Shown here: piece by piece, positions 1-64,000 of the stretch
How positions within the stretch are numbered: position 1 is the stretch's first letter
How the letters are laid out: every line of letters begins with the position of its first letter
Assembly (NCBI GenBank): GCA_947504115.1
Contig: CANNGH010000003.1
Location: forward strand, 248,001-312,000
Source of the DNA: an uncultured Sedimentitalea sp.
GTDB taxonomy: Bacteria > Pseudomonadota > Alphaproteobacteria > Rhodobacterales > Rhodobacteraceae
Length of the DNA: 64,000 bases
Direction of reading: 5' to 3'
Notes under the pieces: model-generated
Told to the model about the DNA's origin: nothing
What the model saw: the letters and a program-made list of their open reading frames with translations, nothing else
Databases searched by the model: none
Made by a program: the position numbers and the translations under genes

Positions 1-840
1 GGGCAGCATGATGCGCAAATTGCCCTCGTGTTCGTCATGCCAGTCCGACAGCACGTCATAGGGCGCGCGCGCCAGTTCCGCGTCCGAATCCGCCAGCGCG
101 GCATAGACCATGGGCAGTTCGTGGGCATTGGTGCCGATCGCCTCCATCTCGCGATGCATGGCGATCTTGCAGTTCGAGGTGCCGGTGAACGCGTCGCCCA
201 GACCCTCGCCCAGCGCCTGAACGCACCAGTCCTGCCAGAGGAAGGAATGCCGCCGCCTTGTGCCGAAATCGGCGATGTTCAGGTCTTCGAGATCGCGCAG
301 ACGCTCGACCTTTTCCCACAATTTCGTCATGGCGCGGGCGTAAAGCACCTGTAGTTCGAACCGGTCCATCCGGTTCAGCACCGCCCGGCTGCGCAATTCC
401 ATAAGCACCGCCAGCGCCGGAATTTCCCACAGCATCACCTCGGGCCAGGCACCTTCGAACGTCAGTTCATACTGATCGCCCTTGCGCTCCAGGTAATAGG
501 GCGGCAGGCGCAGGTTCTCGAACCATTCCATGAAATCCGAACGGAACATCTGGCGTTTGCCATAGAACGTGTTGCCGCGCAGCCAGGTGCTTTCGCCGCG
601 CGACAGCGACAGCGAGCGGATGTGGTCGAGTTGTTCGCGCAACTCGCCCTCGTCGATCAGATCGGCCAGCGGAATATGCGTTGACCGGTTGATCAGGCTG
701 AACGTGACCTGCGTATCGGGCCGGTTGCGGAACACCGACTGGCACATCAGCAGCTTGTAGAAATCCGTGTCGATCAGCGATCTGACGATCGGGTCGATCT
801 TCCACTTGTGGTTATAGACGCGGGTGGCGATATCGACCAT
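1..840 (-). CDS. pncB: Nicotinate phosphoribosyltransferase, 3' end cut by window edge
   Basis: Converts nicotinate, PRPP and ATP to nicotinate mononucleotide in the NAD salvage (Preiss-Handler) route; cytoplasmic. 280 codons are visible from an ATG at 840, and the frame stays open to base 1. The family N-terminal motif TDFYKLLM lies at residues 25-32. The motif GTNAHELP carries H240, which aligns with the histidine phosphorylated in bacterial PncB. The rest of the protein lies outside the window. It sits 58 bases downstream of pncA on the same strand, so the two salvage steps are probably co-transcribed. Confidence 0.93.
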
Positions 841-898
841 GGGTGGCTCCATCGGTTTTGCGCGTTAGAGCAAGGGGCGCGCGCTTTGTCCAGCGACC

Positions 899-1501
899 CT
901 ATGCGCCCGAAAGCCGCACGCCGGTCGCTTTCATCGCCGCAACGGCCGCCGCAAGCGATCCGTCAAGGTCGATGGCGCGGCTTTCCTCCATCCGAACGGT
1001 GACGCCGAAACCCAGACGCGCGGCATCCACGGCCGAGTAGTGCACGCAGAAATCGGTGGCGAGCCCCGCCAGCGTCAGATCGGTGATACCGCGCGTGCGC
1101 AGATACCCCTCAAGCCCGGTGGGGGTTTCGTGGTCGTTCTCGAAAAATGCCGAATAGCTGTCGATATTACGGCGGAATCCCTTGCGGATGATCATGTCGG
1201 CGCGGTCGGTTTGCAGATCGTCGTGAAATGCACCGCCGCGCGTGCCCTGCATGCAATGATCCGGCCAGAGCACCTGCGCGCCATAGGGCATGTCGATCAC
1301 CTCGTAGGGCGATTTGCCGAGATGGGAGGACGCGAACGAACCGTGGCCCGCCGGATGCCAATCCTGCGTCAGGATCACCGCATCGAAATCCCCCATCATC
1401 GCGTTGATGCGGGGAACGATCATGTCGCCCTCGGGCACGGCCAGCGCGCCACCGGGGCAGAAATCGTTCTGGATGTCGATCACGATCAGGGCGTTCGTCA
1501 T
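899..1501 (-). CDS. pncA: Nicotinamidase (pyrazinamidase)
   Basis: Hydrolyses nicotinamide to nicotinate and ammonia and so feeds PncB. The 200-residue protein is an isochorismatase-fold hydrolase of the usual PncA length. Visible catalytic triad: D9 (VIDIQNDF), K107 (IRKGF) and C152 (ATDFC). Metal ligands are D47 and H49 (TQDWHP), with H53 and H82 (PDHC). The ATG at 1501 follows a purine-rich AGGAG-like site. It is divergent from trhO across 94 bases and is first gene of the probable pncA-pncB operon. Confidence 0.95.
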   Translation of the reverse strand: MTNALIVIDIQNDFCPGGALAVPEGDMIVPRINAMMGDFDAVILTQDWHPAGHGSFASSHLGKSPYEVIDMPYGAQVLWPDHCMQGTRGGAFHDDLQTDRADMIIRKGFRRNIDSYSAFFENDHETPTGLEGYLRTRGITDLTLAGLATDFCVHYSAVDAARLGFGVTVRMEESRAIDLDGSLAAAVAAMKATGVRLSGA

Positions 1502-1595
1502 GGTCTTGCTCCTTTCGCCTTGGGGTAGGACAAGGTGCGCACCGCGTCAATGCGACCCTCTTGCGCGGCGGCGGCACCAAGCGTAAATCGCCGCC

Positions 1596-2504
1596 ATGCA
1601 TGTGATCGCCGCGCTTTATCATTTCACCCGTTTCGACGATCCCGCAGCGCTGAAACCGGCGCTGGCGGCATTGTGCGAGGCGCAAGGGGTCAAGGGCACG
1701 CTGCTTTTGGCACGCGAGGGGATCAACGGCACCATTGCCGGGCCGCGCACCGGGATCGACGCGGTTCTGGCGCATATCCGCGCCCTGCCCGGCTGCGCGG
1801 CGCTGGAGTGGAAAGAGGCGGCCAGCGAAACGCCGCCCTTCGGCAAGCTGAAGGTGCGCCTGAAACGCGAGATCGTGACCATGGGCCAGCCCGATGTCGA
1901 TCCGCGCGCGCAAGTCGGACATTATGTCGAGCCGGACCAGTGGAACGATCTGATCCGCAGCCCCGATGTCGCCGTCATCGACACCCGCAACGATTACGAG
2001 GTCGCCATCGGCACGTTTCAACGCGCGATCGACCCGCAGACCCAAAGCTTTGGCGAATTTCCCGCATGGTGGGAGGCGAACAAGCACCGTTTCCACAACA
2101 AGCGCGTCGCCATGTTCTGCACTGGCGGTATCCGCTGCGAGAAATCCACCAACTACCTGCTGAGCCAGGGGGTCGAGGAGGTCTATCACCTCAAGGGCGG
2201 CATCCTGAACTATCTGGAAGAGATTCCCGCACAGGACAGCACCTGGCAGGGCGATTGTTTCGTGTTCGACAACCGCGTGAGCGTCGGCCACGGGTTGCAA
2301 CAGGGGCCGCATCTGCTGTGCCACGGCTGCCGTCGCCCGATTCTGCCCGAAGATATGTCGCGCCCGGAATACGAGGCCGGCGTGTCGTGCCATCACTGCA
2401 TCGACGAGACGTCGGAGGCAGACAAGGCGCGGTTCCGCGAACGTCAGAAGCAGATCGCTCTGGCCCGCGCGCGTGGCGAGGTGCATCTGCCCGTTGCCGG
2501 ATAA
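1596..2504 (+). CDS. trhO: tRNA uridine(34) hydroxylase, rhodanese-domain protein (TrhO/YceA family)
   Basis: The family makes 5-hydroxyuridine at tRNA position 34 in an oxygen-dependent reaction. The 302-residue protein has the expected order: an N-terminal acylphosphatase-like region (1-95), a rhodanese domain (about 115-215) with active loop CTGGIRC (C175), and a C-terminal zinc-finger-like region with four cysteines (CHGC and CHHC). Length and domain order match the family. It is transcribed alone, divergent from pncA. Confidence 0.92.
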   Translation: MHVIAALYHFTRFDDPAALKPALAALCEAQGVKGTLLLAREGINGTIAGPRTGIDAVLAHIRALPGCAALEWKEAASETPPFGKLKVRLKREIVTMGQPDVDPRAQVGHYVEPDQWNDLIRSPDVAVIDTRNDYEVAIGTFQRAIDPQTQSFGEFPAWWEANKHRFHNKRVAMFCTGGIRCEKSTNYLLSQGVEEVYHLKGGILNYLEEIPAQDSTWQGDCFVFDNRVSVGHGLQQGPHLLCHGCRRPILPEDMSRPEYEAGVSCHHCIDETSEADKARFRERQKQIALARARGEVHLPVAG

Positions 2505-2594
2505 CGCTGGCAAAACGTCGCTTTGCCCGAAACTCCGCGCTTTGCCCTTGCCATCCGCTTCGCTAGGGTGCGTGCAAACAACAGGCGGGCAGAC

Positions 2595-3824
2595 ATGACA
2601 TTCACCAGACGTAATACCATTCTCATCGGCGCAGCCGCGTTTCTGGCAGCATGTGGCGGCGGCGCGGGCGTAACGCCGACCCCAAGCAATCTGCGTCCTG
2701 TGCCGAACCCGAAATTCGATGCGTGGGTGGTGGCATTCCGTCCGCGTGCGCAGGCGCAGGGCATCTCGACCGCGACGCTGAATGCGGCCTTTCGCGATGT
2801 GGGCTATCTGCCCGGCGTGATCGAGCGCGACCGCAGCCAGACCGAATTCACCCGCACGCTGGAGGATTATCTGGCCATCGCCGCGTCGGACGAACGTGTG
2901 AGCAAGGGGCGCGCGGCATACGGGCGCCATCAGGTCACGCTGGCGGCGATCAGTGCGCGTTATGGCGTCGATCCGGCGATCATCACCGCAATCTGGGGGC
3001 TGGAAAGCCGCTATGGCGAACGGCGCGGCGATATCCCGGTAATCTCGGCGGTTTCAACGCTGGCGTTCGACGGGCGGCGCGGCGCGTTCTTTGAAAAGCA
3101 ACTGATCGCGGCGCTGAAAATCCTGCAGAACGGCGATATCCCGGCCGCGCGCATGACCGGAAGCTGGGCGGGTGCCATGGGACATACGCAATTCATCCCG
3201 ACATCCTATCTGGCCTATGCGGTCGATTTCACCGGCGACGGGCGGCGCGATATCTGGTCCGAGGATCCCTCGGACGCGCTGGCCTCGACAGCGGCCTATC
3301 TCAGCCGCTCGGGCTGGGTGCGGGGGCAGCCCTGGGGCGTCGAAGTGCAACTGCCATCGGGTTTCAACCGAGGCATGGCCGGGCGCGGCACCACGCGCAG
3401 CCCCGCCGCATGGGCCGGCATGGGCGTGCGCGCGGTGGATGGCGGCACGGTGCCCAACCATGGTGCGGCGTCGATCCTGATTCCGATGGGGGTGAACGGC
3501 CCGGCCTTCATGGTGTTCCGCAACTTCACCGTCATCACCCGCTATAACAACGCCGAGAACTATGTGATCGGCATCGGCCATCTGGCGGACCGCATCCGCG
3601 GCGGCGGGCCGCTGCGTGCCAGTTTTCCGCCGGACGCCCAAGGGCTGACCATCGACGACCGCAAGGAATTGCAGCGCCGCCTGACCGCCGCCGGGTTCGA
3701 TACCGAAGGCAGCGACGGTGTGATCGGCGCGAAAACCCGCACCGCGATCAGCGCTTATCAGCAAAGCGCGGGGCTGTCCGTAACGGGCGAACCCTCGCGC
3801 GACCTTCTGGCCCGCCTGCGATAG
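2595..3824 (+). CDS. Lytic murein transglycosylase, MltB/SLT_2 family lipoprotein with C-terminal peptidoglycan-binding domain
   Basis: Cleaves the glycan strand of peptidoglycan non-hydrolytically; predicted to be anchored in the envelope. From the ATG at 2595 the protein is 409 residues. The lipoprotein signal ends in LAAC, with C20 as the lipidated residue; this decides the start against an upstream in-frame ATG at 2523. The SLT_2 domain (about 35-330) contains the family motif AIWGLESRYG, with E137 as predicted catalytic acid. The last 60 residues (LTIDDRKELQRRL onward) form a PG_binding_1 domain. It is followed after 30 bases by the FNT gene. Confidence 0.93.
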   Translation: MTFTRRNTILIGAAAFLAACGGGAGVTPTPSNLRPVPNPKFDAWVVAFRPRAQAQGISTATLNAAFRDVGYLPGVIERDRSQTEFTRTLEDYLAIAASDERVSKGRAAYGRHQVTLAAISARYGVDPAIITAIWGLESRYGERRGDIPVISAVSTLAFDGRRGAFFEKQLIAALKILQNGDIPAARMTGSWAGAMGHTQFIPTSYLAYAVDFTGDGRRDIWSEDPSDALASTAAYLSRSGWVRGQPWGVEVQLPSGFNRGMAGRGTTRSPAAWAGMGVRAVDGGTVPNHGAASILIPMGVNGPAFMVFRNFTVITRYNNAENYVIGIGHLADRIRGGGPLRASFPPDAQGLTIDDRKELQRRLTAAGFDTEGSDGVIGAKTRTAISAYQQSAGLSVTGEPSRDLLARLR

Positions 3825-3854
3825 AACAGCCATGTTTTCAACCAGAGAGACAGG

Positions 3855-4697
3855 ATGAAACGCGAGCAGATCGAGGAAACCTCGTCCGGTAAAGAGGTCC
3901 AGTCAGCCTCGGAAGAACACTCGGTCAAATCGGCCACCCGCCTGACGGCGCGGCTGGTCTATGAGGTGGTGCGCCGGGACGGGATCGAGGAATTGTCGCG
4001 TCCGGTGGCGTCACTGGTCTGGTCCGGACTGGCGGCGGGGATCCTGATCAGCTTTTCGGTTCTGGGCATGGCGATCCTGCGCCATGCCCTGCCCGATACC
4101 CCGTGGCGCCCGATCGCGGAATCCGCGGGCTATTCGCTGGGGTTTCTGATCGTGATCCTTGGACGGATGCAGCTTTTCACGGAGAACACCATCACGACGG
4201 TCCTGCCGCTGGTCGGATCGCCGACGGTGAACAACCTGGGAAAGGTCGCGCGGCTGTGGAGCGTGGTTCTTGTGGCCAACGTGGTCGGCGCCTTTGCCGC
4301 GGCGGTGTTTATCGCCCATAGCGGCGCATTGGACGGCGCGATCATCGGGATCATCGACGATATATCCCGCGCCTCCATCATGATCGACGCGCCCCAGGCA
4401 TTCGTCCGCGCGGTTCCCGCCGGCGTGCTGATCGCTGCAATCGTGTGGCTTCTGCCCTCCTCGGGGGGCAATTCCTTTTCCGTCATCCTGACTTTCACAT
4501 GGCTGATTTCCGCGGGCGAATTCAACCACGTGATCGCGGAATCCGTCGAGGCGGGATTTCTTGTCGTCACGGGCACCATGTATCCGGGCGCGGCGCTTTT
4601 CCAGTTTTTCGTGCCTGTGCTTCTGGGCAACGTGGTCGGCGGCACGCTGATTTTCGCGCTCATGGCCTGGGGCCAGGTGCATCACGAGGTTTCATGA
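3855..4697 (+). CDS. Formate/nitrite transporter (FNT) family protein, YfdC-like
   Basis: Integral membrane protein of 280 residues in the FNT channel family; substrate unknown. It has a charged N-terminal tail of about 50 residues followed by six hydrophobic segments. Segment LGRMQLFTENTITTVLPL corresponds to the conserved pore-loop region of FNT proteins. The long hydrophilic N-terminus resembles the YfdC branch rather than FocA or NirC. Its stop is 18 bases before the MgtC-like gene, so the two are likely co-transcribed. No formate or nitrite enzyme lies nearby to suggest a substrate. Confidence 0.85.
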   Translation: MKREQIEETSSGKEVQSASEEHSVKSATRLTARLVYEVVRRDGIEELSRPVASLVWSGLAAGILISFSVLGMAILRHALPDTPWRPIAESAGYSLGFLIVILGRMQLFTENTITTVLPLVGSPTVNNLGKVARLWSVVLVANVVGAFAAAVFIAHSGALDGAIIGIIDDISRASIMIDAPQAFVRAVPAGVLIAAIVWLLPSSGGNSFSVILTFTWLISAGEFNHVIAESVEAGFLVVTGTMYPGAALFQFFVPVLLGNVVGGTLIFALMAWGQVHHEVS

Positions 4698-4715
4698 CAC
4701 CGGAGCAACCCCGCC

Positions 4716-5216
4716 ATGACCTGGGATGATTTCCTGAACGAGATCGCGCAACCGTCCTTCCTGCCATGGGAGCTGCTTTTGCTGCGGCTGGGCGGCGCGG
4801 TCGTGCTGTGCGCCGTAATCGGGTTCGAGCGTGAAACCCGCGACCGTCCAGCCGGTTTGCGCACCCACATGCTGATCGGTCTTGCGGCGGCGCTGTATTC
4901 GCTTTTGATGCTGGATATCGTGTCGCGCTATGACAGTTTTCCCGGAATGGTGCGCACCGATCCCTTGCGCATCATCGAGGCGGTGACCGGGGGCGTTGCC
5001 TTTCTGGCTGCGGGCATGATCGTCTTTTCGCAAGGCAAGGTGCACGGGCTGACGACCGGGGCCAGCATGTGGCTGGCCGCGGCGATCGGGGTGGCGACGG
5101 GAATCGGGCTGTGGTCGGTCGCGCTCATGGCGACGGTCCTTGGGCTGCTCATTATCCGTATCGTCATGTTCGCCGAAAAGAAGGCTTTTTCGGACGACGG
5201 CATGATTGACGAATAA
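4716..5216 (+). CDS. MgtC/SapB family membrane protein
   Basis: A 166-residue membrane protein with about five hydrophobic segments. The conserved MgtC motif ERETRDRPAGLRTH lies at the first cytoplasmic loop. Family members affect magnesium homeostasis or F-ATPase activity in pathogens; the role in free-living relatives is not settled. The C-terminal cytosolic ACT-like domain of long MgtC proteins is absent, so this is the short SapB-type form. It is probably in one operon with the upstream FNT gene and is convergent with the PRC-barrel gene. Confidence 0.87.
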   Translation: MTWDDFLNEIAQPSFLPWELLLLRLGGAVVLCAVIGFERETRDRPAGLRTHMLIGLAAALYSLLMLDIVSRYDSFPGMVRTDPLRIIEAVTGGVAFLAAGMIVFSQGKVHGLTTGASMWLAAAIGVATGIGLWSVALMATVLGLLIIRIVMFAEKKAFSDDGMIDE

Positions 5217-5229
5217 GGCGCATAAAAAA

Positions 5230-5251
5230 GGGGCCGCAATCACGCGGCCCC
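5230..5251 (-). terminator. Rho-independent terminator of the PRC-barrel gene
   Basis: Perfect 8-bp stem GGGGCCGC/GCGGCCCC with a six-base loop. On the minus strand it is followed by a run of six T, as expected for an intrinsic terminator. On the plus strand no T run follows, so it may act only weakly for the MgtC-like gene. Confidence 0.85.
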
Positions 5252-5278
5252 TGTCGAAAAAGTCGGAAAGTCGATGAC

Positions 5279-6190
5279 TTATTCTTCGTATTCAGGCAGG
5301 TTTTCCAGCTCTTCCTGCGTCATGCCGACATAAACGCGCGGCGTCTCGTCGTTCTCGGTCCGCATCAGGCGCAGCTCATCGAAGCTGAGCGCAACATGCT
5401 TTTCGCCGATCCCGAGAAAGCCGCCCACATCGATGACCGCATCGGTCACCTTGCCGTCTTCACCGAGGATCAGTTTACCGACTTCGCCGATGCGTTCGTC
5501 GTTGGAGCCGTAAACCGACGCACCTTCAAGATCTTCGGCGGTGTAATCGGCGACATCGGTTTCCATCAGGCCACTCTCGGCGCGGGCCGAACGGTAACCT
5601 TCGCCATACGCGGTTTCCTCTTCATAGGCATCGCCTTCGCCCAGCACAGCCGCGTCGCCCTTGTAGACGACAAAGAACTCGCCCTCGTCATCGCCGTCCG
5701 GTACGAACGCCAGGTCATCCATGGAAATCCGCACGCTGCGGTCGCCCATGTCGAGAAAACCGCCGACGCCCGCGATCACGGTATCGACCGTGCCTTCGGG
5801 AGAGATCAGCACGTCCTCGATCTCGCCCAGGTTCTCCCAGTCATCCGCAGGATCGGTTACATCGGTGCGCGCGCTGAGGGCGTCGGCATCTTCGGCCGCA
5901 ACGCCGCCCTCGCGGGTATAGATGGTCCGACCGAGGAAGTCGCTGGCGCGCAATTCCATGTCATTGGCCATATAGGCCGGATTGCCGAACATGTTATCCT
6001 GATCGGCACTCGCCGCTTCATCGACTTCCGGTTCCGCCTGCATATCGGTTGCGGCCGGATCGGTCTGATTGTCCATCGTGGTGGCTTCGTTCGTGGTCGC
6101 CTGATCGTCAACCGGTTCCGTGGTTTCCTGTGCGAAAGCCGGGCCCGAGACGAGCGCGACCAGAGCGGTTGTTGCGAGAAGCTTTTTCAT
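5279..6190 (-). CDS. Secreted acidic protein with two PRC-barrel domains
   Basis: A 303-residue protein with a clear Sec signal peptide (1-21, cleavage after PAFA). An acidic, Thr/Ala/Asp-rich linker spans about 22-75. Two PRC-barrel domains follow, each with the core pattern D-A-V-I-x-V-G-G-F-L-(G/D)-(I/M)-G (about 80-175 and 205-300). PRC-barrels bind diverse partners, so the exact function is unknown; periplasmic stress function is inferred from context. A strong AAAGGAG site precedes the ATG. A near-consensus EcfG promoter lies about 50 bases upstream. Confidence 0.88.
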   Translation of the reverse strand: MKKLLATTALVALVSGPAFAQETTEPVDDQATTNEATTMDNQTDPAATDMQAEPEVDEAASADQDNMFGNPAYMANDMELRASDFLGRTIYTREGGVAAEDADALSARTDVTDPADDWENLGEIEDVLISPEGTVDTVIAGVGGFLDMGDRSVRISMDDLAFVPDGDDEGEFFVVYKGDAAVLGEGDAYEEETAYGEGYRSARAESGLMETDVADYTAEDLEGASVYGSNDERIGEVGKLILGEDGKVTDAVIDVGGFLGIGEKHVALSFDELRLMRTENDETPRVYVGMTQEELENLPEYEE

Positions 6191-6237
6191 TTCGATCTCC
6201 TTTTACATCGAACCCGCAGCGGGTCCTCTGGCGACAC

Positions 6238-6263
6238 AACGTCGCTTAACCCGTTTGGTTTCC
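6238..6263 (-). promoter_or_regulatory. Candidate EcfG promoter for the PRC-barrel gene
   Basis: On the minus strand: GGAAA, 17 bases, CGTT. This has one mismatch (GGAAA for GGAAC) to the alphaproteobacterial EcfG consensus GGAAC-N16/17-CGTT. The predicted start would give a leader of about 40 bases to the ATG at 6190. Confidence 0.6.
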
Positions 6264-6371
6264 GGTATTTTTCAACAAAATTATATTTTCACAGCACCGG
6301 AACCCGGTGACGGCGCCAGAGGTTGAACTCCTCCCGGCTGCGAAAATCCGGTAAGTCCACGCGTCCCGATC

Positions 6372-6626
6372 TCACACTTCGGGGGCGCCGGGATCGGGGA
6401 CTGCCGGATTGACGTCATCACCCTTGTGATGGTCCCACGACGGATCGTTGCGCTTGATCCGGCGGGAAATGACATAGGCCACCGGATACATCAGAACGAC
6501 ACCGATGCCGACTGCGATCAGGATGGCCGTCCAACTGTAAAATCCCAGCACAAGAACCGTGATCAGCCCGATACCGGTCAGCACGGACCCCGTCATGAAC
6601 AACAAGACATAACTCAACCTGTCCAC
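6372..6626 (-). CDS. Small two-helix membrane protein of unknown function
   Basis: An 84-residue protein starting at a GTG (6626) preceded by GGAGAG. Two hydrophobic helices lie at about 7-29 and 33-52. A short basic-acidic cytosolic tail follows. No named domain is recognised. It has its own perfect EcfG promoter 33 bases upstream, so it is expected to be induced in the general stress response. It is divergent from the PLDc_N gene. Confidence 0.75.
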   Translation of the reverse strand: MDRLSYVLLFMTGSVLTGIGLITVLVLGFYSWTAILIAVGIGVVLMYPVAYVISRRIKRNDPSWDHHKGDDVNPAVPDPGAPEV

Positions 6627-6658
6627 GGCGCTCTCCTTTCCTGGTTACCCTTCGGACC

Positions 6659-6684
6659 AACGCCACAACCGGTGCAAGCGTTCC
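6659..6684 (-). promoter_or_regulatory. EcfG promoter, perfect consensus, for the 84-residue membrane protein
   Basis: On the minus strand: GGAAC, 17 bases, CGTT, an exact match. It is back to back with the plus-strand copy at 6694-6719. The two -10 regions are extended by a symmetric AACGCCAC/GTGGCGTT pair. Confidence 0.82.
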
Positions 6685-6693
6685 CGGCCACGC

Positions 6694-6719
6694 GGAACCG
6701 GATTGCCCATGGTGGCGTT
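6694..6719 (+). promoter_or_regulatory. EcfG promoter, perfect consensus, for the PLDc_N gene
   Basis: On the plus strand: GGAAC, 17 bases, CGTT, an exact match. The predicted transcript would start about 22 bases before the ATG at 6748, leaving room for the AAAGGAG ribosome site. Confidence 0.82.
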
Positions 6720-6747
6720 TGCCCGCCAGACAAAAAGGAGATTCGTA

Positions 6748-6933
6748 ATGGACAACTATGTCGGAATCGGTGGGTTGATCCTGCTCGCGCTGGATATATG
6801 GGCAATCGTTTCGATCATCAGCTCCCGTTCATCGACAGGTGCCAAGGTGCTGTGGACGCTGCTGGTGCTGGTCCTGCCGCTGGTCGGCTTCATCATTTGG
6901 CTGCTCGCGGGTCCGCGCTCATCACGAAGCTGA
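6748..6933 (+). CDS. PLDc_N domain small membrane protein
   Basis: A 61-residue protein with two hydrophobic helices. It matches the phospholipase D-nuclease N-terminal (PLDc_N) family: pattern W-x-(I/V)-x-x-I then K-x-x-W-x-L-x-V-L-x-L-P-x-x-G. Such stand-alone domains are membrane proteins of unknown function. The ATG at 6748 is chosen because AAAGGAG lies 7 bases before it and because the EcfG promoter at 6694-6719 lies downstream of an alternative in-frame start. It ends before a strong terminator. Confidence 0.82.
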   Translation: MDNYVGIGGLILLALDIWAIVSIISSRSSTGAKVLWTLLVLVLPLVGFIIWLLAGPRSSRS

Positions 6934-6960
6934 TGGCTTTCATCGACCTGAAAGGAAAAA

Positions 6961-6986
6961 CCCCCGGTAGAACAATCTACCGGGGG
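6961..6986. terminator. Bidirectional intrinsic terminator
   Basis: Perfect 10-bp stem CCCCCGGTAG/CTACCGGGGG with a six-base loop, followed by TTTT on the plus strand and by TTTTT on the minus strand. It separates the convergent PLDc_N gene and the DUF883/holin-like pair. Confidence 0.92.
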
Positions 6987-7006
6987 TTTTCTGTCGCATT
7001 CGTGTT

Positions 7007-7369
7007 TCAGCGGCGCGGTCGGCGCCGTTTGGCCGCCGCGCCCGCCTCGATCCCGAAAATGAACGCCTGCGCCAGGGGCGGCAGGTTGGAGGGTGGCGCG
7101 GATTGCGGCGGTGCGTCCGCCGGAGCGTGCGGTGGATCGATCGTGTCCCGATCGCGCGCACTGGCCAAGCCCAGAAGGACGAAACCGACGCCGATATAGA
7201 ACGTGCCGATCACCATCGCCGCCACGAATACGTTGACGCTGACCGCGATGACGATCCATGCCGCTGCGGTCAAAAAGGCGAGGCCCACCGCGAAAGACAG
7301 CGCCGCACTTGCGCACAATACCGTCTTTCGCGCTGCGCGCGCGACCGTTCGCTCGACTGCGGAGAACAT
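7007..7369 (-). CDS. Holin-like (phage holin 3_6 superfamily) membrane protein
   Basis: A 120-residue protein with two hydrophobic helices (about 20-43 and 47-68), then a Pro/Ala-rich tail and a basic C-terminus (AAAKRRRPRR). The arrangement resembles the Phage_holin_3_6/YqjE family, which in proteobacteria commonly follows DUF883 (ElaB/YqjD) genes. It starts one base after the stop of the DUF883 gene, so the two are translated from one message. No lysis role is implied; the name reflects the fold family only. Confidence 0.75.
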   Translation of the reverse strand: MFSAVERTVARAARKTVLCASAALSFAVGLAFLTAAAWIVIAVSVNVFVAAMVIGTFYIGVGFVLLGLASARDRDTIDPPHAPADAPPQSAPPSNLPPLAQAFIFGIEAGAAAKRRRPRR

Positions 7370-7370
7370 C

Positions 7371-7697
7371 CTAGCGGCGCGACGTCATCATACCGACGAG
7401 AAATCCGACACCCGCCGCGATGCCGAGTGCGGTCGCGGGCTGGCGCGTCACGAAATCGTTCGCCTGATGCTCCAGCTGTTGCGCACGGGCGCGGGCGGCA
7501 TCCACGCCGCTTTGCGCCAGATCTCCTGCGCGCTCGACACGCTCGCGCGCGGCCTCGCCCAGGCGGGCACCGCTGGCCCGGCCCAGATCCGCCATGGTCG
7601 TGGCCAAGGCGCTCACGTCCGACCGCAGCGCCTCGAGCTGTTCGGCAAGATCCTCGGTCGAGGGATTTTTCGTCGTCGGTGTATCGCTGCGTGCCAT
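7371..7697 (-). CDS. DUF883 (ElaB/YqjD/CsbD-group) membrane-anchored protein
   Basis: A 108-residue protein with a long amphipathic helical region (about 15-80) and a C-terminal transmembrane anchor with motif [19 protein letters not shown]. This layout is typical of ElaB/YqjD proteins, which associate with the inner membrane and, in E. coli, with ribosomes in stationary phase. The ATG at 7697 is chosen because AAGGAG lies just upstream; an in-frame ATG at 7751 would overlap the predicted promoter. It is first gene of a two-gene unit with the holin-like gene. Confidence 0.83.
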
Positions 7698-7746
7698 CTT
7701 CGGCTCCTTCTTGAAAATCGGGGACGCGCCTTGCATCCCCATGGGT

Positions 7747-7772
7747 AACATCTGCCGTGCGTCTCGGGTTCC
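7747..7772 (-). promoter_or_regulatory. Candidate EcfG promoter for DUF883/holin-like genes
   Basis: On the minus strand: GGAAC, 17 bases, TGTT. One mismatch in the -10 (TGTT for CGTT). It lies 50 bases upstream of the chosen ATG at 7697 and back to back with the site at 7786-7811. Confidence 0.65.
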
Positions 7773-7785
7773 ATACAGAAAACGG

Positions 7786-7811
7786 GGAACTATTCCAATC
7801 GTGCCGGGGTT
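7786..7811 (+). promoter_or_regulatory. Candidate EcfG promoter for the DUF1328 gene
   Basis: On the plus strand: GGAAC, 17 bases, GGTT. One mismatch in the -10. It lies 37 bases upstream of the ATG at 7849. Confidence 0.6.
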
Positions 7812-7848
7812 TTACCCTCAGGTGGCAACTACGGAAAGGAACTGCATC

Positions 7849-8019
7849 ATGCTTTACTGGGCCCTCATATTTCTGGTCATCGCGCTGATCGCTGGTGTCT
7901 TCGGCTTTGGCGGAATCGCAAGCGCCTCGGCCGGGATCGCACAGATCCTGTTCTTCATCTTCATCGTGCTGTTCGTCGTCGCGTTGATTGCCCGCGCCGT
8001 AAGGGGACGTTCGCCCTGA
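7849..8019 (+). CDS. DUF1328 (YtjA-like) small membrane protein
   Basis: A 56-residue protein that starts [16 protein letters not shown] and has two hydrophobic helices; this is the whole DUF1328 domain. AAAGGA precedes the ATG. Homologues are widespread and often stress induced; biochemical function is unknown. It is a single gene between an EcfG-type promoter and a hairpin terminator. Confidence 0.87.
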
Positions 8020-8039
8020 GCGCGGACAGTACCGTAACT

Positions 8040-8074
8040 CAACAAGCGGGCGGCGGCGCATCGCCCGCTTGTTG
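8040..8074. terminator. Hairpin between convergent DUF1328 gene and phyR
   Basis: Perfect 13-bp inverted repeat (CAACAAGCGGGCG and its complement) with a nine-base loop. No clear T run follows on either strand, so it is called a terminator mainly from its strength and convergent position. Confidence 0.65.
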
Positions 8075-8084
8075 AGCGGACATA

Positions 8085-8897
8085 TCAGGCCTTGAGCGTT
8101 TCGGTCGATGCAAAGAACATCGCCTGACTGACGGCCGAGTGGACCTGTTGTTCGGAATACGGCTTGGAAATGAGAAAAGCCGGCTCGGGACGTTCTCCGG
8201 TCAAAAGACGTTCCGGGAATGCGGTGATGAAAATGACCGGAATGTTGCCAAGCGTTTCCAGCAGTTCCTGCACCGCCTCGATACCCGAGGAATTGTCGGC
8301 AAGCTGGATATCGGCGAGGATCAGATCGGGCCGTTCCTCGTTGCCCAGCTTCACGGCGCTTTCATGAGTGCGGGCGATGCCGACAACGCGGTGGCCGATC
8401 TCGGTGACCAGCGATTCCAGATCCATGGCGATGATCGCCTCGTCCTCGATGATCATCACGCGACCGGCGACGGAATCCGCCATCTCCTGGCGCGCCCGGT
8501 CCACCAGGAATTCGGCGTCTTCCGGAGCGATCTGCATTATCCTCGCCGTCTCCTGATACGAGAAATCCTCGATCGTGTGCAGCAGCAGCGCCTCTCGCGT
8601 GTTCTTGGTCAGCTTGGCCATATGTGCCTGCGCCCGACCCTCGATTCCCTCGGCCGCGACATCGGATGGCGCACCTGTCGTTGCCCAGATCCCGTGAAAG
8701 ATCTGGAACAGGGACACCTTTACGGATTGATCGCCCGAAACCGACGACGGATCCTCCAGGATCGCCTCCAGCGTGGCTGCGGCATAGGCGTCACCGGATG
8801 TCTGATTGCCTGTCAAAGCCCGACCGTAACGGCGCAAGAACGGCAGATGTTGACCCAGCGCTGTTGCCAGATCGCCGCCAGACTCGTCGTTATTCAT
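8085..8897 (-). CDS. phyR: General stress response regulator PhyR (sigma-like domain plus receiver)
   Basis: Phosphorylated PhyR binds the anti-sigma factor NepR through its sigma-like domain and so frees EcfG. From the ATG at 8897 the protein is 270 residues. An EcfG-like sigma2/sigma4 region covers about 12-142 (FSYQETARIMQI in region 4). The receiver covers about 146-265 with acidic pocket ED (151-152), phospho-acceptor D196 (LADIQL), T225 and K245 (SKPY). The start is set by GAGGAC 7 bases upstream; longer in-frame starts would sit on the promoter. It is divergent from nepR-ecfG. Confidence 0.95.
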   Translation of the reverse strand: MNNDESGGDLATALGQHLPFLRRYGRALTGNQTSGDAYAAATLEAILEDPSSVSGDQSVKVSLFQIFHGIWATTGAPSDVAAEGIEGRAQAHMAKLTKNTREALLLHTIEDFSYQETARIMQIAPEDAEFLVDRARQEMADSVAGRVMIIEDEAIIAMDLESLVTEIGHRVVGIARTHESAVKLGNEERPDLILADIQLADNSSGIEAVQELLETLGNIPVIFITAFPERLLTGERPEPAFLISKPYSEQQVHSAVSQAMFFASTETLKA

Positions 8898-8924
8898 TCC
8901 TTGTCCTCTTTTTTTCATCTTGCG

Positions 8925-8950
8925 GGAACCCAACGCCAACTTGCGTCGTT
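8925..8950 (+). promoter_or_regulatory. EcfG promoter, perfect consensus, for nepR-ecfG-kinase operon
   Basis: On the plus strand: GGAAC, 17 bases, CGTT, exact. It implies positive autoregulation of the sigma factor operon, a feature known for EcfG systems. The start of transcription would be near 8957, which leaves the ATGs at 8983 and 9007 as the realistic nepR starts. Confidence 0.85.
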
Positions 8951-8957
8951 GGGTTCC
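8932..8957 (-). promoter_or_regulatory. EcfG promoter, perfect consensus, for phyR
   Basis: On the minus strand: GGAAC, 17 bases, CGTT, exact. It almost completely overlaps the plus-strand promoter at 8925-8950. Each 11-bp arm (GGAACCCAACG and CGTTGGGTTCC) contains the -35 of one promoter and the -10 of the other. Confidence 0.85.
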
Positions 8958-9006
8958 AATGAAATACACGGCCACACATCAGATGGCGACAGTTGCGGCG
9001 AATGAG

Positions 9007-9171
9007 ATGGCAAGTACACAGAAAAAGACCAGTCAGATGCAGATCGATGAAAACCTGAAGAAAGTTTATCAAGAAGTGCTCGAGGATGAAATCCCCGATC
9101 GTTTCCGTGATCTTTTGGCGCAGTTGCGGGAGCAGGACCGAGAACGTCACGGGGATTCGAGCCAGAAATGA
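9007..9171 (+). CDS. nepR: Anti-sigma factor NepR
   Basis: A 54-residue protein that holds EcfG inactive until phosphorylated PhyR takes its place. The core NepR helix motif is QIDENLKKVYQEVLEDEIPD, followed by RFRDLLAQLREQ. The exact start is uncertain: in-frame ATGs at 8959, 8983 and 9007 all lack a good ribosome site. 8959 is unlikely because it falls at the predicted transcription start. The TGA overlaps the ecfG ATG by four bases, so the partner proteins are translationally coupled. Confidence 0.88.
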   Translation: MASTQKKTSQMQIDENLKKVYQEVLEDEIPDRFRDLLAQLREQDRERHGDSSQK

Positions 9172-9728
9172 ACCAGAAGAATCCGAAGGACGAGCTGGTC
9201 GAACATCTTCCGGCGTTACGGGCCTTTGCCATCAGCCTCACGCGCAACGGGTCAGTAGCGGATGACATGGTGCAGGACACCCTTGTCAAGGCGTGGACGA
9301 ACATCGATTCGAAATTCAAACCCGGCACCAATCTGCGCGCCTGGCTGTTCACCATCCTTCGCAACACCTATTATTCCAACCGGCGCAAGATGAAACGCGA
9401 AGTCGCCGATGTGGATGGTGTCTTTACCGAAGGTCTGGCCGTCAAGCCATCCCATGACGGCCATCTGCAGATGACCGATTTCCGCCGCGCCTTTGCCCAG
9501 CTTCCCGCCGAACAGCGCGAGGCACTGATATTGGTGGGCGCATCCGGCTTTTCCTACGAGGAAGCGGCCGATATGTGCAGTGTCGCCGTCGGCACGATCA
9601 AGAGCCGCGCCAACCGCGGTCGCGCCCGGCTGACACAGTTGCTGCATTTGCGCGAAGACGAGGCGATGGAATTGACGGACGAGGCGACAATGGCGGTCAT
9701 CGCGGCAAGCGGGTCTTCCTCTCTATGA
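9168..9728 (+). CDS. ecfG: General stress sigma factor EcfG (ECF15-type)
   Basis: A 186-residue ECF sigma factor. Region 2 lies at about 12-80 (motif DDMVQDTLVKAW), and region 4 at about 105-160, with the helix-turn-helix GFSYEEAADMCSVAVGTIKSR. A 20-residue tail follows region 4. Position between nepR and a histidine kinase, and opposite phyR, is diagnostic for EcfG. It should recognise the GGAAC/CGTT promoters found throughout 6.2-13.0 kb. ATGA overlaps link it to the genes on both sides. Confidence 0.95.
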   Translation: MNQKNPKDELVEHLPALRAFAISLTRNGSVADDMVQDTLVKAWTNIDSKFKPGTNLRAWLFTILRNTYYSNRRKMKREVADVDGVFTEGLAVKPSHDGHLQMTDFRRAFAQLPAEQREALILVGASGFSYEEAADMCSVAVGTIKSRANRGRARLTQLLHLREDEAMELTDEATMAVIAASGSSSL

Positions 9729-11452
9729 TTCCGGTCCGGGTTGTCCGGGCCTTCAGGTCGCTGGGCGCGCGGGTGGTTCTGTTCCTGTCCCTCGCCCTGT
9801 TACCGGTCGGGCTGATTGCGCTCTATCAGACACGCGAAGTCAAGATGCAGGCCGAGTTGCGCGTGGAACTCGCGCTTCAGGCCCTGACCGAGCGGGCGGC
9901 CCGGCGCGAACGCGCGATCCTGCAAAGCGCCTATGGGGCGCTGGCCCATGCGGGATCGACCATCGACCTGCTCCTGGACTCTCCCGAGCTTTGCACGCGG
10001 GTGATGCAGGGCTTTCTGAGTGACAATCCCGAATTCAGTTTCTTCGGCTTCATCCGGCCCGACATGACAACCGATTGCTCGTCGCTCGGCGAGCCGCACA
10101 CACTGGAAATGTCCGACGCCGCGGCAGAGTTCTGGGAGAAACCCCAACGCACGGTCAGCGCCAACATGAATGCACCGATATCGGGTCAGTCGGTCATCAT
10201 CATCACCGATCCCGTTCGGCGGAACGGCGAAGTGATCGGCGCGCTGACCCTGTCGATTCCGCACAACGTTCTGGATCCACCCAACCGCATGCTGGAAGGC
10301 AACGATCCGGTCGAACTGATTACCTTCAATGAACAGGGTATCGTCCTGACGGCCAGCAGCGGACTGGTGGATGTGGCGGACAAGTTGCCGCGCAACCGCG
10401 CTTTGATCAATTTCATCGGGCAAAGCGCATTTTCCTTCACCGGCCTGAATCGAAAGGGCGAACGCCGGTCTTTTGCCGTGGTGCCGATCCTGCCCGGATC
10501 GGTCTATGCGATGGGAGCCTACAAGCGATCGGCCCCGGCGATGGGAGCCGCCGGAGTGGCCTTTCCCGCATGGCTGTTCCCGATCCTGATGTGGCTGGTG
10601 TCGCTGCTTGTCGCCTATATCGCCATGGAGCGCTTGGTGATCCGCTATATCCGCCGCCTGCAACGCCAGATGCGCGACTTCTCGTCCACGCGGCGGATTC
10701 CCGTGCCTCTCGAAGCACCGGAAAAACCGCAAGAGCTGCGCGATATCGACGCGGCATTCCTGACCATGACCGAGACCTTGCTGCGCGACGAGGCCGAGAT
10801 GGAAAACGCGATGCACGAAAAGATCGTGCTGCTGAAAGAGGTGCATCACCGCGTCAAGAACAACCTTCAACTGATCTCGTCGATCATGAACATGAAGATG
10901 CGCAAGACGTCGAATCCCGAAACGATTCACATCCTGCGGCGGCTTCAGCAGCGCGTGATGGGCCTCGCGCGTATTCATCAGGGTCTTTACCAGACGCAGA
11001 ATTTCGGCTCGCTCGACATCACGGACCTGGTCAACGCGATCCTGGACGAGATGGAGCGGATGGGAGACGGCGACATGGCTGTGCGCATCATCCGCGAGAT
11101 CGAACCGACCGTGCTCTACCCCGAGCAGGCGGTTCCGCTGTCGCTGCTGCTGTCCGAAGCGACGACCAACGCCATGAAATTCGCGTCGGCCCCCGAGGGG
11201 GAAACGCCGTGGATCAAGGTCTCGATTTATGCCGACGAGCCCGATCACGCCTGTCTGGTGGTCACCAATTCCACGACAGGCGATCCCAATGACGGGCTGG
11301 ACCCCGAAAGCACCGGTCTGGGCAGGCAGTTGATTGCCGCCTTCAATTCCCAGCTCGAAGGCGATCTTGACGTGACCGAGGAAGACGGGACCTACAAGGT
11401 CGCGATCCGCTTCAAGGTCGCCCACTTCTCGCCCGAACCGCGGGATTACTGA
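9725..11452 (+). CDS. HWE/HisKA_2 family sensor histidine kinase, probable PhyR kinase
   Basis: A 575-residue membrane kinase. Transmembrane helix 1 is at about 17-35, an extracytoplasmic sensing region at about 36-275 (cache-like, not assigned with certainty), and helix 2 at about 276-303. A HisKA_2 dimerisation domain with EVHHRVKNNLQLI follows, phospho-acceptor probably H375, then a HATPase_c domain (SEATTNAMKFA for the N box). It starts at an ATG at 9725 that overlaps the ecfG stop. The EVHHRVKNN motif and operon position match PhyK-type kinases that phosphorylate PhyR; this pairing is inferred. Confidence 0.9.
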   Translation: MIPVRVVRAFRSLGARVVLFLSLALLPVGLIALYQTREVKMQAELRVELALQALTERAARRERAILQSAYGALAHAGSTIDLLLDSPELCTRVMQGFLSDNPEFSFFGFIRPDMTTDCSSLGEPHTLEMSDAAAEFWEKPQRTVSANMNAPISGQSVIIITDPVRRNGEVIGALTLSIPHNVLDPPNRMLEGNDPVELITFNEQGIVLTASSGLVDVADKLPRNRALINFIGQSAFSFTGLNRKGERRSFAVVPILPGSVYAMGAYKRSAPAMGAAGVAFPAWLFPILMWLVSLLVAYIAMERLVIRYIRRLQRQMRDFSSTRRIPVPLEAPEKPQELRDIDAAFLTMTETLLRDEAEMENAMHEKIVLLKEVHHRVKNNLQLISSIMNMKMRKTSNPETIHILRRLQQRVMGLARIHQGLYQTQNFGSLDITDLVNAILDEMERMGDGDMAVRIIREIEPTVLYPEQAVPLSLLLSEATTNAMKFASAPEGETPWIKVSIYADEPDHACLVVTNSTTGDPNDGLDPESTGLGRQLIAAFNSQLEGDLDVTEEDGTYKVAIRFKVAHFSPEPRDY

Positions 11453-11498
11453 CCTTGGCCCCGGGGCGAAATTCCGCCGCCGCTGACCATGTTCGTCG

Positions 11499-11523
11499 GG
11501 AACCCGCGCGCAGATCGGGCGTT
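11499..11523 (+). promoter_or_regulatory. EcfG promoter for csbD-like gene and general stress protein 26 gene
   Basis: On the plus strand: GGAAC, 16 bases, CGTT. Both elements are exact and the spacing is the shorter allowed one. The ATG at 11560 is 36 bases downstream. Confidence 0.8.
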
Positions 11524-11559
11524 GGTCTGTCACACACAACGAGTTGAAAGGATTACACC

Positions 11560-11751
11560 ATGAATTGGGACCAGATCAAAGGCAAATGGAACCAGATGAA
11601 GGGCGACGCCAAGATCAAATGGGGCGATCTCACCGACGACGATCTGGACAAGATCGACGGCAACCGTGACAAGCTGGTGGGCACCATCCAGGAGCGTTAC
11701 GGCAAGACCAAGGAAGAAGCCGAACGCGAAGTCGACGACTGGGCCCGCTGA
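11560..11751 (+). CDS. CsbD family stress protein
   Basis: A 63-residue, very hydrophilic, charged protein. It starts MNWDQIKGKWNQMKG and ends YGKTKEEAEREVDDW, which is the complete CsbD domain. CsbD was defined as a sigma-B-dependent protein in Bacillus; homologues are among the strongest general stress genes in alphaproteobacteria. Biochemical role is unknown. GAAAGGA precedes the ATG. It is first gene of a two-gene unit three bases from the next start. Confidence 0.92.
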   Translation: MNWDQIKGKWNQMKGDAKIKWGDLTDDDLDKIDGNRDKLVGTIQERYGKTKEEAEREVDDWAR

Positions 11752-11754
11752 ACC

Positions 11755-12267
11755 ATGGCCGACGTTGACAAGACCAACGAAAACCCGCGCGAGCAGTTGT
11801 TCGACAGACTGGACGACGTGCGCGCGGGCATGTTGGGCGTTCAGGGATCGTCCAGCCACATGCAGCCGATGAGCCATTTCGTGGACCGCGAAAAGGAAAC
11901 TTTGTGGTTCATCACTGCGCGCGACACCGATCTGGTCGATGAAATCGGCCAAGGCGGGACGGCGCATTTCTGTGTGATGGACAAGGGGCAGGACTACTAT
12001 GCCTGCCTTTCTGGCAAGATCACACAGTCGCAGGACGAGGCCAAGCTGGACGAGCTCTGGAATACGTTCGTGGCCGCCTGGTTCGAGGGCGGGCGTGAGG
12101 ATTCCAACGTCGTGCTGCTGGAAATGCCCCTGAAAGAGGCGGCGATCTGGTCCTCGACCGGAAGTCGGCTGGTGCTGGGCATGGAAATGGCGCGCGCTGC
12201 GATGCAGAGCGATCACAAACCGGATGTCGGCACCCATACGGTCGTCAATTTCGGTCGCCCGGCCTGA
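11755..12267 (+). CDS. General stress protein 26-like, pyridoxamine 5'-phosphate oxidase-fold flavoprotein
   Basis: A 170-residue protein of the COG3871 split-barrel type. Seen: GSSSHMQPMSHFVDREKETLWFIT near the N-terminus (read in pieces: HMQPMSHF then LWFIT), and the KLDELW...FEGG segment typical of stress protein 26. The family binds FMN or FAD; substrates are not known. It lacks the full PNPOx C-terminal motif, so vitamin B6 synthesis is unlikely. It is co-transcribed with the CsbD gene and ends at a shared terminator. Confidence 0.87.
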   Translation: MADVDKTNENPREQLFDRLDDVRAGMLGVQGSSSHMQPMSHFVDREKETLWFITARDTDLVDEIGQGGTAHFCVMDKGQDYYACLSGKITQSQDEAKLDELWNTFVAAWFEGGREDSNVVLLEMPLKEAAIWSSTGSRLVLGMEMARAAMQSDHKPDVGTHTVVNFGRPA

Positions 12268-12289
12268 CCGCCGATCCATGAAACGAAGA

Positions 12290-12316
12290 AACCCCGCCTG
12301 TTTTTCCGGCGGGGTT
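12290..12316. terminator. Intrinsic terminator shared by convergent stress genes
   Basis: Nine-bp stem AACCCCGCC/GGCGGGGTT with a nine-base T-rich loop, followed by TTTT on the plus strand. On the minus strand it lies just after the exoD stop and is followed by TTCTTCGTTT. Confidence 0.87.
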
Positions 12317-12324
12317 TTTTGGTT

Positions 12325-12939
12325 TCACAGTTGCGACACCGCGAAAACCGGGATCATCGCCGCCACCGCGATCACCGCCACGGCCAACAACACATAGACA
12401 CCGTCGCGGGTGAGGAACCCGACCGAAAACAGCACCACCGCCGTTCCGAGAATCGACGACGAGAATGGCAACAATTCCAGAAACGGCATGGCCAGACCGC
12501 ACAGCATCGTCATCACCTGCGCCACCTTGTTCAGCGGCGGACGCACCAGAATCGAAAGGCGCTGATGCGCGTGGCGGTCGAGGAAATTGGCGAATTTGCG
12601 GATCTTGGCGATGGCACCATGCGCCTTGTCCCCCTTGACCTCCTGACGCAGCAGGAAGTCGGGCAGCCAGATGCGTTTGCGCCCGATCAACAGTTGCGAC
12701 GCGATCAGCGCGATCGACAGGCCGCACAGGGATGAAAACAGCGGGATGCCGCTGAGCGGCGACACCACCAGAAGGGCCGGCACCAGCAGCAGCGGAATGA
12801 ACGTGGCCTGCCCGAATTCCTCCACCACATCCCGGACCCGGAACGTGCCACGACTGCTGAGCCTGTCGATGTCGTCGACGATCCTCTCGACCGGTCGTTC
12901 GTTATCGCTGTCATCGCCCGAAGCGGCATCATCCTGCAT
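12325..12939 (-). CDS. exoD: ExoD-family exopolysaccharide synthesis membrane protein
   Basis: A 204-residue protein with an acidic N-terminal tail and several hydrophobic segments. It carries ExoD family motifs such as GFGQATFIPLLLVPALL-like sequence around residues 45-65 and GRKRIWLPDFL. ExoD was described in Sinorhizobium as needed for nodule invasion and alkali tolerance; its molecular function is unknown. The ATG at 12939 is chosen because GAGGG lies about 9 bases upstream. A near-consensus EcfG promoter about 70 bases upstream suggests stress induction. Confidence 0.85.
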   Translation of the reverse strand: MQDDAASGDDSDNERPVERIVDDIDRLSSRGTFRVRDVVEEFGQATFIPLLLVPALLVVSPLSGIPLFSSLCGLSIALIASQLLIGRKRIWLPDFLLRQEVKGDKAHGAIAKIRKFANFLDRHAHQRLSILVRPPLNKVAQVMTMLCGLAMPFLELLPFSSSILGTAVVLFSVGFLTRDGVYVLLAVAVIAVAAMIPVFAVSQL

Positions 12940-13008
12940 TGATTTCATCCCTCGATCGGCCAAGCGAACACGAACGTGCCGACCTTTTGACGGGCAGATT
13001 GCAAATGC

Positions 13009-13034
13009 AACACCCTTTCCCGACGACAGGTTCC
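13009..13034 (-). promoter_or_regulatory. Candidate EcfG promoter for exoD
   Basis: On the minus strand: GGAAC, 17 bases, TGTT. One mismatch in the -10, the same variant as at 7747-7772. The predicted leader to the ATG at 12939 is about 60 bases. Confidence 0.55.
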
Positions 13035-13202
13035 GCCCGATGGGTTGAGCGTGCCCGAATTTCACCTCGCCGGATCCGCGCCCCGACCGCGATTTTTCGC
13101 GGCGCCGCAATCGCGGCAAATTGAAGGCCAACCCTTGAAGAACATTGCCAAAGGGACGTGCATCAACGATAAACTGGCAAAAAACATCATAGGGAGGACC
13201 AC

Positions 13203-14249
13203 ATGAAAGATCGAAGAAAATTCCTCGGCGTGGCCAGCGGCGCGGCGATTGCGGCGCTCGTGACCGGGTTGACGGCGACGACGGCGCTGGCGCAGGAGGT
13301 CACGCTGAAACTGCACCAGTTCCTGCCGGCGCAAGCCAATGTGCCGACGCTGGTTCTGGATGTCTGGGCCGACAAGGTCGAGGCCGACTCCGACGGGCGC
13401 ATCAAGATCGACCGGTATCCGTCGATGCAACTGGGCGGCAAGCCGCCGGAACTGATCGATCAGGTGATCGACGGGGTGGCCGACATCATCTGGACGGTCA
13501 ACGGCTATACTCCGAACCGTTTTCCCGGCACCGAAGTGTTCGAACTGCCCTTCATGATGACCGATGCCCGCGCCACCAGCCGCGCCTATTGGGAAATGCT
13601 GGAAAAGCACTGGATGGATACGGATTACAAGAACGTCCACCTTCTGGCGGGCTGGGTGCACGGACCGGGCGTGTTCCACACCAACAAGCCGGTGGCAATG
13701 CCCGAGGATCTTGAGGGGATGAAGATCCGCGGCGGCTCGCGCTCGATCAACTCGCTTTTGACGCTGCTGGGCGCCACGCCGGTCGGCATGCCGGTGCCCG
13801 CGATCCCCGAAGCCCTGTCCAAGGGCGTGGTCGATGGCGCGACCATCCCGTGGGAGGTGACCACGGCGATGAAGGTCTCGGAGCTGGTGCATAATCACAC
13901 CGAATTCACCGGCAACGCGCTCTATTCGCTGACCTTCGTTCTGGCGATGAACAAGCAGAAATACGACAGCCTGCCGGACGATCTGAAACAGGTGATCGAC
14001 GACAATTCCGGCGTGGAACTGTCGGTATTCGCCGGCGGCACGCAGGCCGATGCCGACGAGCCCGCGCGCCAGTTGGCGGTGGATATGGGCAACAACATCA
14101 TCACCGTGGATGCCGAACAGACGCAGGTTTGGCGCGAAGCGTCGCAGCCGATCTACGATTCCTGGGCCAAGGACATGGAGGCACGCGGCATCGACGGGCA
14201 GGCGCTGATCGACGAGGCCCGTGCGCTGATCGACAAATATACCGAGTGA
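13203..14249 (+). CDS. TRAP transporter substrate-binding protein (DctP type), copy 1
   Basis: A 348-residue periplasmic binding protein of a TRAP system; ligand unknown, most family members bind organic acids. The signal peptide has a twin-arginine motif (RRKFLG at 4-9) and ends near TALA (about 33). Binding-fold motifs: QLGGKPPELIDQVIDG and EGMKIRGGSRS with the conserved arginine that pairs with ligand carboxylates. GGGAGG precedes the ATG. It is a close paralogue of the next gene, with whole blocks identical (for example WADKVEA, PSMQLGGKPPELIDQ, GATPVGMPVPA). Confidence 0.93.
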   Translation: MKDRRKFLGVASGAAIAALVTGLTATTALAQEVTLKLHQFLPAQANVPTLVLDVWADKVEADSDGRIKIDRYPSMQLGGKPPELIDQVIDGVADIIWTVNGYTPNRFPGTEVFELPFMMTDARATSRAYWEMLEKHWMDTDYKNVHLLAGWVHGPGVFHTNKPVAMPEDLEGMKIRGGSRSINSLLTLLGATPVGMPVPAIPEALSKGVVDGATIPWEVTTAMKVSELVHNHTEFTGNALYSLTFVLAMNKQKYDSLPDDLKQVIDDNSGVELSVFAGGTQADADEPARQLAVDMGNNIITVDAEQTQVWREASQPIYDSWAKDMEARGIDGQALIDEARALIDKYTE

Positions 14250-14262
14250 TCGGCTGATCGCC

Positions 14263-14291
14263 GCGCCGGGGCAAGTCCGTCGCCCCGGCGC
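14263..14291 (+). other. Strong hairpin between the two dctP genes
   Basis: Perfect 10-bp stem GCGCCGGGGC/GCCCCGGCGC with a nine-base loop, 14 bases after the dctP copy 1 stop. No T run follows. It may protect the dctP message or partly attenuate downstream expression; this is inference. Confidence 0.7.
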
Positions 14292-14380
14292 ACGCGGTAA
14301 AAATTATCGGGTCCGGCTGGTGCGCTGCGCAAAATTCTGCCAGACAATGCGACAAGGAACCACCGGGGGAGGAGTTTCAC

Positions 14381-15415
14381 ATGACCGACCGCAGAACGCT
14401 TCTGGGTCTGATCGCCGGCGCGGCGCTGGCAACCGGGCTTGGCACGACCGCGGCGCAAGCGCAGGAGGTCACGCTCAAGCTGCACCACTTCCTGCCCGCG
14501 CAGGCGCCGGTTCCGTCGCAAATCCTCGATGTCTGGGCCGACAAGGTCGAGGCCGAGTCCGACGGGCGCATCAAGGTCGATCGCTATCCCTCGATGCAAC
14601 TGGGCGGCAAGCCGCCGGAACTGATCGATCAGGCGATTGACGGCGTGGCCGATGTGGTCTGGACCATCGTGGGCTATACACCGGGCCGTTTTCCCAGCAG
14701 CGAGGTGTTCGAGCTGCCCTTCATCATGACCAATGCCCAGGCGACGAGCCACGCCTTCTGGGACATGTATGAACAGCACATGCAAGACGAATTCGGGGCC
14801 GTCAAAGTGCTGGGAACATGGGTGCACGGCGAAGGCTTGCTGCACACGAACAAGCCCGTGGAAACGCCCGGGGATCTTGAAGGCATGAAGATCCGCGGCG
14901 GATCGCGTCAGGTCAACGCGCTGCTCACGCAACTGGGCGCGACCCCGGTGGGCATGCCGGTGCCCGCCGTGTCCGAGGCGCTGTCCAAGAACGTGATCGA
15001 CGGCGCGACCATCCCGTGGGAGGTGACGGCGGCGCTGAAGGTGCCGGAACTGGTCGAGAACCACACCGAATTCACCGGCCGCGCGCTTTATACGCTGACC
15101 AACTTGCTGGCGATGAACAGGCAGAAATACGACAGCCTGCCGGACGATCTGAAAAAGGTGATCGACGACAATTCCGGGCTGGAATTCTCGATCTTTGCCG
15201 GACGCACCCAGCAGGAGGCCGACGCGCCCGTGCGCGCCGCCACCGTCGAGCGGGGCAACAACATCATAACGCTGGACGAGGCCGAGACCGAGAAATGGCG
15301 CGAACTTTCGCAACCGATCCATGACGCATGGGTCGCGGACATGCAGGGCAAGGGCATCGACGGACAGGCCCTGATCGACGAGGCGCGCGAGCGCATCGAC
15401 AGCTATACCGAGTGA
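14381..15415 (+). CDS. TRAP transporter substrate-binding protein (DctP type), copy 2
   Basis: A 344-residue paralogue of the preceding protein with a twin-arginine signal (RRTLLG at 4-9, cleavage near AQAQ). It keeps the same ligand-arginine segment EGMKIRGGSRQ and differs mainly around residues 95-150 (NAQATSHAFWDMYEQ against DARATSRAYWEML). The pair arose by tandem duplication and may have split ligand specificity, or the second may be a dosage copy. GGGGAGG precedes the ATG. It is followed by the small permease. Confidence 0.93.
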   Translation: MTDRRTLLGLIAGAALATGLGTTAAQAQEVTLKLHHFLPAQAPVPSQILDVWADKVEAESDGRIKVDRYPSMQLGGKPPELIDQAIDGVADVVWTIVGYTPGRFPSSEVFELPFIMTNAQATSHAFWDMYEQHMQDEFGAVKVLGTWVHGEGLLHTNKPVETPGDLEGMKIRGGSRQVNALLTQLGATPVGMPVPAVSEALSKNVIDGATIPWEVTAALKVPELVENHTEFTGRALYTLTNLLAMNRQKYDSLPDDLKKVIDDNSGLEFSIFAGRTQQEADAPVRAATVERGNNIITLDEAETEKWRELSQPIHDAWVADMQGKGIDGQALIDEARERIDSYTE

Positions 15416-15421
15416 TTTTCC

Positions 15422-15443
15422 GGGGCCGGAAATTCCCGGCCTC
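15422..15443 (+). other. Hairpin after dctP copy 2
   Basis: Eight-bp stem around GGCCGG/CCGGCC with a six-base loop, directly after the stop of the second dctP and before the small permease. Position matches the usual drop in expression from binding protein to permease in TRAP operons. Confidence 0.6.
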
Positions 15444-15470
15444 TCCTGACGCAAGCAACGGGACGGGTGC

Positions 15471-16055
15471 ATGCACAAGACGATGATGGCGCTGGCCCGA
15501 TTCATGGCCATACTCGGGGGTGTCATTCTGACGGCGCTCGTCATCCTCACCTGCGTCTCGATCGCGGGCCGGCTGCTGAACGGGTTTCTGCACGGCGATT
15601 TCATGGAAAGCGTGGCGCCCGGTTTCGCGCAATGGGCGCTGGATCTCGGTATCGGTCCGGTCACGGGCGATTTCGAACTGGTCGAGGCCGGTGTGGCCTT
15701 CGCCATCTTCGCCTTCATCCCGCTGTGCCAGATCACCGCCGGCCATGCCTCGGTCGATATCTTCACCGACCGGATGCCGGCATCGGTCAACCGGTTCCTG
15801 CGGATGGTGACAGAAACGGTCTTTGCAGCCGTGCTGATCCTGATCGCGTGGAAACTGTTCGACGGCATGATGGCCAAGAAAAGCTATAACGAAACCAGCT
15901 TCCTGCTTCAGTTTCCCATCTGGTGGTCCTATGCCGCCAGCCTTGTGGGCGCGGTTCTGGCGGCCATCGTCGGCGTCTACATGGCCGCCATCCGCATCTA
16001 CGAATTCTTCACCGGCCGCATCCTGATCTGGGACGGCGTGGAGAGTCAGGCATGA
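15471..16055 (+). CDS. TRAP transporter small permease (DctQ type)
   Basis: A 194-residue inner membrane protein with four hydrophobic segments (about 10-32, 65-85, 100-120, 145-170). It contains the DctQ motif QITAGHASVDIFTDRMP. It pairs with the large permease to form the transport complex. Its TGA overlaps the ATG of the large permease gene by four bases. Confidence 0.92.
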   Translation: MHKTMMALARFMAILGGVILTALVILTCVSIAGRLLNGFLHGDFMESVAPGFAQWALDLGIGPVTGDFELVEAGVAFAIFAFIPLCQITAGHASVDIFTDRMPASVNRFLRMVTETVFAAVLILIAWKLFDGMMAKKSYNETSFLLQFPIWWSYAASLVGAVLAAIVGVYMAAIRIYEFFTGRILIWDGVESQA

Positions 16056-17368
16056 GCGCACTGGAAATCGGAATCGCGTCCTTTCCGGCGCTGATGGTGC
16101 TGATCTTTCTGCGGGTGCCGATTGGGCTGGCGATGTTCCTTGTCGGGTTGTTCGGGCTGTTCTTCGTGACCGGCGGCACCAATGTCGCGTTCTCCCGCCT
16201 GAAAAGCGAAACCTACACCACGTTTTCCAGCTATTCGCTGACCATCGTGCCGATGTTCCTGCTGATGGGTCATTTTGCGACGCTGGGCGGCATGTCGTCG
16301 TCGCTGTTCAAGGCGGCGCAGGGTTTTCTGGGCCATCGCAAGGGCGGGGTGGCCATGGCCGCCATCGGTGCCTGCGCCGGGTTCGGCGCGATCTGCGGAT
16401 CGTCCCTGGCCACCGCGGCCACGATGGGCCGCGTCGCCCTGCCCGAGCTCAAGGAATACGGTTACGCCGGCGGGTTCTCGACCGCCACGCTGGCGGCAGG
16501 CGGGACGCTGGGGATCCTGATCCCCCCGTCGGTGGTTCTCGTGATCTATGCCATCCTGACCGAACAGAACATCGCCAAGCTGTTCCTCGCCGCCTTCGTT
16601 CCCGGCCTGCTCGCGGCCTTGGGGTATGTGATCGCCATTTCGATCTATGTCCGGGTGAACCCCAAGGCGGCCGGCACGCGCCCGCCGGTGCCGTATCGCG
16701 ACCGCTTTGCCGCGCTGTTCGCGGTCTGGCCGGTCCTGCTGGTGTTCTTTCTGGTGGTCGGCGGCATCTATCTGGGCTGGTTCACCCCGACCGAGGGGGC
16801 GGCGGTGGGCGCTGCGGGCACCGGGCTGATCGCATTGTTGAATGGCGGACTGAACTTCACCACCCTGATCGACAGCTTCATCGTCACCGCGCGCTCGACC
16901 GCGATGATCTTCTTCATCGTGCTGGGGGCCGGATTTTACAACGGATTTCTGGCGCTGACCCAGGTGCCGCAGGAATTGTCCAATCTGGTGGTCAGTCAAG
17001 GATACAGCCCGTGGATGGTTCTGACGCTGATCCTGATCTTCTACATGCTGTTCGGCTGCCTGATGGACAGCCTGTCGATGATCCTGCTGACCATCCCGAT
17101 CTTCTATCCCGTCATCAGCGTCCTGGATTTCGGCCTGTCGCCCGAGCATCTGGCGATCTGGTTCGGCATCCTCGTGCTGATCGTGGTCGAGGTCGGACTG
17201 ATCACGCCGCCGGTGGGCATGAACCTGTTCATCATCAACGCGATGGACCGTCAGACCCGCATCGTCGAAACCTACAAGGCGGTGATGTATTTCGTCGCTT
17301 CCGACGTGATCCGGGTCATCATCCTGGTGCTGTTCCCGGCCATAACCCTTTTCCTGCTGCCCGGCTGA
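16052..17368 (+). CDS. TRAP transporter large permease (DctM type)
   Basis: A 438-residue inner membrane protein with about 12 hydrophobic segments; it is the ion-coupled transport subunit. Family motifs seen: MFLLMGHFA, GFGAICGSSLATAATMG, LAAGGTLGILIPPS and ITPPVGMNLF. The ATG at 16052 is chosen for its overlap with the small permease stop. Convergent with the LacI regulator, four bases apart. Confidence 0.94.
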   Translation: MSALEIGIASFPALMVLIFLRVPIGLAMFLVGLFGLFFVTGGTNVAFSRLKSETYTTFSSYSLTIVPMFLLMGHFATLGGMSSSLFKAAQGFLGHRKGGVAMAAIGACAGFGAICGSSLATAATMGRVALPELKEYGYAGGFSTATLAAGGTLGILIPPSVVLVIYAILTEQNIAKLFLAAFVPGLLAALGYVIAISIYVRVNPKAAGTRPPVPYRDRFAALFAVWPVLLVFFLVVGGIYLGWFTPTEGAAVGAAGTGLIALLNGGLNFTTLIDSFIVTARSTAMIFFIVLGAGFYNGFLALTQVPQELSNLVVSQGYSPWMVLTLILIFYMLFGCLMDSLSMILLTIPIFYPVISVLDFGLSPEHLAIWFGILVLIVVEVGLITPPVGMNLFIINAMDRQTRIVETYKAVMYFVASDVIRVIILVLFPAITLFLLPG

Positions 17369-17372
17369 TCAC

Positions 17373-18398
17373 TCAACGCCGCTTCAGAGTCTGGCCATAA
17401 TTGATCACCGGCGCCAACGTCACGTGGTTTTCCACCTCTTGCGGTGGATCGGCCAACCGCGCGGTGACGATCTGCGCCGCGCGCCGACCGATCTCGCGGC
17501 GGCAGGCATCCATCGTCGCCAGTTGCCGCGGCAGGCCCTGCAACAGGTCCAGCCCGTTGAACCCGGCCAGCCCGACCTGCCCCGGCACGTCGATGCCCTG
17601 TTCCAGCAGATACAAAAGCCCGCCGGCGCCGATCATGTCGTTGGAGTAATACAGGAAATCCAGTTCCGGCGACCGCTCAATCATGTCACGCGTCATCTCG
17701 CGCCCCTTGACCAGCGCCGAACCGCCCGAATAGAACGCGCGGTCCTCGATCTCGACCCCTTCGCGGGCCAGCGCCTGCGTGAACCCCTCGAACCGCTTGC
17801 GGGCGCGGTGGTCCAGCGGCATCTTGGTTCCCATGAAACCCACATGCCGATACCCGGCCCGCAGGATCGCCTGCGCCATCTCGCGCCCCGCGCGTCGATG
17901 GGAAATTCCCACCATCGCATCGATCGGCTTGCCATCGGTATCCATGATTTCGATCACCGGAATACCGGCCGCCGTCAGCATGGCGCGGCTGGCATCGGAA
18001 TGTTCCAGCCCGGCGATGATGATTCCCGAGGGCCGCCAGGACAGCATCTCGTAAAGAACCCGCTCTTCCTTTTCCGGCAGGTAATCCGTCACCCCGACCA
18101 CAGGTTGCAGACCGGTTTCGTCAAGAACGTCGTTGATGCCGTTCAGAACCTCGGGAAACACCATGTTGGAGAGCGACGGAATGATGACCGCGATCAGGTT
18201 GACCCGGTTCGACGCCAGCGCTCCGGCGATCTTGTTGGGCACGTAGCCCAATGCCTTGGCCGCGGCCAGAACACGGATGCGGGTGGGCTCCGACACGTCG
18301 CCACGCTGCCGCAGGACGCGGCTGACGGTCATTTCCGACACGCCCGACGCTTCGGACACATCGCGCAAGGTAAGGGGACGCTTGTTTTTCTCTGACAC
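17373..18398 (-). CDS. LacI family transcriptional regulator
   Basis: A DNA-binding repressor with an N-terminal LacI helix-turn-helix (TLRDVSEASGVSEMTVSRVLR, in two parts about residues 10-30) and a periplasmic-binding-like effector domain; 341 residues from the GTG at 18398. A GTG at 18431 would add 11 residues but lies within a palindrome that looks like an operator, so the shorter start is preferred. It is likely to control the convergent TRAP operon and itself. The effector is unknown; the LacI type suggests a sugar or sugar acid, which would also be a plausible TRAP ligand. Confidence 0.9.
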   Translation of the reverse strand: MSEKNKRPLTLRDVSEASGVSEMTVSRVLRQRGDVSEPTRIRVLAAAKALGYVPNKIAGALASNRVNLIAVIIPSLSNMVFPEVLNGINDVLDETGLQPVVGVTDYLPEKEERVLYEMLSWRPSGIIIAGLEHSDASRAMLTAAGIPVIEIMDTDGKPIDAMVGISHRRAGREMAQAILRAGYRHVGFMGTKMPLDHRARKRFEGFTQALAREGVEIEDRAFYSGGSALVKGREMTRDMIERSPELDFLYYSNDMIGAGGLLYLLEQGIDVPGQVGLAGFNGLDLLQGLPRQLATMDACRREIGRRAAQIVTARLADPPQEVENHVTLAPVINYGQTLKRR

Positions 18399-18418
18399 CG
18401 CACCACTTTTCCCAGCCA

Positions 18419-18439
18419 GCGTTAAAGCCACGTTAACGC
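18419..18439. promoter_or_regulatory. Putative LacI-family operator
   Basis: Perfect 7-bp inverted repeat GCGTTAA, 7-base spacer, TTAACGC, 20 bases upstream of the likely LacI start. Position fits autorepression. No matching copy was seen upstream of the TRAP genes. Confidence 0.45.
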
Positions 18440-18515
18440 AAACGCACGAGCGCGATCAACTCTGCACACAAACCGATGACATTCCGAAAAAACCGCTTTA
18501 TGAGAAGCCGGACAC

Positions 18516-18592
18516 GGCCCCGTGGCTCAACTGGATAGAGCAATCCCCTCCTAAGGGATAGGTTGCAGGTTCAAGTCCTGCCGGGGTCGCCA
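18516..18592 (+). tRNA. tRNA-Arg(CCT)
   Basis: A 77-base cloverleaf. Acceptor stem GGCCCCG/CGGGGTC with one G-U pair, D arm with GCTC/GAGC, anticodon stem ATCCC/GGGAT, loop CTCCTAA with anticodon CCT (reads AGG), and T arm GCAGG TTCAAGT CCTGC. G73 and an encoded CCA are present. No duplicated 3' end or integrase is seen nearby, so it is not an obvious element attachment site. Confidence 0.95.
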
Positions 18593-18772
18593 ACGCCTTT
18601 TCATGCTGTTGACGACAGATAGAGACCCCCGTTCCGGAGTCGGCTGGAACGCGGTGTGCCGGCATCATGGCAATGGACGCCGCACGACAAGCGTCGTGCG
18701 AGCGGTCAGGATCAGGCCCGGTTTCCGGAAAGATGGTGCGAGCCGAGGATAATTCCGGCCACCCGGTCGGCC

Positions 18773-19084
18773 TCAATGGGTCCAGACACCCCGGCGGGTC
18801 GTGGCGAAGTTTTCGCCGTATCCGCCGGCCCGAACGATGGGCTTGCGTTTCTTGGGCTCGTAAACGCGCGCGTCTATGCCGTTGGCGGCCGCATATTCCA
18901 TCGCCGCCTCTTTCGTCGGAAACCGCAGCCGCACCTGCGACTGCGTGTCGTCGGACGAGGTCCAGCCCATCAGCGGATCGATCTCGCGCTTGCTGGAGGG
19001 GGCGAAATCCAGGATCCAGTTGCGGGTCTTGGCCGTGCCCGAGGTCATGGCATTCTTCGCCGGTTTGTAGATGCGGGCGCGCAT
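18773..19084 (-). CDS. ETC complex I subunit, NDUFS4-like accessory protein
   Basis: A 103-residue protein matching the bacterial NDUFS4/ETC_C1 family: start [15 protein letters not shown], then [25 protein letters not shown] (in two parts) and a basic C-terminus. NDUFS4 is an accessory subunit of mitochondrial complex I, and alphaproteobacterial homologues are found in the ancestral enzyme. It lies away from nuo genes, as is common. It is a single gene, divergent from uvrB. Confidence 0.88.
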
Positions 19085-19275
19085 GATCGAGGCTCCGTAT
19101 ATTGCTCGTCCCGATGTATCGGCAATTTCGCCGCGCGGGGCAAGGCGCGAAATGTGTTTGTCCGAAGGCGCAAACGCCGCAGCCCGGCGCGGAAAGATTC
19201 GGATTTATGTGTCATCACGACCTTGATATGGAACAAAAAGCGATCACCTCTGTGCTTCAGAGCGGAGCCTGCCCC

Positions 19276-21474
<2,199 letters not shown>

Positions 21475-21522
21475 ACAACCCGCCGAACCTGCGTCTATGT
21501 CGAGGCGAAAAAGGGGATTTTC

Positions 21523-22323
21523 ATGCAGATTGCCGACTTGGGCGAAGTCCAGTTGCATTACCGCATCGACGGCGACCCCGACGGCGCGCCGGTGGTGTTC
21601 GCCAACTCGCTCGGCACCGATCTGCGGGTCTGGGATGCGGTATTGCCGCTGCTGCCCGAGGGCCCGAAATACATCCGGTATGACAAGCGCGGGCATGGCC
21701 TGTCCTCGGCCCCGGCGGCGCCCTATTCGATGGGCGCGCTGGTGCGGGATGCGGAGATGCTGCTGGATCATCTGAACGTGCGCGATTGCGTGTTCGTCGG
21801 CCTGTCCATCGGCGGGATGATCGCGCAGGGGCTGGCGGTCAAGCGGATGGATCAGGTGCGCGCGCTGGTGCTGTCCAATACGGCCGCCAAGATTGGCACG
21901 GCCGAAATGTGGCAAGAGCGGGTCGATACCGTCGAACGCCACGGCATCGAACGGCTGGCCGACGCGGTGATGGAGCGTTGGTTCTCCGCCGATTTCCGCA
22001 CCCGCCCGGAACTGGCGCTGTGGCGCAACATGCTGGTGCGTCAGCCGGTCGCCGGTTACGCGGGTTGTTGCGCCGCCATTGCCGGCACCGATTTCTACAC
22101 GCCGACCAGCGGCTTGCGACTGCCCTTGCTGGGCATTGCGGGCGATCGGGACGGCGCGACCCCGCCCGATCTGGTGCGCGAAACCGTCGATCTGGTGCCC
22201 GGTTCGCGGTTCGAGCTGATCCGCCAGGCGGGCCACCTGCCCTGCGTCGAACAACCCCGCGCCTATGCCGACGTGCTGAGTGCGTTTCTGCGTGACATCG
22301 GCCACGCATCAGGGGGCGCGTGA
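21523..22323 (+). CDS. pcaD: 3-oxoadipate enol-lactonase
   Basis: Alpha/beta-hydrolase of 266 residues that opens 3-oxoadipate enol-lactone in the protocatechuate branch of the beta-ketoadipate pathway. Seen: the nucleophile elbow GLSIGG, an acid residue in GDRDGATPP, and the catalytic histidine in QAGHLPCVEQP. RYDKRGHGLS is the usual strand/loop before it. The stop overlaps the pcaB start (TGATG). Substrate assignment relies on the neighbour. Confidence 0.88.
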   Translation: MQIADLGEVQLHYRIDGDPDGAPVVFANSLGTDLRVWDAVLPLLPEGPKYIRYDKRGHGLSSAPAAPYSMGALVRDAEMLLDHLNVRDCVFVGLSIGGMIAQGLAVKRMDQVRALVLSNTAAKIGTAEMWQERVDTVERHGIERLADAVMERWFSADFRTRPELALWRNMLVRQPVAGYAGCCAAIAGTDFYTPTSGLRLPLLGIAGDRDGATPPDLVRETVDLVPGSRFELIRQAGHLPCVEQPRAYADVLSAFLRDIGHASGGA

Positions 22324-23660
22324 TGGCAGGCTCGGTCTTTGACAGTGCGCTGTTCGCGCGGCTTTTCCCCACCGGCGATGCCGGACGCCTGTTCACCGAC
22401 AGTGCCGAGACCCGCGCCATGCTGCTGGTCGAGGGGGCCCTGGCAACGGCCCAAGGCGCGCAAGGCGTGATCCCCGAAACCAGCGCCGCCTTCATCGCCC
22501 GCGCGATGCGCGAGGTGCAGATCGACCCCGCTGCGCTGGCCGTCGCGACGGGGGAAAACGGCGTCAGCGTGCCGGGGCTGGTGGCGGCGCTGCGCGAGAC
22601 GCTGAACGCGCCCGAACACGCGCAATATATCCACTGGGGCGCGACCTCGCAGGATATCATCGACACCGCATTGATGCTGCGGCTGCGTCAGGCGCTGATG
22701 CTGATCGAGACGGATCTGAACCACATCCTGACCGCTTTCGCCGCGCTTGCACGCGATCATGCCGACCTGCCGATGCCCGCGCGCACCTATGGCCAGCACG
22801 CGACGCCGACCAGCTTTGGCGCGGTGGTCGCGGGCTGGGGAGAGCCGCTGCTGGCCCTGCTGGACGAGTTGGGCCCGCTGCGCGACGCCTGCCTTCTGGT
22901 GTCGCTGTCCGGGGCGGCCGGCACCGCCAGCGCGTTGGGGCCACATGCCGCAGCGACGCGCGCTGCGTTGGCGCGGGAACTGGGCTTGGGCGATCCGGGG
23001 CGCAGTTGGCATACCGACCGCATGCCGATCCTGCGGCTGGCGGACTGGCTGAACCGGGTGACGCTCGCGCTGGCCAAACCGGGCGAGGATGCGACCGAAC
23101 TGGCGCAGACCGGCATTGCCGAATTGTCGCTTGGCGGCGGCGGCGGATCCTCGACCATGCCGCAGAAACAGAACCCGGTGGCGCCCTCGGTTCTGGTGGC
23201 GCTGGCGCGGCAATCAGGCGGGCTGATGGCCGCGCTGCAGGGCGCGGCGGTGCATCGCCACCAGCGCGACGGTGCGGCATGGTTCACCGAATGGCTGTGC
23301 CTGCCCCAGATCGTGCTGGGCGCGGCCTCCGCGGCGCGCACCGCGCGCGACATGGCATCGGCGCTGGCCCCGAATCCCGACGCGATGACGCGGGCGCTGG
23401 CAGGCGGCCTTGGCACCATCCATGCCGAAGCGCTGAGTTTCGTGCTCAGCGCGCACCTGCCCCGCGCGGACGCGCAGGCCGAAGTCGGGCGGTTGTGCCG
23501 CGCCGCGCAGGAAACCGGAACCCCGCTGCGCGATCTCGTGACAAGAGGCTGGCCCGATCTGGATGTGACGACGGTGTTCGATCCGGCGCTGCAAATGGGC
23601 GATGCCCCGCAGGCGGCGCGGCGCTTTGCCGATGCGGCAGCTATGCGTGCCAAGCCGTGA
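22323..23660 (+). CDS. pcaB: 3-carboxy-cis,cis-muconate cycloisomerase
   Basis: A 445-residue fumarase/aspartase-superfamily enzyme. Signature GGGGGSSTMPQKQNP is present, with HWGATSQDI and GQHATPTSFG from the active-site regions. It makes 4-carboxymuconolactone from 3-carboxy-cis,cis-muconate. pcaHG (the dioxygenase), pcaC and pcaQ are not in this window, although roseobacters often keep them together with pcaD and pcaB. Confidence 0.9.
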   Translation: MAGSVFDSALFARLFPTGDAGRLFTDSAETRAMLLVEGALATAQGAQGVIPETSAAFIARAMREVQIDPAALAVATGENGVSVPGLVAALRETLNAPEHAQYIHWGATSQDIIDTALMLRLRQALMLIETDLNHILTAFAALARDHADLPMPARTYGQHATPTSFGAVVAGWGEPLLALLDELGPLRDACLLVSLSGAAGTASALGPHAAATRAALARELGLGDPGRSWHTDRMPILRLADWLNRVTLALAKPGEDATELAQTGIAELSLGGGGGSSTMPQKQNPVAPSVLVALARQSGGLMAALQGAAVHRHQRDGAAWFTEWLCLPQIVLGAASAARTARDMASALAPNPDAMTRALAGGLGTIHAEALSFVLSAHLPRADAQAEVGRLCRAAQETGTPLRDLVTRGWPDLDVTTVFDPALQMGDAPQAARRFADAAAMRAKP

Positions 23661-23739
23661 CCGACCGACGCGTAAGGGGTGACGCGCAAGCGGCCTTGGG
23701 GCATTATGACAATGCAAACGACAACAGGACAAACCCGAA

Positions 23740-24072
23740 GTGACCATGCCAAACGCTGGAAACCCCCCGTCAGTCCCGCCCGACGACATGGCGCAACGCG
23801 CGGCCGAGGCCGCCGCCTATCTCAAGACGCTGGCGCATGAGGGGCGGTTGATGATCCTGTGCCATCTCGGCGCCGGTGAACGATCGGTCGGCGAATTGGA
23901 AACCCTGCTGGACATCCGGCAGGCGGCGGTCAGCCAGATGCTGGCGCGGCTGCGCGACGAGGGGCTGGTCACCACGCGTCGCGAGGGCAAGACGATCTAT
24001 TATTCCCTGTCCGACCGGAATACCGAACAGGTGATCCAGTTGCTCTATTCGCTGTTCTGCAGCGTGGATTAA
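23740..24072 (+). CDS. ArsR family regulator with two cysteines, BigR/SqrR-like
   Basis: A 110-residue winged-helix repressor from a GTG at 23740 (AGGAC about 10 bases upstream; ATG at 23746 is the alternative). The helix-turn-helix is at about 58-75 (RQAAVSQMLARLRDEGLV). C41 (LMILCHL) and C107 (LFCSVD) match in context and number the two cysteines of Rhodobacter SqrR that form a tetrasulfide on persulfide exposure. The metal-binding ELCVCDL motif of arsenic sensors is absent. No sulfide oxidation gene is adjacent. It may instead regulate unlinked genes. Confidence 0.85.
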   Translation: MTMPNAGNPPSVPPDDMAQRAAEAAAYLKTLAHEGRLMILCHLGAGERSVGELETLLDIRQAAVSQMLARLRDEGLVTTRREGKTIYYSLSDRNTEQVIQLLYSLFCSVD

Positions 24073-24073
24073 T

Positions 24074-24171
24074 AGTTTTTCGGCTTTTGCCTGAGACATC
24101 GCGTTTCGCAATTCGCGTTCGAGCGTTAGCGAGAGGCAGTGAATTGTGATTCAGGTTACAGCCGAAACGCT
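24074..24171. repeat. MITE-like inverted-repeat element (about 100 bp)
   Basis: The 21-base ends (24074-24094 and 24151-24171) are inverted copies with 16 of 21 positions matching; core CGGCT...CCTGA and its complement. Inside lies a second stem, 24107-24116 with 24139-24148, ten pairs with G-T wobbles. A copy of the right end occurs at 57153-57175. The whole can fold into one long hairpin. The outer end reaches the lrp stop codon. Confidence 0.65.
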
Positions 24172-24645
24172 CTAAAGTGCCGCGACCGGACCGCCACGTT
24201 TGACGCTGCGCAGGATCACGTTCGTTTGCGCCGACGCGACGGCGGGCAAGGTGAACAGGAAGTCCTCCAGAAACCGGTTGAACCCCTCAAGATCGCGGCA
24301 CAGCACCCGCAGGTGATAATCGGCCTGCCCGGTGGTGGCGTGACAGTCCTGAACCTCGGCGCGTTGCTGCACTGCGTCGATGAATGCCTTCAGTTGCGCG
24401 CGGTCGTGGCGCACCAGTTGCACATGCACGATGGCCTGAAACGCCAGCCCCATCGCCGCCGGATCGACGCTGACGCCATAACGTTCGATCACGCCCGCCT
24501 GCTCCAGCGCACGAACCCGCCGCCACAGCGCCGAGGCGGACATGCCCACGGCCTCGGCCAGATCGGCGTTGGAGATCCGGCTGTCTTGTTGCAAACGCGC
24601 CAGAATTCGGTGGTCGCGATCATCCAGAGGGATGGGTGTGGTCAT
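24172..24645 (-). CDS. Lrp/AsnC family transcriptional regulator
   Basis: A 157-residue regulator with an N-terminal helix-turn-helix (about 10-60, ISNADLAEAVGMSASALWRRV in two parts) and a C-terminal RAM/AsnC ligand domain with the GQADYHLRVLCRDLEGF segment. Divergent from the indolepyruvate oxidoreductase gene with 125 bases between them. Lrp-type proteins that flank ior genes usually respond to amino acids; control of that gene is inferred. Its stop codon lies in the end of the inverted-repeat element. Confidence 0.9.
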   Translation of the reverse strand: MTTPIPLDDRDHRILARLQQDSRISNADLAEAVGMSASALWRRVRALEQAGVIERYGVSVDPAAMGLAFQAIVHVQLVRHDRAQLKAFIDAVQQRAEVQDCHATTGQADYHLRVLCRDLEGFNRFLEDFLFTLPAVASAQTNVILRSVKRGGPVAAL

Positions 24646-24770
24646 TTCTGTCCCTTAATCGCAGATTATCGGAAATTCTAACCGGAACCGCGCTAAAAAT
24701 CCAACCATTCCGACACGACTTTTCACAGCGACCGCGCTATATTGTGGCGCTCACAGGGAGGGAGTTCACG

Positions 24771-27700
24771 ATGACCCGGCACGAGCCCGATTTCGCGACC
24801 TACCGGCTGGAAGATCGCTATATCAACACCGAGGGCCGCGTGTTTCTCACCGGCACGCAGGCGCTGGCGCGGATCATGATGGATCAGGCGCGGCGCGACC
24901 GGGCGGCGGGGCTGAACACCGCCGGGTTCATCTCGGGCTATCGCGGCTCGCCTCTGGGCGCGCTGGATCTGGAGCTTTGGCGCGCCAAGAAGCGGCTGGA
25001 GCAGGACCGGATCACCTTCATGCCCGCCGTGAACGAGGATCTGGGCGCGACGGCGGTTCTGGGCGCGCAACAGGCCAGTCTTGACCCCCATTGCGAGGTC
25101 GAGGGCGTGTTTTCCATGTGGTATGGCAAGGGGCCGGGGGTGGACCGGTCGGGCGACGCGCTGCGCCACGGCAACGCCTATGGCTCCTCCCCGAAGGGCG
25201 GCGTGCTGGTGGTGGCGGGCGACGATCACGGCTGCGTGTCGAGTTCCATGCCGCATCAATCCGATGTCGCCTTCATGGCCTGGTTCATGCCGACGCTGAA
25301 CCCGGCATCCGTGGCGGAATACCTGGAGTTCGGGGAATACGGGTTCGCGCTGTCGCGGTTCTCGGGCACCTGGATCGGGTTCAAGGCCGTCAGCGAGACG
25401 GTTGAATCCGCCGCTTCGGTCGAATTGCCGGCCGACCGGGTGTTCATCCAACCCGATTTCACCGGCCCGCCGGGGGGGTTGCATGTGCGTCAGGCCGATC
25501 TGCCCAGCGTCGAGATCGAGACCCGCATCGGCCATAAACTCGATGCGGTGCAGGCCTTTGTCGAGGCCAACCCGATCGACCGTCACATCTATGAAACCCC
25601 CGATGCGCGGTTCGGTTTCGTCACCACCGGCAAGGCACATCTGGACCTGATGGAGGCGCTGCGCCTGCTGGGCGTGGATGAGGCCGCCTGCAAGCGGCTG
25701 GGCATCGACATCTACAAGGTCGGCATGGTCTGGCCGCTGGCGCGCCGCGACGCGCTGGATTTCGTGCGCGGCAAGGACGAGGTGCTGGTCGTCGAGGAAA
25801 AGCGCGGCATCATCGAAAGCCAGTTCAAGGAATATTTCTATGACTGGCCGGGCGACAAGCCCGAAAAGATGGTCGGCAAGCATGACAGCGAGGGCAATCC
25901 GCTGATCCCCTGGACCGGCGAGCTGTCGCCGCTGCTGCTGGCGCCCATCGTCGCGGCGCGGCTGGACCGGTTCTTTCCGGGCGAGAACCTGCCGCAAAAG
26001 GCCCGCGCCCTGACCGACACGCCGCCGCAATTGCTGAAGGTCGCAGGCGCGACGCGCACGCCCTATTTCTGCTCGGGCTGTCCGCACAACACCTCGACCA
26101 AGCTGCCCGAGGGGTCGATGGCGGCATCCGGCATCGGCTGCCATGTGATGGCGTCCTGGATGGACCGCAACACGGTCGGTTATGCGCAGATGGGCGGCGA
26201 GGGCGTGCCTTGGGTCGCCACCAGCAAGTTCAATGGCGGCAAGCATATTTTCCAGAACCTGGGCGAGGGCACGTGGTATCATTCGGGCAGCCTCGCGATC
26301 CGCCAGGCGGTCGCGGCGGGCACGAACATCACCTACAAGATCCTCTATAACGACGCAGTCGCCATGACCGGCGGGCAGCCGGTGGACGGGCCGGTCTCGG
26401 TCGCCGGGATCGCCCAGACCAGCCGCGCCGAGGGGGTCGAGCGGATCGCCCTGGTCAGCGACGATATCGCCAAGTTTTCACGCGCCGATTTTCCCGCGCG
26501 CACAACCTTTCACGACCGCGCCGAACTGGACACGCTCCAGCGCGAACTGCGCGAGGTGGAGGGGGTCAGCGTGCTGATCTATGAACAGACCTGCGCCACC
26601 GAAAAGCGCCGCCGCCGCAAGCGCGGCACGATGGAAGACCCCAAACGCTTCGTCTGGATCAACGATCTGGTCTGCGAGGGCTGCGGCGATTGTTCGGTCG
26701 AATCCAACTGCCTGAGCGTCGAGCCGCGCGAGACTCCGTTCGGGCGCAAGCGCAAGATCAACCTGTCGACCTGCAACAAGGATTACTCCTGCCTGAACGG
26801 CTTTTGCCCCAGTTTCGTCACCGTCGAGGGCGCGGAGCGGCGCAAGCCTGATGGTGCGGCGCTGGACATGCCCGCATTGATTAACGGGATCACGGCACCC
26901 GATCCCGTGCCATTGGATAATCCCTTTGATCTGCTGGTCACCGGCGTGGGCGGCACCGGCGTGGTGACGGTGGGTGCGCTGATCACCATGGCCGCGCATC
27001 TCGAGGGCAAGGGCTCGTCGGTGCTGGATTTCACCGGCTTCGCGCAGAAATTCGGCACCGTGCTCAGCTATCTGCGCCTTGCCCGCAGCCCCGATGCGAT
27101 CCATCAGGTGCGCATCGAACAGGGCGGGGCCGATGCGGTGATCGGCTGTGACATCGTGGTGTCCTCGGCCCCCAAGGCATCGGCGCATTATCGCAAGGGC
27201 ACGCGCGTGGTGCTGAACCGCGCCGAGATGCCGACCGGCGATCTGGTGCTGCACCGCGACGCGCAACTGAAGGTGGACGAACGCGAAGCGGCGATCATCG
27301 GCGCGGTCGGCGCGGGCAACGTCACCGCCTTTGATGCCAACGAAGCGGCGCAGGCGCTGCTGGGAGATGCGGTATTCGCCAACGTGATGATGCTGGGCTT
27401 TGCCTGGCAACAGGGGCTGGTTCCGGTCAGCGAGGGCGCGCTGGCCCAGGCGATCGAGCTGAACGGCGTGGCGATCGGCCAGAACCACACCGCCTTTGCG
27501 CTTGGCCGCATCATGGCCGCCGCGCCCGAGCGGCTGGAGGCGCATTTGAAACCCGAACCCCCGCAAGAGGAAACGCTGGACGAGTTGATCGACCGACGGG
27601 CGGAGTTCCTCATCGGCTATCAGAACCGCGCCTATGCCGAGCGCTACCGCGCGACGCTGAAGCGGTTTTTCGATGCCCTGCCGGATGACGCGGGCGACGA

Positions 27701-28187
27701 GATTCGGCGCGCGGCGGCAAGATCGCTGTTCAAGCTGATGGCCTACAAGGACGAATACGAGGTCGCGCGCCTGCATCGTCAGGCGCGGTTCTCGCAGGAA
27801 TTGCACGACCGGTTCGAGGGCGATTTCAAGGTCAAATACCACCTTGCCCCGCCGATCCTGACCGGGCGCAAGGACACACGCGGACGACCCGTTAAACGCG
27901 AATTCGGCCCGTGGATGGGGCCGGTTTTCGGGGTTCTGGTCCGTCTCAAGGGCTTGCGCGGCACGGCGCTGAACCCGTTCGGCTATCACTCCGAGGCGCG
28001 CATGCACCGCGATCTTCTGGCGTGGTATGAAGGTCAGCTTGACCGCGTCGCCGCCGCCTATAGCAGTGAAACCGCCGATGCCTGTCTTGCGGTGGCCGAT
28101 GCCCCCGACGCGATACGGGGTTACGGACCGGTGCGGATGCAAGCCGCTGAAAAGGCACGCGAAATGGCCGAAGCGGCGCTGCCCTAG
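24771..28187 (+). CDS. Indolepyruvate ferredoxin oxidoreductase, fused alpha/beta (IorAB)
   Basis: Oxidatively decarboxylates aryl-pyruvates, from transamination of aromatic amino acids, to aryl-acetyl-CoA with reduction of ferredoxin. The 1138-residue protein fuses the pyrimidine/pyrophosphate domains, a 2-oxoacid core with CSGCPHNTS, a ferredoxin-like segment with CEGCGDCSVESNC and CNKDYSC (about 635-680), and a gamma-type domain with VTGVGGTGVVTVG (about 723-735). The ATG at 24771 follows GGGAGGGAG. Thiamine-binding and cluster motifs look complete. Stop codon shares CTAG with the opposing gene. Confidence 0.93.
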   Translation: MTRHEPDFATYRLEDRYINTEGRVFLTGTQALARIMMDQARRDRAAGLNTAGFISGYRGSPLGALDLELWRAKKRLEQDRITFMPAVNEDLGATAVLGAQQASLDPHCEVEGVFSMWYGKGPGVDRSGDALRHGNAYGSSPKGGVLVVAGDDHGCVSSSMPHQSDVAFMAWFMPTLNPASVAEYLEFGEYGFALSRFSGTWIGFKAVSETVESAASVELPADRVFIQPDFTGPPGGLHVRQADLPSVEIETRIGHKLDAVQAFVEANPIDRHIYETPDARFGFVTTGKAHLDLMEALRLLGVDEAACKRLGIDIYKVGMVWPLARRDALDFVRGKDEVLVVEEKRGIIESQFKEYFYDWPGDKPEKMVGKHDSEGNPLIPWTGELSPLLLAPIVAARLDRFFPGENLPQKARALTDTPPQLLKVAGATRTPYFCSGCPHNTSTKLPEGSMAASGIGCHVMASWMDRNTVGYAQMGGEGVPWVATSKFNGGKHIFQNLGEGTWYHSGSLAIRQAVAAGTNITYKILYNDAVAMTGGQPVDGPVSVAGIAQTSRAEGVERIALVSDDIAKFSRADFPARTTFHDRAELDTLQRELREVEGVSVLIYEQTCATEKRRRRKRGTMEDPKRFVWINDLVCEGCGDCSVESNCLSVEPRETPFGRKRKINLSTCNKDYSCLNGFCPSFVTVEGAERRKPDGAALDMPALINGITAPDPVPLDNPFDLLVTGVGGTGVVTVGALITMAAHLEGKGSSVLDFTGFAQKFGTVLSYLRLARSPDAIHQVRIEQGGADAVIGCDIVVSSAPKASAHYRKGTRVVLNRAEMPTGDLVLHRDAQLKVDEREAAIIGAVGAGNVTAFDANEAAQALLGDAVFANVMMLGFAWQQGLVPVSEGALAQAIELNGVAIGQNHTAFALGRIMAAAPERLEAHLKPEPPQEETLDELIDRRAEFLIGYQNRAYAERYRATLKRFFDALPDDAGDEIRRAAARSLFKLMAYKDEYEVARLHRQARFSQELHDRFEGDFKVKYHLAPPILTGRKDTRGRPVKREFGPWMGPVFGVLVRLKGLRGTALNPFGYHSEARMHRDLLAWYEGQLDRVAAAYSSETADACLAVADAPDAIRGYGPVRMQAAEKAREMAEAALP

Positions 28188-28975
28188 CGCAGGATCGGCG
28201 GGCGATCCGGATCGCTGCCCGGTGCGGCGCGCGGTCCAGTTTCGTCGCGCGCCGGTTGGGGCAGGTCGAAACGCAGCCCTTGCCCGTCCAGCCGCGTCGT
28301 GATCGGCTCGGACGCGGTGAAAAACCCGACATCCATCGCCCCCGCCTCGATCCCCGAAAATGTCAGCGCCTCGCTTGCGGCCTTGGCCAGTGCGCCTTCC
28401 GCCCCCTCCAACGCGTCGATGAATGCCAGCATGTGACCGCGCCCGCCGCCCTGATAGGTGATCCCGACCAGATAGGCGCACGAGGCCAGCCCCCCCGCCG
28501 TCGCCAGCTTGGTATCCAGCGCAGATAACAGGCTATCCGGCAAGCCGGTCGGCGGATGCAGCGATTCGATCCGCGCCTCGATCCGGTCGGGCGCATGACC
28601 AAGGGTGGCGTCCAGCCATGCCATCGCCTGCGGCGGGATCAGGATGGACGATGGCGCGACCTCGAGGTTGACGCCAAGGCCAAGCTGCTGATCCGCCAGC
28701 ATCCGCGCCAGCACCCGCCCCGACATCGCCGCGTAAGGCGCGGCGCGGCCGGCAAACTGCGACAGCCGTTCCTCGCGGTCAAAGGCCAGCAGGTATCGCC
28801 CCTCGTCCAGATCGAACAATTCGGGCGAGATGTCGTCGCCGCGCGCCTCGTGCTTCAGCAGCAGGAACAGCTCGCTATCGCCCAGCCGTTCGTAGAACCG
28901 CAACCGCGCGGCGTCGTCCTCGGGCGCGTCCTGCATCGCGGCATGGGCGCGGTCCAGCGGAGTGGTCTCAGTCAT
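28184..28975 (-). CDS. SseB family protein
   Basis: A 263-residue protein with an SseB N-terminal domain (about 5-120): starts TPLDRAHAAMQ, then ELFLLLKHE and GRYLLAFDREERLSQFAG. A C-terminal SseB_C-like region follows. E. coli SseB is linked to serine sensitivity with unknown biochemistry. Its last codon overlaps the IorAB stop on the opposite strand; its start overlaps the end of the glycosylase gene by eight bases, so it is the second gene of a pair. Confidence 0.82.
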   Translation of the reverse strand: MTETTPLDRAHAAMQDAPEDDAARLRFYERLGDSELFLLLKHEARGDDISPELFDLDEGRYLLAFDREERLSQFAGRAAPYAAMSGRVLARMLADQQLGLGVNLEVAPSSILIPPQAMAWLDATLGHAPDRIEARIESLHPPTGLPDSLLSALDTKLATAGGLASCAYLVGITYQGGGRGHMLAFIDALEGAEGALAKAASEALTFSGIEAGAMDVGFFTASEPITTRLDGQGLRFDLPQPARDETGPRAAPGSDPDRPPILR

Positions 28976-29570
28976 CCAGAACCTCGCGAACCCGGCCCTT
29001 CAGCACCGGCAGCAGATCCCGCTCAAACCACGGGTTTTTCTTCAGCCAAGCCGTATTGCGCCAGGACGGATGCGGCAGGGGAAACACGCGCGGCGCATGA
29101 TCGCGCCACCCGGCGACGGTTTCGGTCAGCGGCGTCCTGACCCCCAGATGCCAGCGCTGGGCATGCGCGCCGATCAGCACCAGCAGGCGAAGGTCGCGCA
29201 ATTCCTCCATGACCTGGCCATGCCATGTCTGCGCACAGATCGGCGGCGGCGGCAGATCGGCGCCCCGCGCATCATAGCCGGGAAAGCAGAACGCCATCGG
29301 CACGACGGCGACACGATCTGCATCGTAGAATTCACTCTCGTCCATGCCCAGCCATTCGCGCAATCGGACGCCCGAACGGTCATCGAACGGACGCCCTGAT
29401 TCATGCACACGCGCGCCCGGTGCCTGACCGGCAATCAGGATCCGCGCGCCGGGACGGAACCAGACCACCGGACGCGGCGCGTGATGTGTGGCGGTCGCGG
29501 CGAACTTTTGCGCACAGATCGAACAGGCGCGGATGCGCGCGGCAAGGGGCAGGTTCGGATCGTGACGCAT
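28968..29570 (-). CDS. Uracil-DNA glycosylase family protein
   Basis: A 200-residue protein of the UDG superfamily. Seen: ILIAGQAPGARVHESGRPFDDRSG (motif GQAPG at about 48-52, equivalent to the water-activating loop), and FPLPHPSWRN (HPS, DNA-intercalation motif) at about 163-172. Cysteines at CSICAQKFA near the N-terminus are not the full four-cysteine iron-sulfur set of family 4 enzymes. The subfamily and substrate remain open; family members remove uracil or act without glycosylase activity. Confidence 0.82.
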   Translation of the reverse strand: MRHDPNLPLAARIRACSICAQKFAATATHHAPRPVVWFRPGARILIAGQAPGARVHESGRPFDDRSGVRLREWLGMDESEFYDADRVAVVPMAFCFPGYDARGADLPPPPICAQTWHGQVMEELRDLRLLVLIGAHAQRWHLGVRTPLTETVAGWRDHAPRVFPLPHPSWRNTAWLKKNPWFERDLLPVLKGRVREVLDD

Positions 29571-29803
29571 GAGTGCAATCTAGGCTGCATCCGCATGCTT
29601 CGCCAGAGGGGAGCGGCCGAATCCTGCCGCAAGCGGGTCCGCTTCTGGCGTTCACCGGCGGTATCCACCTTGCATTGCTTCATATTATATCGATAAGCGG
29701 CTATGTTCCTTTAACGAACCTCTGCTAGAGAGGCGAAAGGCCGCAAGCAGGCCGGAAAGAGCGCCTGACATGAGACAGGCCAGAAACCCTGCCGGAACGG
29801 GCG

Positions 29804-30463
29804 ATGATCGAGTTCGAGAATGTCAGCAAGTCCTTCTGGACGGGAACCAGGCGCAAGGTGATCCTGGACCGCGTGTCGTTCAAGGTCGAACTGGGCAATT
29901 CGCTGGGCATCCTCGCCCCCAACGGCACCGGCAAGACGACGCTGATCAACATGATGGCCGGATTGGAAAAACCCGACGAGGGCGAAATCCGGCGCAGTTG
30001 CAACGTATCCTTTCCGCTGGGGTTCATGGGCGGCGTCGTCAACAAGGTCTCGGCGGTGGAAAACAGCCGCTATATCGCCAAGCTGTATGGGCTGGACCCG
30101 GATTACGTCGAAGCCTATTGTCGCTGGCTGTGCAATCTCGGCGAATATTTCGACCAGCCGCTGGGCACCTATTCGTCGGGGATGCGCGCCCGCTTTTCGT
30201 TCGCACTGATGCTGGCGCTTGATTTCGACATCTATCTGATCGACGAGGGGATGCCCGGCACCACAGATGTCGAATTCAACCGCAAGGCCGGCGCGATCCT
30301 CGAGGAACGGCTGCGCACGACGACCATCGTGATCGTCTCGCACTCGCCCGAGACGCTGCAGAAATTCGCCCGCTCGGCAGCCGTCCTGATGGATGGACGT
30401 CTGCATATGTTTGATACCCTGGAAGAAGCGAAACAGCTCTATGACTACGAAACCCAGAGCTAG
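29804..30463 (+). CDS. Polysaccharide export ABC transporter ATPase, KpsT/CtrD type
   Basis: A 219-residue ABC ATPase. Walker A APNGTGKTT (about 44-52), signature YSSGMRARFSFAL and Walker B DIYLIDEG. The MRARFSFALML form and short length match KpsT, which drives group 2 capsule export. The permease KpsM is not adjacent; a 233-base gap with an AT-rich promoter-like stretch precedes the gene. The end overlaps the next gene by 23 bases. Confidence 0.88.
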   Translation: MIEFENVSKSFWTGTRRKVILDRVSFKVELGNSLGILAPNGTGKTTLINMMAGLEKPDEGEIRRSCNVSFPLGFMGGVVNKVSAVENSRYIAKLYGLDPDYVEAYCRWLCNLGEYFDQPLGTYSSGMRARFSFALMLALDFDIYLIDEGMPGTTDVEFNRKAGAILEERLRTTTIVIVSHSPETLQKFARSAAVLMDGRLHMFDTLEEAKQLYDYETQS

Positions 30464-32099
30464 AAAGTTCCGCGTCAGACGAACGGAACCGGCTGCCCCG
30501 GCCCGCTCGCCGGATGCGCCCGCAACCGGGGTGCAGCGGGATGACGCGCGTCCCTTGCCGCCGGACGCCGACCGGTCCGAAGAAACGCCCGACCCCGCGA
30601 CGGCACCGCACGACGCGCCCACGGCCGTTCAGGAGATCGCGGCGATCCGCGACGAGGGTCTGAGCGCGCGACAGTTGCGGTTGGCCCGCCGCGTCGCGCA
30701 GCAACATGACCTGCCCGCCACATCCGATCTGGACGCCGTGCGCCTGTTGCGCCAACGGGGCATCGACCCGTTCCAACACGCCAACATGCTTGAACTGATC
30801 GTGCCCAAAGGGGGCGGCGAACCGCACGAAAGCGGCGCGCCCGACGCGTTTTCCGGAGTTCCCGCCCCGACGGATCATCAAAAGCGCGATCTGACCCGGC
30901 CTGTGCCAGGCAAGATCGACCTGCCCTCGACCGGGTTCAGCCCGGCGGAACGGCGCAACCGCGAGATCGGGCAAATCCAGCGCGACATCATGCTGCGCCG
31001 CCGGCGCCGGCTGATGCTTCTTCTGGCGCGGCTGGCTTTTTTCGTGGCCTTGCCGACCTTCATCGCCGGCTGGTATTTCTATCGCGTGGCCACCCCGATG
31101 TATGCGGCCAATTCCGAATTCCTGATCCTGCAGGCCGACAATGTGGGCGGCAGCGGCCTCGGAGGCCTGCTGAGCGGCACGCAATTCGCCACCAGTCAGG
31201 ATTCCATCGCCGTTCAATCCTATCTGCAATCCAAGGATGCCATGCTGCGCCTCGACCGCGACGTAGGGTTCAAATCGCACTTTTCGCAGGACTGGATCGA
31301 CCCGATCCAGCGGCTGAGCGACACTCCGACAAACGAAGAGGCCTACAAACTTTACTCCAAGAACGTGAAGATCGGCTACGATCCGACCGAGGGCGTCATC
31401 CGCATGGAAGTCTCCGCCGCCGATCCCGAGGTCAGCGCCGATTTTTCGACGCGGCTGATCTCCTACGCCGAGGAACGCGTCAACGACATGAGCCAACAGA
31501 AACGCGGCGATCAGATGGAGGACGCGTTGCAGGGTTTTGAAGAGGCGCAGGCACAACGGCGCAACGCGCAGGAAGCGCTGGTCCAGTTGCAACAGGAGGG
31601 CGCGATCCTCGACCCTGAGGGCGTGATCGCGGGCCTTCGCGCGCAGATCAACAACGTGGAACTGCAGTTGCAGGACCGGGAATTGCAACTGGCGGCCCTG
31701 CTGGACAACCCCGTGCCGAACGAGGCCAAGGTATCCGGCGCCGAAGGCGATGTGCGCCGCCTGCGCGAATTGCTGGCGCGGCTGAACGAACGCATGGTCG
31801 ATGCCAGCAAGGGCGAGAATTCGCTGGCCCAGCTTACGGTGCGCATCCAGATGGCGCAGGCCGATCTGGCGACCCGCGACATGATGTTGCAATCGGCGCT
31901 GCAACAGGTCGAACAGACGCGGATGGAGGCCAACCGGCAGGTGCGCTATCTGACCACCTCGGTAGAACCAGTGCCGAGTCAGGATCCCGCCTATCCGCGC
32001 AAGTTCGAGAATACGATCTTGGCTTTCCTTATCTTCGCAGGCATCTACCTGATGATTTCCCTTACCGCCTCGATCCTCCGTGAACAGGTGACCGCATGA
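30441..32099 (+). CDS. Polysaccharide export inner-membrane protein, KpsE/CtrB type
   Basis: A 552-residue membrane-periplasm adaptor. About 190 residues at the N-terminus are Pro/Asp/Arg-rich and include a segment AIRDEGLSARQLRLARRVA. Then come a transmembrane helix (about 198-218), a periplasmic domain with coiled coil (about 360-500) and a C-terminal transmembrane helix (about 520-543). KpsE/CtrB proteins couple the KpsMT transporter to the outer-membrane exporter KpsD. The N-terminal extension is longer than in enterobacterial KpsE. The ATG at 30441 overlaps kpsT. An ATGA overlap links it to kdsA. Confidence 0.86.
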   Translation: MTTKPRARKFRVRRTEPAAPARSPDAPATGVQRDDARPLPPDADRSEETPDPATAPHDAPTAVQEIAAIRDEGLSARQLRLARRVAQQHDLPATSDLDAVRLLRQRGIDPFQHANMLELIVPKGGGEPHESGAPDAFSGVPAPTDHQKRDLTRPVPGKIDLPSTGFSPAERRNREIGQIQRDIMLRRRRRLMLLLARLAFFVALPTFIAGWYFYRVATPMYAANSEFLILQADNVGGSGLGGLLSGTQFATSQDSIAVQSYLQSKDAMLRLDRDVGFKSHFSQDWIDPIQRLSDTPTNEEAYKLYSKNVKIGYDPTEGVIRMEVSAADPEVSADFSTRLISYAEERVNDMSQQKRGDQMEDALQGFEEAQAQRRNAQEALVQLQQEGAILDPEGVIAGLRAQINNVELQLQDRELQLAALLDNPVPNEAKVSGAEGDVRRLRELLARLNERMVDASKGENSLAQLTVRIQMAQADLATRDMMLQSALQQVEQTRMEANRQVRYLTTSVEPVPSQDPAYPRKFENTILAFLIFAGIYLMISLTASILREQVTA

Positions 32100-32935
32100 C
32101 CAGTACCCAAGTCGACATCGCCGGCCTGAGCGTCGCAAACGACCGCCCGCTGACCGTGATCGCCGGGCCGTGCCAGTTGCAAGGCAGCGATCACGCGCAG
32201 ATGATCGCCGGGCGCATGAAAGAGGCGTGCGCGGCGGCCGGCGCGCAATTCATCTTCAAGGCCAGTTTCGACAAGGCCAACCGCACCTCGATCAGTGGCA
32301 GGCGCGGCCCCGGCATGGACGAGGGGCTGGCGATGCTTGAAAGCGTGAAACGCAGCACCGGCGTGCCGGTGCTGACCGATGTGCACGAGGTCGCGCAATG
32401 CGCTCCCGTGGCCGAAATCTGCGACGTGCTGCAAATCCCCGCACTGCTGTGCCGCCAGACCGACCTGATCCTGGCGGCGGGCGAAACCGGTGCGGCGGTC
32501 AACGTCAAGAAGGGGCAGTTCCTCGCACCCTGGGACATGGCCAATGTGGTGCAGAAGATCGAAAGCACCGGAAACCGGCGCATTCTCTTGACCGAACGCG
32601 GCACCTCGTTCGGCTATAACGCGCTGGTGGCCGACATGCGCGCCCTGCCGCAGATGGCGCAGACCGGCTATCCGGTGGTGATGGACGCAACCCACTCGGT
32701 GCAGCAGCCCGCGGCCCTTGGCGGCGCGACCGGCGGACAGCGCGAATTCGCCCCGGTGATGGCGCGCGCGGCCGTGGCGATCGGTGTGGCGGCGGTGTTC
32801 ATCGAAACCCACGAAGACCCCGACAACGCGCCCTCGGACGGGCCCAACATGATCCCGCTCGACCAGATGCCGGCGCTGATCGACACGCTGATGAAGTTCG
32901 ACGCGCTGGCCAAGACCCACCCGATCCAGTTTTGA
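32096..32935 (+). CDS. kdsA: 3-deoxy-8-phosphooctulonate synthase
   Basis: Condenses arabinose-5-phosphate and PEP to Kdo-8-phosphate. 279 residues, the usual KdsA length. Seen: IAGPCQLQ near the N-terminus, FKASFDKANRTS (about 55-66), and MDATHSVQQPAA. The gene is translationally coupled to the KpsE-like gene, so Kdo made here may feed the polysaccharide linker as well as lipopolysaccharide. Context for a Kdo-containing capsule is inferred. Confidence 0.95.
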   Translation: MTSTQVDIAGLSVANDRPLTVIAGPCQLQGSDHAQMIAGRMKEACAAAGAQFIFKASFDKANRTSISGRRGPGMDEGLAMLESVKRSTGVPVLTDVHEVAQCAPVAEICDVLQIPALLCRQTDLILAAGETGAAVNVKKGQFLAPWDMANVVQKIESTGNRRILLTERGTSFGYNALVADMRALPQMAQTGYPVVMDATHSVQQPAALGGATGGQREFAPVMARAAVAIGVAAVFIETHEDPDNAPSDGPNMIPLDQMPALIDTLMKFDALAKTHPIQF

Positions 32936-32949
32936 CAAAGAGTGACAGA

Positions 32950-34446
32950 ATGCAGAAACCCGCCACGACCGTGACCCAGAATACCTGGAGCTTCCTGCGC
33001 GATCCGATGATCGCCCCCACGGGGTTCCGAGAATACGACGCGCGCTGGAAATATCCCGAGGAAATCAACCTCCCCGGCGTCACCGCTCTGGGGCTCGGGC
33101 TTGGCACGCAGATGCGCCGCCGAGGCATCCGCCCGGAAATCGCTGTCGGAAACGACTACCGGGACTACTCGCTGACGATCAAGCAGGCGCTGATCCTCGG
33201 TCTGATCCAGGCCGGGATCTCGGTCAAGGATATCGGCCCCGCGCTGTCGCCCATGGCCTATTTCGCGCAGTTTCATCTGGATGCCCCCGCCGTCGCCATG
33301 GTCACGGCCAGCCACAACCCCAATGGCTGGACCGGGGTCAAGATGGGCTTCGACCGCCCGCTGACCCACGGCCCCGATGAGATGGATGAACTTCGCGACA
33401 TCGTGTTGAACGGCGAGGGCACGGCCCATCCCGGGGGTGGCTGGGAATTCGTCGATGGTGTGCGCGAGGCCTATCTTGACGATCTGGTCGGCGATTTCCG
33501 CATGTCCCGCAAGCTCAAGGTCGTCTGCGCCACCGGCAACGGCACCGCCAGCGCCTTCGCGCCCGACCTGTTCGAGCGCCTCGGCGTCGAGGTGGTGCCC
33601 AGCCACAACCGGCTCGACTATACGTTCCCGCACTACAACCCCAATCCCGAAGCGATGGAAATGCTGCGCGACATGGCGCAAAGCGTACGCGATTCCGGAG
33701 CCGATTTCGCACTGGGCTTCGATGGCGACGGCGATCGCTGCGGCGTGGTCGATGACGAGGGCGAGGAGATCTTTGCCGACAAGATGGGCGTCATCATGGC
33801 GCGCGACCTTGCCAAACTCTATCCCGGCGCGACCTTCGTCGCCGACGTGAAATCGACCGGCCTGTTCGCCAGCGATCCCGAATTGCAGAAATACGACGTC
33901 AAGGCGGATTACTGGAGAACCGGTCACTCGCACATGAAACGCCGCGTGAAAGAAATCGGCGCGCTCGCCGGGTTCGAAAAGTCGGGCCACTACTTTCTGG
34001 CCGAACCGATCGGGCGCGGCTATGATTGCGGCATGCGGGTCGCGGTGGAAATCTGCAAGCTGATGGACCGCAACCCCGACAAATCCATGTCCGACCTGCG
34101 CCGCGCCCTGCCCCGCACCTGGTCCACCCCGACGATGTCGCCCCATTGTCCCGATACCGAGAAATACGCCGTGCTCGATCGGCTGGTGGAAAAGCTGACC
34201 ACCCTGGCCGACAGCGGCGGACAGATGGCCGGACGCGCGATCGAACAGGTGGTCACGGTCAACGGCGCGCGGGTGATCCTGGACAACGGCGCCTGGGGTC
34301 TGGTGCGCGCCTCCTCCAACACCCCCAATCTGGTGGTGGTCTGCGAAAGCCCCGAAAGCGATGCGGAAATGCGCGCGATCTTCAAGGAGATCGACGCCGT
34401 GATCCGCACCGAACCCTCGGTCGGCGATTACGACCAGACCATCTGA
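32950..34446 (+). CDS. Phosphomannomutase/phosphoglucomutase
   Basis: A 498-residue alpha-D-phosphohexomutase of the ManB/AlgC type. Seen: catalytic serine loop MVTASHNPNGWTG, metal loop FDGDGDRCG, sugar loop EKSGHYF and phosphate loop VRASSNTPN. It interconverts hexose-6- and hexose-1-phosphates, making precursors for polysaccharide. It lies 14 bases after kdsA and is likely in the same transcript. The ATG at 32950 is chosen over an upstream TTG that overlaps the kdsA stop. Confidence 0.92.
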   Translation: MQKPATTVTQNTWSFLRDPMIAPTGFREYDARWKYPEEINLPGVTALGLGLGTQMRRRGIRPEIAVGNDYRDYSLTIKQALILGLIQAGISVKDIGPALSPMAYFAQFHLDAPAVAMVTASHNPNGWTGVKMGFDRPLTHGPDEMDELRDIVLNGEGTAHPGGGWEFVDGVREAYLDDLVGDFRMSRKLKVVCATGNGTASAFAPDLFERLGVEVVPSHNRLDYTFPHYNPNPEAMEMLRDMAQSVRDSGADFALGFDGDGDRCGVVDDEGEEIFADKMGVIMARDLAKLYPGATFVADVKSTGLFASDPELQKYDVKADYWRTGHSHMKRRVKEIGALAGFEKSGHYFLAEPIGRGYDCGMRVAVEICKLMDRNPDKSMSDLRRALPRTWSTPTMSPHCPDTEKYAVLDRLVEKLTTLADSGGQMAGRAIEQVVTVNGARVILDNGAWGLVRASSNTPNLVVVCESPESDAEMRAIFKEIDAVIRTEPSVGDYDQTI

Positions 34447-34498
34447 GACCGCGCGACCCTCGTCTTTCCACTTTCGCCGAAATACCCCCGCCGGAGGC

Positions 34499-34517
34499 AT
34501 CCGCGCAGCGCGCGGAT
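34499..34517. terminator. Hairpin between the polysaccharide operon and glpK
   Basis: Perfect 8-bp stem ATCCGCGC/GCGCGGAT with a three-base loop, followed by TTCG on the plus strand. Convergent position supports a terminator role; a strong T run is missing. Confidence 0.55.
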
Positions 34518-34529
34518 TTCGTTCCGCAC

Positions 34530-36014
<1,485 letters not shown>

Positions 36015-36178
36015 GGTCCGCCCTCTTTGGTACAGTCGCGCCCGAGTCTAGACCGGGGCGCGCAGCCCGATCCAGCCCGGCGCGCAATAATTCCTTGTGT
36101 CGCGCCACAACTTTGCCAAGACTGCGCGCCAGATAGACCGCGATCGCGGCAAATGCATGAACCGACGGGAGAACCTGA

Positions 36179-37663
36179 ATGAAACGCCTTACCTCGCTGG
36201 CGATGGCCGCCGCACTTGCCCTTGCCGCCGGATCGGGCGCCGCGCAGGCGCAGCAGAACGATATCACCGTCGCCATGCAGCTGGAACCGCCGCATCTCGA
36301 TCCCACCGCCGGCGCGGCCGGCGCAATCGATTCGGTGGTCTATTCCAACATCTTCGAAGGGCTGACCCGGTTTCAAAGCGACGGCACCATCGCGCCCGGT
36401 CTCGCGGAAAGCTGGGACATTTCCGACGACGGGTTGGAATACACCTTCAAGCTGCGCGACGGCGTCACGTTCCACGACGGCAGCGATATGAACGCCGAGG
36501 ACGTGAAATTCAGCCTTGACCGCGCCCGCGCCGAAGACAGCGTGAACGCCCAAAAGGCGCTGTTCGCGGGCATTTCGGATGTGACGGTGGTTGACCCGTT
36601 GACCGTCAAGATCACGCTGGCGGAACCCGACGGCATGTTCCTGTTCAACATGGCCTGGGGCGATGCGGTGATCGTTGCCGAAGACAATATCGACAGCATC
36701 AAGACCGATCCCATCGGCACCGGCGCGTTCAAATTCACCGATTGGGTGCAGGGCGACCGCATCGATATGGAACGCAACCCCGATTACTGGGGCGAACCGG
36801 CCAAGCTGGACAAGGCGACGTTCAAGTTCATCTCGGACCCCACCGCCGCCTTCGCCGCCGTGATGGCCGAGGATGTGGACGCCTTTGTCGGCTTTCCGGC
36901 CCCCGAGAACCTGCCGCAATTCGAGGCCGATCCCCGCTTTCAGGTGCTGGTCGGCAGCACCGAGGGCGAGACCGTCCTTGCCATGAACAACAAGCAGGAA
37001 CCGTTCGACGATATCCGCGTGCGCGAGGCCGTGGCCCATGCGATCGATCGGCAGACGATCATCGACGGCGCGATGTTCGGCTATGGCACGCCCATCGGCA
37101 CCCATTTCGCGCCGCACAATCCGGCCTATGTCGATCTGACCGACCTGTCCGCCTACGATCCCGCGAAATCCCGGGAATTGCTGGCCGAGGCCGGTCTGCC
37201 CGACGGCTTCAAGACCACGCTGCACCTGCCCCCGCCCTCATACGCGCGCCGGGGTGGCGAGATCATCGCGGCGCAGCTGGCGCAGGTCGGCATCCAAGCC
37301 GAGATCATCAACGTGGAATGGGCGCAATGGCTGGAATCCGTGTTCAACGGCAAGAATTTCGGCCTGACCATCGTCAGCCATACCGAACCGATGGATATCG
37401 GCATCTATGCGCGCCCGGATTACTATTTCCAGTATGACAGCAAGGACTTTCAGGACGTGATGGCGACCCTGGCGCGCACCACCGATCCGGCCCAGCGCAC
37501 CGACCTGCTGAAACAGGCCCAGACCATCATCGCCGAGGATTACGTGAACGTCTGGCTGTTCGAACTGGCGTTTCCCACCATCGCCAACGCCAAACTGCGC
37601 GGGATATGGGAGAACCAGCCGACCCAGGCGACCGATCTCACTGGCGTTAGCTGGGCCGAGTGA
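36179..37663 (+). CDS. ABC transporter substrate-binding protein, family 5 (peptide/nickel type)
   Basis: A 494-residue periplasmic binding protein with a Sec signal peptide (1-24, AAQAQ). It is an SBP_bac_5 domain protein with the usual start DITVAMQLEPPHLDPT and the segments LAESWDISDDGLEYTFKLRD (in pieces) and REAVAHAIDR. Ligand unknown: peptides, opines and glutathione are all bound by relatives. No permease or ATPase gene follows; the next gene is gpmI after a 237-base gap. It therefore looks like an orphan binding protein or works with an unlinked transporter. Confidence 0.92.
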   Translation: MKRLTSLAMAAALALAAGSGAAQAQQNDITVAMQLEPPHLDPTAGAAGAIDSVVYSNIFEGLTRFQSDGTIAPGLAESWDISDDGLEYTFKLRDGVTFHDGSDMNAEDVKFSLDRARAEDSVNAQKALFAGISDVTVVDPLTVKITLAEPDGMFLFNMAWGDAVIVAEDNIDSIKTDPIGTGAFKFTDWVQGDRIDMERNPDYWGEPAKLDKATFKFISDPTAAFAAVMAEDVDAFVGFPAPENLPQFEADPRFQVLVGSTEGETVLAMNNKQEPFDDIRVREAVAHAIDRQTIIDGAMFGYGTPIGTHFAPHNPAYVDLTDLSAYDPAKSRELLAEAGLPDGFKTTLHLPPPSYARRGGEIIAAQLAQVGIQAEIINVEWAQWLESVFNGKNFGLTIVSHTEPMDIGIYARPDYYFQYDSKDFQDVMATLARTTDPAQRTDLLKQAQTIIAEDYVNVWLFELAFPTIANAKLRGIWENQPTQATDLTGVSWAE

Positions 37664-37900
37664 CGTCCCGCCGACAAGATGCCGCGCCGGTTTCGCGCAG
37701 TCATCGCGGCTGAAGGCGCGACCGGGCGGCCAGGCACGGCGAATGCCGCCGGGGGCTTCACGCTCGCGTCGGCCTTGGCAATTTTTCGCAAGATGACAAC
37801 CCGCGCGTCAGGGAAAGATGACCCGTCGGAGAATAGCGGTTCACCCTGCCGGCGGCACCGGTTAGAAGACCCCAGATGAAACCGGAACCGGAGCCGCCGC

Positions 37901-39418
37901 GTGAATGTGCCCAAACCTGTTGTATTATGTATTCTCGACGGCTGGGGCCTGAGCGATCCGGGCGAGGCGAATGCGCCCTACCTGGCGAAAACGCCGAATT
38001 TCGACGCAATCATGGCGCGCGGCCCGGCGGCGCAACTGATCACGCACGGCCCCGATGTCGGGTTGCCGCGCGGTCAGATGGGCAATTCCGAGGTCGGCCA
38101 CACCAATATCGGTGCGGGCCGGGTGGTCACCATGGAGCTGGGCCGGATCGATCGGACGATCGCGGATGGCAGTTTCTTCGAGAACCCGGCCCTGCTGGAG
38201 TTCATCGCCAGGCTGAAAGCCACGGGCGGGACCGCGCATCTGTTAGGGCTGGTGTCGGATGGCGGTGTGCATGGGCACCTGAATCATATCGCGGCGGCAG
38301 CCAAGGCGATTGCGGCGGCGGGCGTGCCCGTCCTTCTGCATGCGATCACCGATGGTCGCGACGTGGCGCCGAAATCGGCCCTCTCCCATCTGGCGCAGAT
38401 GCGCGCCCGCCTTCCCGAGGGGGTGCATATCGCGACGGTTCTGGGCCGCTACTATGCGATGGATCGCGACAATCGCTGGGTGCGGGTCGCGCTGGCCTTT
38501 GATGCGGTGATCCGCGGCCGGGGCGTCACCGCGCGCAGCGCGCAGCAAGCGATCCAAGCGGCCTATGCGCGTGGCGAGACGGACGAGTTCATCTCGCCCG
38601 CCGTGATCGACGGATATGCGGGGCTGGAGGATGGTGACGGTCTGTTCTGCCTGAACTTTCGCGCCGACCGGGTGCGCGAAATCCTGGCCGCGATCGGCCA
38701 ACCGGGATTCGATGCTTTCGACACGGGACGGCGGCCGGATCTGGCGGCCTTCATGGGCATGGTCGATTATTCCGACGATCATCTGCATTACATGACGGCC
38801 ATGCATCACAAGGACGTGATTGCGAACACGCTGGGCGCCTGGGTGGCGGCGCATGGATTGCGCCAGTTCCGCCTTGCCGAGACGGAAAAATACCCCCATG
38901 TCACGTTTTTTCTGAATTGCGGCGCCGAACAGCCCAAGGAGGGCGAGGATCGCTTCATGCCGAAATCGCCCAAGGTTGCGACATACGACCTGAAGCCGGA
39001 AATGTCGGCCGAGGAAGTGACAGACCGGTTCGTCTCTGCCATCGAGGACGGTTACGACCTGATCGTGACCAATTACGCCAACCCAGACATGGTCGGCCAT
39101 ACCGGCGATCTTGATGCTGCGATTCTGGCGTGCGAAACCGTGGATCGCGGCCTGGGCCGGGTTATCGCGGCGCTGGAAAAGGCCGGAGGGGCGATGATCG
39201 TCACCGCCGATCATGGCAATTGCGAGGTGATGGTCGACCCCGAAACCGGTGAGCCGCATACCTCGCATACGTTGAACCCCGTTCCGGTGGTGCTGGTGGG
39301 TGGACCCGAAGGCGCGCGGCTGCGCAACGGCAGGCTGGCCGATCTCGCACCGACGCTGCTGCAGTTGATGGGCCTGCCGAAACCGCCGGAAATGACCGGG
39401 CAAAGCCTGATCGAATGA
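37901..39418 (+). CDS. gpmI: 2,3-bisphosphoglycerate-independent phosphoglycerate mutase
   Basis: Glycolytic mutase with two metal ions and a phosphoserine intermediate. 505 residues. Seen: LCILDGWGLSD at the start, catalytic S63 in MGNSEVGHTNIG, and TADHGNCEVM for metal binding. It starts with GTG at 37901, with GGAG 7 bases upstream; an in-frame GTG six bases later is less well placed. It overlaps the next gene by four bases (ATGA). Confidence 0.95.
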   Translation: MNVPKPVVLCILDGWGLSDPGEANAPYLAKTPNFDAIMARGPAAQLITHGPDVGLPRGQMGNSEVGHTNIGAGRVVTMELGRIDRTIADGSFFENPALLEFIARLKATGGTAHLLGLVSDGGVHGHLNHIAAAAKAIAAAGVPVLLHAITDGRDVAPKSALSHLAQMRARLPEGVHIATVLGRYYAMDRDNRWVRVALAFDAVIRGRGVTARSAQQAIQAAYARGETDEFISPAVIDGYAGLEDGDGLFCLNFRADRVREILAAIGQPGFDAFDTGRRPDLAAFMGMVDYSDDHLHYMTAMHHKDVIANTLGAWVAAHGLRQFRLAETEKYPHVTFFLNCGAEQPKEGEDRFMPKSPKVATYDLKPEMSAEEVTDRFVSAIEDGYDLIVTNYANPDMVGHTGDLDAAILACETVDRGLGRVIAALEKAGGAMIVTADHGNCEVMVDPETGEPHTSHTLNPVPVVLVGGPEGARLRNGRLADLAPTLLQLMGLPKPPEMTGQSLIE

Positions 39419-40548
39419 GGCATCGTCTCGCCCTGCTGATCCTGCTGGTCTGTGCCGCTCCGCTGCGCGCGCAGGAGGATCCGGCCAGCGCCGCCCGCGC
39501 TGCCATGCAGGAGCTTGAGGCGGCAACCGTAGCGCTGGAGAAAGCGGACGGCGCGCGCGACCGTGTGCGCGCCCTGACCACCACGATCCGCGCCTATGAA
39601 AGCGGACTGGCCGCGATGCGCGAAGGCCTGCGCCGCGCCGCCACCCGCGAGGGCGAGTTGAGCCGCGACCTTGGCGCGCGCGACGGCGAGGTGGCGCAGC
39701 TTCTGGGGGTGTTGCTGACCATCGAGACAGCGCCGACGCCGGTTCGGCTGCTGCATCCGGCGGGGCCCTTGGGCAGCGCGCGGGCCGGCATGATGCTGGC
39801 GGATGTGACACCGGAACTGAACACGCGCGCCGCCGCGCTGCGCGAGGATCTGGAGGAGGTGCAGACCCTGCGGCTTTTGCAGAACACCGCGATGCGGACT
39901 CTGGAAAACGGTCTGGCCAGCGTGCAGCAGGCGCGCACCGACCTCAGCAAGGCCATCGCCGCACGCACCGATCTGCCGCGTCGTTTTACCGAAGATCCCG
40001 TGCGTACCGCGATCCTGATATCCTCGACCGAAACGCTGGACGGATTCGCCAGCGGGCTTTCGGAAATGGCGCGGGGCGACATTGCCGCCACGAACGCGGA
40101 TATCCGCGAACTGAAAGGCAGCATCGACCTGCCGGTTCAAGGCGTGGTGCTGCACGGTGCCGGCAAGGCCGATGCCGCCGGGATCGCCCGGAACGGGATG
40201 CTTGTCGCAGCACGGCCCCGCGCACTGGTCACGTCACCCACGGCGGCGACGATTCGCTATCGCGGGCCGCTGCTGGACCTTGGCAACGTCGTGATTCTGG
40301 AACCGCAGGCGGACACGCTTTTCGTGCTGTCCGGCCTTGCCGAGGTCTATGGCGACGCGGGCGAGGTGATCCCGGCGGGCACGCCCATCGGATTGATGGG
40401 CGGCGAGTCTCCACAAATCGGTGCGATTCTGTCACTAAGCGGTGATGGCACTGGAACCGAAAGTTCAGAAACGCTCTATATAGAGGTCAGAGAGGGCGGC
40501 AGCCCGGTGGACCCCGAAACGTGGTTCCGAACCGACAAGGATGGATAG
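39415..40548 (+). CDS. EnvC-like murein hydrolase activator (degenerate M23 domain)
   Basis: A 377-residue protein with a Sec signal peptide (1-20), a coiled-coil region (about 25-95 and 135-190), and a C-terminal LytM-like domain (about 265-365). The metal-binding histidines of active M23 peptidases are missing (segment DLGNVVILEP then GLAEVYGDAGE), so it is predicted to activate amidases rather than cut peptidoglycan. Between gpmI and ctpA, a linkage common in alphaproteobacteria. Translationally coupled to gpmI. Confidence 0.87.
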   Translation: MRHRLALLILLVCAAPLRAQEDPASAARAAMQELEAATVALEKADGARDRVRALTTTIRAYESGLAAMREGLRRAATREGELSRDLGARDGEVAQLLGVLLTIETAPTPVRLLHPAGPLGSARAGMMLADVTPELNTRAAALREDLEEVQTLRLLQNTAMRTLENGLASVQQARTDLSKAIAARTDLPRRFTEDPVRTAILISSTETLDGFASGLSEMARGDIAATNADIRELKGSIDLPVQGVVLHGAGKADAAGIARNGMLVAARPRALVTSPTAATIRYRGPLLDLGNVVILEPQADTLFVLSGLAEVYGDAGEVIPAGTPIGLMGGESPQIGAILSLSGDGTGTESSETLYIEVREGGSPVDPETWFRTDKDG

Positions 40549-40554
40549 ACAGAC

Positions 40555-41898
40555 ATGAAGAAATTCGTGATGGCCGCTTTGGGTGGCACTTTGGCGGGCA
40601 TTCTCGTCACGACGCAGGTGGCCGGGCCGCTTCTGGCGCAGGAGGACGCCAAAACGTCCAGTGTGTATGAACAGCTTGACCTGTTCGGCGATATTTTCGA
40701 ACGCATCCGCGCGGCCTATGTCGAAGAGGTCGAGGCCTCGGATCTGATCGAGGCGGCGATCGACGGCATGCTGACCTCGCTCGATCCGCATTCCAGTTAT
40801 CTCTCTCCCGAAGACGCCGACGCCATGCGGGTGCAGACCAAGGGCGAATTCGGCGGGCTGGGCATCGAGGTCACGCAGGAAGAGGGCTTCGTCAAGGTCG
40901 TCTCGCCCATGGACGGCACCCCGGCGGACGAGGCCGGGATGGAGGCGGGCGATTTCATCACCCATGTCGACGGCGAAAGCGTTCTGGGCCTGACGCTGGA
41001 CAAGGCGGTCGAACTGATGCGCGGGCCGGTGGGGTCGGAGATCGTCATCACCGTGGTGCGCGAGGGCGAGGCCGAACCCTTTGACGTCTCGATCATTCGC
41101 GACACGATCAAGCTGACCGCCGTGCGGGCGCGGACCGAGGGCGATACCGTCGTTCTGCGTGTGACCACGTTCAACGATCAGACGACCTCGGCGCTCAAGG
41201 AGCAGTTGGAAGAACAGGTCGAGGCCGCGGGCGGGATGGATAGCGTCAACGGGTTCGTTCTGGATCTGCGCAACAATCCCGGCGGGCTGCTGACACAGGC
41301 GATCCAGGTCTCGGATGCGTTTCTTGACGAAGGTGAAATCGTCTCGACGCGGGGCCGTCAGCCCGAAGACGGCGAACGTTTCAACGCGACGCCGGGCGAT
41401 CTGACCGGGGGCAAACCGATGGTCGTGCTGATCAACGGCGGATCGGCCAGCGCATCGGAAATCGTCGCCGGCGCGTTGCAGGATCACCGCCGCGCCGTGG
41501 TTGTCGGCACCAACAGTTTCGGGAAGGGATCGGTGCAGACGGTGATGCCGTTGCGCGGCGACGGGGCCATGCGCCTGACCACGGCGCGCTATTACACGCC
41601 GTCGGGCCGTTCGATCCAGGCGCTGGGCGTGTCGCCCGACATCGTGGTCGAACAGCCCCGCCGCAAACCTGCAGCCGAGGACGAAGAGGACGAGGCGGGC
41701 CTGGCCGCGCGTATCCGCTCCGAGGCCGATCTGCGCGGCCGGCTGAACAATGACAGTCTGTCCGAAGACGAAACCCGCCAGATCGAGGAAGAACGCGAAA
41801 AGGCCGAGGCCGCCGCCAAGCGGCGGGAACAGGATTATCAGCTGGCCTATGCCATCGACATCCTGAAAGGACTTTCGGCGCTTGGCCCGAAACAATGA
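40555..41898 (+). CDS. ctpA: C-terminal processing peptidase, S41 family
   Basis: A 447-residue periplasmic serine protease. Signal peptide or anchor (1-29), N-terminal region, PDZ domain (about 85-165) with GGLGIEV start, and S41 catalytic domain with GGSASASEIVAGAL and FGKGSVQ, supplying the Ser-Lys dyad. A charged Glu/Lys-rich C-terminal tail follows (about 365-430). It acts with partners on peptidoglycan hydrolases in related species. Six bases after the EnvC-like gene, consistent with shared envelope function. Confidence 0.93.
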   Translation: MKKFVMAALGGTLAGILVTTQVAGPLLAQEDAKTSSVYEQLDLFGDIFERIRAAYVEEVEASDLIEAAIDGMLTSLDPHSSYLSPEDADAMRVQTKGEFGGLGIEVTQEEGFVKVVSPMDGTPADEAGMEAGDFITHVDGESVLGLTLDKAVELMRGPVGSEIVITVVREGEAEPFDVSIIRDTIKLTAVRARTEGDTVVLRVTTFNDQTTSALKEQLEEQVEAAGGMDSVNGFVLDLRNNPGGLLTQAIQVSDAFLDEGEIVSTRGRQPEDGERFNATPGDLTGGKPMVVLINGGSASASEIVAGALQDHRRAVVVGTNSFGKGSVQTVMPLRGDGAMRLTTARYYTPSGRSIQALGVSPDIVVEQPRRKPAAEDEEDEAGLAARIRSEADLRGRLNNDSLSEDETRQIEEEREKAEAAAKRREQDYQLAYAIDILKGLSALGPKQ

Positions 41899-41904
41899 AC
41901 GCGT

Positions 41905-41931
41905 CGGGCGGGGCCGGTAACGTCCCGCCCG
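41905..41931. terminator. Hairpin between convergent ctpA and fliI
   Basis: Perfect 8-bp stem CGGGCGGG/CCCGCCCG with an 11-base loop in the 34-base gap between the two stop codons. No T run. Called from position and stem strength. Confidence 0.55.
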
Positions 41932-41932
41932 C

Positions 41933-43270
41933 TTACACCCGGTTGAGCGCGGCGCCGGAGCGTCGCAACAGCAGGGTCAGCCGGTCGAAACTGGCCGAGA
42001 TGCCCTCGGACTCGGATCGGGCGAAAAATGCGTCCAGTTCCGGCCAAAGCTGCACGGCCCGGTCAAGAACCGGGTCGGACCCTTCGCTGTAAAGCCCGGC
42101 CTTTATCATCACCTCGGATTGTTCATAGGCGCCGAGCAGGCGGCGCACCTCGCCGATCGCGGTATTTTCCGCCGCGCTGGCCGCATCCGGCAGGCTGCGC
42201 GAAACCGAGCGCCCCACGTCGATTGCAGGAAACCGCCCGCGCTCGGCGATGTCCCGGCTCAGCACCACATGGCCATCGAGAACCCCCCGCAGGATATCGG
42301 CGACAGGCTCGTCCATGTCCGATCCCGCAACCAGCACGCTGAAAACGGCGGTAATGTTGCCCTGCCCCGGCGCGCCCGGCCCCGCGCGCTCGCACAGCGA
42401 GGTGATCATGGGCGTGAGCGATGGCGGAAACCCCCGCAATGCGGTGCTCTCGCCGGCGGCGACGGCGATCTCGCGATGCGCCTCGGCAAAGCGGGTGACC
42501 GAATCGGCGAGGAACAGCACGTTGCGCCCTTCGTCGCGGAAATGCTCGGCGACGCTCATCGCGGCCCAGGCACACCGGCGGCGGGTCAGCGCGGATTGAT
42601 CCGAGGTGGCCGCAACGACGACCGCGCGTTTCATACCCTCGGGCCCAAGGGTGCGTTGCACGAAATCGTTCACCTCGCGACCGCGTTCGCCGATCAGCGC
42701 GATCACCACGACATCGGCCGCCATATGCCCCGCCAATTGCGCCAGCAGCCGCGATTTTCCGACCCCGGAACCGGCGAACAACCCGATTCGCTGGCCCTCG
42801 ACAATCGGAAGGATGGTGTTGAGAACAGCCAGCCCCGTCGGAATGCGCGCGCCCATCGCCCGACGCGTCACGGCAGCAGGCGGCGGGTTCACCAGATCGC
42901 AACCCCGCCCGCCAGAGGCCAGGGGGCGGCCATCCAGCGGCCTCCCGTAGGGATCGATCACACGGCCGATCCAGCGCGACGACGGCGCAAACGGCGGCAT
43001 GGGCTGCAAGACCGCGCGATCGCCGATCGCCACGCCATCGGGGGCCGTTTCGGGCAGCATGCTCACGTGATCGCGGTCGATCTGCAAGACCTCGCCATGC
43101 AGCGGAACGCCCGATCCGCGCCGCAGAATCAGCTGGTCGCCGATACGCGCGCCTTGCGTCAGACCGGACAGCCGGACGACCCCGCCGCTGATCCCGTCGA
43201 CACGGCCAACCGGGCGGGTCAGCGCGACACGCGCAATCTCCTCCCGCAACAAATCCAGATCCGTTTTCAC
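41933..43270 (-). CDS. fliI: Flagellar export ATPase FliI
   Basis: ATPase of the flagellar type III export apparatus. 445 residues. Seen: Walker A FAGSGVGKSRLL (about 165-176), VIALIGERGREVNDFV and LADSVTRFAEAHREIA, typical of the F1-beta-like family. Divergent from flgB; the 88-base gap holds promoters for both directions. The neighbour fliJ-like gene is not next to it, but a small coiled-coil gene sits at 47960-48325. Confidence 0.95.
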   Translation of the reverse strand: MKTDLDLLREEIARVALTRPVGRVDGISGGVVRLSGLTQGARIGDQLILRRGSGVPLHGEVLQIDRDHVSMLPETAPDGVAIGDRAVLQPMPPFAPSSRWIGRVIDPYGRPLDGRPLASGGRGCDLVNPPPAAVTRRAMGARIPTGLAVLNTILPIVEGQRIGLFAGSGVGKSRLLAQLAGHMAADVVVIALIGERGREVNDFVQRTLGPEGMKRAVVVAATSDQSALTRRRCAWAAMSVAEHFRDEGRNVLFLADSVTRFAEAHREIAVAAGESTALRGFPPSLTPMITSLCERAGPGAPGQGNITAVFSVLVAGSDMDEPVADILRGVLDGHVVLSRDIAERGRFPAIDVGRSVSRSLPDAASAAENTAIGEVRRLLGAYEQSEVMIKAGLYSEGSDPVLDRAVQLWPELDAFFARSESEGISASFDRLTLLLRRSGAALNRV

Positions 43271-43321
43271 GATGCGAACGCTCCGTCAATTTCCTGAAAA
43301 CAATTTCTAAAGGAATCGGAG

Positions 43322-43336
43322 TTAAACCTTGGTTGA
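43322..43336 (+). promoter_or_regulatory. Candidate CtrA box upstream of flgB
   Basis: TTAA, seven bases, TTGA; one mismatch to the alphaproteobacterial CtrA consensus TTAA-N7-TTAA. It lies 22 bases before the flgB ATG. CtrA controls flagellar genes in roseobacters, but a single near match is weak evidence. Confidence 0.35.
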
Positions 43337-43358
43337 AATCGAACGAGGAAGAAGTCTG

Positions 43359-43733
43359 ATGTTCACCGACCTCAATGTCTTCAAGATGGCCCATGCCATG
43401 GCCACCCATGCCGGGCGGCGGCAGGCGGTCGTCGCGCAGAATATGGCGAATTCGGACACGCCCGGCTACGGCGCGCGCGATATTCCGGCCTTTGCGGATC
43501 TTCTCGGGCAAACCGGCGCCACCACGATGCGCCGGACCCGCGCCGGGCATCTTGCGCAATTTTCGGATCAGTCCGCGCGGCCGTCGTCCGGCATCGCGAC
43601 TCGCGGTGGCAATACCGTGTCCATCGAGGAGGAGATGCTGAAAGCGGTCGAAGTCACCCGCCAGCACGACCGTGCGCTGGCCATCTACAAATCATCCCTG
43701 TCGATCCTGCGCAGCAGTCTCGGCCGGCCCTGA
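43359..43733 (+). CDS. flgB: Flagellar basal-body rod protein FlgB
   Basis: Proximal rod protein, 124 residues. It has the N-terminal flagellar rod motif (RQAVVAQNMANSDTPGYGARD, residues about 22-42) and the C-terminal heptad region (SIEEEMLKAVEVTRQHDRAL in parts). It lacks a signal peptide because it is exported by the flagellar type III system. First gene of the flgBC-fliEQ-flgFGAH-fliL run. The ATG at 43359 has GAGGAAGAAG upstream. Confidence 0.93.
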   Translation: MFTDLNVFKMAHAMATHAGRRQAVVAQNMANSDTPGYGARDIPAFADLLGQTGATTMRRTRAGHLAQFSDQSARPSSGIATRGGNTVSIEEEMLKAVEVTRQHDRALAIYKSSLSILRSSLGRP

Positions 43734-43748
43734 GCGGAGTGAAACGAG

Positions 43749-44141
43749 ATGAGCGAATTTTCCAAGGCGCTATCGGTTTCGGCCAGCGGTTTGCGCGCCC
43801 AATCGGCGAGGCTGCGGCATGTTTCGGAAAATATCTCGAACGCAGACACGCCGGGTTACCGCCGCAAACTGGTGTCGTTCGAATCCGTGCGCAACGGCGA
43901 CAGCGGCACCAGCACGGTAAAATCCGGCCCCGTTCGACTGGATCGCAGCGACCTGCCCAGCGTGTTCGACCCGTCGCACCCGATGGCCGACGCCAGCGGG
44001 CATTACGACGGCTCGAACGTCAATCTCATGGTCGAGATCGCCGACGCCCGCGAGGCCCAGCGCAGCTATGAGGCAAATCTGAAAATGTTCGACCAATCGC
44101 GCCAGATGTCCGCCAACCTGATGGATCTGTTGCGCAAGTAA
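43749..44141 (+). CDS. flgC: Flagellar basal-body rod protein FlgC
   Basis: Proximal rod protein of 130 residues. N-terminal motif SENISNADTPGYRRK and C-terminal motif NVNLMVEIADAREAQRSYEANLKMF (in parts) are characteristic. It starts 15 bases after flgB. Confidence 0.94.
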   Translation: MSEFSKALSVSASGLRAQSARLRHVSENISNADTPGYRRKLVSFESVRNGDSGTSTVKSGPVRLDRSDLPSVFDPSHPMADASGHYDGSNVNLMVEIADAREAQRSYEANLKMFDQSRQMSANLMDLLRK

Positions 44142-44165
44142 ACCGGCAAGAAAAGGAGATCCAGA

Positions 44166-44447
44166 ATGGATATCAGCAGTATTTCCGCGATGCAGGGCTA
44201 TGGGTCCGCGCGTCCGGCCACACAGGCGGACCCGGGGACGGGCGCAGGTCTGAAAGGCGCGTTCCAGGACTTTGCCGCGACCTTGCAGACCAGCGAGCAG
44301 GCCGCCGTGTCGGCCATGTCGGGCGATGCCGATCCGCATGCGCTGGTGCAGGCCCTGGCGCAGACCGAACTGGCCGTGGAAACCGCGATCACCGTTCGCA
44401 ACAAGGTGGTCGAAGCCTATCAGGAAATCCTGCGGATGCCGGTCTGA
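44166..44447 (+). CDS. fliE: Flagellar hook-basal body protein FliE
   Basis: A 93-residue rod-MS ring adaptor. The N-terminal third is variable; the C-terminal part (about 50-93) has the FliE pattern ALVQALAQTELAVETAITVRNKVVEAYQEILRMPV (in parts). AAAAGGAG precedes the ATG. It ends one base before fliQ. Confidence 0.93.
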   Translation: MDISSISAMQGYGSARPATQADPGTGAGLKGAFQDFAATLQTSEQAAVSAMSGDADPHALVQALAQTELAVETAITVRNKVVEAYQEILRMPV

Positions 44448-44448
44448 T

Positions 44449-44721
44449 ATGCTGGACGAGGGGCTTTTCTACGACACCCTGCGGCAGGGCCTGTGGGTGG
44501 CGGTCATCATATCGGTGCCGATCCTGACGGTCGCATTGATCACCGGCCTGACGATCGGCCTGTTCCAGGCATTGACGTCGATCCAGGAGATGACCCTGAC
44601 CTTCGTGCCGAAACTCGCAGCCATCGTCATCGTCTTCTGGCTGACCATGGGATTCATGACACAGACTCTCGTCTCGTTTTTTCATGGTCAGATCATTCCC
44701 TTGATCACAGGAGGATCCTGA
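44449..44721 (+). CDS. fliQ: Flagellar export protein FliQ
   Basis: A 90-residue, two-helix subunit of the export gate. Seen: LRQGLWVAVIISVPIL and QEMTLTFVPKLAAIV, both family segments. It starts one base after the fliE stop region and its TGA overlaps the flgF ATG by one base, so translation is coupled. FliP is not in this window. Confidence 0.93.
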   Translation: MLDEGLFYDTLRQGLWVAVIISVPILTVALITGLTIGLFQALTSIQEMTLTFVPKLAAIVIVFWLTMGFMTQTLVSFFHGQIIPLITGGS

Positions 44722-45434
44722 TGGACGCTACCGGATACACCACCCTTTCCCGCCAGTCGGGCCTGATGCGCGAAATGCGGGTGATCGCGAACAACATCGC
44801 CAACACGGCAACCACCGGGTTCCGGCAGGAAGGGCTGATCTTTTCCGAGTTCGTCAAGGCTCAGCCCGACCAGCCGTCGCTGTCGATGACGCGCGCCCAG
44901 GTCCGCAATACGTCGATGGATCAGGGCACGCTGTCCCAGACCAACGGGCGTTTCGATTTCGCGATACAGGGCGACGGTTTCTTTCTGATCGAAACCCCGG
45001 ACGGAGAACGGTTGACCCGCGCGGGAAGTTTCTCGCCCAACGCCGATGGCGATCTCATCACGATGAGCGGTCATCGGGTGCTGGACGGCGGCGGGGCTCC
45101 GGTTTTCGTGCCCGGCGACGCCGGCGATATCAGCGTGGCCAGCGATGGCACGCTCAGCAGCAACGGGCGCCCGCTTGGCCAGATCGGAGTGTTTCAGCCG
45201 GTCGATCCATTGGACATGCAGCGCGAGGATGGCGTGATGTTCCGCTCGGAGGCCGGTGTCGAGCCCGCCGAAGAGGCGACGATCCTTCAGGGATTTCTCG
45301 AATCCTCGAACGTCAACCCGATCCTGCAGGTCGCACGGATGGTCGAGGTCCAGCGCGCCTACGAAACCGGCCAGAGCTTTCTGGATGCCGAGGATCAGCG
45401 CATCCGCAACGCGATCAAGTCACTGACCAAGTGA
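44721..45434 (+). CDS. flgF: Flagellar basal-body rod protein FlgF
   Basis: Rod protein of 237 residues. N-terminal motif RVIANNIANTATTGFRQEG, a middle FlgEFG domain, and the C-terminal helix ARMVEVQRAYETGQSFLD. GGAGGATC precedes the ATG. It is homologous to FlgG but shorter. Confidence 0.93.
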   Translation: MDATGYTTLSRQSGLMREMRVIANNIANTATTGFRQEGLIFSEFVKAQPDQPSLSMTRAQVRNTSMDQGTLSQTNGRFDFAIQGDGFFLIETPDGERLTRAGSFSPNADGDLITMSGHRVLDGGGAPVFVPGDAGDISVASDGTLSSNGRPLGQIGVFQPVDPLDMQREDGVMFRSEAGVEPAEEATILQGFLESSNVNPILQVARMVEVQRAYETGQSFLDAEDQRIRNAIKSLTK

Positions 45435-45456
45435 TTGGAACAAAAGGATAACGAAC

Positions 45457-46242
45457 ATGCGAGCCCTACAGATCGCCGCCACCGGAATGAGCGCGCAGCA
45501 GATGCGTGTCGAGACCATTTCCAACAACCTCGCCAACATGAACACCACCGGCTACAATGCCCGCCGCGCCGAATTCGCGGATCTGCACTATCAGCAGGTG
45601 TCGCGCGCGGGCACGGTCAACGCGTCGGACGGCACCGTTCTGCCGACCGGTGTGCAACTGGGACTCGGGGTTCGGCCCGCGGCAGTCACCGTGCATCTGT
45701 CGCAAGGCTCGTTATCCGCCACGGGAAGCGATCTGGATGTGGCCATCGAGGGTGGTGGCTATCTCGAGGTGACGCTGCCCTCGGGACAACCCGCCTATAC
45801 CCGCGATGGCAGCCTGAAGCGCTCGGCCGAGGGGATGATCGTCACGTCGGACGGCTATGCGGTTGCGCCGGAAATCGTCATTCCCTCGGATGCGCGCAGC
45901 ATCTCGATCAACGGCGCGGGCGAGGTATTCGCCTATTTCGACGATACCGCCGAAGCGGAATTGCTGGGCCAGTTCACCCTTTCCGGGTTCACCAACGCCA
46001 AGGGCCTTGAGGCATTGGGGAGCAACCTGTTCGCCGAAACCGAAGCGTCCGGTCCCGCCCTCGTTTCGTCACCGGGCGAGGATGGTCTGGGCACCCTGCG
46101 CCAAGGCTATCTGGAGAGCAGTTCCGTCGATGCGGTGCGCGAGGTGACCGAACTGATCGAGGCGCAGCGGGGATACGAGATGAACGCCAAGGTGATTTCG
46201 GCGGCTGACCAGATGATGGCCGCAACGACACAGGTGCGATGA
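45457..46242 (+). CDS. flgG: Flagellar distal rod protein FlgG
   Basis: Distal rod protein of 261 residues, the usual length. N-terminal motif ETISNNLANMNTTGYNARR, and C-terminal helix REVTELIEAQRGYEMNAKVIS (in parts). AAAAGGA lies upstream of the ATG. The stop overlaps the flgA ATG. Confidence 0.95.
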   Translation: MRALQIAATGMSAQQMRVETISNNLANMNTTGYNARRAEFADLHYQQVSRAGTVNASDGTVLPTGVQLGLGVRPAAVTVHLSQGSLSATGSDLDVAIEGGGYLEVTLPSGQPAYTRDGSLKRSAEGMIVTSDGYAVAPEIVIPSDARSISINGAGEVFAYFDDTAEAELLGQFTLSGFTNAKGLEALGSNLFAETEASGPALVSSPGEDGLGTLRQGYLESSSVDAVREVTELIEAQRGYEMNAKVISAADQMMAATTQVR

Positions 46243-46658
46243 TGAAGCCCGTTCTCGTTGCCTTGCTGATCGGGGCCGCATCCAGCGCCTGCGCGGATAT
46301 CGTGGTGCCGGTCAGGACCATCCGCGCCAAGGAGATCATTGCCGCCGGAGATCTGGACCTGAAATCCGGAGATCTGCCGGGCGCGGTGAGCGAACCGCTT
46401 GCGCTGATCGGGCAGGAGGCCCGCGTCGCGCTTTATCCCGGCCGACCGGTGCGGCCCGGCGATGTGGGACCACCGGCGCTGGTCGAGCGCAATGAAATCA
46501 CGACCCTGGTTTTCCTGCAGGGCGGGTTGCACATCGTTGCGGAGGGGCGCGCGCTGGGTCGCGGCGCGGCGGGGGAAATGGTGCGCGCAATGAACCTGTC
46601 CTCACGCACCACAGTTACCGGCCGGATCCAGGCGGATGGCTCAATCGAGGTCCAATAA
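46239..46658 (+). CDS. flgA: Flagellar P-ring assembly chaperone FlgA
   Basis: A 139-residue protein with a Sec signal peptide (about 1-19, SSACA), then an SAF-like domain. It chaperones the P-ring protein FlgI in the periplasm. It is the short FlgA form found in Rhodobacterales. Two tandem ATGs at 46239 and 46242; the first overlaps the flgG stop. No flgI gene follows in this cluster. Confidence 0.88.
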   Translation: MMKPVLVALLIGAASSACADIVVPVRTIRAKEIIAAGDLDLKSGDLPGAVSEPLALIGQEARVALYPGRPVRPGDVGPPALVERNEITTLVFLQGGLHIVAEGRALGRGAAGEMVRAMNLSSRTTVTGRIQADGSIEVQ

Positions 46659-47398
46659 TGAACAATCGCATCCTTTTTCGCAGTATCGCCCTGACGTCGC
46701 TTGCCCTGGTCACGGCCTGCGGGCGCACCGATCATATCGGCAAGGCACCCAGCTTCAGCCCAAACACGGAAAATCAGGAACATTCCGCGATGCTCTGGCC
46801 GGGTCTGCCGACGCACACCCAACCGCAGCGCAGTGTCGATCAATCCTCGCTCTGGAGCGGTGGGCGCAGGTCGCTTCTGGGGGATCGCCGGGCCATGACC
46901 AAGGGCGATATCCTGACCATCGTGATCGAGATCGACGAAAAGGCCGAGATTTCCAACGACACGGCGCGCTCGCGCTCGGGGTCGGAAAGCCTCGGCGTGC
47001 CGCAATTGTTCGGCGTGCCGCAGAGACTGAATGAAAAACTGCCCGCCGGTGCCACGATGGCCGACGCGGTCGGCATCGATTCCAGCAGCGCGTCGGGTGG
47101 CAAGGGATCGGTGAAGCGCAAGGAAAAGCTGACCCTGCGTGTCGCCGCGACGGTTGTCGATGTCCTGCCCAACGGGGTGCTGGCCATCTCGGGCACGCAG
47201 GAGTTGCGGGTGAATTTCGAGCTGCGCGAACTTCTGGTGTCGGGCTTCGTGCGGCCAGAGGACATCTCGCGCCAGAACGAGATCACCTATGACAAGATCG
47301 CATCGGCCCGCGTGTCCTATGGCGGACGCGGCCAGATCACGGACGTGCAGCAACCCCGCTACGGACAACAGATCCTCGACGCCGTTCTGCCGTTCTAG
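46658..47398 (+). CDS. flgH: Flagellar L-ring protein FlgH
   Basis: Outer-membrane L-ring lipoprotein, 246 residues. Lipobox LVTAC (Cys about 22). Seen: SLWSGGRRSLLGDRRAMTKGDILTIVIEIDE (in parts) and NGVLAISGTQELRVNFE, typical for FlgH. The ATG overlaps the flgA stop by one base. Confidence 0.94.
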   Translation: MNNRILFRSIALTSLALVTACGRTDHIGKAPSFSPNTENQEHSAMLWPGLPTHTQPQRSVDQSSLWSGGRRSLLGDRRAMTKGDILTIVIEIDEKAEISNDTARSRSGSESLGVPQLFGVPQRLNEKLPAGATMADAVGIDSSSASGGKGSVKRKEKLTLRVAATVVDVLPNGVLAISGTQELRVNFELRELLVSGFVRPEDISRQNEITYDKIASARVSYGGRGQITDVQQPRYGQQILDAVLPF

Positions 47399-47407
47399 GT
47401 AAAAGAG

Positions 47408-47881
47408 ATGCTGTCAAAACTTCTCCCGTTTCTTCTTGTCCCGCTGGGAATAGGTGCCGGTGCCGGCGCTGCGGTATATCTAATGCCGCCGCCGCCGGCG
47501 GAGGATGCCGAGGCCGCTGCGCCGGACTCGGTCGCACCGCCGGAAACGGAAAAGGGCGAGGACGATTACGTCAAGATGAACAATCAGTTCGTCATTCCCG
47601 TCGTTTCGCGCGACCGGATCGCCTCGCTGGTCGTCCTGTCGCTCAGCCTGGAAACCGCACCGGGTCTGCGCGAACGCGTCTACGAACGTGAGCCCAAGTT
47701 GCGCGATGCCTTCTTGCGTGTCCTGTTCGATCACGCGAATATGGGCGGCTTCAACGGGTCGTTCACGCAGGAAGACAAACTCGGCCCCTTGCGCGTGGCG
47801 CTGCGAGAGGTCGCGCAACGCGAATTGGGCAAGGATGTGCACAACGTCCTGATCGTGGATATCGCGCGTCAGGATCCCTGA
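47408..47881 (+). CDS. fliL: FliL-family flagellar basal body protein
   Basis: A 157-residue protein with one N-terminal transmembrane helix (about 4-26), an acidic Pro/Glu linker (28-52), and a FliL/stomatin-like periplasmic domain (about 53-155) with FVIPVV and LRVALREVAQRELG. FliL associates with the stator and regulates torque or stator use. Last gene of the plus-strand flagellar run. Similarity to canonical FliL is moderate, so the call is by family. Confidence 0.82.
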   Translation: MLSKLLPFLLVPLGIGAGAGAAVYLMPPPPAEDAEAAAPDSVAPPETEKGEDDYVKMNNQFVIPVVSRDRIASLVVLSLSLETAPGLRERVYEREPKLRDAFLRVLFDHANMGGFNGSFTQEDKLGPLRVALREVAQRELGKDVHNVLIVDIARQDP

Positions 47882-47889
47882 TCCGGCAC

Positions 47890-47946
47890 TTGCCGCCGTC
47901 CCGCATCGTGCCGAGAGGCCAGCCGAAACACACCGCGCGGCGGCAA
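47890..47946. terminator. Long-loop inverted repeat between convergent flagellar runs
   Basis: Nine-bp arms TTGCCGCCG (47890-47898) and CGGCGGCAA (47938-47946) with a 39-base loop. Its place between convergent genes suggests a terminator, but the loop is long and no T run follows. Confidence 0.35.
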
Positions 47947-47959
47947 AAGGCACAGCGCG

Positions 47960-48325
47960 TCAGTTGCCGTTCCCGGAGCGATGCCTCTTTTTCTGCTCCG
48001 CGCTTTTCTGCGCCAGTTGCCGCACCGCTTCCCTGCGGCCAAAGGCCGCGCGAACGCGATCCAGCGATTCCAGCTTGCGCGCCATCACCCGCGCCAGTTC
48101 CAGGTTCAACTGCTGCACCGAACGGTCCCGCCAGGTCTGCCAGGCGAGATCGGCTCCGATTGCCTGCATCTGCCGGCTCCCGGCGGCGTGGCGCTGATCC
48201 CGCAATTGCGCAAGGCTGCTGCGAAGGGACGCCTCGCGGGAGAGGATGGCCTGAACTTTCTGGAATTCATTCATATAGACGGCCTCGGTCACGGCGGCCA
48301 TTTGCGCGATCTTGTCGCGGTTCAT
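47960..48325 (-). CDS. Small coiled-coil protein in flagellar export operon, FliJ-like in layout
   Basis: A 121-residue, almost fully helical, Arg/Gln/Ala-rich protein. No domain is recognised with certainty. Its size, charged coiled-coil character and place at the end of flhA-fliR-flhB suggest a soluble export factor such as FliJ, which otherwise is not seen in this window. Its start overlaps the flhB stop by four bases. Function is inference only. Confidence 0.65.
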   Translation of the reverse strand: MNRDKIAQMAAVTEAVYMNEFQKVQAILSREASLRSSLAQLRDQRHAAGSRQMQAIGADLAWQTWRDRSVQQLNLELARVMARKLESLDRVRAAFGRREAVRQLAQKSAEQKKRHRSGNGN

Positions 48326-49413
48326 GTCGCACCCGCCCGTGCACGCATGCGCATCTGCTCGGCAAACCGGATCGCGGCGGCGACGGCGCGATAATGATCT
48401 TCGCTGATTTCCTGACCCAGCTCGACCGTCGCGTGAATGGCCCGCGCGGTGGGCGGATCGCTGTGGATCGGCACCCCCGCCGTCATCGCGGTCTCGCGGA
48501 TGGTCGCGGCGATCTCGTCAACGCCCTTGGCCACGCAGACCGGCGCGGCCCCGCGCATCCGGCTCCATTTCAGGGCCACGGCGTAGTGCGTGGGATTGAC
48601 GATCACGACGTCGGCGCCGGGAACGTCGGCCATCATCTGATTCATCGCGATCTGCTGGCCGCGCTGACGACGCTGTTGTTTCATGTGCGGATCGCCCTCG
48701 GCATCCTTGGTCTCGTCCATGATCTCCTTGCGTGACATGCGGTTCTTGCGCAGATGCTCGTGATACTGCCAGGCCATATCCAGGCCCGCGATGGCGGTGG
48801 CGATCACAACGGCCAGGAACATGAATTCGATGCAAAGCCGCGCCATTAAGGCGATGCCGGTCAACGGACCCGAGGCGGCGGCCCCGACCATGTCCGGCAG
48901 GCGGGCGCGCAGGAACAGGCCAAGGCACGCCGAGTAAAGCGTCAGTTTCGCGAAGCTTTTGAAGAACTCGAAGAATCCGGAACGACCGAACTTGTTTTTG
49001 GCGTTCGACAGGATCGAGATCCGCGACAGTTTCGGCGCGATCTTGGTTGGCGCAAAAACGAAGGCGCGCTGCGCGAGAACAGACAGGACAACCGCCGCGG
49101 CCGGAATGATGAACCACGGTGCAAGGGGAGCGGCGACCGCCCGCATCAATCCGCCGACCGGTGCGCTGGCCCCGCCATCGAAAAACAGCGTTGCAAGCTG
49201 ATCCGGCTGATCCAGCATGACCATCATCGCCGAGCCGAACCGTTCGACCGACCCGGAGCCGAAGACCATCGCCGTCAAAAGCAGTCCGCCGTATGCGGCC
49301 GCCACCGAAACATCGGTGGATTTCGCAACTTCGCCTTTCTCGCGCGCCTTTTGCAGCTTTTGCGGCGTCGCCTCGTGGCTCTTTTCGCTGTCGTCGTCTC
49401 CCGCGCCGCTCAT
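48322..49413 (-). CDS. flhB: Flagellar export switch protein FlhB
   Basis: Export gate and specificity switch, 363 residues, four transmembrane helices. N-terminus EKSHEATPQKLQKAREKGEVAKS, written here as its two halves EKSHEATPQKLQ and KAREKGEVAKS, is conserved. The autocleavage motif NPTH is in VIVNPTHYAVALKW. The C-terminal cytosolic domain is intact. Overlaps by four bases with fliR and the coiled-coil gene. Confidence 0.95.
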   Translation of the reverse strand: MSGAGDDDSEKSHEATPQKLQKAREKGEVAKSTDVSVAAAYGGLLLTAMVFGSGSVERFGSAMMVMLDQPDQLATLFFDGGASAPVGGLMRAVAAPLAPWFIIPAAAVVLSVLAQRAFVFAPTKIAPKLSRISILSNAKNKFGRSGFFEFFKSFAKLTLYSACLGLFLRARLPDMVGAAASGPLTGIALMARLCIEFMFLAVVIATAIAGLDMAWQYHEHLRKNRMSRKEIMDETKDAEGDPHMKQQRRQRGQQIAMNQMMADVPGADVVIVNPTHYAVALKWSRMRGAAPVCVAKGVDEIAATIRETAMTAGVPIHSDPPTARAIHATVELGQEISEDHYRAVAAAIRFAEQMRMRARAGAT

Positions 49414-50183
49414 TTCGGAGGAACCATCGGAGCCTGAATGAACCCGATCAGTGCCTCGACCCAGACCGACAGGATCAGCGGCGCGCTGACGAACAGCAGG
49501 AACAGCCCGCCCATCGTGATGACCGGCGCACCGACGAAGGCCACCATCAGTTGCGGCATCGCCCGGTTGATGACCCCCAGGGTGAGATTGTAGATCACCG
49601 AAGCGATGACGAACGGTGTCGCGAGCATGAATGCGAGCGAAAACGCATGCGCGATGCGCGCGATACCCCAGGCGGAAAGATCCGCTGCCGACGGGGCATA
49701 GCCCGCCGGGAAAATCTCATAGGACACGATCAGAAGGCGGGCCGCGTGGACATGCAGACCGAAGATGACCGCGAGCGCGAGACCGCCGATCGTCAGCAGG
49801 TACCCGATGGCCGGGATCGGCTCGGCAGCGGCACCGCCCAGGATCTGCGACAGCGACGTCGATTGCGCCGCGATCGAACCTGCCGTCTGCAGCGCGAGGA
49901 CGAAAAGCCGGACGCCGATACCCAGGGCAAGCCCGACCAGCGCTTCGGTCAGCGCGTATCGCGTGAATGTCAGCGGGCTTTCCGGTTGCGCGTCAAGCGT
50001 GACGGCGGGCGCGACGATCATGGTAAACGCCACGGCGATCCCCAGCTTGACCCGGATCGGGACCGAGCGTTCGCCGAATGCGGGCAACAGCGACACCAGC
50101 GCCGAAACCCGGAGGAACACGATGATCGCGTGCCAGAGTTCGCGCGTCAGAAGCGCCTGCAACTCGGGCGGAAACGCGATCAT
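49410..50183 (-). CDS. fliR: Flagellar export protein FliR
   Basis: A 257-residue export gate protein with about six hydrophobic segments. Seen: FLRVSALVSLLPAFGE and the GLALGIGVRL segment. The ATG at 50183 overlaps the flhA stop, and the TGA overlaps flhB, giving a tightly coupled flhA-fliR-flhB run. Confidence 0.93.
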   Translation of the reverse strand: MIAFPPELQALLTRELWHAIIVFLRVSALVSLLPAFGERSVPIRVKLGIAVAFTMIVAPAVTLDAQPESPLTFTRYALTEALVGLALGIGVRLFVLALQTAGSIAAQSTSLSQILGGAAAEPIPAIGYLLTIGGLALAVIFGLHVHAARLLIVSYEIFPAGYAPSAADLSAWGIARIAHAFSLAFMLATPFVIASVIYNLTLGVINRAMPQLMVAFVGAPVITMGGLFLLFVSAPLILSVWVEALIGFIQAPMVPPK

Positions 50184-52264
50184 GCGGCCACCGTGCCCAT
50201 CAGCGCCGGGCGGGCCTCGAGCCCAATTTCTTCGAACGAGAGGACCGGATTGGTGATCCCCCGGGCGCGCATGATCGTGCGCAGGAAGCGGCGGCGCCGT
50301 GTCGAGGTGACAAGAGCCGGAAAGACGCCCTGTTCCGCGGTCTCGCTCATCCGTTCGGACAGGCGTTCGGAGAGGCGATTGAACAGATCGGGCGGCAGGG
50401 CCACATCCATTCCGCCCGCCACACCGTCGATCTGGTAGCTGGCAAAGGTATCCTCCCATTCCGGCGCGAGCTGGATCAGCGGGATGGTTCCGTCGGCGCG
50501 CTTCATCTCGGACACGATCTGGAAGCCCATGCGCTGACGCACGTGTTCGCAGATCGCCTCGGGCTGGGTGGAGACCAGGCGTGCCTCGGCGATGGATTCA
50601 AGGATCAGCGGCAGATTGCGGATCGACACCCGCTCCTCCAGCAGCAGGCGCAGCACCGCGTGCAGCGTATCCATCGGCACCTTGTCGGGAATGAGATCGT
50701 CCAGCAGCTTGCGGTTCTCCTCGGCGCGGGCCGGATCGGACAGGCGGGTCATCTCGGCCAGCAGGCGACGAAGCGATTTCAGCGTCAGAAGGCGGGCGAA
50801 GTTCTGTTTGATCACCTCCAGAAGATGGGTCGCCAGAATTTCCGGCGGCGTCACGATCGTCGCGCCGGAAAGTGCCGCTGCGTCCTGATCGCGCGGGGAC
50901 ACCCATCGGGCCGGAGCGCCATAGACGGGTTCCTTGACGTCGGTTCCGGCCGGCAGGCTGCCCGAGCCATCCGGAAGCAGCGCGAGCACCAGATCGGGAT
51001 GCAGTTCGCCGCGCACCTGCTCGACCCCCTGGATGCGGATGACATAGGCGCCGATGGGAAGGCCGGGCTGGTCGGTCAGCCGGATGTCGGGCAAGACCAG
51101 ACCGTAAACCGTCGCGACATGCGTGCGCATATTGGCGATCCGCACGTCCAGGCCCGTTCCCGGATCGAGCACCATGTTCACCAGATCCGGCGCGAATTCC
51201 AGATGCACGTCGTCCAGATCCAGGATATCGCCCAGCGCCTTGCGCGTCTCGACCGGAGAGGTTTCGCGCGTCTCCTGCTCCTGCGCCTGCCGGTCCGCGC
51301 GTTTTTTCATGGCATGCGCCGCATAGCCCAGAACGCCGCCGCCTAGAATGAAGGGCAGGAACGGCAACCCCGGCACCAGCGCGAATAGCGCCATCAGTAC
51401 CGCCACCGTCGCGAGGGCGGCGGGATGCTTGCCCAACTGGTCGAACAGCGCCAGATCGGTTGCGCCCCGGGTTCCGCCACGGGCCAGCAACAGGGCGGAT
51501 GCAATCGAGATGATCACCGCCGGAATTTGCGACACCAGCCCGTCGCCGACGGTCAGGATCGCGTAGGTTTCGAACGCCGCGCCGATCGGCATGCGATGCA
51601 CGACGATGCCCATGATCAGCCCCATGACCAGATTCAGCAGGGTGATCAGAAGGCCAGCGACCGCATCGCCCTTGACGAATTTCGACGCCCCGTCGAGCGA
51701 GCCGAAAAAGGTCGTCTCCTGCTGCTCGGTTTCGCGCCGTTCCTTGGCCTGGGTGTGGTCGATCGCACCGGCGGACATGTCGCTGTCGATCGCCAGTTGT
51801 TTCCCCGGCATCCCGTCCAGCGCGAAACGCGCGCCGACTTCGGCCATGCGCGCGGCCCCCTTGGTGATGACCATGAAGTTCACGATCAGCAGAACCCCGA
51901 ACACCACCAGCCCGAGGAAGACGCTGCCGCCCATGACGAACTGCGCGAAGCCCTGGATCACGTCACCCGCAGCCCCCGGCCCGGTATGGCCCTGACCGAT
52001 GATCAGTTTCGTCGAGGAAACATTGAGCGACAGGCGCAGCATCAGCGACGCAAGCAGGATCGTCGGAAACGCCGAGAAATCCAGCGGGCGTTCGATGAAC
52101 AGCGTGACGGTGAAAATCAGGATGGCCAGCCCGAACGAGGCCGCCAGACCCACATCGAGGATCCACGCAGGCATCGGCAGGATCATCATCACGATGACCG
52201 CCATCAGCGCCAGCGCCAGCAGGACCGTGGGGCTGAACAGATTCTTGATGGAGATTGCAGGCAT
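50180..52264 (-). CDS. flhA: Flagellar export protein FlhA
   Basis: Main export gate protein, 694 residues. Eight hydrophobic segments in the N-terminal half (about 15-310), the FHIPEP-type loop region (motif ARFALDGMPGKQLAIDSD, about 140-157) and a large cytosolic domain (about 340-694). Length and motifs are complete. It follows 12 bases after the transglycosylase gene. Confidence 0.96.
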   Translation of the reverse strand: MPAISIKNLFSPTVLLALALMAVIVMMILPMPAWILDVGLAASFGLAILIFTVTLFIERPLDFSAFPTILLASLMLRLSLNVSSTKLIIGQGHTGPGAAGDVIQGFAQFVMGGSVFLGLVVFGVLLIVNFMVITKGAARMAEVGARFALDGMPGKQLAIDSDMSAGAIDHTQAKERRETEQQETTFFGSLDGASKFVKGDAVAGLLITLLNLVMGLIMGIVVHRMPIGAAFETYAILTVGDGLVSQIPAVIISIASALLLARGGTRGATDLALFDQLGKHPAALATVAVLMALFALVPGLPFLPFILGGGVLGYAAHAMKKRADRQAQEQETRETSPVETRKALGDILDLDDVHLEFAPDLVNMVLDPGTGLDVRIANMRTHVATVYGLVLPDIRLTDQPGLPIGAYVIRIQGVEQVRGELHPDLVLALLPDGSGSLPAGTDVKEPVYGAPARWVSPRDQDAAALSGATIVTPPEILATHLLEVIKQNFARLLTLKSLRRLLAEMTRLSDPARAEENRKLLDDLIPDKVPMDTLHAVLRLLLEERVSIRNLPLILESIAEARLVSTQPEAICEHVRQRMGFQIVSEMKRADGTIPLIQLAPEWEDTFASYQIDGVAGGMDVALPPDLFNRLSERLSERMSETAEQGVFPALVTSTRRRRFLRTIMRARGITNPVLSFEEIGLEARPALMGTVAA

Positions 52265-52276
52265 CGTAACCGCTCC

Positions 52277-53041
52277 CTAGTTCAGCGCCAGGAAGGCCGG
52301 GCGGGGCGGCGTATCGGTCCCGGCGTCGAAACCGGTCGGAACCAGCGACCCCAGCGCGACATTGCCCTGTCCGATGAAAGGCAGGGTCGCGCCGTCGGCC
52401 TGTGACACCAGCACTTTGGAGACCGTGTCACCGGGATCGTGCCGCGGCGCATCCGGCGCCATCGCGTTGCGGATCTTGCGGAACCGGTCGGTATAGGACT
52501 GGGCATAGGTCGGCGTGCGCGAATGATACGCCCCGGCCGCAGCCGACCAATCGCCGAATTCGCGATAAAGCTCCTTGAGGAATTTGGCGGCGTAAAGCGC
52601 GTTCGGCACCGGATCGAACATCTCGTCGATCGAGCGGAACGCGTCGCCGTGCCAGCGATAGTTGATCTGGAAACAGCCGACGTCGAAACTGCGCGCGCCG
52701 GTCTTGAAGTTCTTGAAAACATAGGCCTTTGCCGCATCCGCGTTATCGAACCATCGCCCCCTGCCCTCCATGTTGACGGTCCACGGCCAGGGTTGAAGCC
52801 CGCCCTTTTGCGGCCGCCCGGTTTCCGCGCGCGAAATCGCGCGCAGCACGTCGAGGGGCACCCCGTGCGCGCGGGCCGCCTGTCCGGCCGCACGATCGCA
52901 AAGCGCGGCCGTCGCACCGGACCATGACGACGCCGCCAAGGGATGACCGACAAGAAACAGCAGGACAACGACGCCCAGCAGGCCGAAACGGTATGCGACA
53001 CCCGGTCTGACATCTGGTTTTTCATGCGGCGCGTGGGGCAT
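52277..53041 (-). CDS. SLT-domain lytic transglycosylase linked to flagellar genes
   Basis: A 254-residue protein with an N-terminal hydrophobic signal or anchor (about 17-37) and a single SLT domain. E73 in ISRAETGR is the predicted catalytic acid. The motif DVGCFQINYRWHG and later AYHSRTPTYAQ fit the SLT fold. The position ahead of flhA suggests it opens peptidoglycan for rod assembly, replacing the FlgJ hydrolase of enterobacteria. That role is inferred from context. The longer antisense-frame alternative lacks domain similarity. Confidence 0.88.
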   Translation of the reverse strand: MPHAPHEKPDVRPGVAYRFGLLGVVVLLFLVGHPLAASSWSGATAALCDRAAGQAARAHGVPLDVLRAISRAETGRPQKGGLQPWPWTVNMEGRGRWFDNADAAKAYVFKNFKTGARSFDVGCFQINYRWHGDAFRSIDEMFDPVPNALYAAKFLKELYREFGDWSAAAGAYHSRTPTYAQSYTDRFRKIRNAMAPDAPRHDPGDTVSKVLVSQADGATLPFIGQGNVALGSLVPTGFDAGTDTPPRPAFLALN

Positions 53042-53576
53042 TCTGCCTGTCCATGTGATGATTCGCTCGCCTTCACGATGGACAGCAGCGGTTTAGAATT
53101 GATTATCGCCGTGAATTAATCGGGCGCCCGGTGGGATCATGCGCCGCCCGCTTTCAGCCTCACATTTCTAGGGGCAAAGGCTGGCGGATGGGGCAACGGA
53201 CGGAACGGGCGGGATATTCTTGCAGAACAGGGCGCTGGCAAGGCAAACCGAGAGAGGATTTCCGGGACGGCCGCGAGGGCGTATAAGGAATTGGACCCGT
53301 AGAATATCTTGGCAAAGATGTGTTGACCCAAAGGAAAATTAGTTAAACAATGGGAATAATAGGGAGTTGCGCCGCATGGCTTTGACATCGACAAGAGGGC
53401 GTTTTGGAAACCCGGCACCGTCGGGGCACAACTGCGTCCCGTCCCGCCGGACGCGCGTTCTTTTTGACGCGGCCCAGTCGAAGCGCGTCGCGGCGTCCGT
53501 CAAGACGGCACCGGATCAGATACTGACCCCCGAATAAACATCCACAACAAAACAACCAGACCAGGAGCGACAACAG
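53042..53576. other. Intergenic region upstream of fhs (535 bp), with possible promoter
   Basis: A divergent gap between the SLT gene and fhs. It is less GC-rich around 53090-53130 and 53280-53375 than the surroundings. A possible sigma-70 promoter is TTGACC at 53323-53328, 17 bases, AACAAT at 53346-53351. A short possible coding frame follows (separate entry). No RNA gene, riboswitch or repeat was recognised. Confidence 0.5.
53376..53537 (+). CDS. Possible 53-residue leader ORF upstream of fhs
   Basis: ATG at 53376 with AGGGAG 9 bases upstream, open to TAA at 53535. The product is basic, Arg/Ser/Pro-rich with no known domain. Good ribosome site and placement between a putative promoter and fhs argue for it; lack of any family and modest length argue against. 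Could be a regulatory leader or chance. Confidence 0.25.
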   Translation: MALTSTRGRFGNPAPSGHNCVPSRRTRVLFDAAQSKRVAASVKTAPDQILTPE

Positions 53577-55253
53577 ATGGCTTTCAAGACCGATATTGAG
53601 ATTGCACGCGAAGCGAGCAAACGCCCGATTCAGGAGATCGGCGAAAAGCTCGGCATCTCGAGCGACGATCTTCTGCCCTATGGCCACGACAAGGCGAAGG
53701 TCAGCCAGCGGTTCATCGACGAGATCCAGAAGAACAAGAACGGCAAGCTGATCCTGGTCACGGCGATCAACCCCACGCCCGCGGGCGAAGGCAAGACCAC
53801 CACCACCGTGGGTCTGGGCGATGGCCTGAACCGAATCGGCAAGAAGGCTGCCGTCTGCATCCGCGAGGCCTCGCTCGGGCCGAATTTCGGGATGAAGGGC
53901 GGCGCAGCTGGGGGCGGTTATGCGCAGGTCGTTCCGATGGAAGAGATGAACCTGCATTTCACCGGCGACTTCCATGCGATCACCAGTGCGCACAACCTGC
54001 TGAGCGCGATGATCGACAACCATATCTACTGGGGCAACGAGCTGGCCATCGACATGCGCCGCGTGTCCTGGCGCCGGGTGCTGGACATGAACGACCGCGC
54101 CCTGCGTCAGATCACCACCAGCCTCGGCGGTGTGTCCAACGGCTTCCCGCGCGAATCCGGCTTTGACATCACCGTGGCCTCCGAGGTCATGGCGATCCTG
54201 TGCCTGTCTACCGATCTCAAGGATCTGCAGCGGCGCCTTGGCGACATGATCGTGGCCTATCGCCGCGACCGCTCGCCCGTCTATGCGCGCGACATCAAGG
54301 CGGATGGGGCAATGACCGTTCTGCTCAAGGACGCGATGCAGCCCAACCTGGTGCAGACGCTGGAAAACAACCCGGCCTTCGTGCATGGCGGCCCCTTCGC
54401 CAACATCGCGCATGGTTGCAACTCGGTCATCGCGACGACCACCGCGCTGAAACTGGCCGATTACGTCGTGACCGAAGCGGGCTTCGGTGCTGACCTTGGC
54501 GCCGAAAAGTTCATGAACATCAAGTGCCGCAAGGCCGGTCTGCACCCCTCGGTCGTCGTGGTCGTGGCCACGGTCCGGGCGATGAAGATGAACGGTGGCG
54601 TGGCCAAGGCCGATCTGGGCACTGAAAACGTCGACGCGGTCAAGAAGGGCTGTGCCAACCTCGGCCGTCACATCGAGAACGTCAAATCCTTCGGCGTGCC
54701 GGTGGTCGTGGCGATCAACCATTTCGTCACCGACACCGATGCCGAGGTGCAGGCGGTCAAGGATTACGTCGCCGAGCAAGGCTCCGAAGCGATCCTGTCG
54801 CGGCACTGGGAGCTGGGTTCGGAAGGATCCGCCGATCTGGCGACCCGTGTGGCCGAGATCGCGGACAAGGATCAGGCCAATTTCTCGCCGCTCTATGCCG
54901 ACGAGATGCCGTTGTTCGAAAAGATCGAAACCATCGCCAAGCGCATCTATCGTGCGGACGGCATTCTGGCCGATCAGAAGATCCGCAACCAGCTCAAGGA
55001 TTGGGAAGCGCAAGGATACGGCAACCTGCCGATCTGCATGGCGAAAACCCAGTACAGCTTTACCACCGACCCCGAGCGTCGCGGAGCCCCGACCGGCTTC
55101 AGCGTGCCGGTGCGCGAGGTTCGCCTGAGCGCGGGTGCCGGGTTCGTCGTGGTGATCTGCGGCGAGATCATGACCATGCCGGGTCTGCCGCGTGTGCCTT
55201 CGGCCGAGAACATCAAGCTCAACGCCGACGGCGACGTCGAGGGCCTGTTCTAG
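53577..55253 (+). CDS. fhs: Formate-tetrahydrofolate ligase
   Basis: Joins formate to tetrahydrofolate with ATP to give 10-formyl-THF. 558 residues, usual length. Seen: [16 protein letters not shown] (nucleotide site, residues about 65-80), [10 protein letters not shown], and [11 protein letters not shown]. It is first in a one-carbon run with two folD genes. AGGAG precedes the ATG. Followed by an intrinsic terminator, so folD genes may have separate promoters or receive read-through. Confidence 0.97.
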
Positions 55254-55268
55254 GTCAGACAAAACAAG

Positions 55269-55294
55269 GGACGCGGGGGAAATCCTCCGCGTCC
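55269..55294 (+). terminator. Intrinsic terminator after fhs
   Basis: Eleven-bp stem GGACGCGGGGG with its partner (one G-T pair) and a four-base AAAT loop, followed by TTT. It lies 15 bases after the fhs stop. Confidence 0.8.
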
Positions 55295-55349
55295 TTTCCG
55301 CCTCTGGCGGGAGTTGGATTCAGCAAAACAAAGCAGGAGCGGCACGAAA

Positions 55350-56240
55350 ATGGCGGCGACAGTGATTGACGGCAAGGCGTTTGCGGCAAAGGTGCGCGGA
55401 CAGGTTGCGGAACATGTGGAACGGCTGAAGGCCGATCACGGCATCACGCCGGGTCTGGCGGTCGTGCTGGTGGGCGAAGATCCGGCATCCGAGGTCTATG
55501 TCCGCTCCAAGGGCAAGATGACGGTCGAGGTCGGCATGAAATCGGTCGAGCACAAGCTGGACGCCGACACCTCCGAGGCCGATCTGCTGGCGCTGATCGA
55601 CCAGTTGAACAACGATCCCGAAATTCACGGCATCCTCGTGCAACTGCCCCTGCCCAAGCATCTGGACGAGGATCTGGTGATCAACTCGCTGGATCCGGCC
55701 AAGGATGTGGACGGGTTTCATATCTCGAACGTGGGCCTGTTGGGGACGGGGCAGAAAAGCATGGTGCCCTGCACGCCGCTCGGCTGCCTGATGATGCTGC
55801 GCGACCATCACGGCTCAATCTCGGGCATGAACGCCGTCGTTGTCGGGCGCTCGAACATCGTGGGCAAGCCGATGGCGCAACTGCTGCTGGGCGACAGCTG
55901 CACCGTGACCATCGCGCACAGCCGCACCAAGGATCTGCCCGAGGTCGTGCGCGGTGCCGATATCGTCGTGGCGGCGGTGGGCCGTCCGGAAATGGTACAG
56001 GGCGACTGGATCAAACCCGGCGCAACCGTCATTGATGTCGGCATCAACCGGATCGAGCGCGACGGCAAGAAAAAGCTGGTCGGCGATGCGGATTACGAAA
56101 GCTGCGCCAAGGTGGCCGGTGCGATCACGCCGGTGCCGGGTGGCGTCGGGCCGATGACCATCGCCTGCCTGCTGGCCAACACGCTGACCGCCTGCTGCCG
56201 CGCCAACGGCATCGAAGAACCCGAAGGCCTGACTGCGTGA
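55350..56240 (+). CDS. folD: Bifunctional methylene-THF dehydrogenase/methenyl-THF cyclohydrolase
   Basis: Interconverts 5,10-methylene-THF, methenyl-THF and 10-formyl-THF. 296 residues. All catalytic residues are present in the numbering of E. coli FolD: Y50 and K54 (YVRSKGK), Q98 (LVQLPLP) and D121 (KDVDG). Nucleotide fold [16 protein letters not shown] follows. The ATG at 55350 has AGGAG upstream. Next gene is a divergent paralogue. Confidence 0.97.
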
Positions 56241-56248
56241 GGGACGAT

Positions 56249-57133
56249 ATGACCGACGATCATCGCTTGTTGAAAGGCAAGGCCGTCCGGGAACGCATCC
56301 TGAACGAGGCCAAGGCCTATGTGACGTCGGTCGGCGGATCGGACGCGCTGGGCCGGCTGGTGTCGATCAGCATCGGCGAAAACCCCGAAGTCGGCGTCTA
56401 TGTTCGCAACCAGGCCCGCGGCGCACATGCCGCGGGTCTTCGCTTTGACCAGCAGCTTTGGGGCAGCGAGGTCAGCCAGGAAGAATGCAAGCAGCTGATC
56501 CTGGAGATGAATGACGACCCCAACGTGCTGGGCGTCATCCTGCAACGCCCGGTTCCCGACCATATCAACGTGCGCTCGCTGCAATCCGCGATCCATCCGC
56601 TCAAGGATGTCGAGGGCATGAACCCGTCGTCGATCGGCAACATCGTCTATTCGGACGTCGCGCTGGCACCGTGCACGGCGGCGGCGTCCGTCGAACTGAT
56701 CAAGGAAACCGGGCTCAATCTCGAGGGGCTCGAGGTGGTCATGGTCGGCCATTCCGAGATCGTCGGCAAGCCGGCCGCCTTTTTGCTGATGGCCGAAGGC
56801 GCGACGGTGACGGTCTGCCATCACATGACCCGGTCGCTGGCCATGCATTCGCGCCGCGCCGATGTGGTGGTGGTGGCGGTGGGCAAGCCGAACCTGATCG
56901 GCCCCGACATGATCAAGCCGGGCGCGGCGGTGATCGATATCGGCATCAACCAGATCACCGATATCAACGGCAAGACCAAGATTGTCGGCGACGTCGATAC
57001 CGAGGCCGTTCTGGATGTTGCCGGATGGGTCACACCCGTGCCGGGCGGCGTCGGCCCGGTGACGGTCGCCATCCTGATGCGCAACGCCACCGTCGCCCAT
57101 CAGCGGCAAAAGGCAGCCGGCTGGATCGACTGA
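56249..57133 (+). CDS. FolD paralogue lacking the catalytic lysine
   Basis: A 294-residue FolD-fold protein. Y51 is kept, but the key lysine is replaced by Q55 (YVRNQARG), and D121 of the active site is E122 (KDVEG); Q99 is kept. The NAD(P) domain motif MVGHSEIVGKPAAFLL and [10 protein letters not shown] are intact. In human FolD this lysine is needed for cyclohydrolase but not for dehydrogenase activity, so a dehydrogenase-only enzyme is predicted; other substrates remain possible. GAGGG precedes the ATG; GTG at 56237 is an alternative start that overlaps folD. Confidence 0.9.
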   Translation: MTDDHRLLKGKAVRERILNEAKAYVTSVGGSDALGRLVSISIGENPEVGVYVRNQARGAHAAGLRFDQQLWGSEVSQEECKQLILEMNDDPNVLGVILQRPVPDHINVRSLQSAIHPLKDVEGMNPSSIGNIVYSDVALAPCTAAASVELIKETGLNLEGLEVVMVGHSEIVGKPAAFLLMAEGATVTVCHHMTRSLAMHSRRADVVVVAVGKPNLIGPDMIKPGAAVIDIGINQITDINGKTKIVGDVDTEAVLDVAGWVTPVPGGVGPVTVAILMRNATVAHQRQKAAGWID

Positions 57134-57152
57134 CCCGCAGATCCGGTCCCGT

Positions 57153-57175
57153 TATAGCGTTTCGGCTTTAACCTG
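57153..57175 (-). repeat. Solo copy of the repeat end found at 24151
   Basis: On the minus strand this 23-base stretch matches 24152-24174 at 21 positions (core AGCCGAAACGCT). The partner inverted arm is not seen here, so it is a partial copy, in the gap between the FolD paralogue and the Hpt gene. Confidence 0.6.
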
Positions 57176-57221
57176 CCCTTCATTCCGCTGGTCCAGCATG
57201 GCCTCCGAAAGGACAGGCAGC

Positions 57222-57596
57222 ATGATCGACTGGGACCGGGCAAGACAACTCCGCGACGAAATCGGGGCCGAGGATTTTCGCGAGGTGACGGATCTGTTCC
57301 TGCAGGAAATGCAGGAAGCGCTGGCCAGCCTGGGCGACACGTCCGATCCCGTCGCACTGGAACATGCGCTGCATTTTCTAAAAGGCAGCGCGCTGTCCTT
57401 CGGGTTTCGTGATTTTTCGCAACGCTGCGCTGATGGCGAACGTGCCGCCGCCGCCGGTTGCGCCCGGGCGGTGGATGTGCGGTCAATCCTGACGATATTC
57501 GATGCCGAACGCGCGGATTTTCTGGCCGGTCTGCCGGATCTGACGGCCGATCCGCCGTTCAGATCACGAACTGAGCCAGCGTTTCATCGTTCGTGA
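57222..57596 (+). CDS. Hpt (histidine phosphotransfer) domain protein
   Basis: A 124-residue single-domain Hpt protein. The phospho-acceptor motif is HFLKGSALSFGF (His about residue 53). GGAC-type ribosome site before the ATG at 57222; an ATG at 57198 would add eight residues. No kinase or response regulator is adjacent, so partners are unknown. The last 38 bases overlap the 3' end of ilvA on the other strand. Confidence 0.83.
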   Translation: MIDWDRARQLRDEIGAEDFREVTDLFLQEMQEALASLGDTSDPVALEHALHFLKGSALSFGFRDFSQRCADGERAAAAGCARAVDVRSILTIFDAERADFLAGLPDLTADPPFRSRTEPAFHRS

Positions 57597-58785
57597 TGTC
57601 GGTATAGGTGAACCCGGCCGCATCCAGATCGGCGAACAGGCGCACGAAGTTCTCGGGTTTGACGGTCTCGATCCCGATCAGGACCGACCCGAAATTCCGC
57701 GCCGATTTCTTGAGGTATTCGAACCGCGCAATATCGTCATCCGGGCCGAGGATTTTCAGAAAGTCCTTCAGCGCGCCGGGCCGCTGCGGCATGCGCAGGA
57801 TGAAGTACTTCTTGATGCCGGAATAGCGCAGCGCGCGCTCCTTGACCTCGGGCAGACGCTCGAAATCGAAATTGCCGCCCGAGGTGACGCAAACCACACG
57901 TTTGCCGCGAATCCGGTCCCCCAGATCGCCCAGCGCCTCGATCGCCATCGCGCCGGCCGGTTCCAGAACGATGCCTTCGACATTCAGCATGTCGATGATC
58001 GTGGTGCAGATCCGGTCTTCGGACAGAACCAGCGAATCCCGCATGGGAACGTCGCGCAACAGCGCGAAAGGCCGCTCGCCGATCTGCCCCACCGCAGCAC
58101 CGTCCACGAACGTATCCACCCGGTCCAGCGCCACCGGATGCCCCGCGGCAAGCGCGGCATGAAGGCAGGCACCGCCGCGCGGTTCCACGAATAACGGCCG
58201 CGTCCGCCCACCGAACCATGTTGCCACACCAGCGGACATGCCGCCGCCGCCCACCGGCAACACCACGAAATCGGGCGCGCCACCCAATTCGGTCTCGACC
58301 TCAAGCGCAAGCGTGGCCTGCCCTTCGATCACGTCGTCGTCGTCGAAGGGGGCAAGAAAATGGCCGCCGTTCTCTTCGCACCACGCTTTTGCGGATTTCA
58401 GCGTATGATCGAAATAATCCCCGACAAGATGAATCTCGACATTCTCGCCGCCGAACATCCGCGTCTTCTGGATTTTCTGCTGCGGCGTCGTCACCGGCAT
58501 GAAAATGACGCCCTTCACCCCGAAATGGCGGCACATGAACGCCACGCCCTGCGCGTGGTTTCCCGCGCTGGCGCAAACGAACAGGCGCTGATCGGGCCGT
58601 TTGCGCATGGCGTTCAGCGCCCCGCGCAACTTGTAGGAACGCACCGGACCCAGATCTTCGCGTTTCAGCCAGATGTCGGCATCGAACCGCGCCGACAGAT
58701 GCTCGTTGCGTTGCAACGGGGTCGCGGGAAATACCGCGCGCATTGCAGTTTCGGCGGCGCGGACATTATCGTGAAAATCGCTCAT
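57559..58785 (-). CDS. ilvA: Threonine ammonia-lyase
   Basis: PLP enzyme that makes 2-oxobutanoate from threonine, for isoleucine synthesis. 408 residues from the ATG at 58785 (AAGGA upstream). PLP lysine K52 in [10 protein letters not shown], glycine loop [10 protein letters not shown] and serine-dehydratase motif are present. The C-terminal ACT-like region (about 325-408) is a single short domain, as in the shorter ilvA class. Convergent overlap of 38 bases with the Hpt gene; divergent from argG. Confidence 0.94.
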
Positions 58786-58891
58786 TTTCCTTCTCTGCCG
58801 CAGCTTGACGCCCGGCGCAAGCGCAGCCTGCTTGCTCCTGTGCACAAAACCCGCTACGCCCACGCCGACCCACGCAAAAGGAGCGTTTGCG

Positions 58892-60114
<1,223 letters not shown>

Positions 60115-60115
<1 letters not shown>

Positions 60116-60540
60116 TGGAGGATGAAACCGACGCGGAACTGTTCATCGAGGCGCAGGATACGGTCTGGCAGAACGTGCTGGCGGAATTGCGCGAAGGGGA
60201 AAAGCGGACCCACTGGATGTGGTTCGTCTTTCCTCAGCTTGCGGCGCTGGGGCAGTCCGACATGTCCCAGCTTTACGGATTGCACGATCTGGGCGAGGCC
60301 CGCGCCTATCTGGCCGATCCGACCTTGCGCGCCCGTCTTGCCGAAACCGCGACGCTGGTGCTGACCCATACCGACAAGACCGCGCAACAGATTTTCGGGC
60401 CGCTCGATGCGGCAAAGCTGCGCTCGTCCATGACATTGTTCGCATCGGTGCCACAGGCGCCGGACGTGTTCCAATCGGTGCTGGACGAATTTTTCGCGGG
60501 CGACCCCTGTCCCAAAACCGTCAAGCTGATCAACGGCTGA
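60115..60540 (+). CDS. DUF1810 family protein
   Basis: A 141-residue cytosolic protein. The DUF1810 motif WMWFVFPQLAALGQS lies at about 34-48, and YGLHDLGEARAYL follows. Function of the family is unknown. It is translationally coupled to argG. Homologues are single-domain proteins of about the same length. Confidence 0.9.
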
Positions 60541-60634
60541 GGTCAACTCCGCTCACCTGCGCGTGACCGGGCTGACATGGTCTTGCCCCGCGCGCAATTG
60601 CAGCGCACGCTTCTGCGGAAACAAGGAGTGTGCC

Positions 60635-61294
60635 ATGTCTCTCGCCAATACGATCAAACCCGCGCTTTTGGCGTTGTTCATTGCGATTGCACAGATCGTG
60701 CCCGGCTCGTCCGCCTCGGCCGAAACCGGTGTGCTGACGGTTGCCGGCGGCTGTTTCTGGTGCGTCGAGGCCGATTTCGAAAAGGTGAAAGGCGTGTCCG
60801 AGGTCGTCTCGGGCTATACCGGCGGCAGCGTGGCCGACCCGACCTATAAACAGGTGACGCGCGGCGGGACCGGGCATTACGAGGCCGTGCAGATCATGTT
60901 CGACCCGTCGGTCGTTTCACGGAAATCGCTGTTGGAGCTGTTCCTGCGCTCGGTGGACGTCACCGATGCGGGCGGGCAATTCTGCGACCGGGGCGACAGC
61001 TATCGCACCGCGATATTCGCATCCGATCCGCAGGAAACGGCGCTGGCGCAAGAGGTCAAGTCGCAGGCCGAACGCGATCTGGGACAGCAAATCGTGACGC
61101 CGATCCTTGCGGAAAAGAAATTCTATCCCGCCGAGGATTATCATCAGGATTATTACAAGGGCGATCGCCTGATCCTGACCCGGTTCGGCCCCAAACGCCA
61201 GGCCGAAGCCTACAAGGCCTATCGCAATGCTTGCCGGCGCGATCAGCGCGTGCAGGAATTGTGGGGTGATGCGGCACCCTTCACCGGAAGCTAA
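60635..61294 (+). CDS. msrA: Peptide methionine sulfoxide reductase MsrA, exported
   Basis: Reduces methionine-S-sulfoxide in proteins. 219 residues from the ATG at 60635 (AAGGAG upstream). A Sec-type signal peptide covers about 1-29 (ending SSASA), so a periplasmic form is predicted. Catalytic C40 is in AGGCFWC. Other cysteines that may resolve are C43, one in GQFCDRGD and one in NACRRD. MsrB is not adjacent. Confidence 0.93.
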   Translation: MSLANTIKPALLALFIAIAQIVPGSSASAETGVLTVAGGCFWCVEADFEKVKGVSEVVSGYTGGSVADPTYKQVTRGGTGHYEAVQIMFDPSVVSRKSLLELFLRSVDVTDAGGQFCDRGDSYRTAIFASDPQETALAQEVKSQAERDLGQQIVTPILAEKKFYPAEDYHQDYYKGDRLILTRFGPKRQAEAYKAYRNACRRDQRVQELWGDAAPFTGS

Positions 61295-61391
61295 CCCGGC
61301 TTTCACGCCAGCGCCTGCTCGCCACAGTTTCGCCTTTCGCCCGGGGGTCGCGATTTGTAAGGTCGCGCACGATCAGGACCGGGGGCTTTTC

Positions 61392-64000
61392 GTGACGAAT
61401 GTGACGCCGATGATGGCGCAATATCTTGAAATCAAGGCGGATCATGCGGATGCGTTACTGTTTTACCGCATGGGCGATTTCTATGAGATGTTCTTTGACG
61501 ACGCGGTGGAAGCGGCGCAGGCGCTGGACATCGCGCTGACCAAACGGGGCAAGCATGACGGCACCGACATTCCAATGTGCGGCGTGCCGGCGCATTCCGC
61601 CGAGGGGTATTTCCTGACGCTCATCCGCAAGGGGTTTCGCGTCGCCGTCTGCGAACAGATGGAAAGCCCGGCCGAAGCCCGGAAACGCGGCTCGAAATCC
61701 GTGGTCAAACGCGAGGTGGTGCGCCTCGTGACGCCGGGAACCCTGACCGAGGACGCGCTGCTCGAGGCGCGGCGGAACAATTTTCTGGCGGCGTTCTGCA
61801 CATTGCGCGACGAACAGGCGCTGGCCTGGGCCGACATTTCGACCGGCGCGTTTCACGTGATGCCGCTGGCGCGCGTGCGTCTGGGGCCGGAGCTGGCACG
61901 ACTGGCGCCATCCGAGTTGATCCTCTGCGACCGCGACGAGGCCGACCTCGCCGAATTGCTGTCCGATCTGGGCATTCCCGTCACGCCGCTGGGGCGCTCC
62001 AGCTTCGACAGCACCGCGGCGGAAAAGCGTCTGTGCGCGCTGTTCTCGGTCAACACGCTGGACGCGTTCGGGACGTTCAGCCGGGCCGAGATCTCGGCTA
62101 TGGGCGCGTTGATCGACTATCTGGAAATCACCCAGCGCGGAAAATTACCGCTGCTGCGCACCCCCCAGCGCGAGGCCGAGAACAGCGTCGTGCAGATCGA
62201 TGCCGCCACACGGCGCAATCTGGAACTGACCCGCTCGCTGACGGGCGGGCGCGCCGGATCGCTGCTGGCCGTGATCGACCGCACCGTGACGCCGGGCGGC
62301 GCGCGGCTGCTGGAACAACGCCTGTCCAGCCCGTCCCGTGCGCTGGAGGTGATCCATGCGCGGCTGGCGGGCGTGGATTTCGCCGTGGAGCGCAGCCATG
62401 ATTCCGCCGATCTGCGCGAGGCGCTGCGCAAGACCCCGGATCTGGATCGCGCCCTCTCGCGCCTGTCGCTCGACCGGGGGGGGCCACGCGATCTGGCCGC
62501 CATCCGCAATGGGCTGGAGCAGGCCGCCCGGATCGGCCAAATCGGCGGCGCGCAGGATCTTCCGCCTCTGCTGGCGGATGCGATGCGGGCGCTGACCGGC
62601 TTCGATGACCTGACCGCGCTGCTCGACGCCGCGCTGGTTTCCGATCCGCCCCTGCTGGCCCGCGATGGCGGGTTCATCGCCCAAGGGTACGAGCCGGAAC
62701 TCGACGAGGCCCGCACCCTGCGCGACGAGGGGCGCTCCGTGATCGCGCGCCTGCAACAGGGATATGCCGAACAGACGGGAATCGCCTCGCTGAAGATCAA
62801 GCACAACAACGTGCTGGGTTATTTCATCGAGACCACGGCAACCCATGCCGCAAGGATGCAATCGCCACCGCTGAACGAAACCTATATCCACCGCCAGACC
62901 ACCGCCAATCAGGTCCGGTTCACCACGGTCGAACTCAGCGATCTGGAAACCCGCATCCTGAATGCCGGCAATCAGGCGCTCGAGATCGAAAAGCGGCTCT
63001 ATGACCGGCTTAGAGCCGCAATTCTCGATCGCGCCGCACCGATCAGCCAAGCCGCTGGCGCCCTGGCCGAAATCGATCTGACCACCGCGCTGGCCGATCT
63101 GGCGCTGGCCGAAAACTGGTGCCGCCCGCAGGTCGATGACGGCCGCGCCTTCGCCATCAAGGGCGGTCGCCACCCCGTCGTGGAACACAGCCTGCGCCAG
63201 CAAGGCGGCGCGCCTTTCATCGCCAACGATTGCGATCTGTCCGCCGACACAGGCGCCGCGATCTGGCTATTGACAGGACCGAACATGGCCGGCAAATCGA
63301 CCTTCCTGCGCCAGAATGCCCTGATCGCGCTGCTGGCGCAGATTGGCAGCCACGTTCCGGCTGAATCGGCGCATATCGGCATGGTCAGCCAATTGTTCAG
63401 CCGCGTCGGCGCCAGCGACGATCTGGCGCGCGGGCGGTCAACTTTCATGGTCGAAATGGTCGAAACCGCCGCGATCCTCAATCAGGCCGACGATCGCGCG
63501 CTTGTAATCCTCGACGAAATCGGTCGCGGCACCGCCACCTATGACGGGCTGTCCATCGCCTGGGCGACGCTGGAACATCTGCACGCCACCAACCGCAGCC
63601 GTGCGCTGTTCGCCACGCATTACCACGAACTGACCGCGCTCGCGGGCAAACTGGAAGGCGTGGAAAACGCCACCGTCGCCGTCAAGGAATGGCAGGGAGA
63701 GGTGATCTTCCTGCACGAGGTCCGCAAGGGCGCCGCCGACCGCTCTTACGGGGTGCAGGTCGCGCAACTGGCCGGATTGCCCGCCTCGGTTGTCGAACGC
63801 GCCCGCGTCGTGCTCGAGGCGCTGGAACAGGGCGAACGCGAAGGCGGCGCGGCGCAGAAGGCCTTCATCGACGATCTGCCGCTATTCTCGGTCGCCCCGC
63901 CGCCCCCGCCTGCAAAACCTTCGCCGCTGACGTCCATGCTGGACCGGATCCACCCGGACGAGCTCAGCCCCCGAGAGGCGCTCGATCTGATCTACAAATT
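61392..64000 (+). CDS. mutS: DNA mismatch repair protein MutS, 3' end cut by window edge
   Basis: Recognises mismatches and starts repair. About 869 codons are visible from a GTG at 61392; ATGs at 61410 and 61413 are alternative starts. Mismatch-binding motif F30-x-E32 (GDFYEMFF), connector and lever regions, then ATPase with Walker A GPNMAGKST (about 629-637), DEIGRGTATYDG and THYHELT. The C-terminus, including the last dimerisation residues, is just outside the window. A GGGGG site six bases before the GTG is weak. Confidence 0.95.
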   Translation, partial: MTNVTPMMAQYLEIKADHADALLFYRMGDFYEMFFDDAVEAAQALDIALTKRGKHDGTDIPMCGVPAHSAEGYFLTLIRKGFRVAVCEQMESPAEARKRGSKSVVKREVVRLVTPGTLTEDALLEARRNNFLAAFCTLRDEQALAWADISTGAFHVMPLARVRLGPELARLAPSELILCDRDEADLAELLSDLGIPVTPLGRSSFDSTAAEKRLCALFSVNTLDAFGTFSRAEISAMGALIDYLEITQRGKLPLLRTPQREAENSVVQIDAATRRNLELTRSLTGGRAGSLLAVIDRTVTPGGARLLEQRLSSPSRALEVIHARLAGVDFAVERSHDSADLREALRKTPDLDRALSRLSLDRGGPRDLAAIRNGLEQAARIGQIGGAQDLPPLLADAMRALTGFDDLTALLDAALVSDPPLLARDGGFIAQGYEPELDEARTLRDEGRSVIARLQQGYAEQTGIASLKIKHNNVLGYFIETTATHAARMQSPPLNETYIHRQTTANQVRFTTVELSDLETRILNAGNQALEIEKRLYDRLRAAILDRAAPISQAAGALAEIDLTTALADLALAENWCRPQVDDGRAFAIKGGRHPVVEHSLRQQGGAPFIANDCDLSADTGAAIWLLTGPNMAGKSTFLRQNALIALLAQIGSHVPAESAHIGMVSQLFSRVGASDDLARGRSTFMVEMVETAAILNQADDRALVILDEIGRGTATYDGLSIAWATLEHLHATNRSRALFATHYHELTALAGKLEGVENATVAVKEWQGEVIFLHEVRKGAADRSYGVQVAQLAGLPASVVERARVVLEALEQGEREGGAAQKAFIDDLPLFSVAPPPPPAKPSPLTSMLDRIHPDELSPREALDLIYK

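Follow-up and report, generated by a model that had tools for sequence, protein, structure and literature searches.

Background

The closest described relatives of the locus studied here are the published phyR and nepR-ecfG units, which consist of the same genes in the same divergent order with EcfG-type promoters on both sides (PMC8103513, PMC3616915). A review gives both units promoters of the general stress response (GSR), and the control of both phyR and nepR-ecfG by EcfG is already in print (PMC8103513); in S. meliloti, a transcription start has been mapped below an RpoE2 promoter for each of rsiA1 and rsiB1 (PMC3616915). The EcfG consensus, GGAAC and CGTT separated by 16-17 bp, is also found in PMC12148442 and PMC7083833. 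An interleaved phyR/nepR site is not described in the available text of PMC8103513 and PMC3616915, and in the open-access literature searched we found no title or abstract treating the phyR and nepR-ecfG promoters as one interleaved site.

Within the family Rhodobacteraceae, the phyR locus of R. sphaeroides (RSP_1274) has the same gene order, and differential RNA-seq placed a promoter upstream of RSP_1273 (PMC5830050). According to the available text of that paper, which does not mention promoter overlap at this locus, phyR and ecfG mRNA levels are raised by different stresses: the mRNA of RSP_1272 (ecfG) rose under membrane stress in a PhyR-dependent manner and under no other stress, whereas phyR showed no marked change under membrane stress and rose 2-3 fold under singlet oxygen, superoxide and diamide.

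A different kind of precedent is provided by the bidirectional promoters of E. coli (Warman et al. 2026, PMC12825309), whose exclusion logic, as far as the available text goes, resembles that of the phyR/nepR site. There, the two transcription starts flank or fall within a shared -10, their usual distance being 18 bp (10 and 23 bp also occur), and the two directions exclude each other at high activity with little competition at basal activity.

The phyR/nepR site and its surroundings

The window, meaning the whole stretch of 64,000 nucleotides that was analysed, comes from an uncultured Sedimentitalea sp. and carries at 8925-8957 the sequence GGAACCCAACG CCAACTTGCGT CGTTGGGTTCC. A preliminary description had seen here a perfect inverted repeat which, read on each strand, gives an exact GGAAC-N17-CGTT promoter, and both observations are borne out: arms of 11 bp enclose an 11-bp middle, and a full match to the EcfG (ECF15) consensus is present in each direction (Table 1). 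The same description had the -35 of one strand overlapping the -10 of the other, which is incorrect. From left to right the boxes follow each other as plus -35, minus -10, plus -10 and minus -35, with 2 bp separating 8925-8929 from 8932-8935, and again 8947-8950 from 8953-8957; each -35 is thus set off from the -10 of the other strand, and the promoters interleave without overlap of their core boxes. Beyond the two cores, the palindrome requires just two extra free base pairs (CC/GG) to match.

Table 1. Features of the phyR/nepR-ecfG locus (window coordinates)
Feature	Position	Strand	Details
Interleaved dual promoter, perfect inverted repeat, 33 bp	8925..8957	both	Arms 8925-8935 and 8947-8957
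EcfG-type promoter, towards nepR-ecfG-kinase	8925..8950	+	-35 GGAAC 8925-8929, N17, -10 CGTT 8947-8950
EcfG-type promoter, towards phyR	8932..8957	-	-35 GGAAC 8957-8953, N17, -10 CGTT 8935-8932
phyR, response regulator with sigma-like domain, anti-anti-sigma factor	8085..8897	-	Pfam, NCBIfam
nepR, anti-sigma factor	9007..9171	+	NepR domain found by Pfam in 8959-9171
ecfG, ECF sigma factor	9168..9728	+	Pfam, NCBIfam
HWE/HisKA_2 histidine kinase	9725..11452	+	PhyK-like, under the PhyK cut-off (184 of 750 bits)

The identification of the divergent flanking genes as phyR on one side and nepR-ecfG on the other agrees with Pfam, and NCBIfam names PhyR above its cut-off. Together with the histidine kinase nearby, this is the arrangement of the alphaproteobacterial GSR core locus, and the two motifs thus lie 5' of general-stress-response genes. 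By consensus, position and conservation (see below), both look like EcfG promoters. A leaderless nepR beginning at the ATG at 8959 was considered and rejected: in the same-genus genome G669 the equivalent frame stops at its third codon, and the position matching 9007 is where the nepR frame opens, so that 9007 is favoured and is, from this comparison, most likely the start.

If the 7-bp distance between -10 and start found in E. coli (PMC12825309) holds here, rightward transcription would be expected to begin near 8957 and leftward transcription near 8925, each predicted start falling on the outer end of the opposite promoter's -35 and the two lying about 32 bp apart. The site differs from the E. 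coli bidirectional promoters, which share a -10, in having two separate -10s (8932-8935 and 8947-8950), shared spacers and more widely spaced predicted starts. It is also unlike them in its sigma factor, an ECF protein that regulates its own synthesis and whose gene belongs to one of the two units. It is best called an interleaved antiparallel ECF promoter pair.

Three other features of the window were recorded. A CsbD-like gene at 11560 is preceded by an EcfG-like motif (N16) at 11499-11523, and together with phyR-ecfG it looks like a stress-regulon island. The sole other perfect 11/11/11 inverted repeat of the window (8041-8073) is flanked by a small gene on the plus strand, whose end is at 8019, and by the 3' end of phyR; it looks like a two-way terminator. 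Finally, a second divergent pair of EcfG-like motifs (6659-6719; minus strand 6684-6659, plus strand 6694-6719) has its -35s back to back with 9 bp between them, which is the layout of phyR/nepR pairs in other families. It is flanked by an 84-aa ORF (6372-6626, minus strand), for which there is no NCBIfam match, and by a PLDc_N gene on the plus strand with an ATG at about 6748.

A single match to the strict dual pattern is present in the window, and 60 Markov-generated sequences of 64 kb gave none. Single motifs (N16-18) are over-represented in the window (8 found, 1.51 expected) and show no excess over the whole genome, where 123 were found against 127 with a reversed control pattern. A lone motif match therefore proves little, and it is position and conservation that carry the weight. 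The dual pattern used in the class-wide search (see below) is found at one place in the window's own genome. The same genome contains, at G000:C4:236018-236044, a 27-bp site in which both strands read GGAAC-N16-CGTT and the register is tighter.

Conservation among Rhodobacteraceae

Two sets of relatives were compared. The near set comprises 86 phyR loci, namely the best 80 of 478 confirmed relatives, four loci including the window copy, and two from the same genus (the additions being L122-L125, L194 and L195). Because this set is biased to close kin, an even sample of 149 genomes was drawn from the family, 66 of which yielded PhyR at an E value of 1e-40 or better; among the 70 hits listed, the upstream region was examined for 66, four fragments without a 5' end being left out. 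The two sets have three loci in common.

A GGAAC...GTTCC pair spanning 31-33 bp lies upstream of phyR in 82 of the 86 near-set loci (the exceptions being L068, L089, L093 and L098). In the even sample, an interleaved pair of 30-33 bp end to end is present in 59/66 loci, or 59/63 when only loci with a divergent ecfG match are counted. As exact GGAAC and GTTCC were required in the near-set, 128-site (see below) and tree analyses, the exactness of the -35s is there by construction, and the evidence is the fraction of loci having them. The expectation that relatives would conserve both arms is thus supported for the -35s, both of which are kept in those 59 even-sample loci, but not for the symmetry of the arms, which drifts. 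Loss of one arm in relatives, which, if regulation were unchanged, had been named as an outcome that would speak against the proposal, is seen in a minority of loci, the majority keeping both.

Named records of D. shibae, K. vulgare and Gemmobacter fulvus have the interleaved layout. In the same-genus genomes G669 and G774 both arms are intact and the middles altered; the middle of G774 is one base shorter, with the consequence that both spacers become 16 at once. G435 (L230, L266) is probably R. sphaeroides, judging by a 68-aa NepR-like protein and a downstream Crp/Fnr-type gene, and also has the interleaved pair, differing in its 16-bp spacers (GGAAC-N16-CGTT on both strands in L230).

Seven even-sample loci lack the interleaved pair: L219, L258, G524 (G524:C32), L241, L246, L247 and L250. 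No divergent ecfG match was found in the stretch examined for L219 and L258, nor for G524, where a divergent nepR is present and no -35 pair was seen, neither -35 lying in the intergenic region; for L224-L258 and L267 the upstream stretch examined was about 900 bp. Neither -35 was found in the phyR/nepR intergenic region of Roseobacter litoralis, and a 28-bp GGAAC...GTTCC inside its annotated nepR was taken as chance. Searched across 394 family genomes, a tighter pattern was found in 151 and its reversed control in 21 (control counted by hand); a loose pattern (304/394) was dropped, its control columns being similar in size.

What is kept and what drifts

The two sets together give 128 distinct sites, for which, as in the near-set tallies, spacers and -10s are the best of four spacings. 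The gap from each -35 to the opposite -10 is 1-3 bp in 128/128. This bears on the strongest alternative, which is that two independent EcfG promoters are packed in a short intergenic region, their overlap being historical and without regulatory use, with occupancy normally too low for polymerases to collide. The proximity of phyR and nepR throughout the family fits this account, while a register held to 1-3 bp, though other families often have longer intergenic regions, does not sit easily with it. That register is weak evidence, however, since descent from one ancestor could explain it too, and we regard independent promoters as a serious contender at slightly under even odds.

A second alternative is that only the nepR-ecfG direction works as an EcfG promoter, phyR being mostly driven from elsewhere and its motif partly decayed or accessory. 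The one-sided losses of the even sample point this way, as they hit the phyR -35: an EcfG-like promoter is kept on the nepR side alone in L241, L247 and L250, and the phyR -35 of L246 carries one mismatch (all judged by eye). So does R. sphaeroides, with its flat phyR mRNA under conditions where ecfG mRNA rose (PMC5830050). Yet the phyR side has the better preserved -10, reading CGTT in 97/128 distinct sites against 75/128 on the nepR side (with both -10s strict in 56 sites, just that of phyR in 41, just that of nepR in 19 and neither in 12). Moreover, the orphan phyR of L219 (G445) still retains its own GGAAC-N17-CGTT, and in Rhizobium etli the expression of phyR is EcfG1-dependent (PMC3892343, available text). 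A nepR-only promoter is accordingly unlikely in our judgement. The unequal induction in R. sphaeroides is nevertheless at odds with a simple, evenly balanced pair; identical cores giving different output could be explained by flank-biased competition, by an additional basal promoter of phyR or by weakness of the leftward promoter.

Two further signals were looked for and are not claimed. For a trade-off between the two -10s, Fisher's test in the near set gave p 0.08, uncorrected for kinship. For coordinated substitution of the free bases next to the -35s, 14/41 were equal against 7.4 in the near set and 11/34 against 9.0 in the even set, and on the tree there were no fewer changes than in shuffles (26 against 27.8).

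Between the boxes, conservation falls away. Pairwise identity of the middle is near random (0.32 for sites of length 32 and 0.30 for length 33), that of the -10 positions being 0.69 and 0.75, respectively, and at least 52 changes of the central base are needed on a 98-locus PhyR tree. That the inverted repeat instead binds a dimeric regulator, or forms a hairpin or terminator, with the promoter matches secondary, is very improbable: the perfect 11-bp arms and the good folding of the single-stranded DNA (-11.5 kcal/mol, z -3.88) would suit it, but perfect arms of at least 11 bp remain in only 8/82 near-set and 9/59 even-sample sites while the promoter letters are kept, no Rfam family matches at the repeat, and, with starts expected at its outer ends, the repeat would hardly be transcribed as a hairpin. 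Since the promoter letters are kept and the dyad symmetry is not, the palindrome appears to be a by-product of antiparallel promoters; judged from these alignments, the conserved feature is the two interleaved promoters and not the dyad symmetry.

Layouts outside the family

Outside the family, promoter pairs were assigned with an exact GGAAC, a spacer of 15-18, a -10 ending in TT and a distance of at most 450 bp from phyR, criteria that weaker promoters escape; eight partial, paralogous or low-scoring rows were left out of the list. For the 37 loci with a divergent ecfG match, the most frequent pair, in 11 loci from seven families, has back-to-back -35s separated by 6-9 bp. Three loci of one family (L155, L175 and L177) have an interleaved 32-bp pair, three of one family (L162, L165 and L166) a nested 27-bp pair, and four have pairs further apart; 16/37 showed no promoter pair under these criteria. 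In the nested 27-bp pairs, the GGTT of the -10 merges into the -35 of the other strand. Among single records, S. meliloti (L260) differs from the window in having its two -35s back to back, not interleaved, with 5 bp between; Methylobacterium bullatum likewise has them back to back, 9 bp apart, and Sphingomonas parapaucimobilis has the motif on one strand only.

A class-wide search for the dual pattern says little, with 11/385 genomes against 5/385 for the control (hand count). Matches to phyR, nepR and ecfG together were found at only two of the 11 loci, those of G000 and G154, and the locus of G205 gave a weak receiver-domain match only. The latter is a strict interleaved site in another family (L191 about 2087-2118; G205:C17:42086-42117); it directly precedes a gene with a receiver domain and is not part of a phyR-nepR locus.

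A probable single site for two directions of transcription

That EcfG promoters face in opposite directions at this site, as first proposed, is well supported by the conservation of both across the family. Our preferred reading, to which we give a probability of about 0.7, is that the palindrome consists of two EcfG (ECF15) promoters in antiparallel register and would act as a fixed-odds divider by mutual exclusion. Facing right, EcfG-RNA polymerase would drive nepR-ecfG-kinase; facing left, the same holoenzyme would drive phyR. Polymerase bound to either promoter would occlude the -35 and the -10 of the other, and mutual exclusion of phyR and nepR-ecfG initiation would therefore be expected, from the geometry and by analogy with E. 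coli (PMC12825309). Several results count against this reading: the slight competition at basal activity in E. coli (PMC12825309), the unequal induction in R. sphaeroides (PMC5830050), the four even-sample loci whose phyR -35 is lost or weakened, the absence of both -35s from G524 and R. litoralis, and the 16/37 loci from other families in which no pair was seen under the criteria used.

Under such exclusion, the ratio of phyR to nepR-ecfG initiation would equal the ratio of the entry rates whatever the level of active EcfG, and would remain constant even near saturation because both initiations would start from the same empty DNA. In an arithmetic example with made-up rates, the ratio of two independent promoters with a twofold difference drifts from 2.0 to 1.0 on saturation, and that of a shared site stays constant across EcfG levels. 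During positive feedback the site could thereby divide initiation at fixed odds, with the anti-anti-sigma gene on one side and the anti-sigma and sigma genes on the other, and the layout may, as the preliminary description suggested, tune the ratio of PhyR to NepR.

It is a further and more doubtful step to suppose that the interleaved register was selected as a fixed-odds divider, a constant ratio of PhyR to NepR/EcfG stabilising the positive-feedback partner switch, with comparable coupling achieved elsewhere by other layouts (back-to-back, nested 27-bp or interleaved 32-bp). We put this forward tentatively, as possible though not probable.

The natural variants found in the family (strict on both sides, strict on one side, phyR side lost) are ready-made test constructs. 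If the competition is real, the stoichiometry of sigma factor, anti-sigma factor and anti-anti-sigma factor would be encoded in about 33 bp of DNA and would be retunable by single bases.
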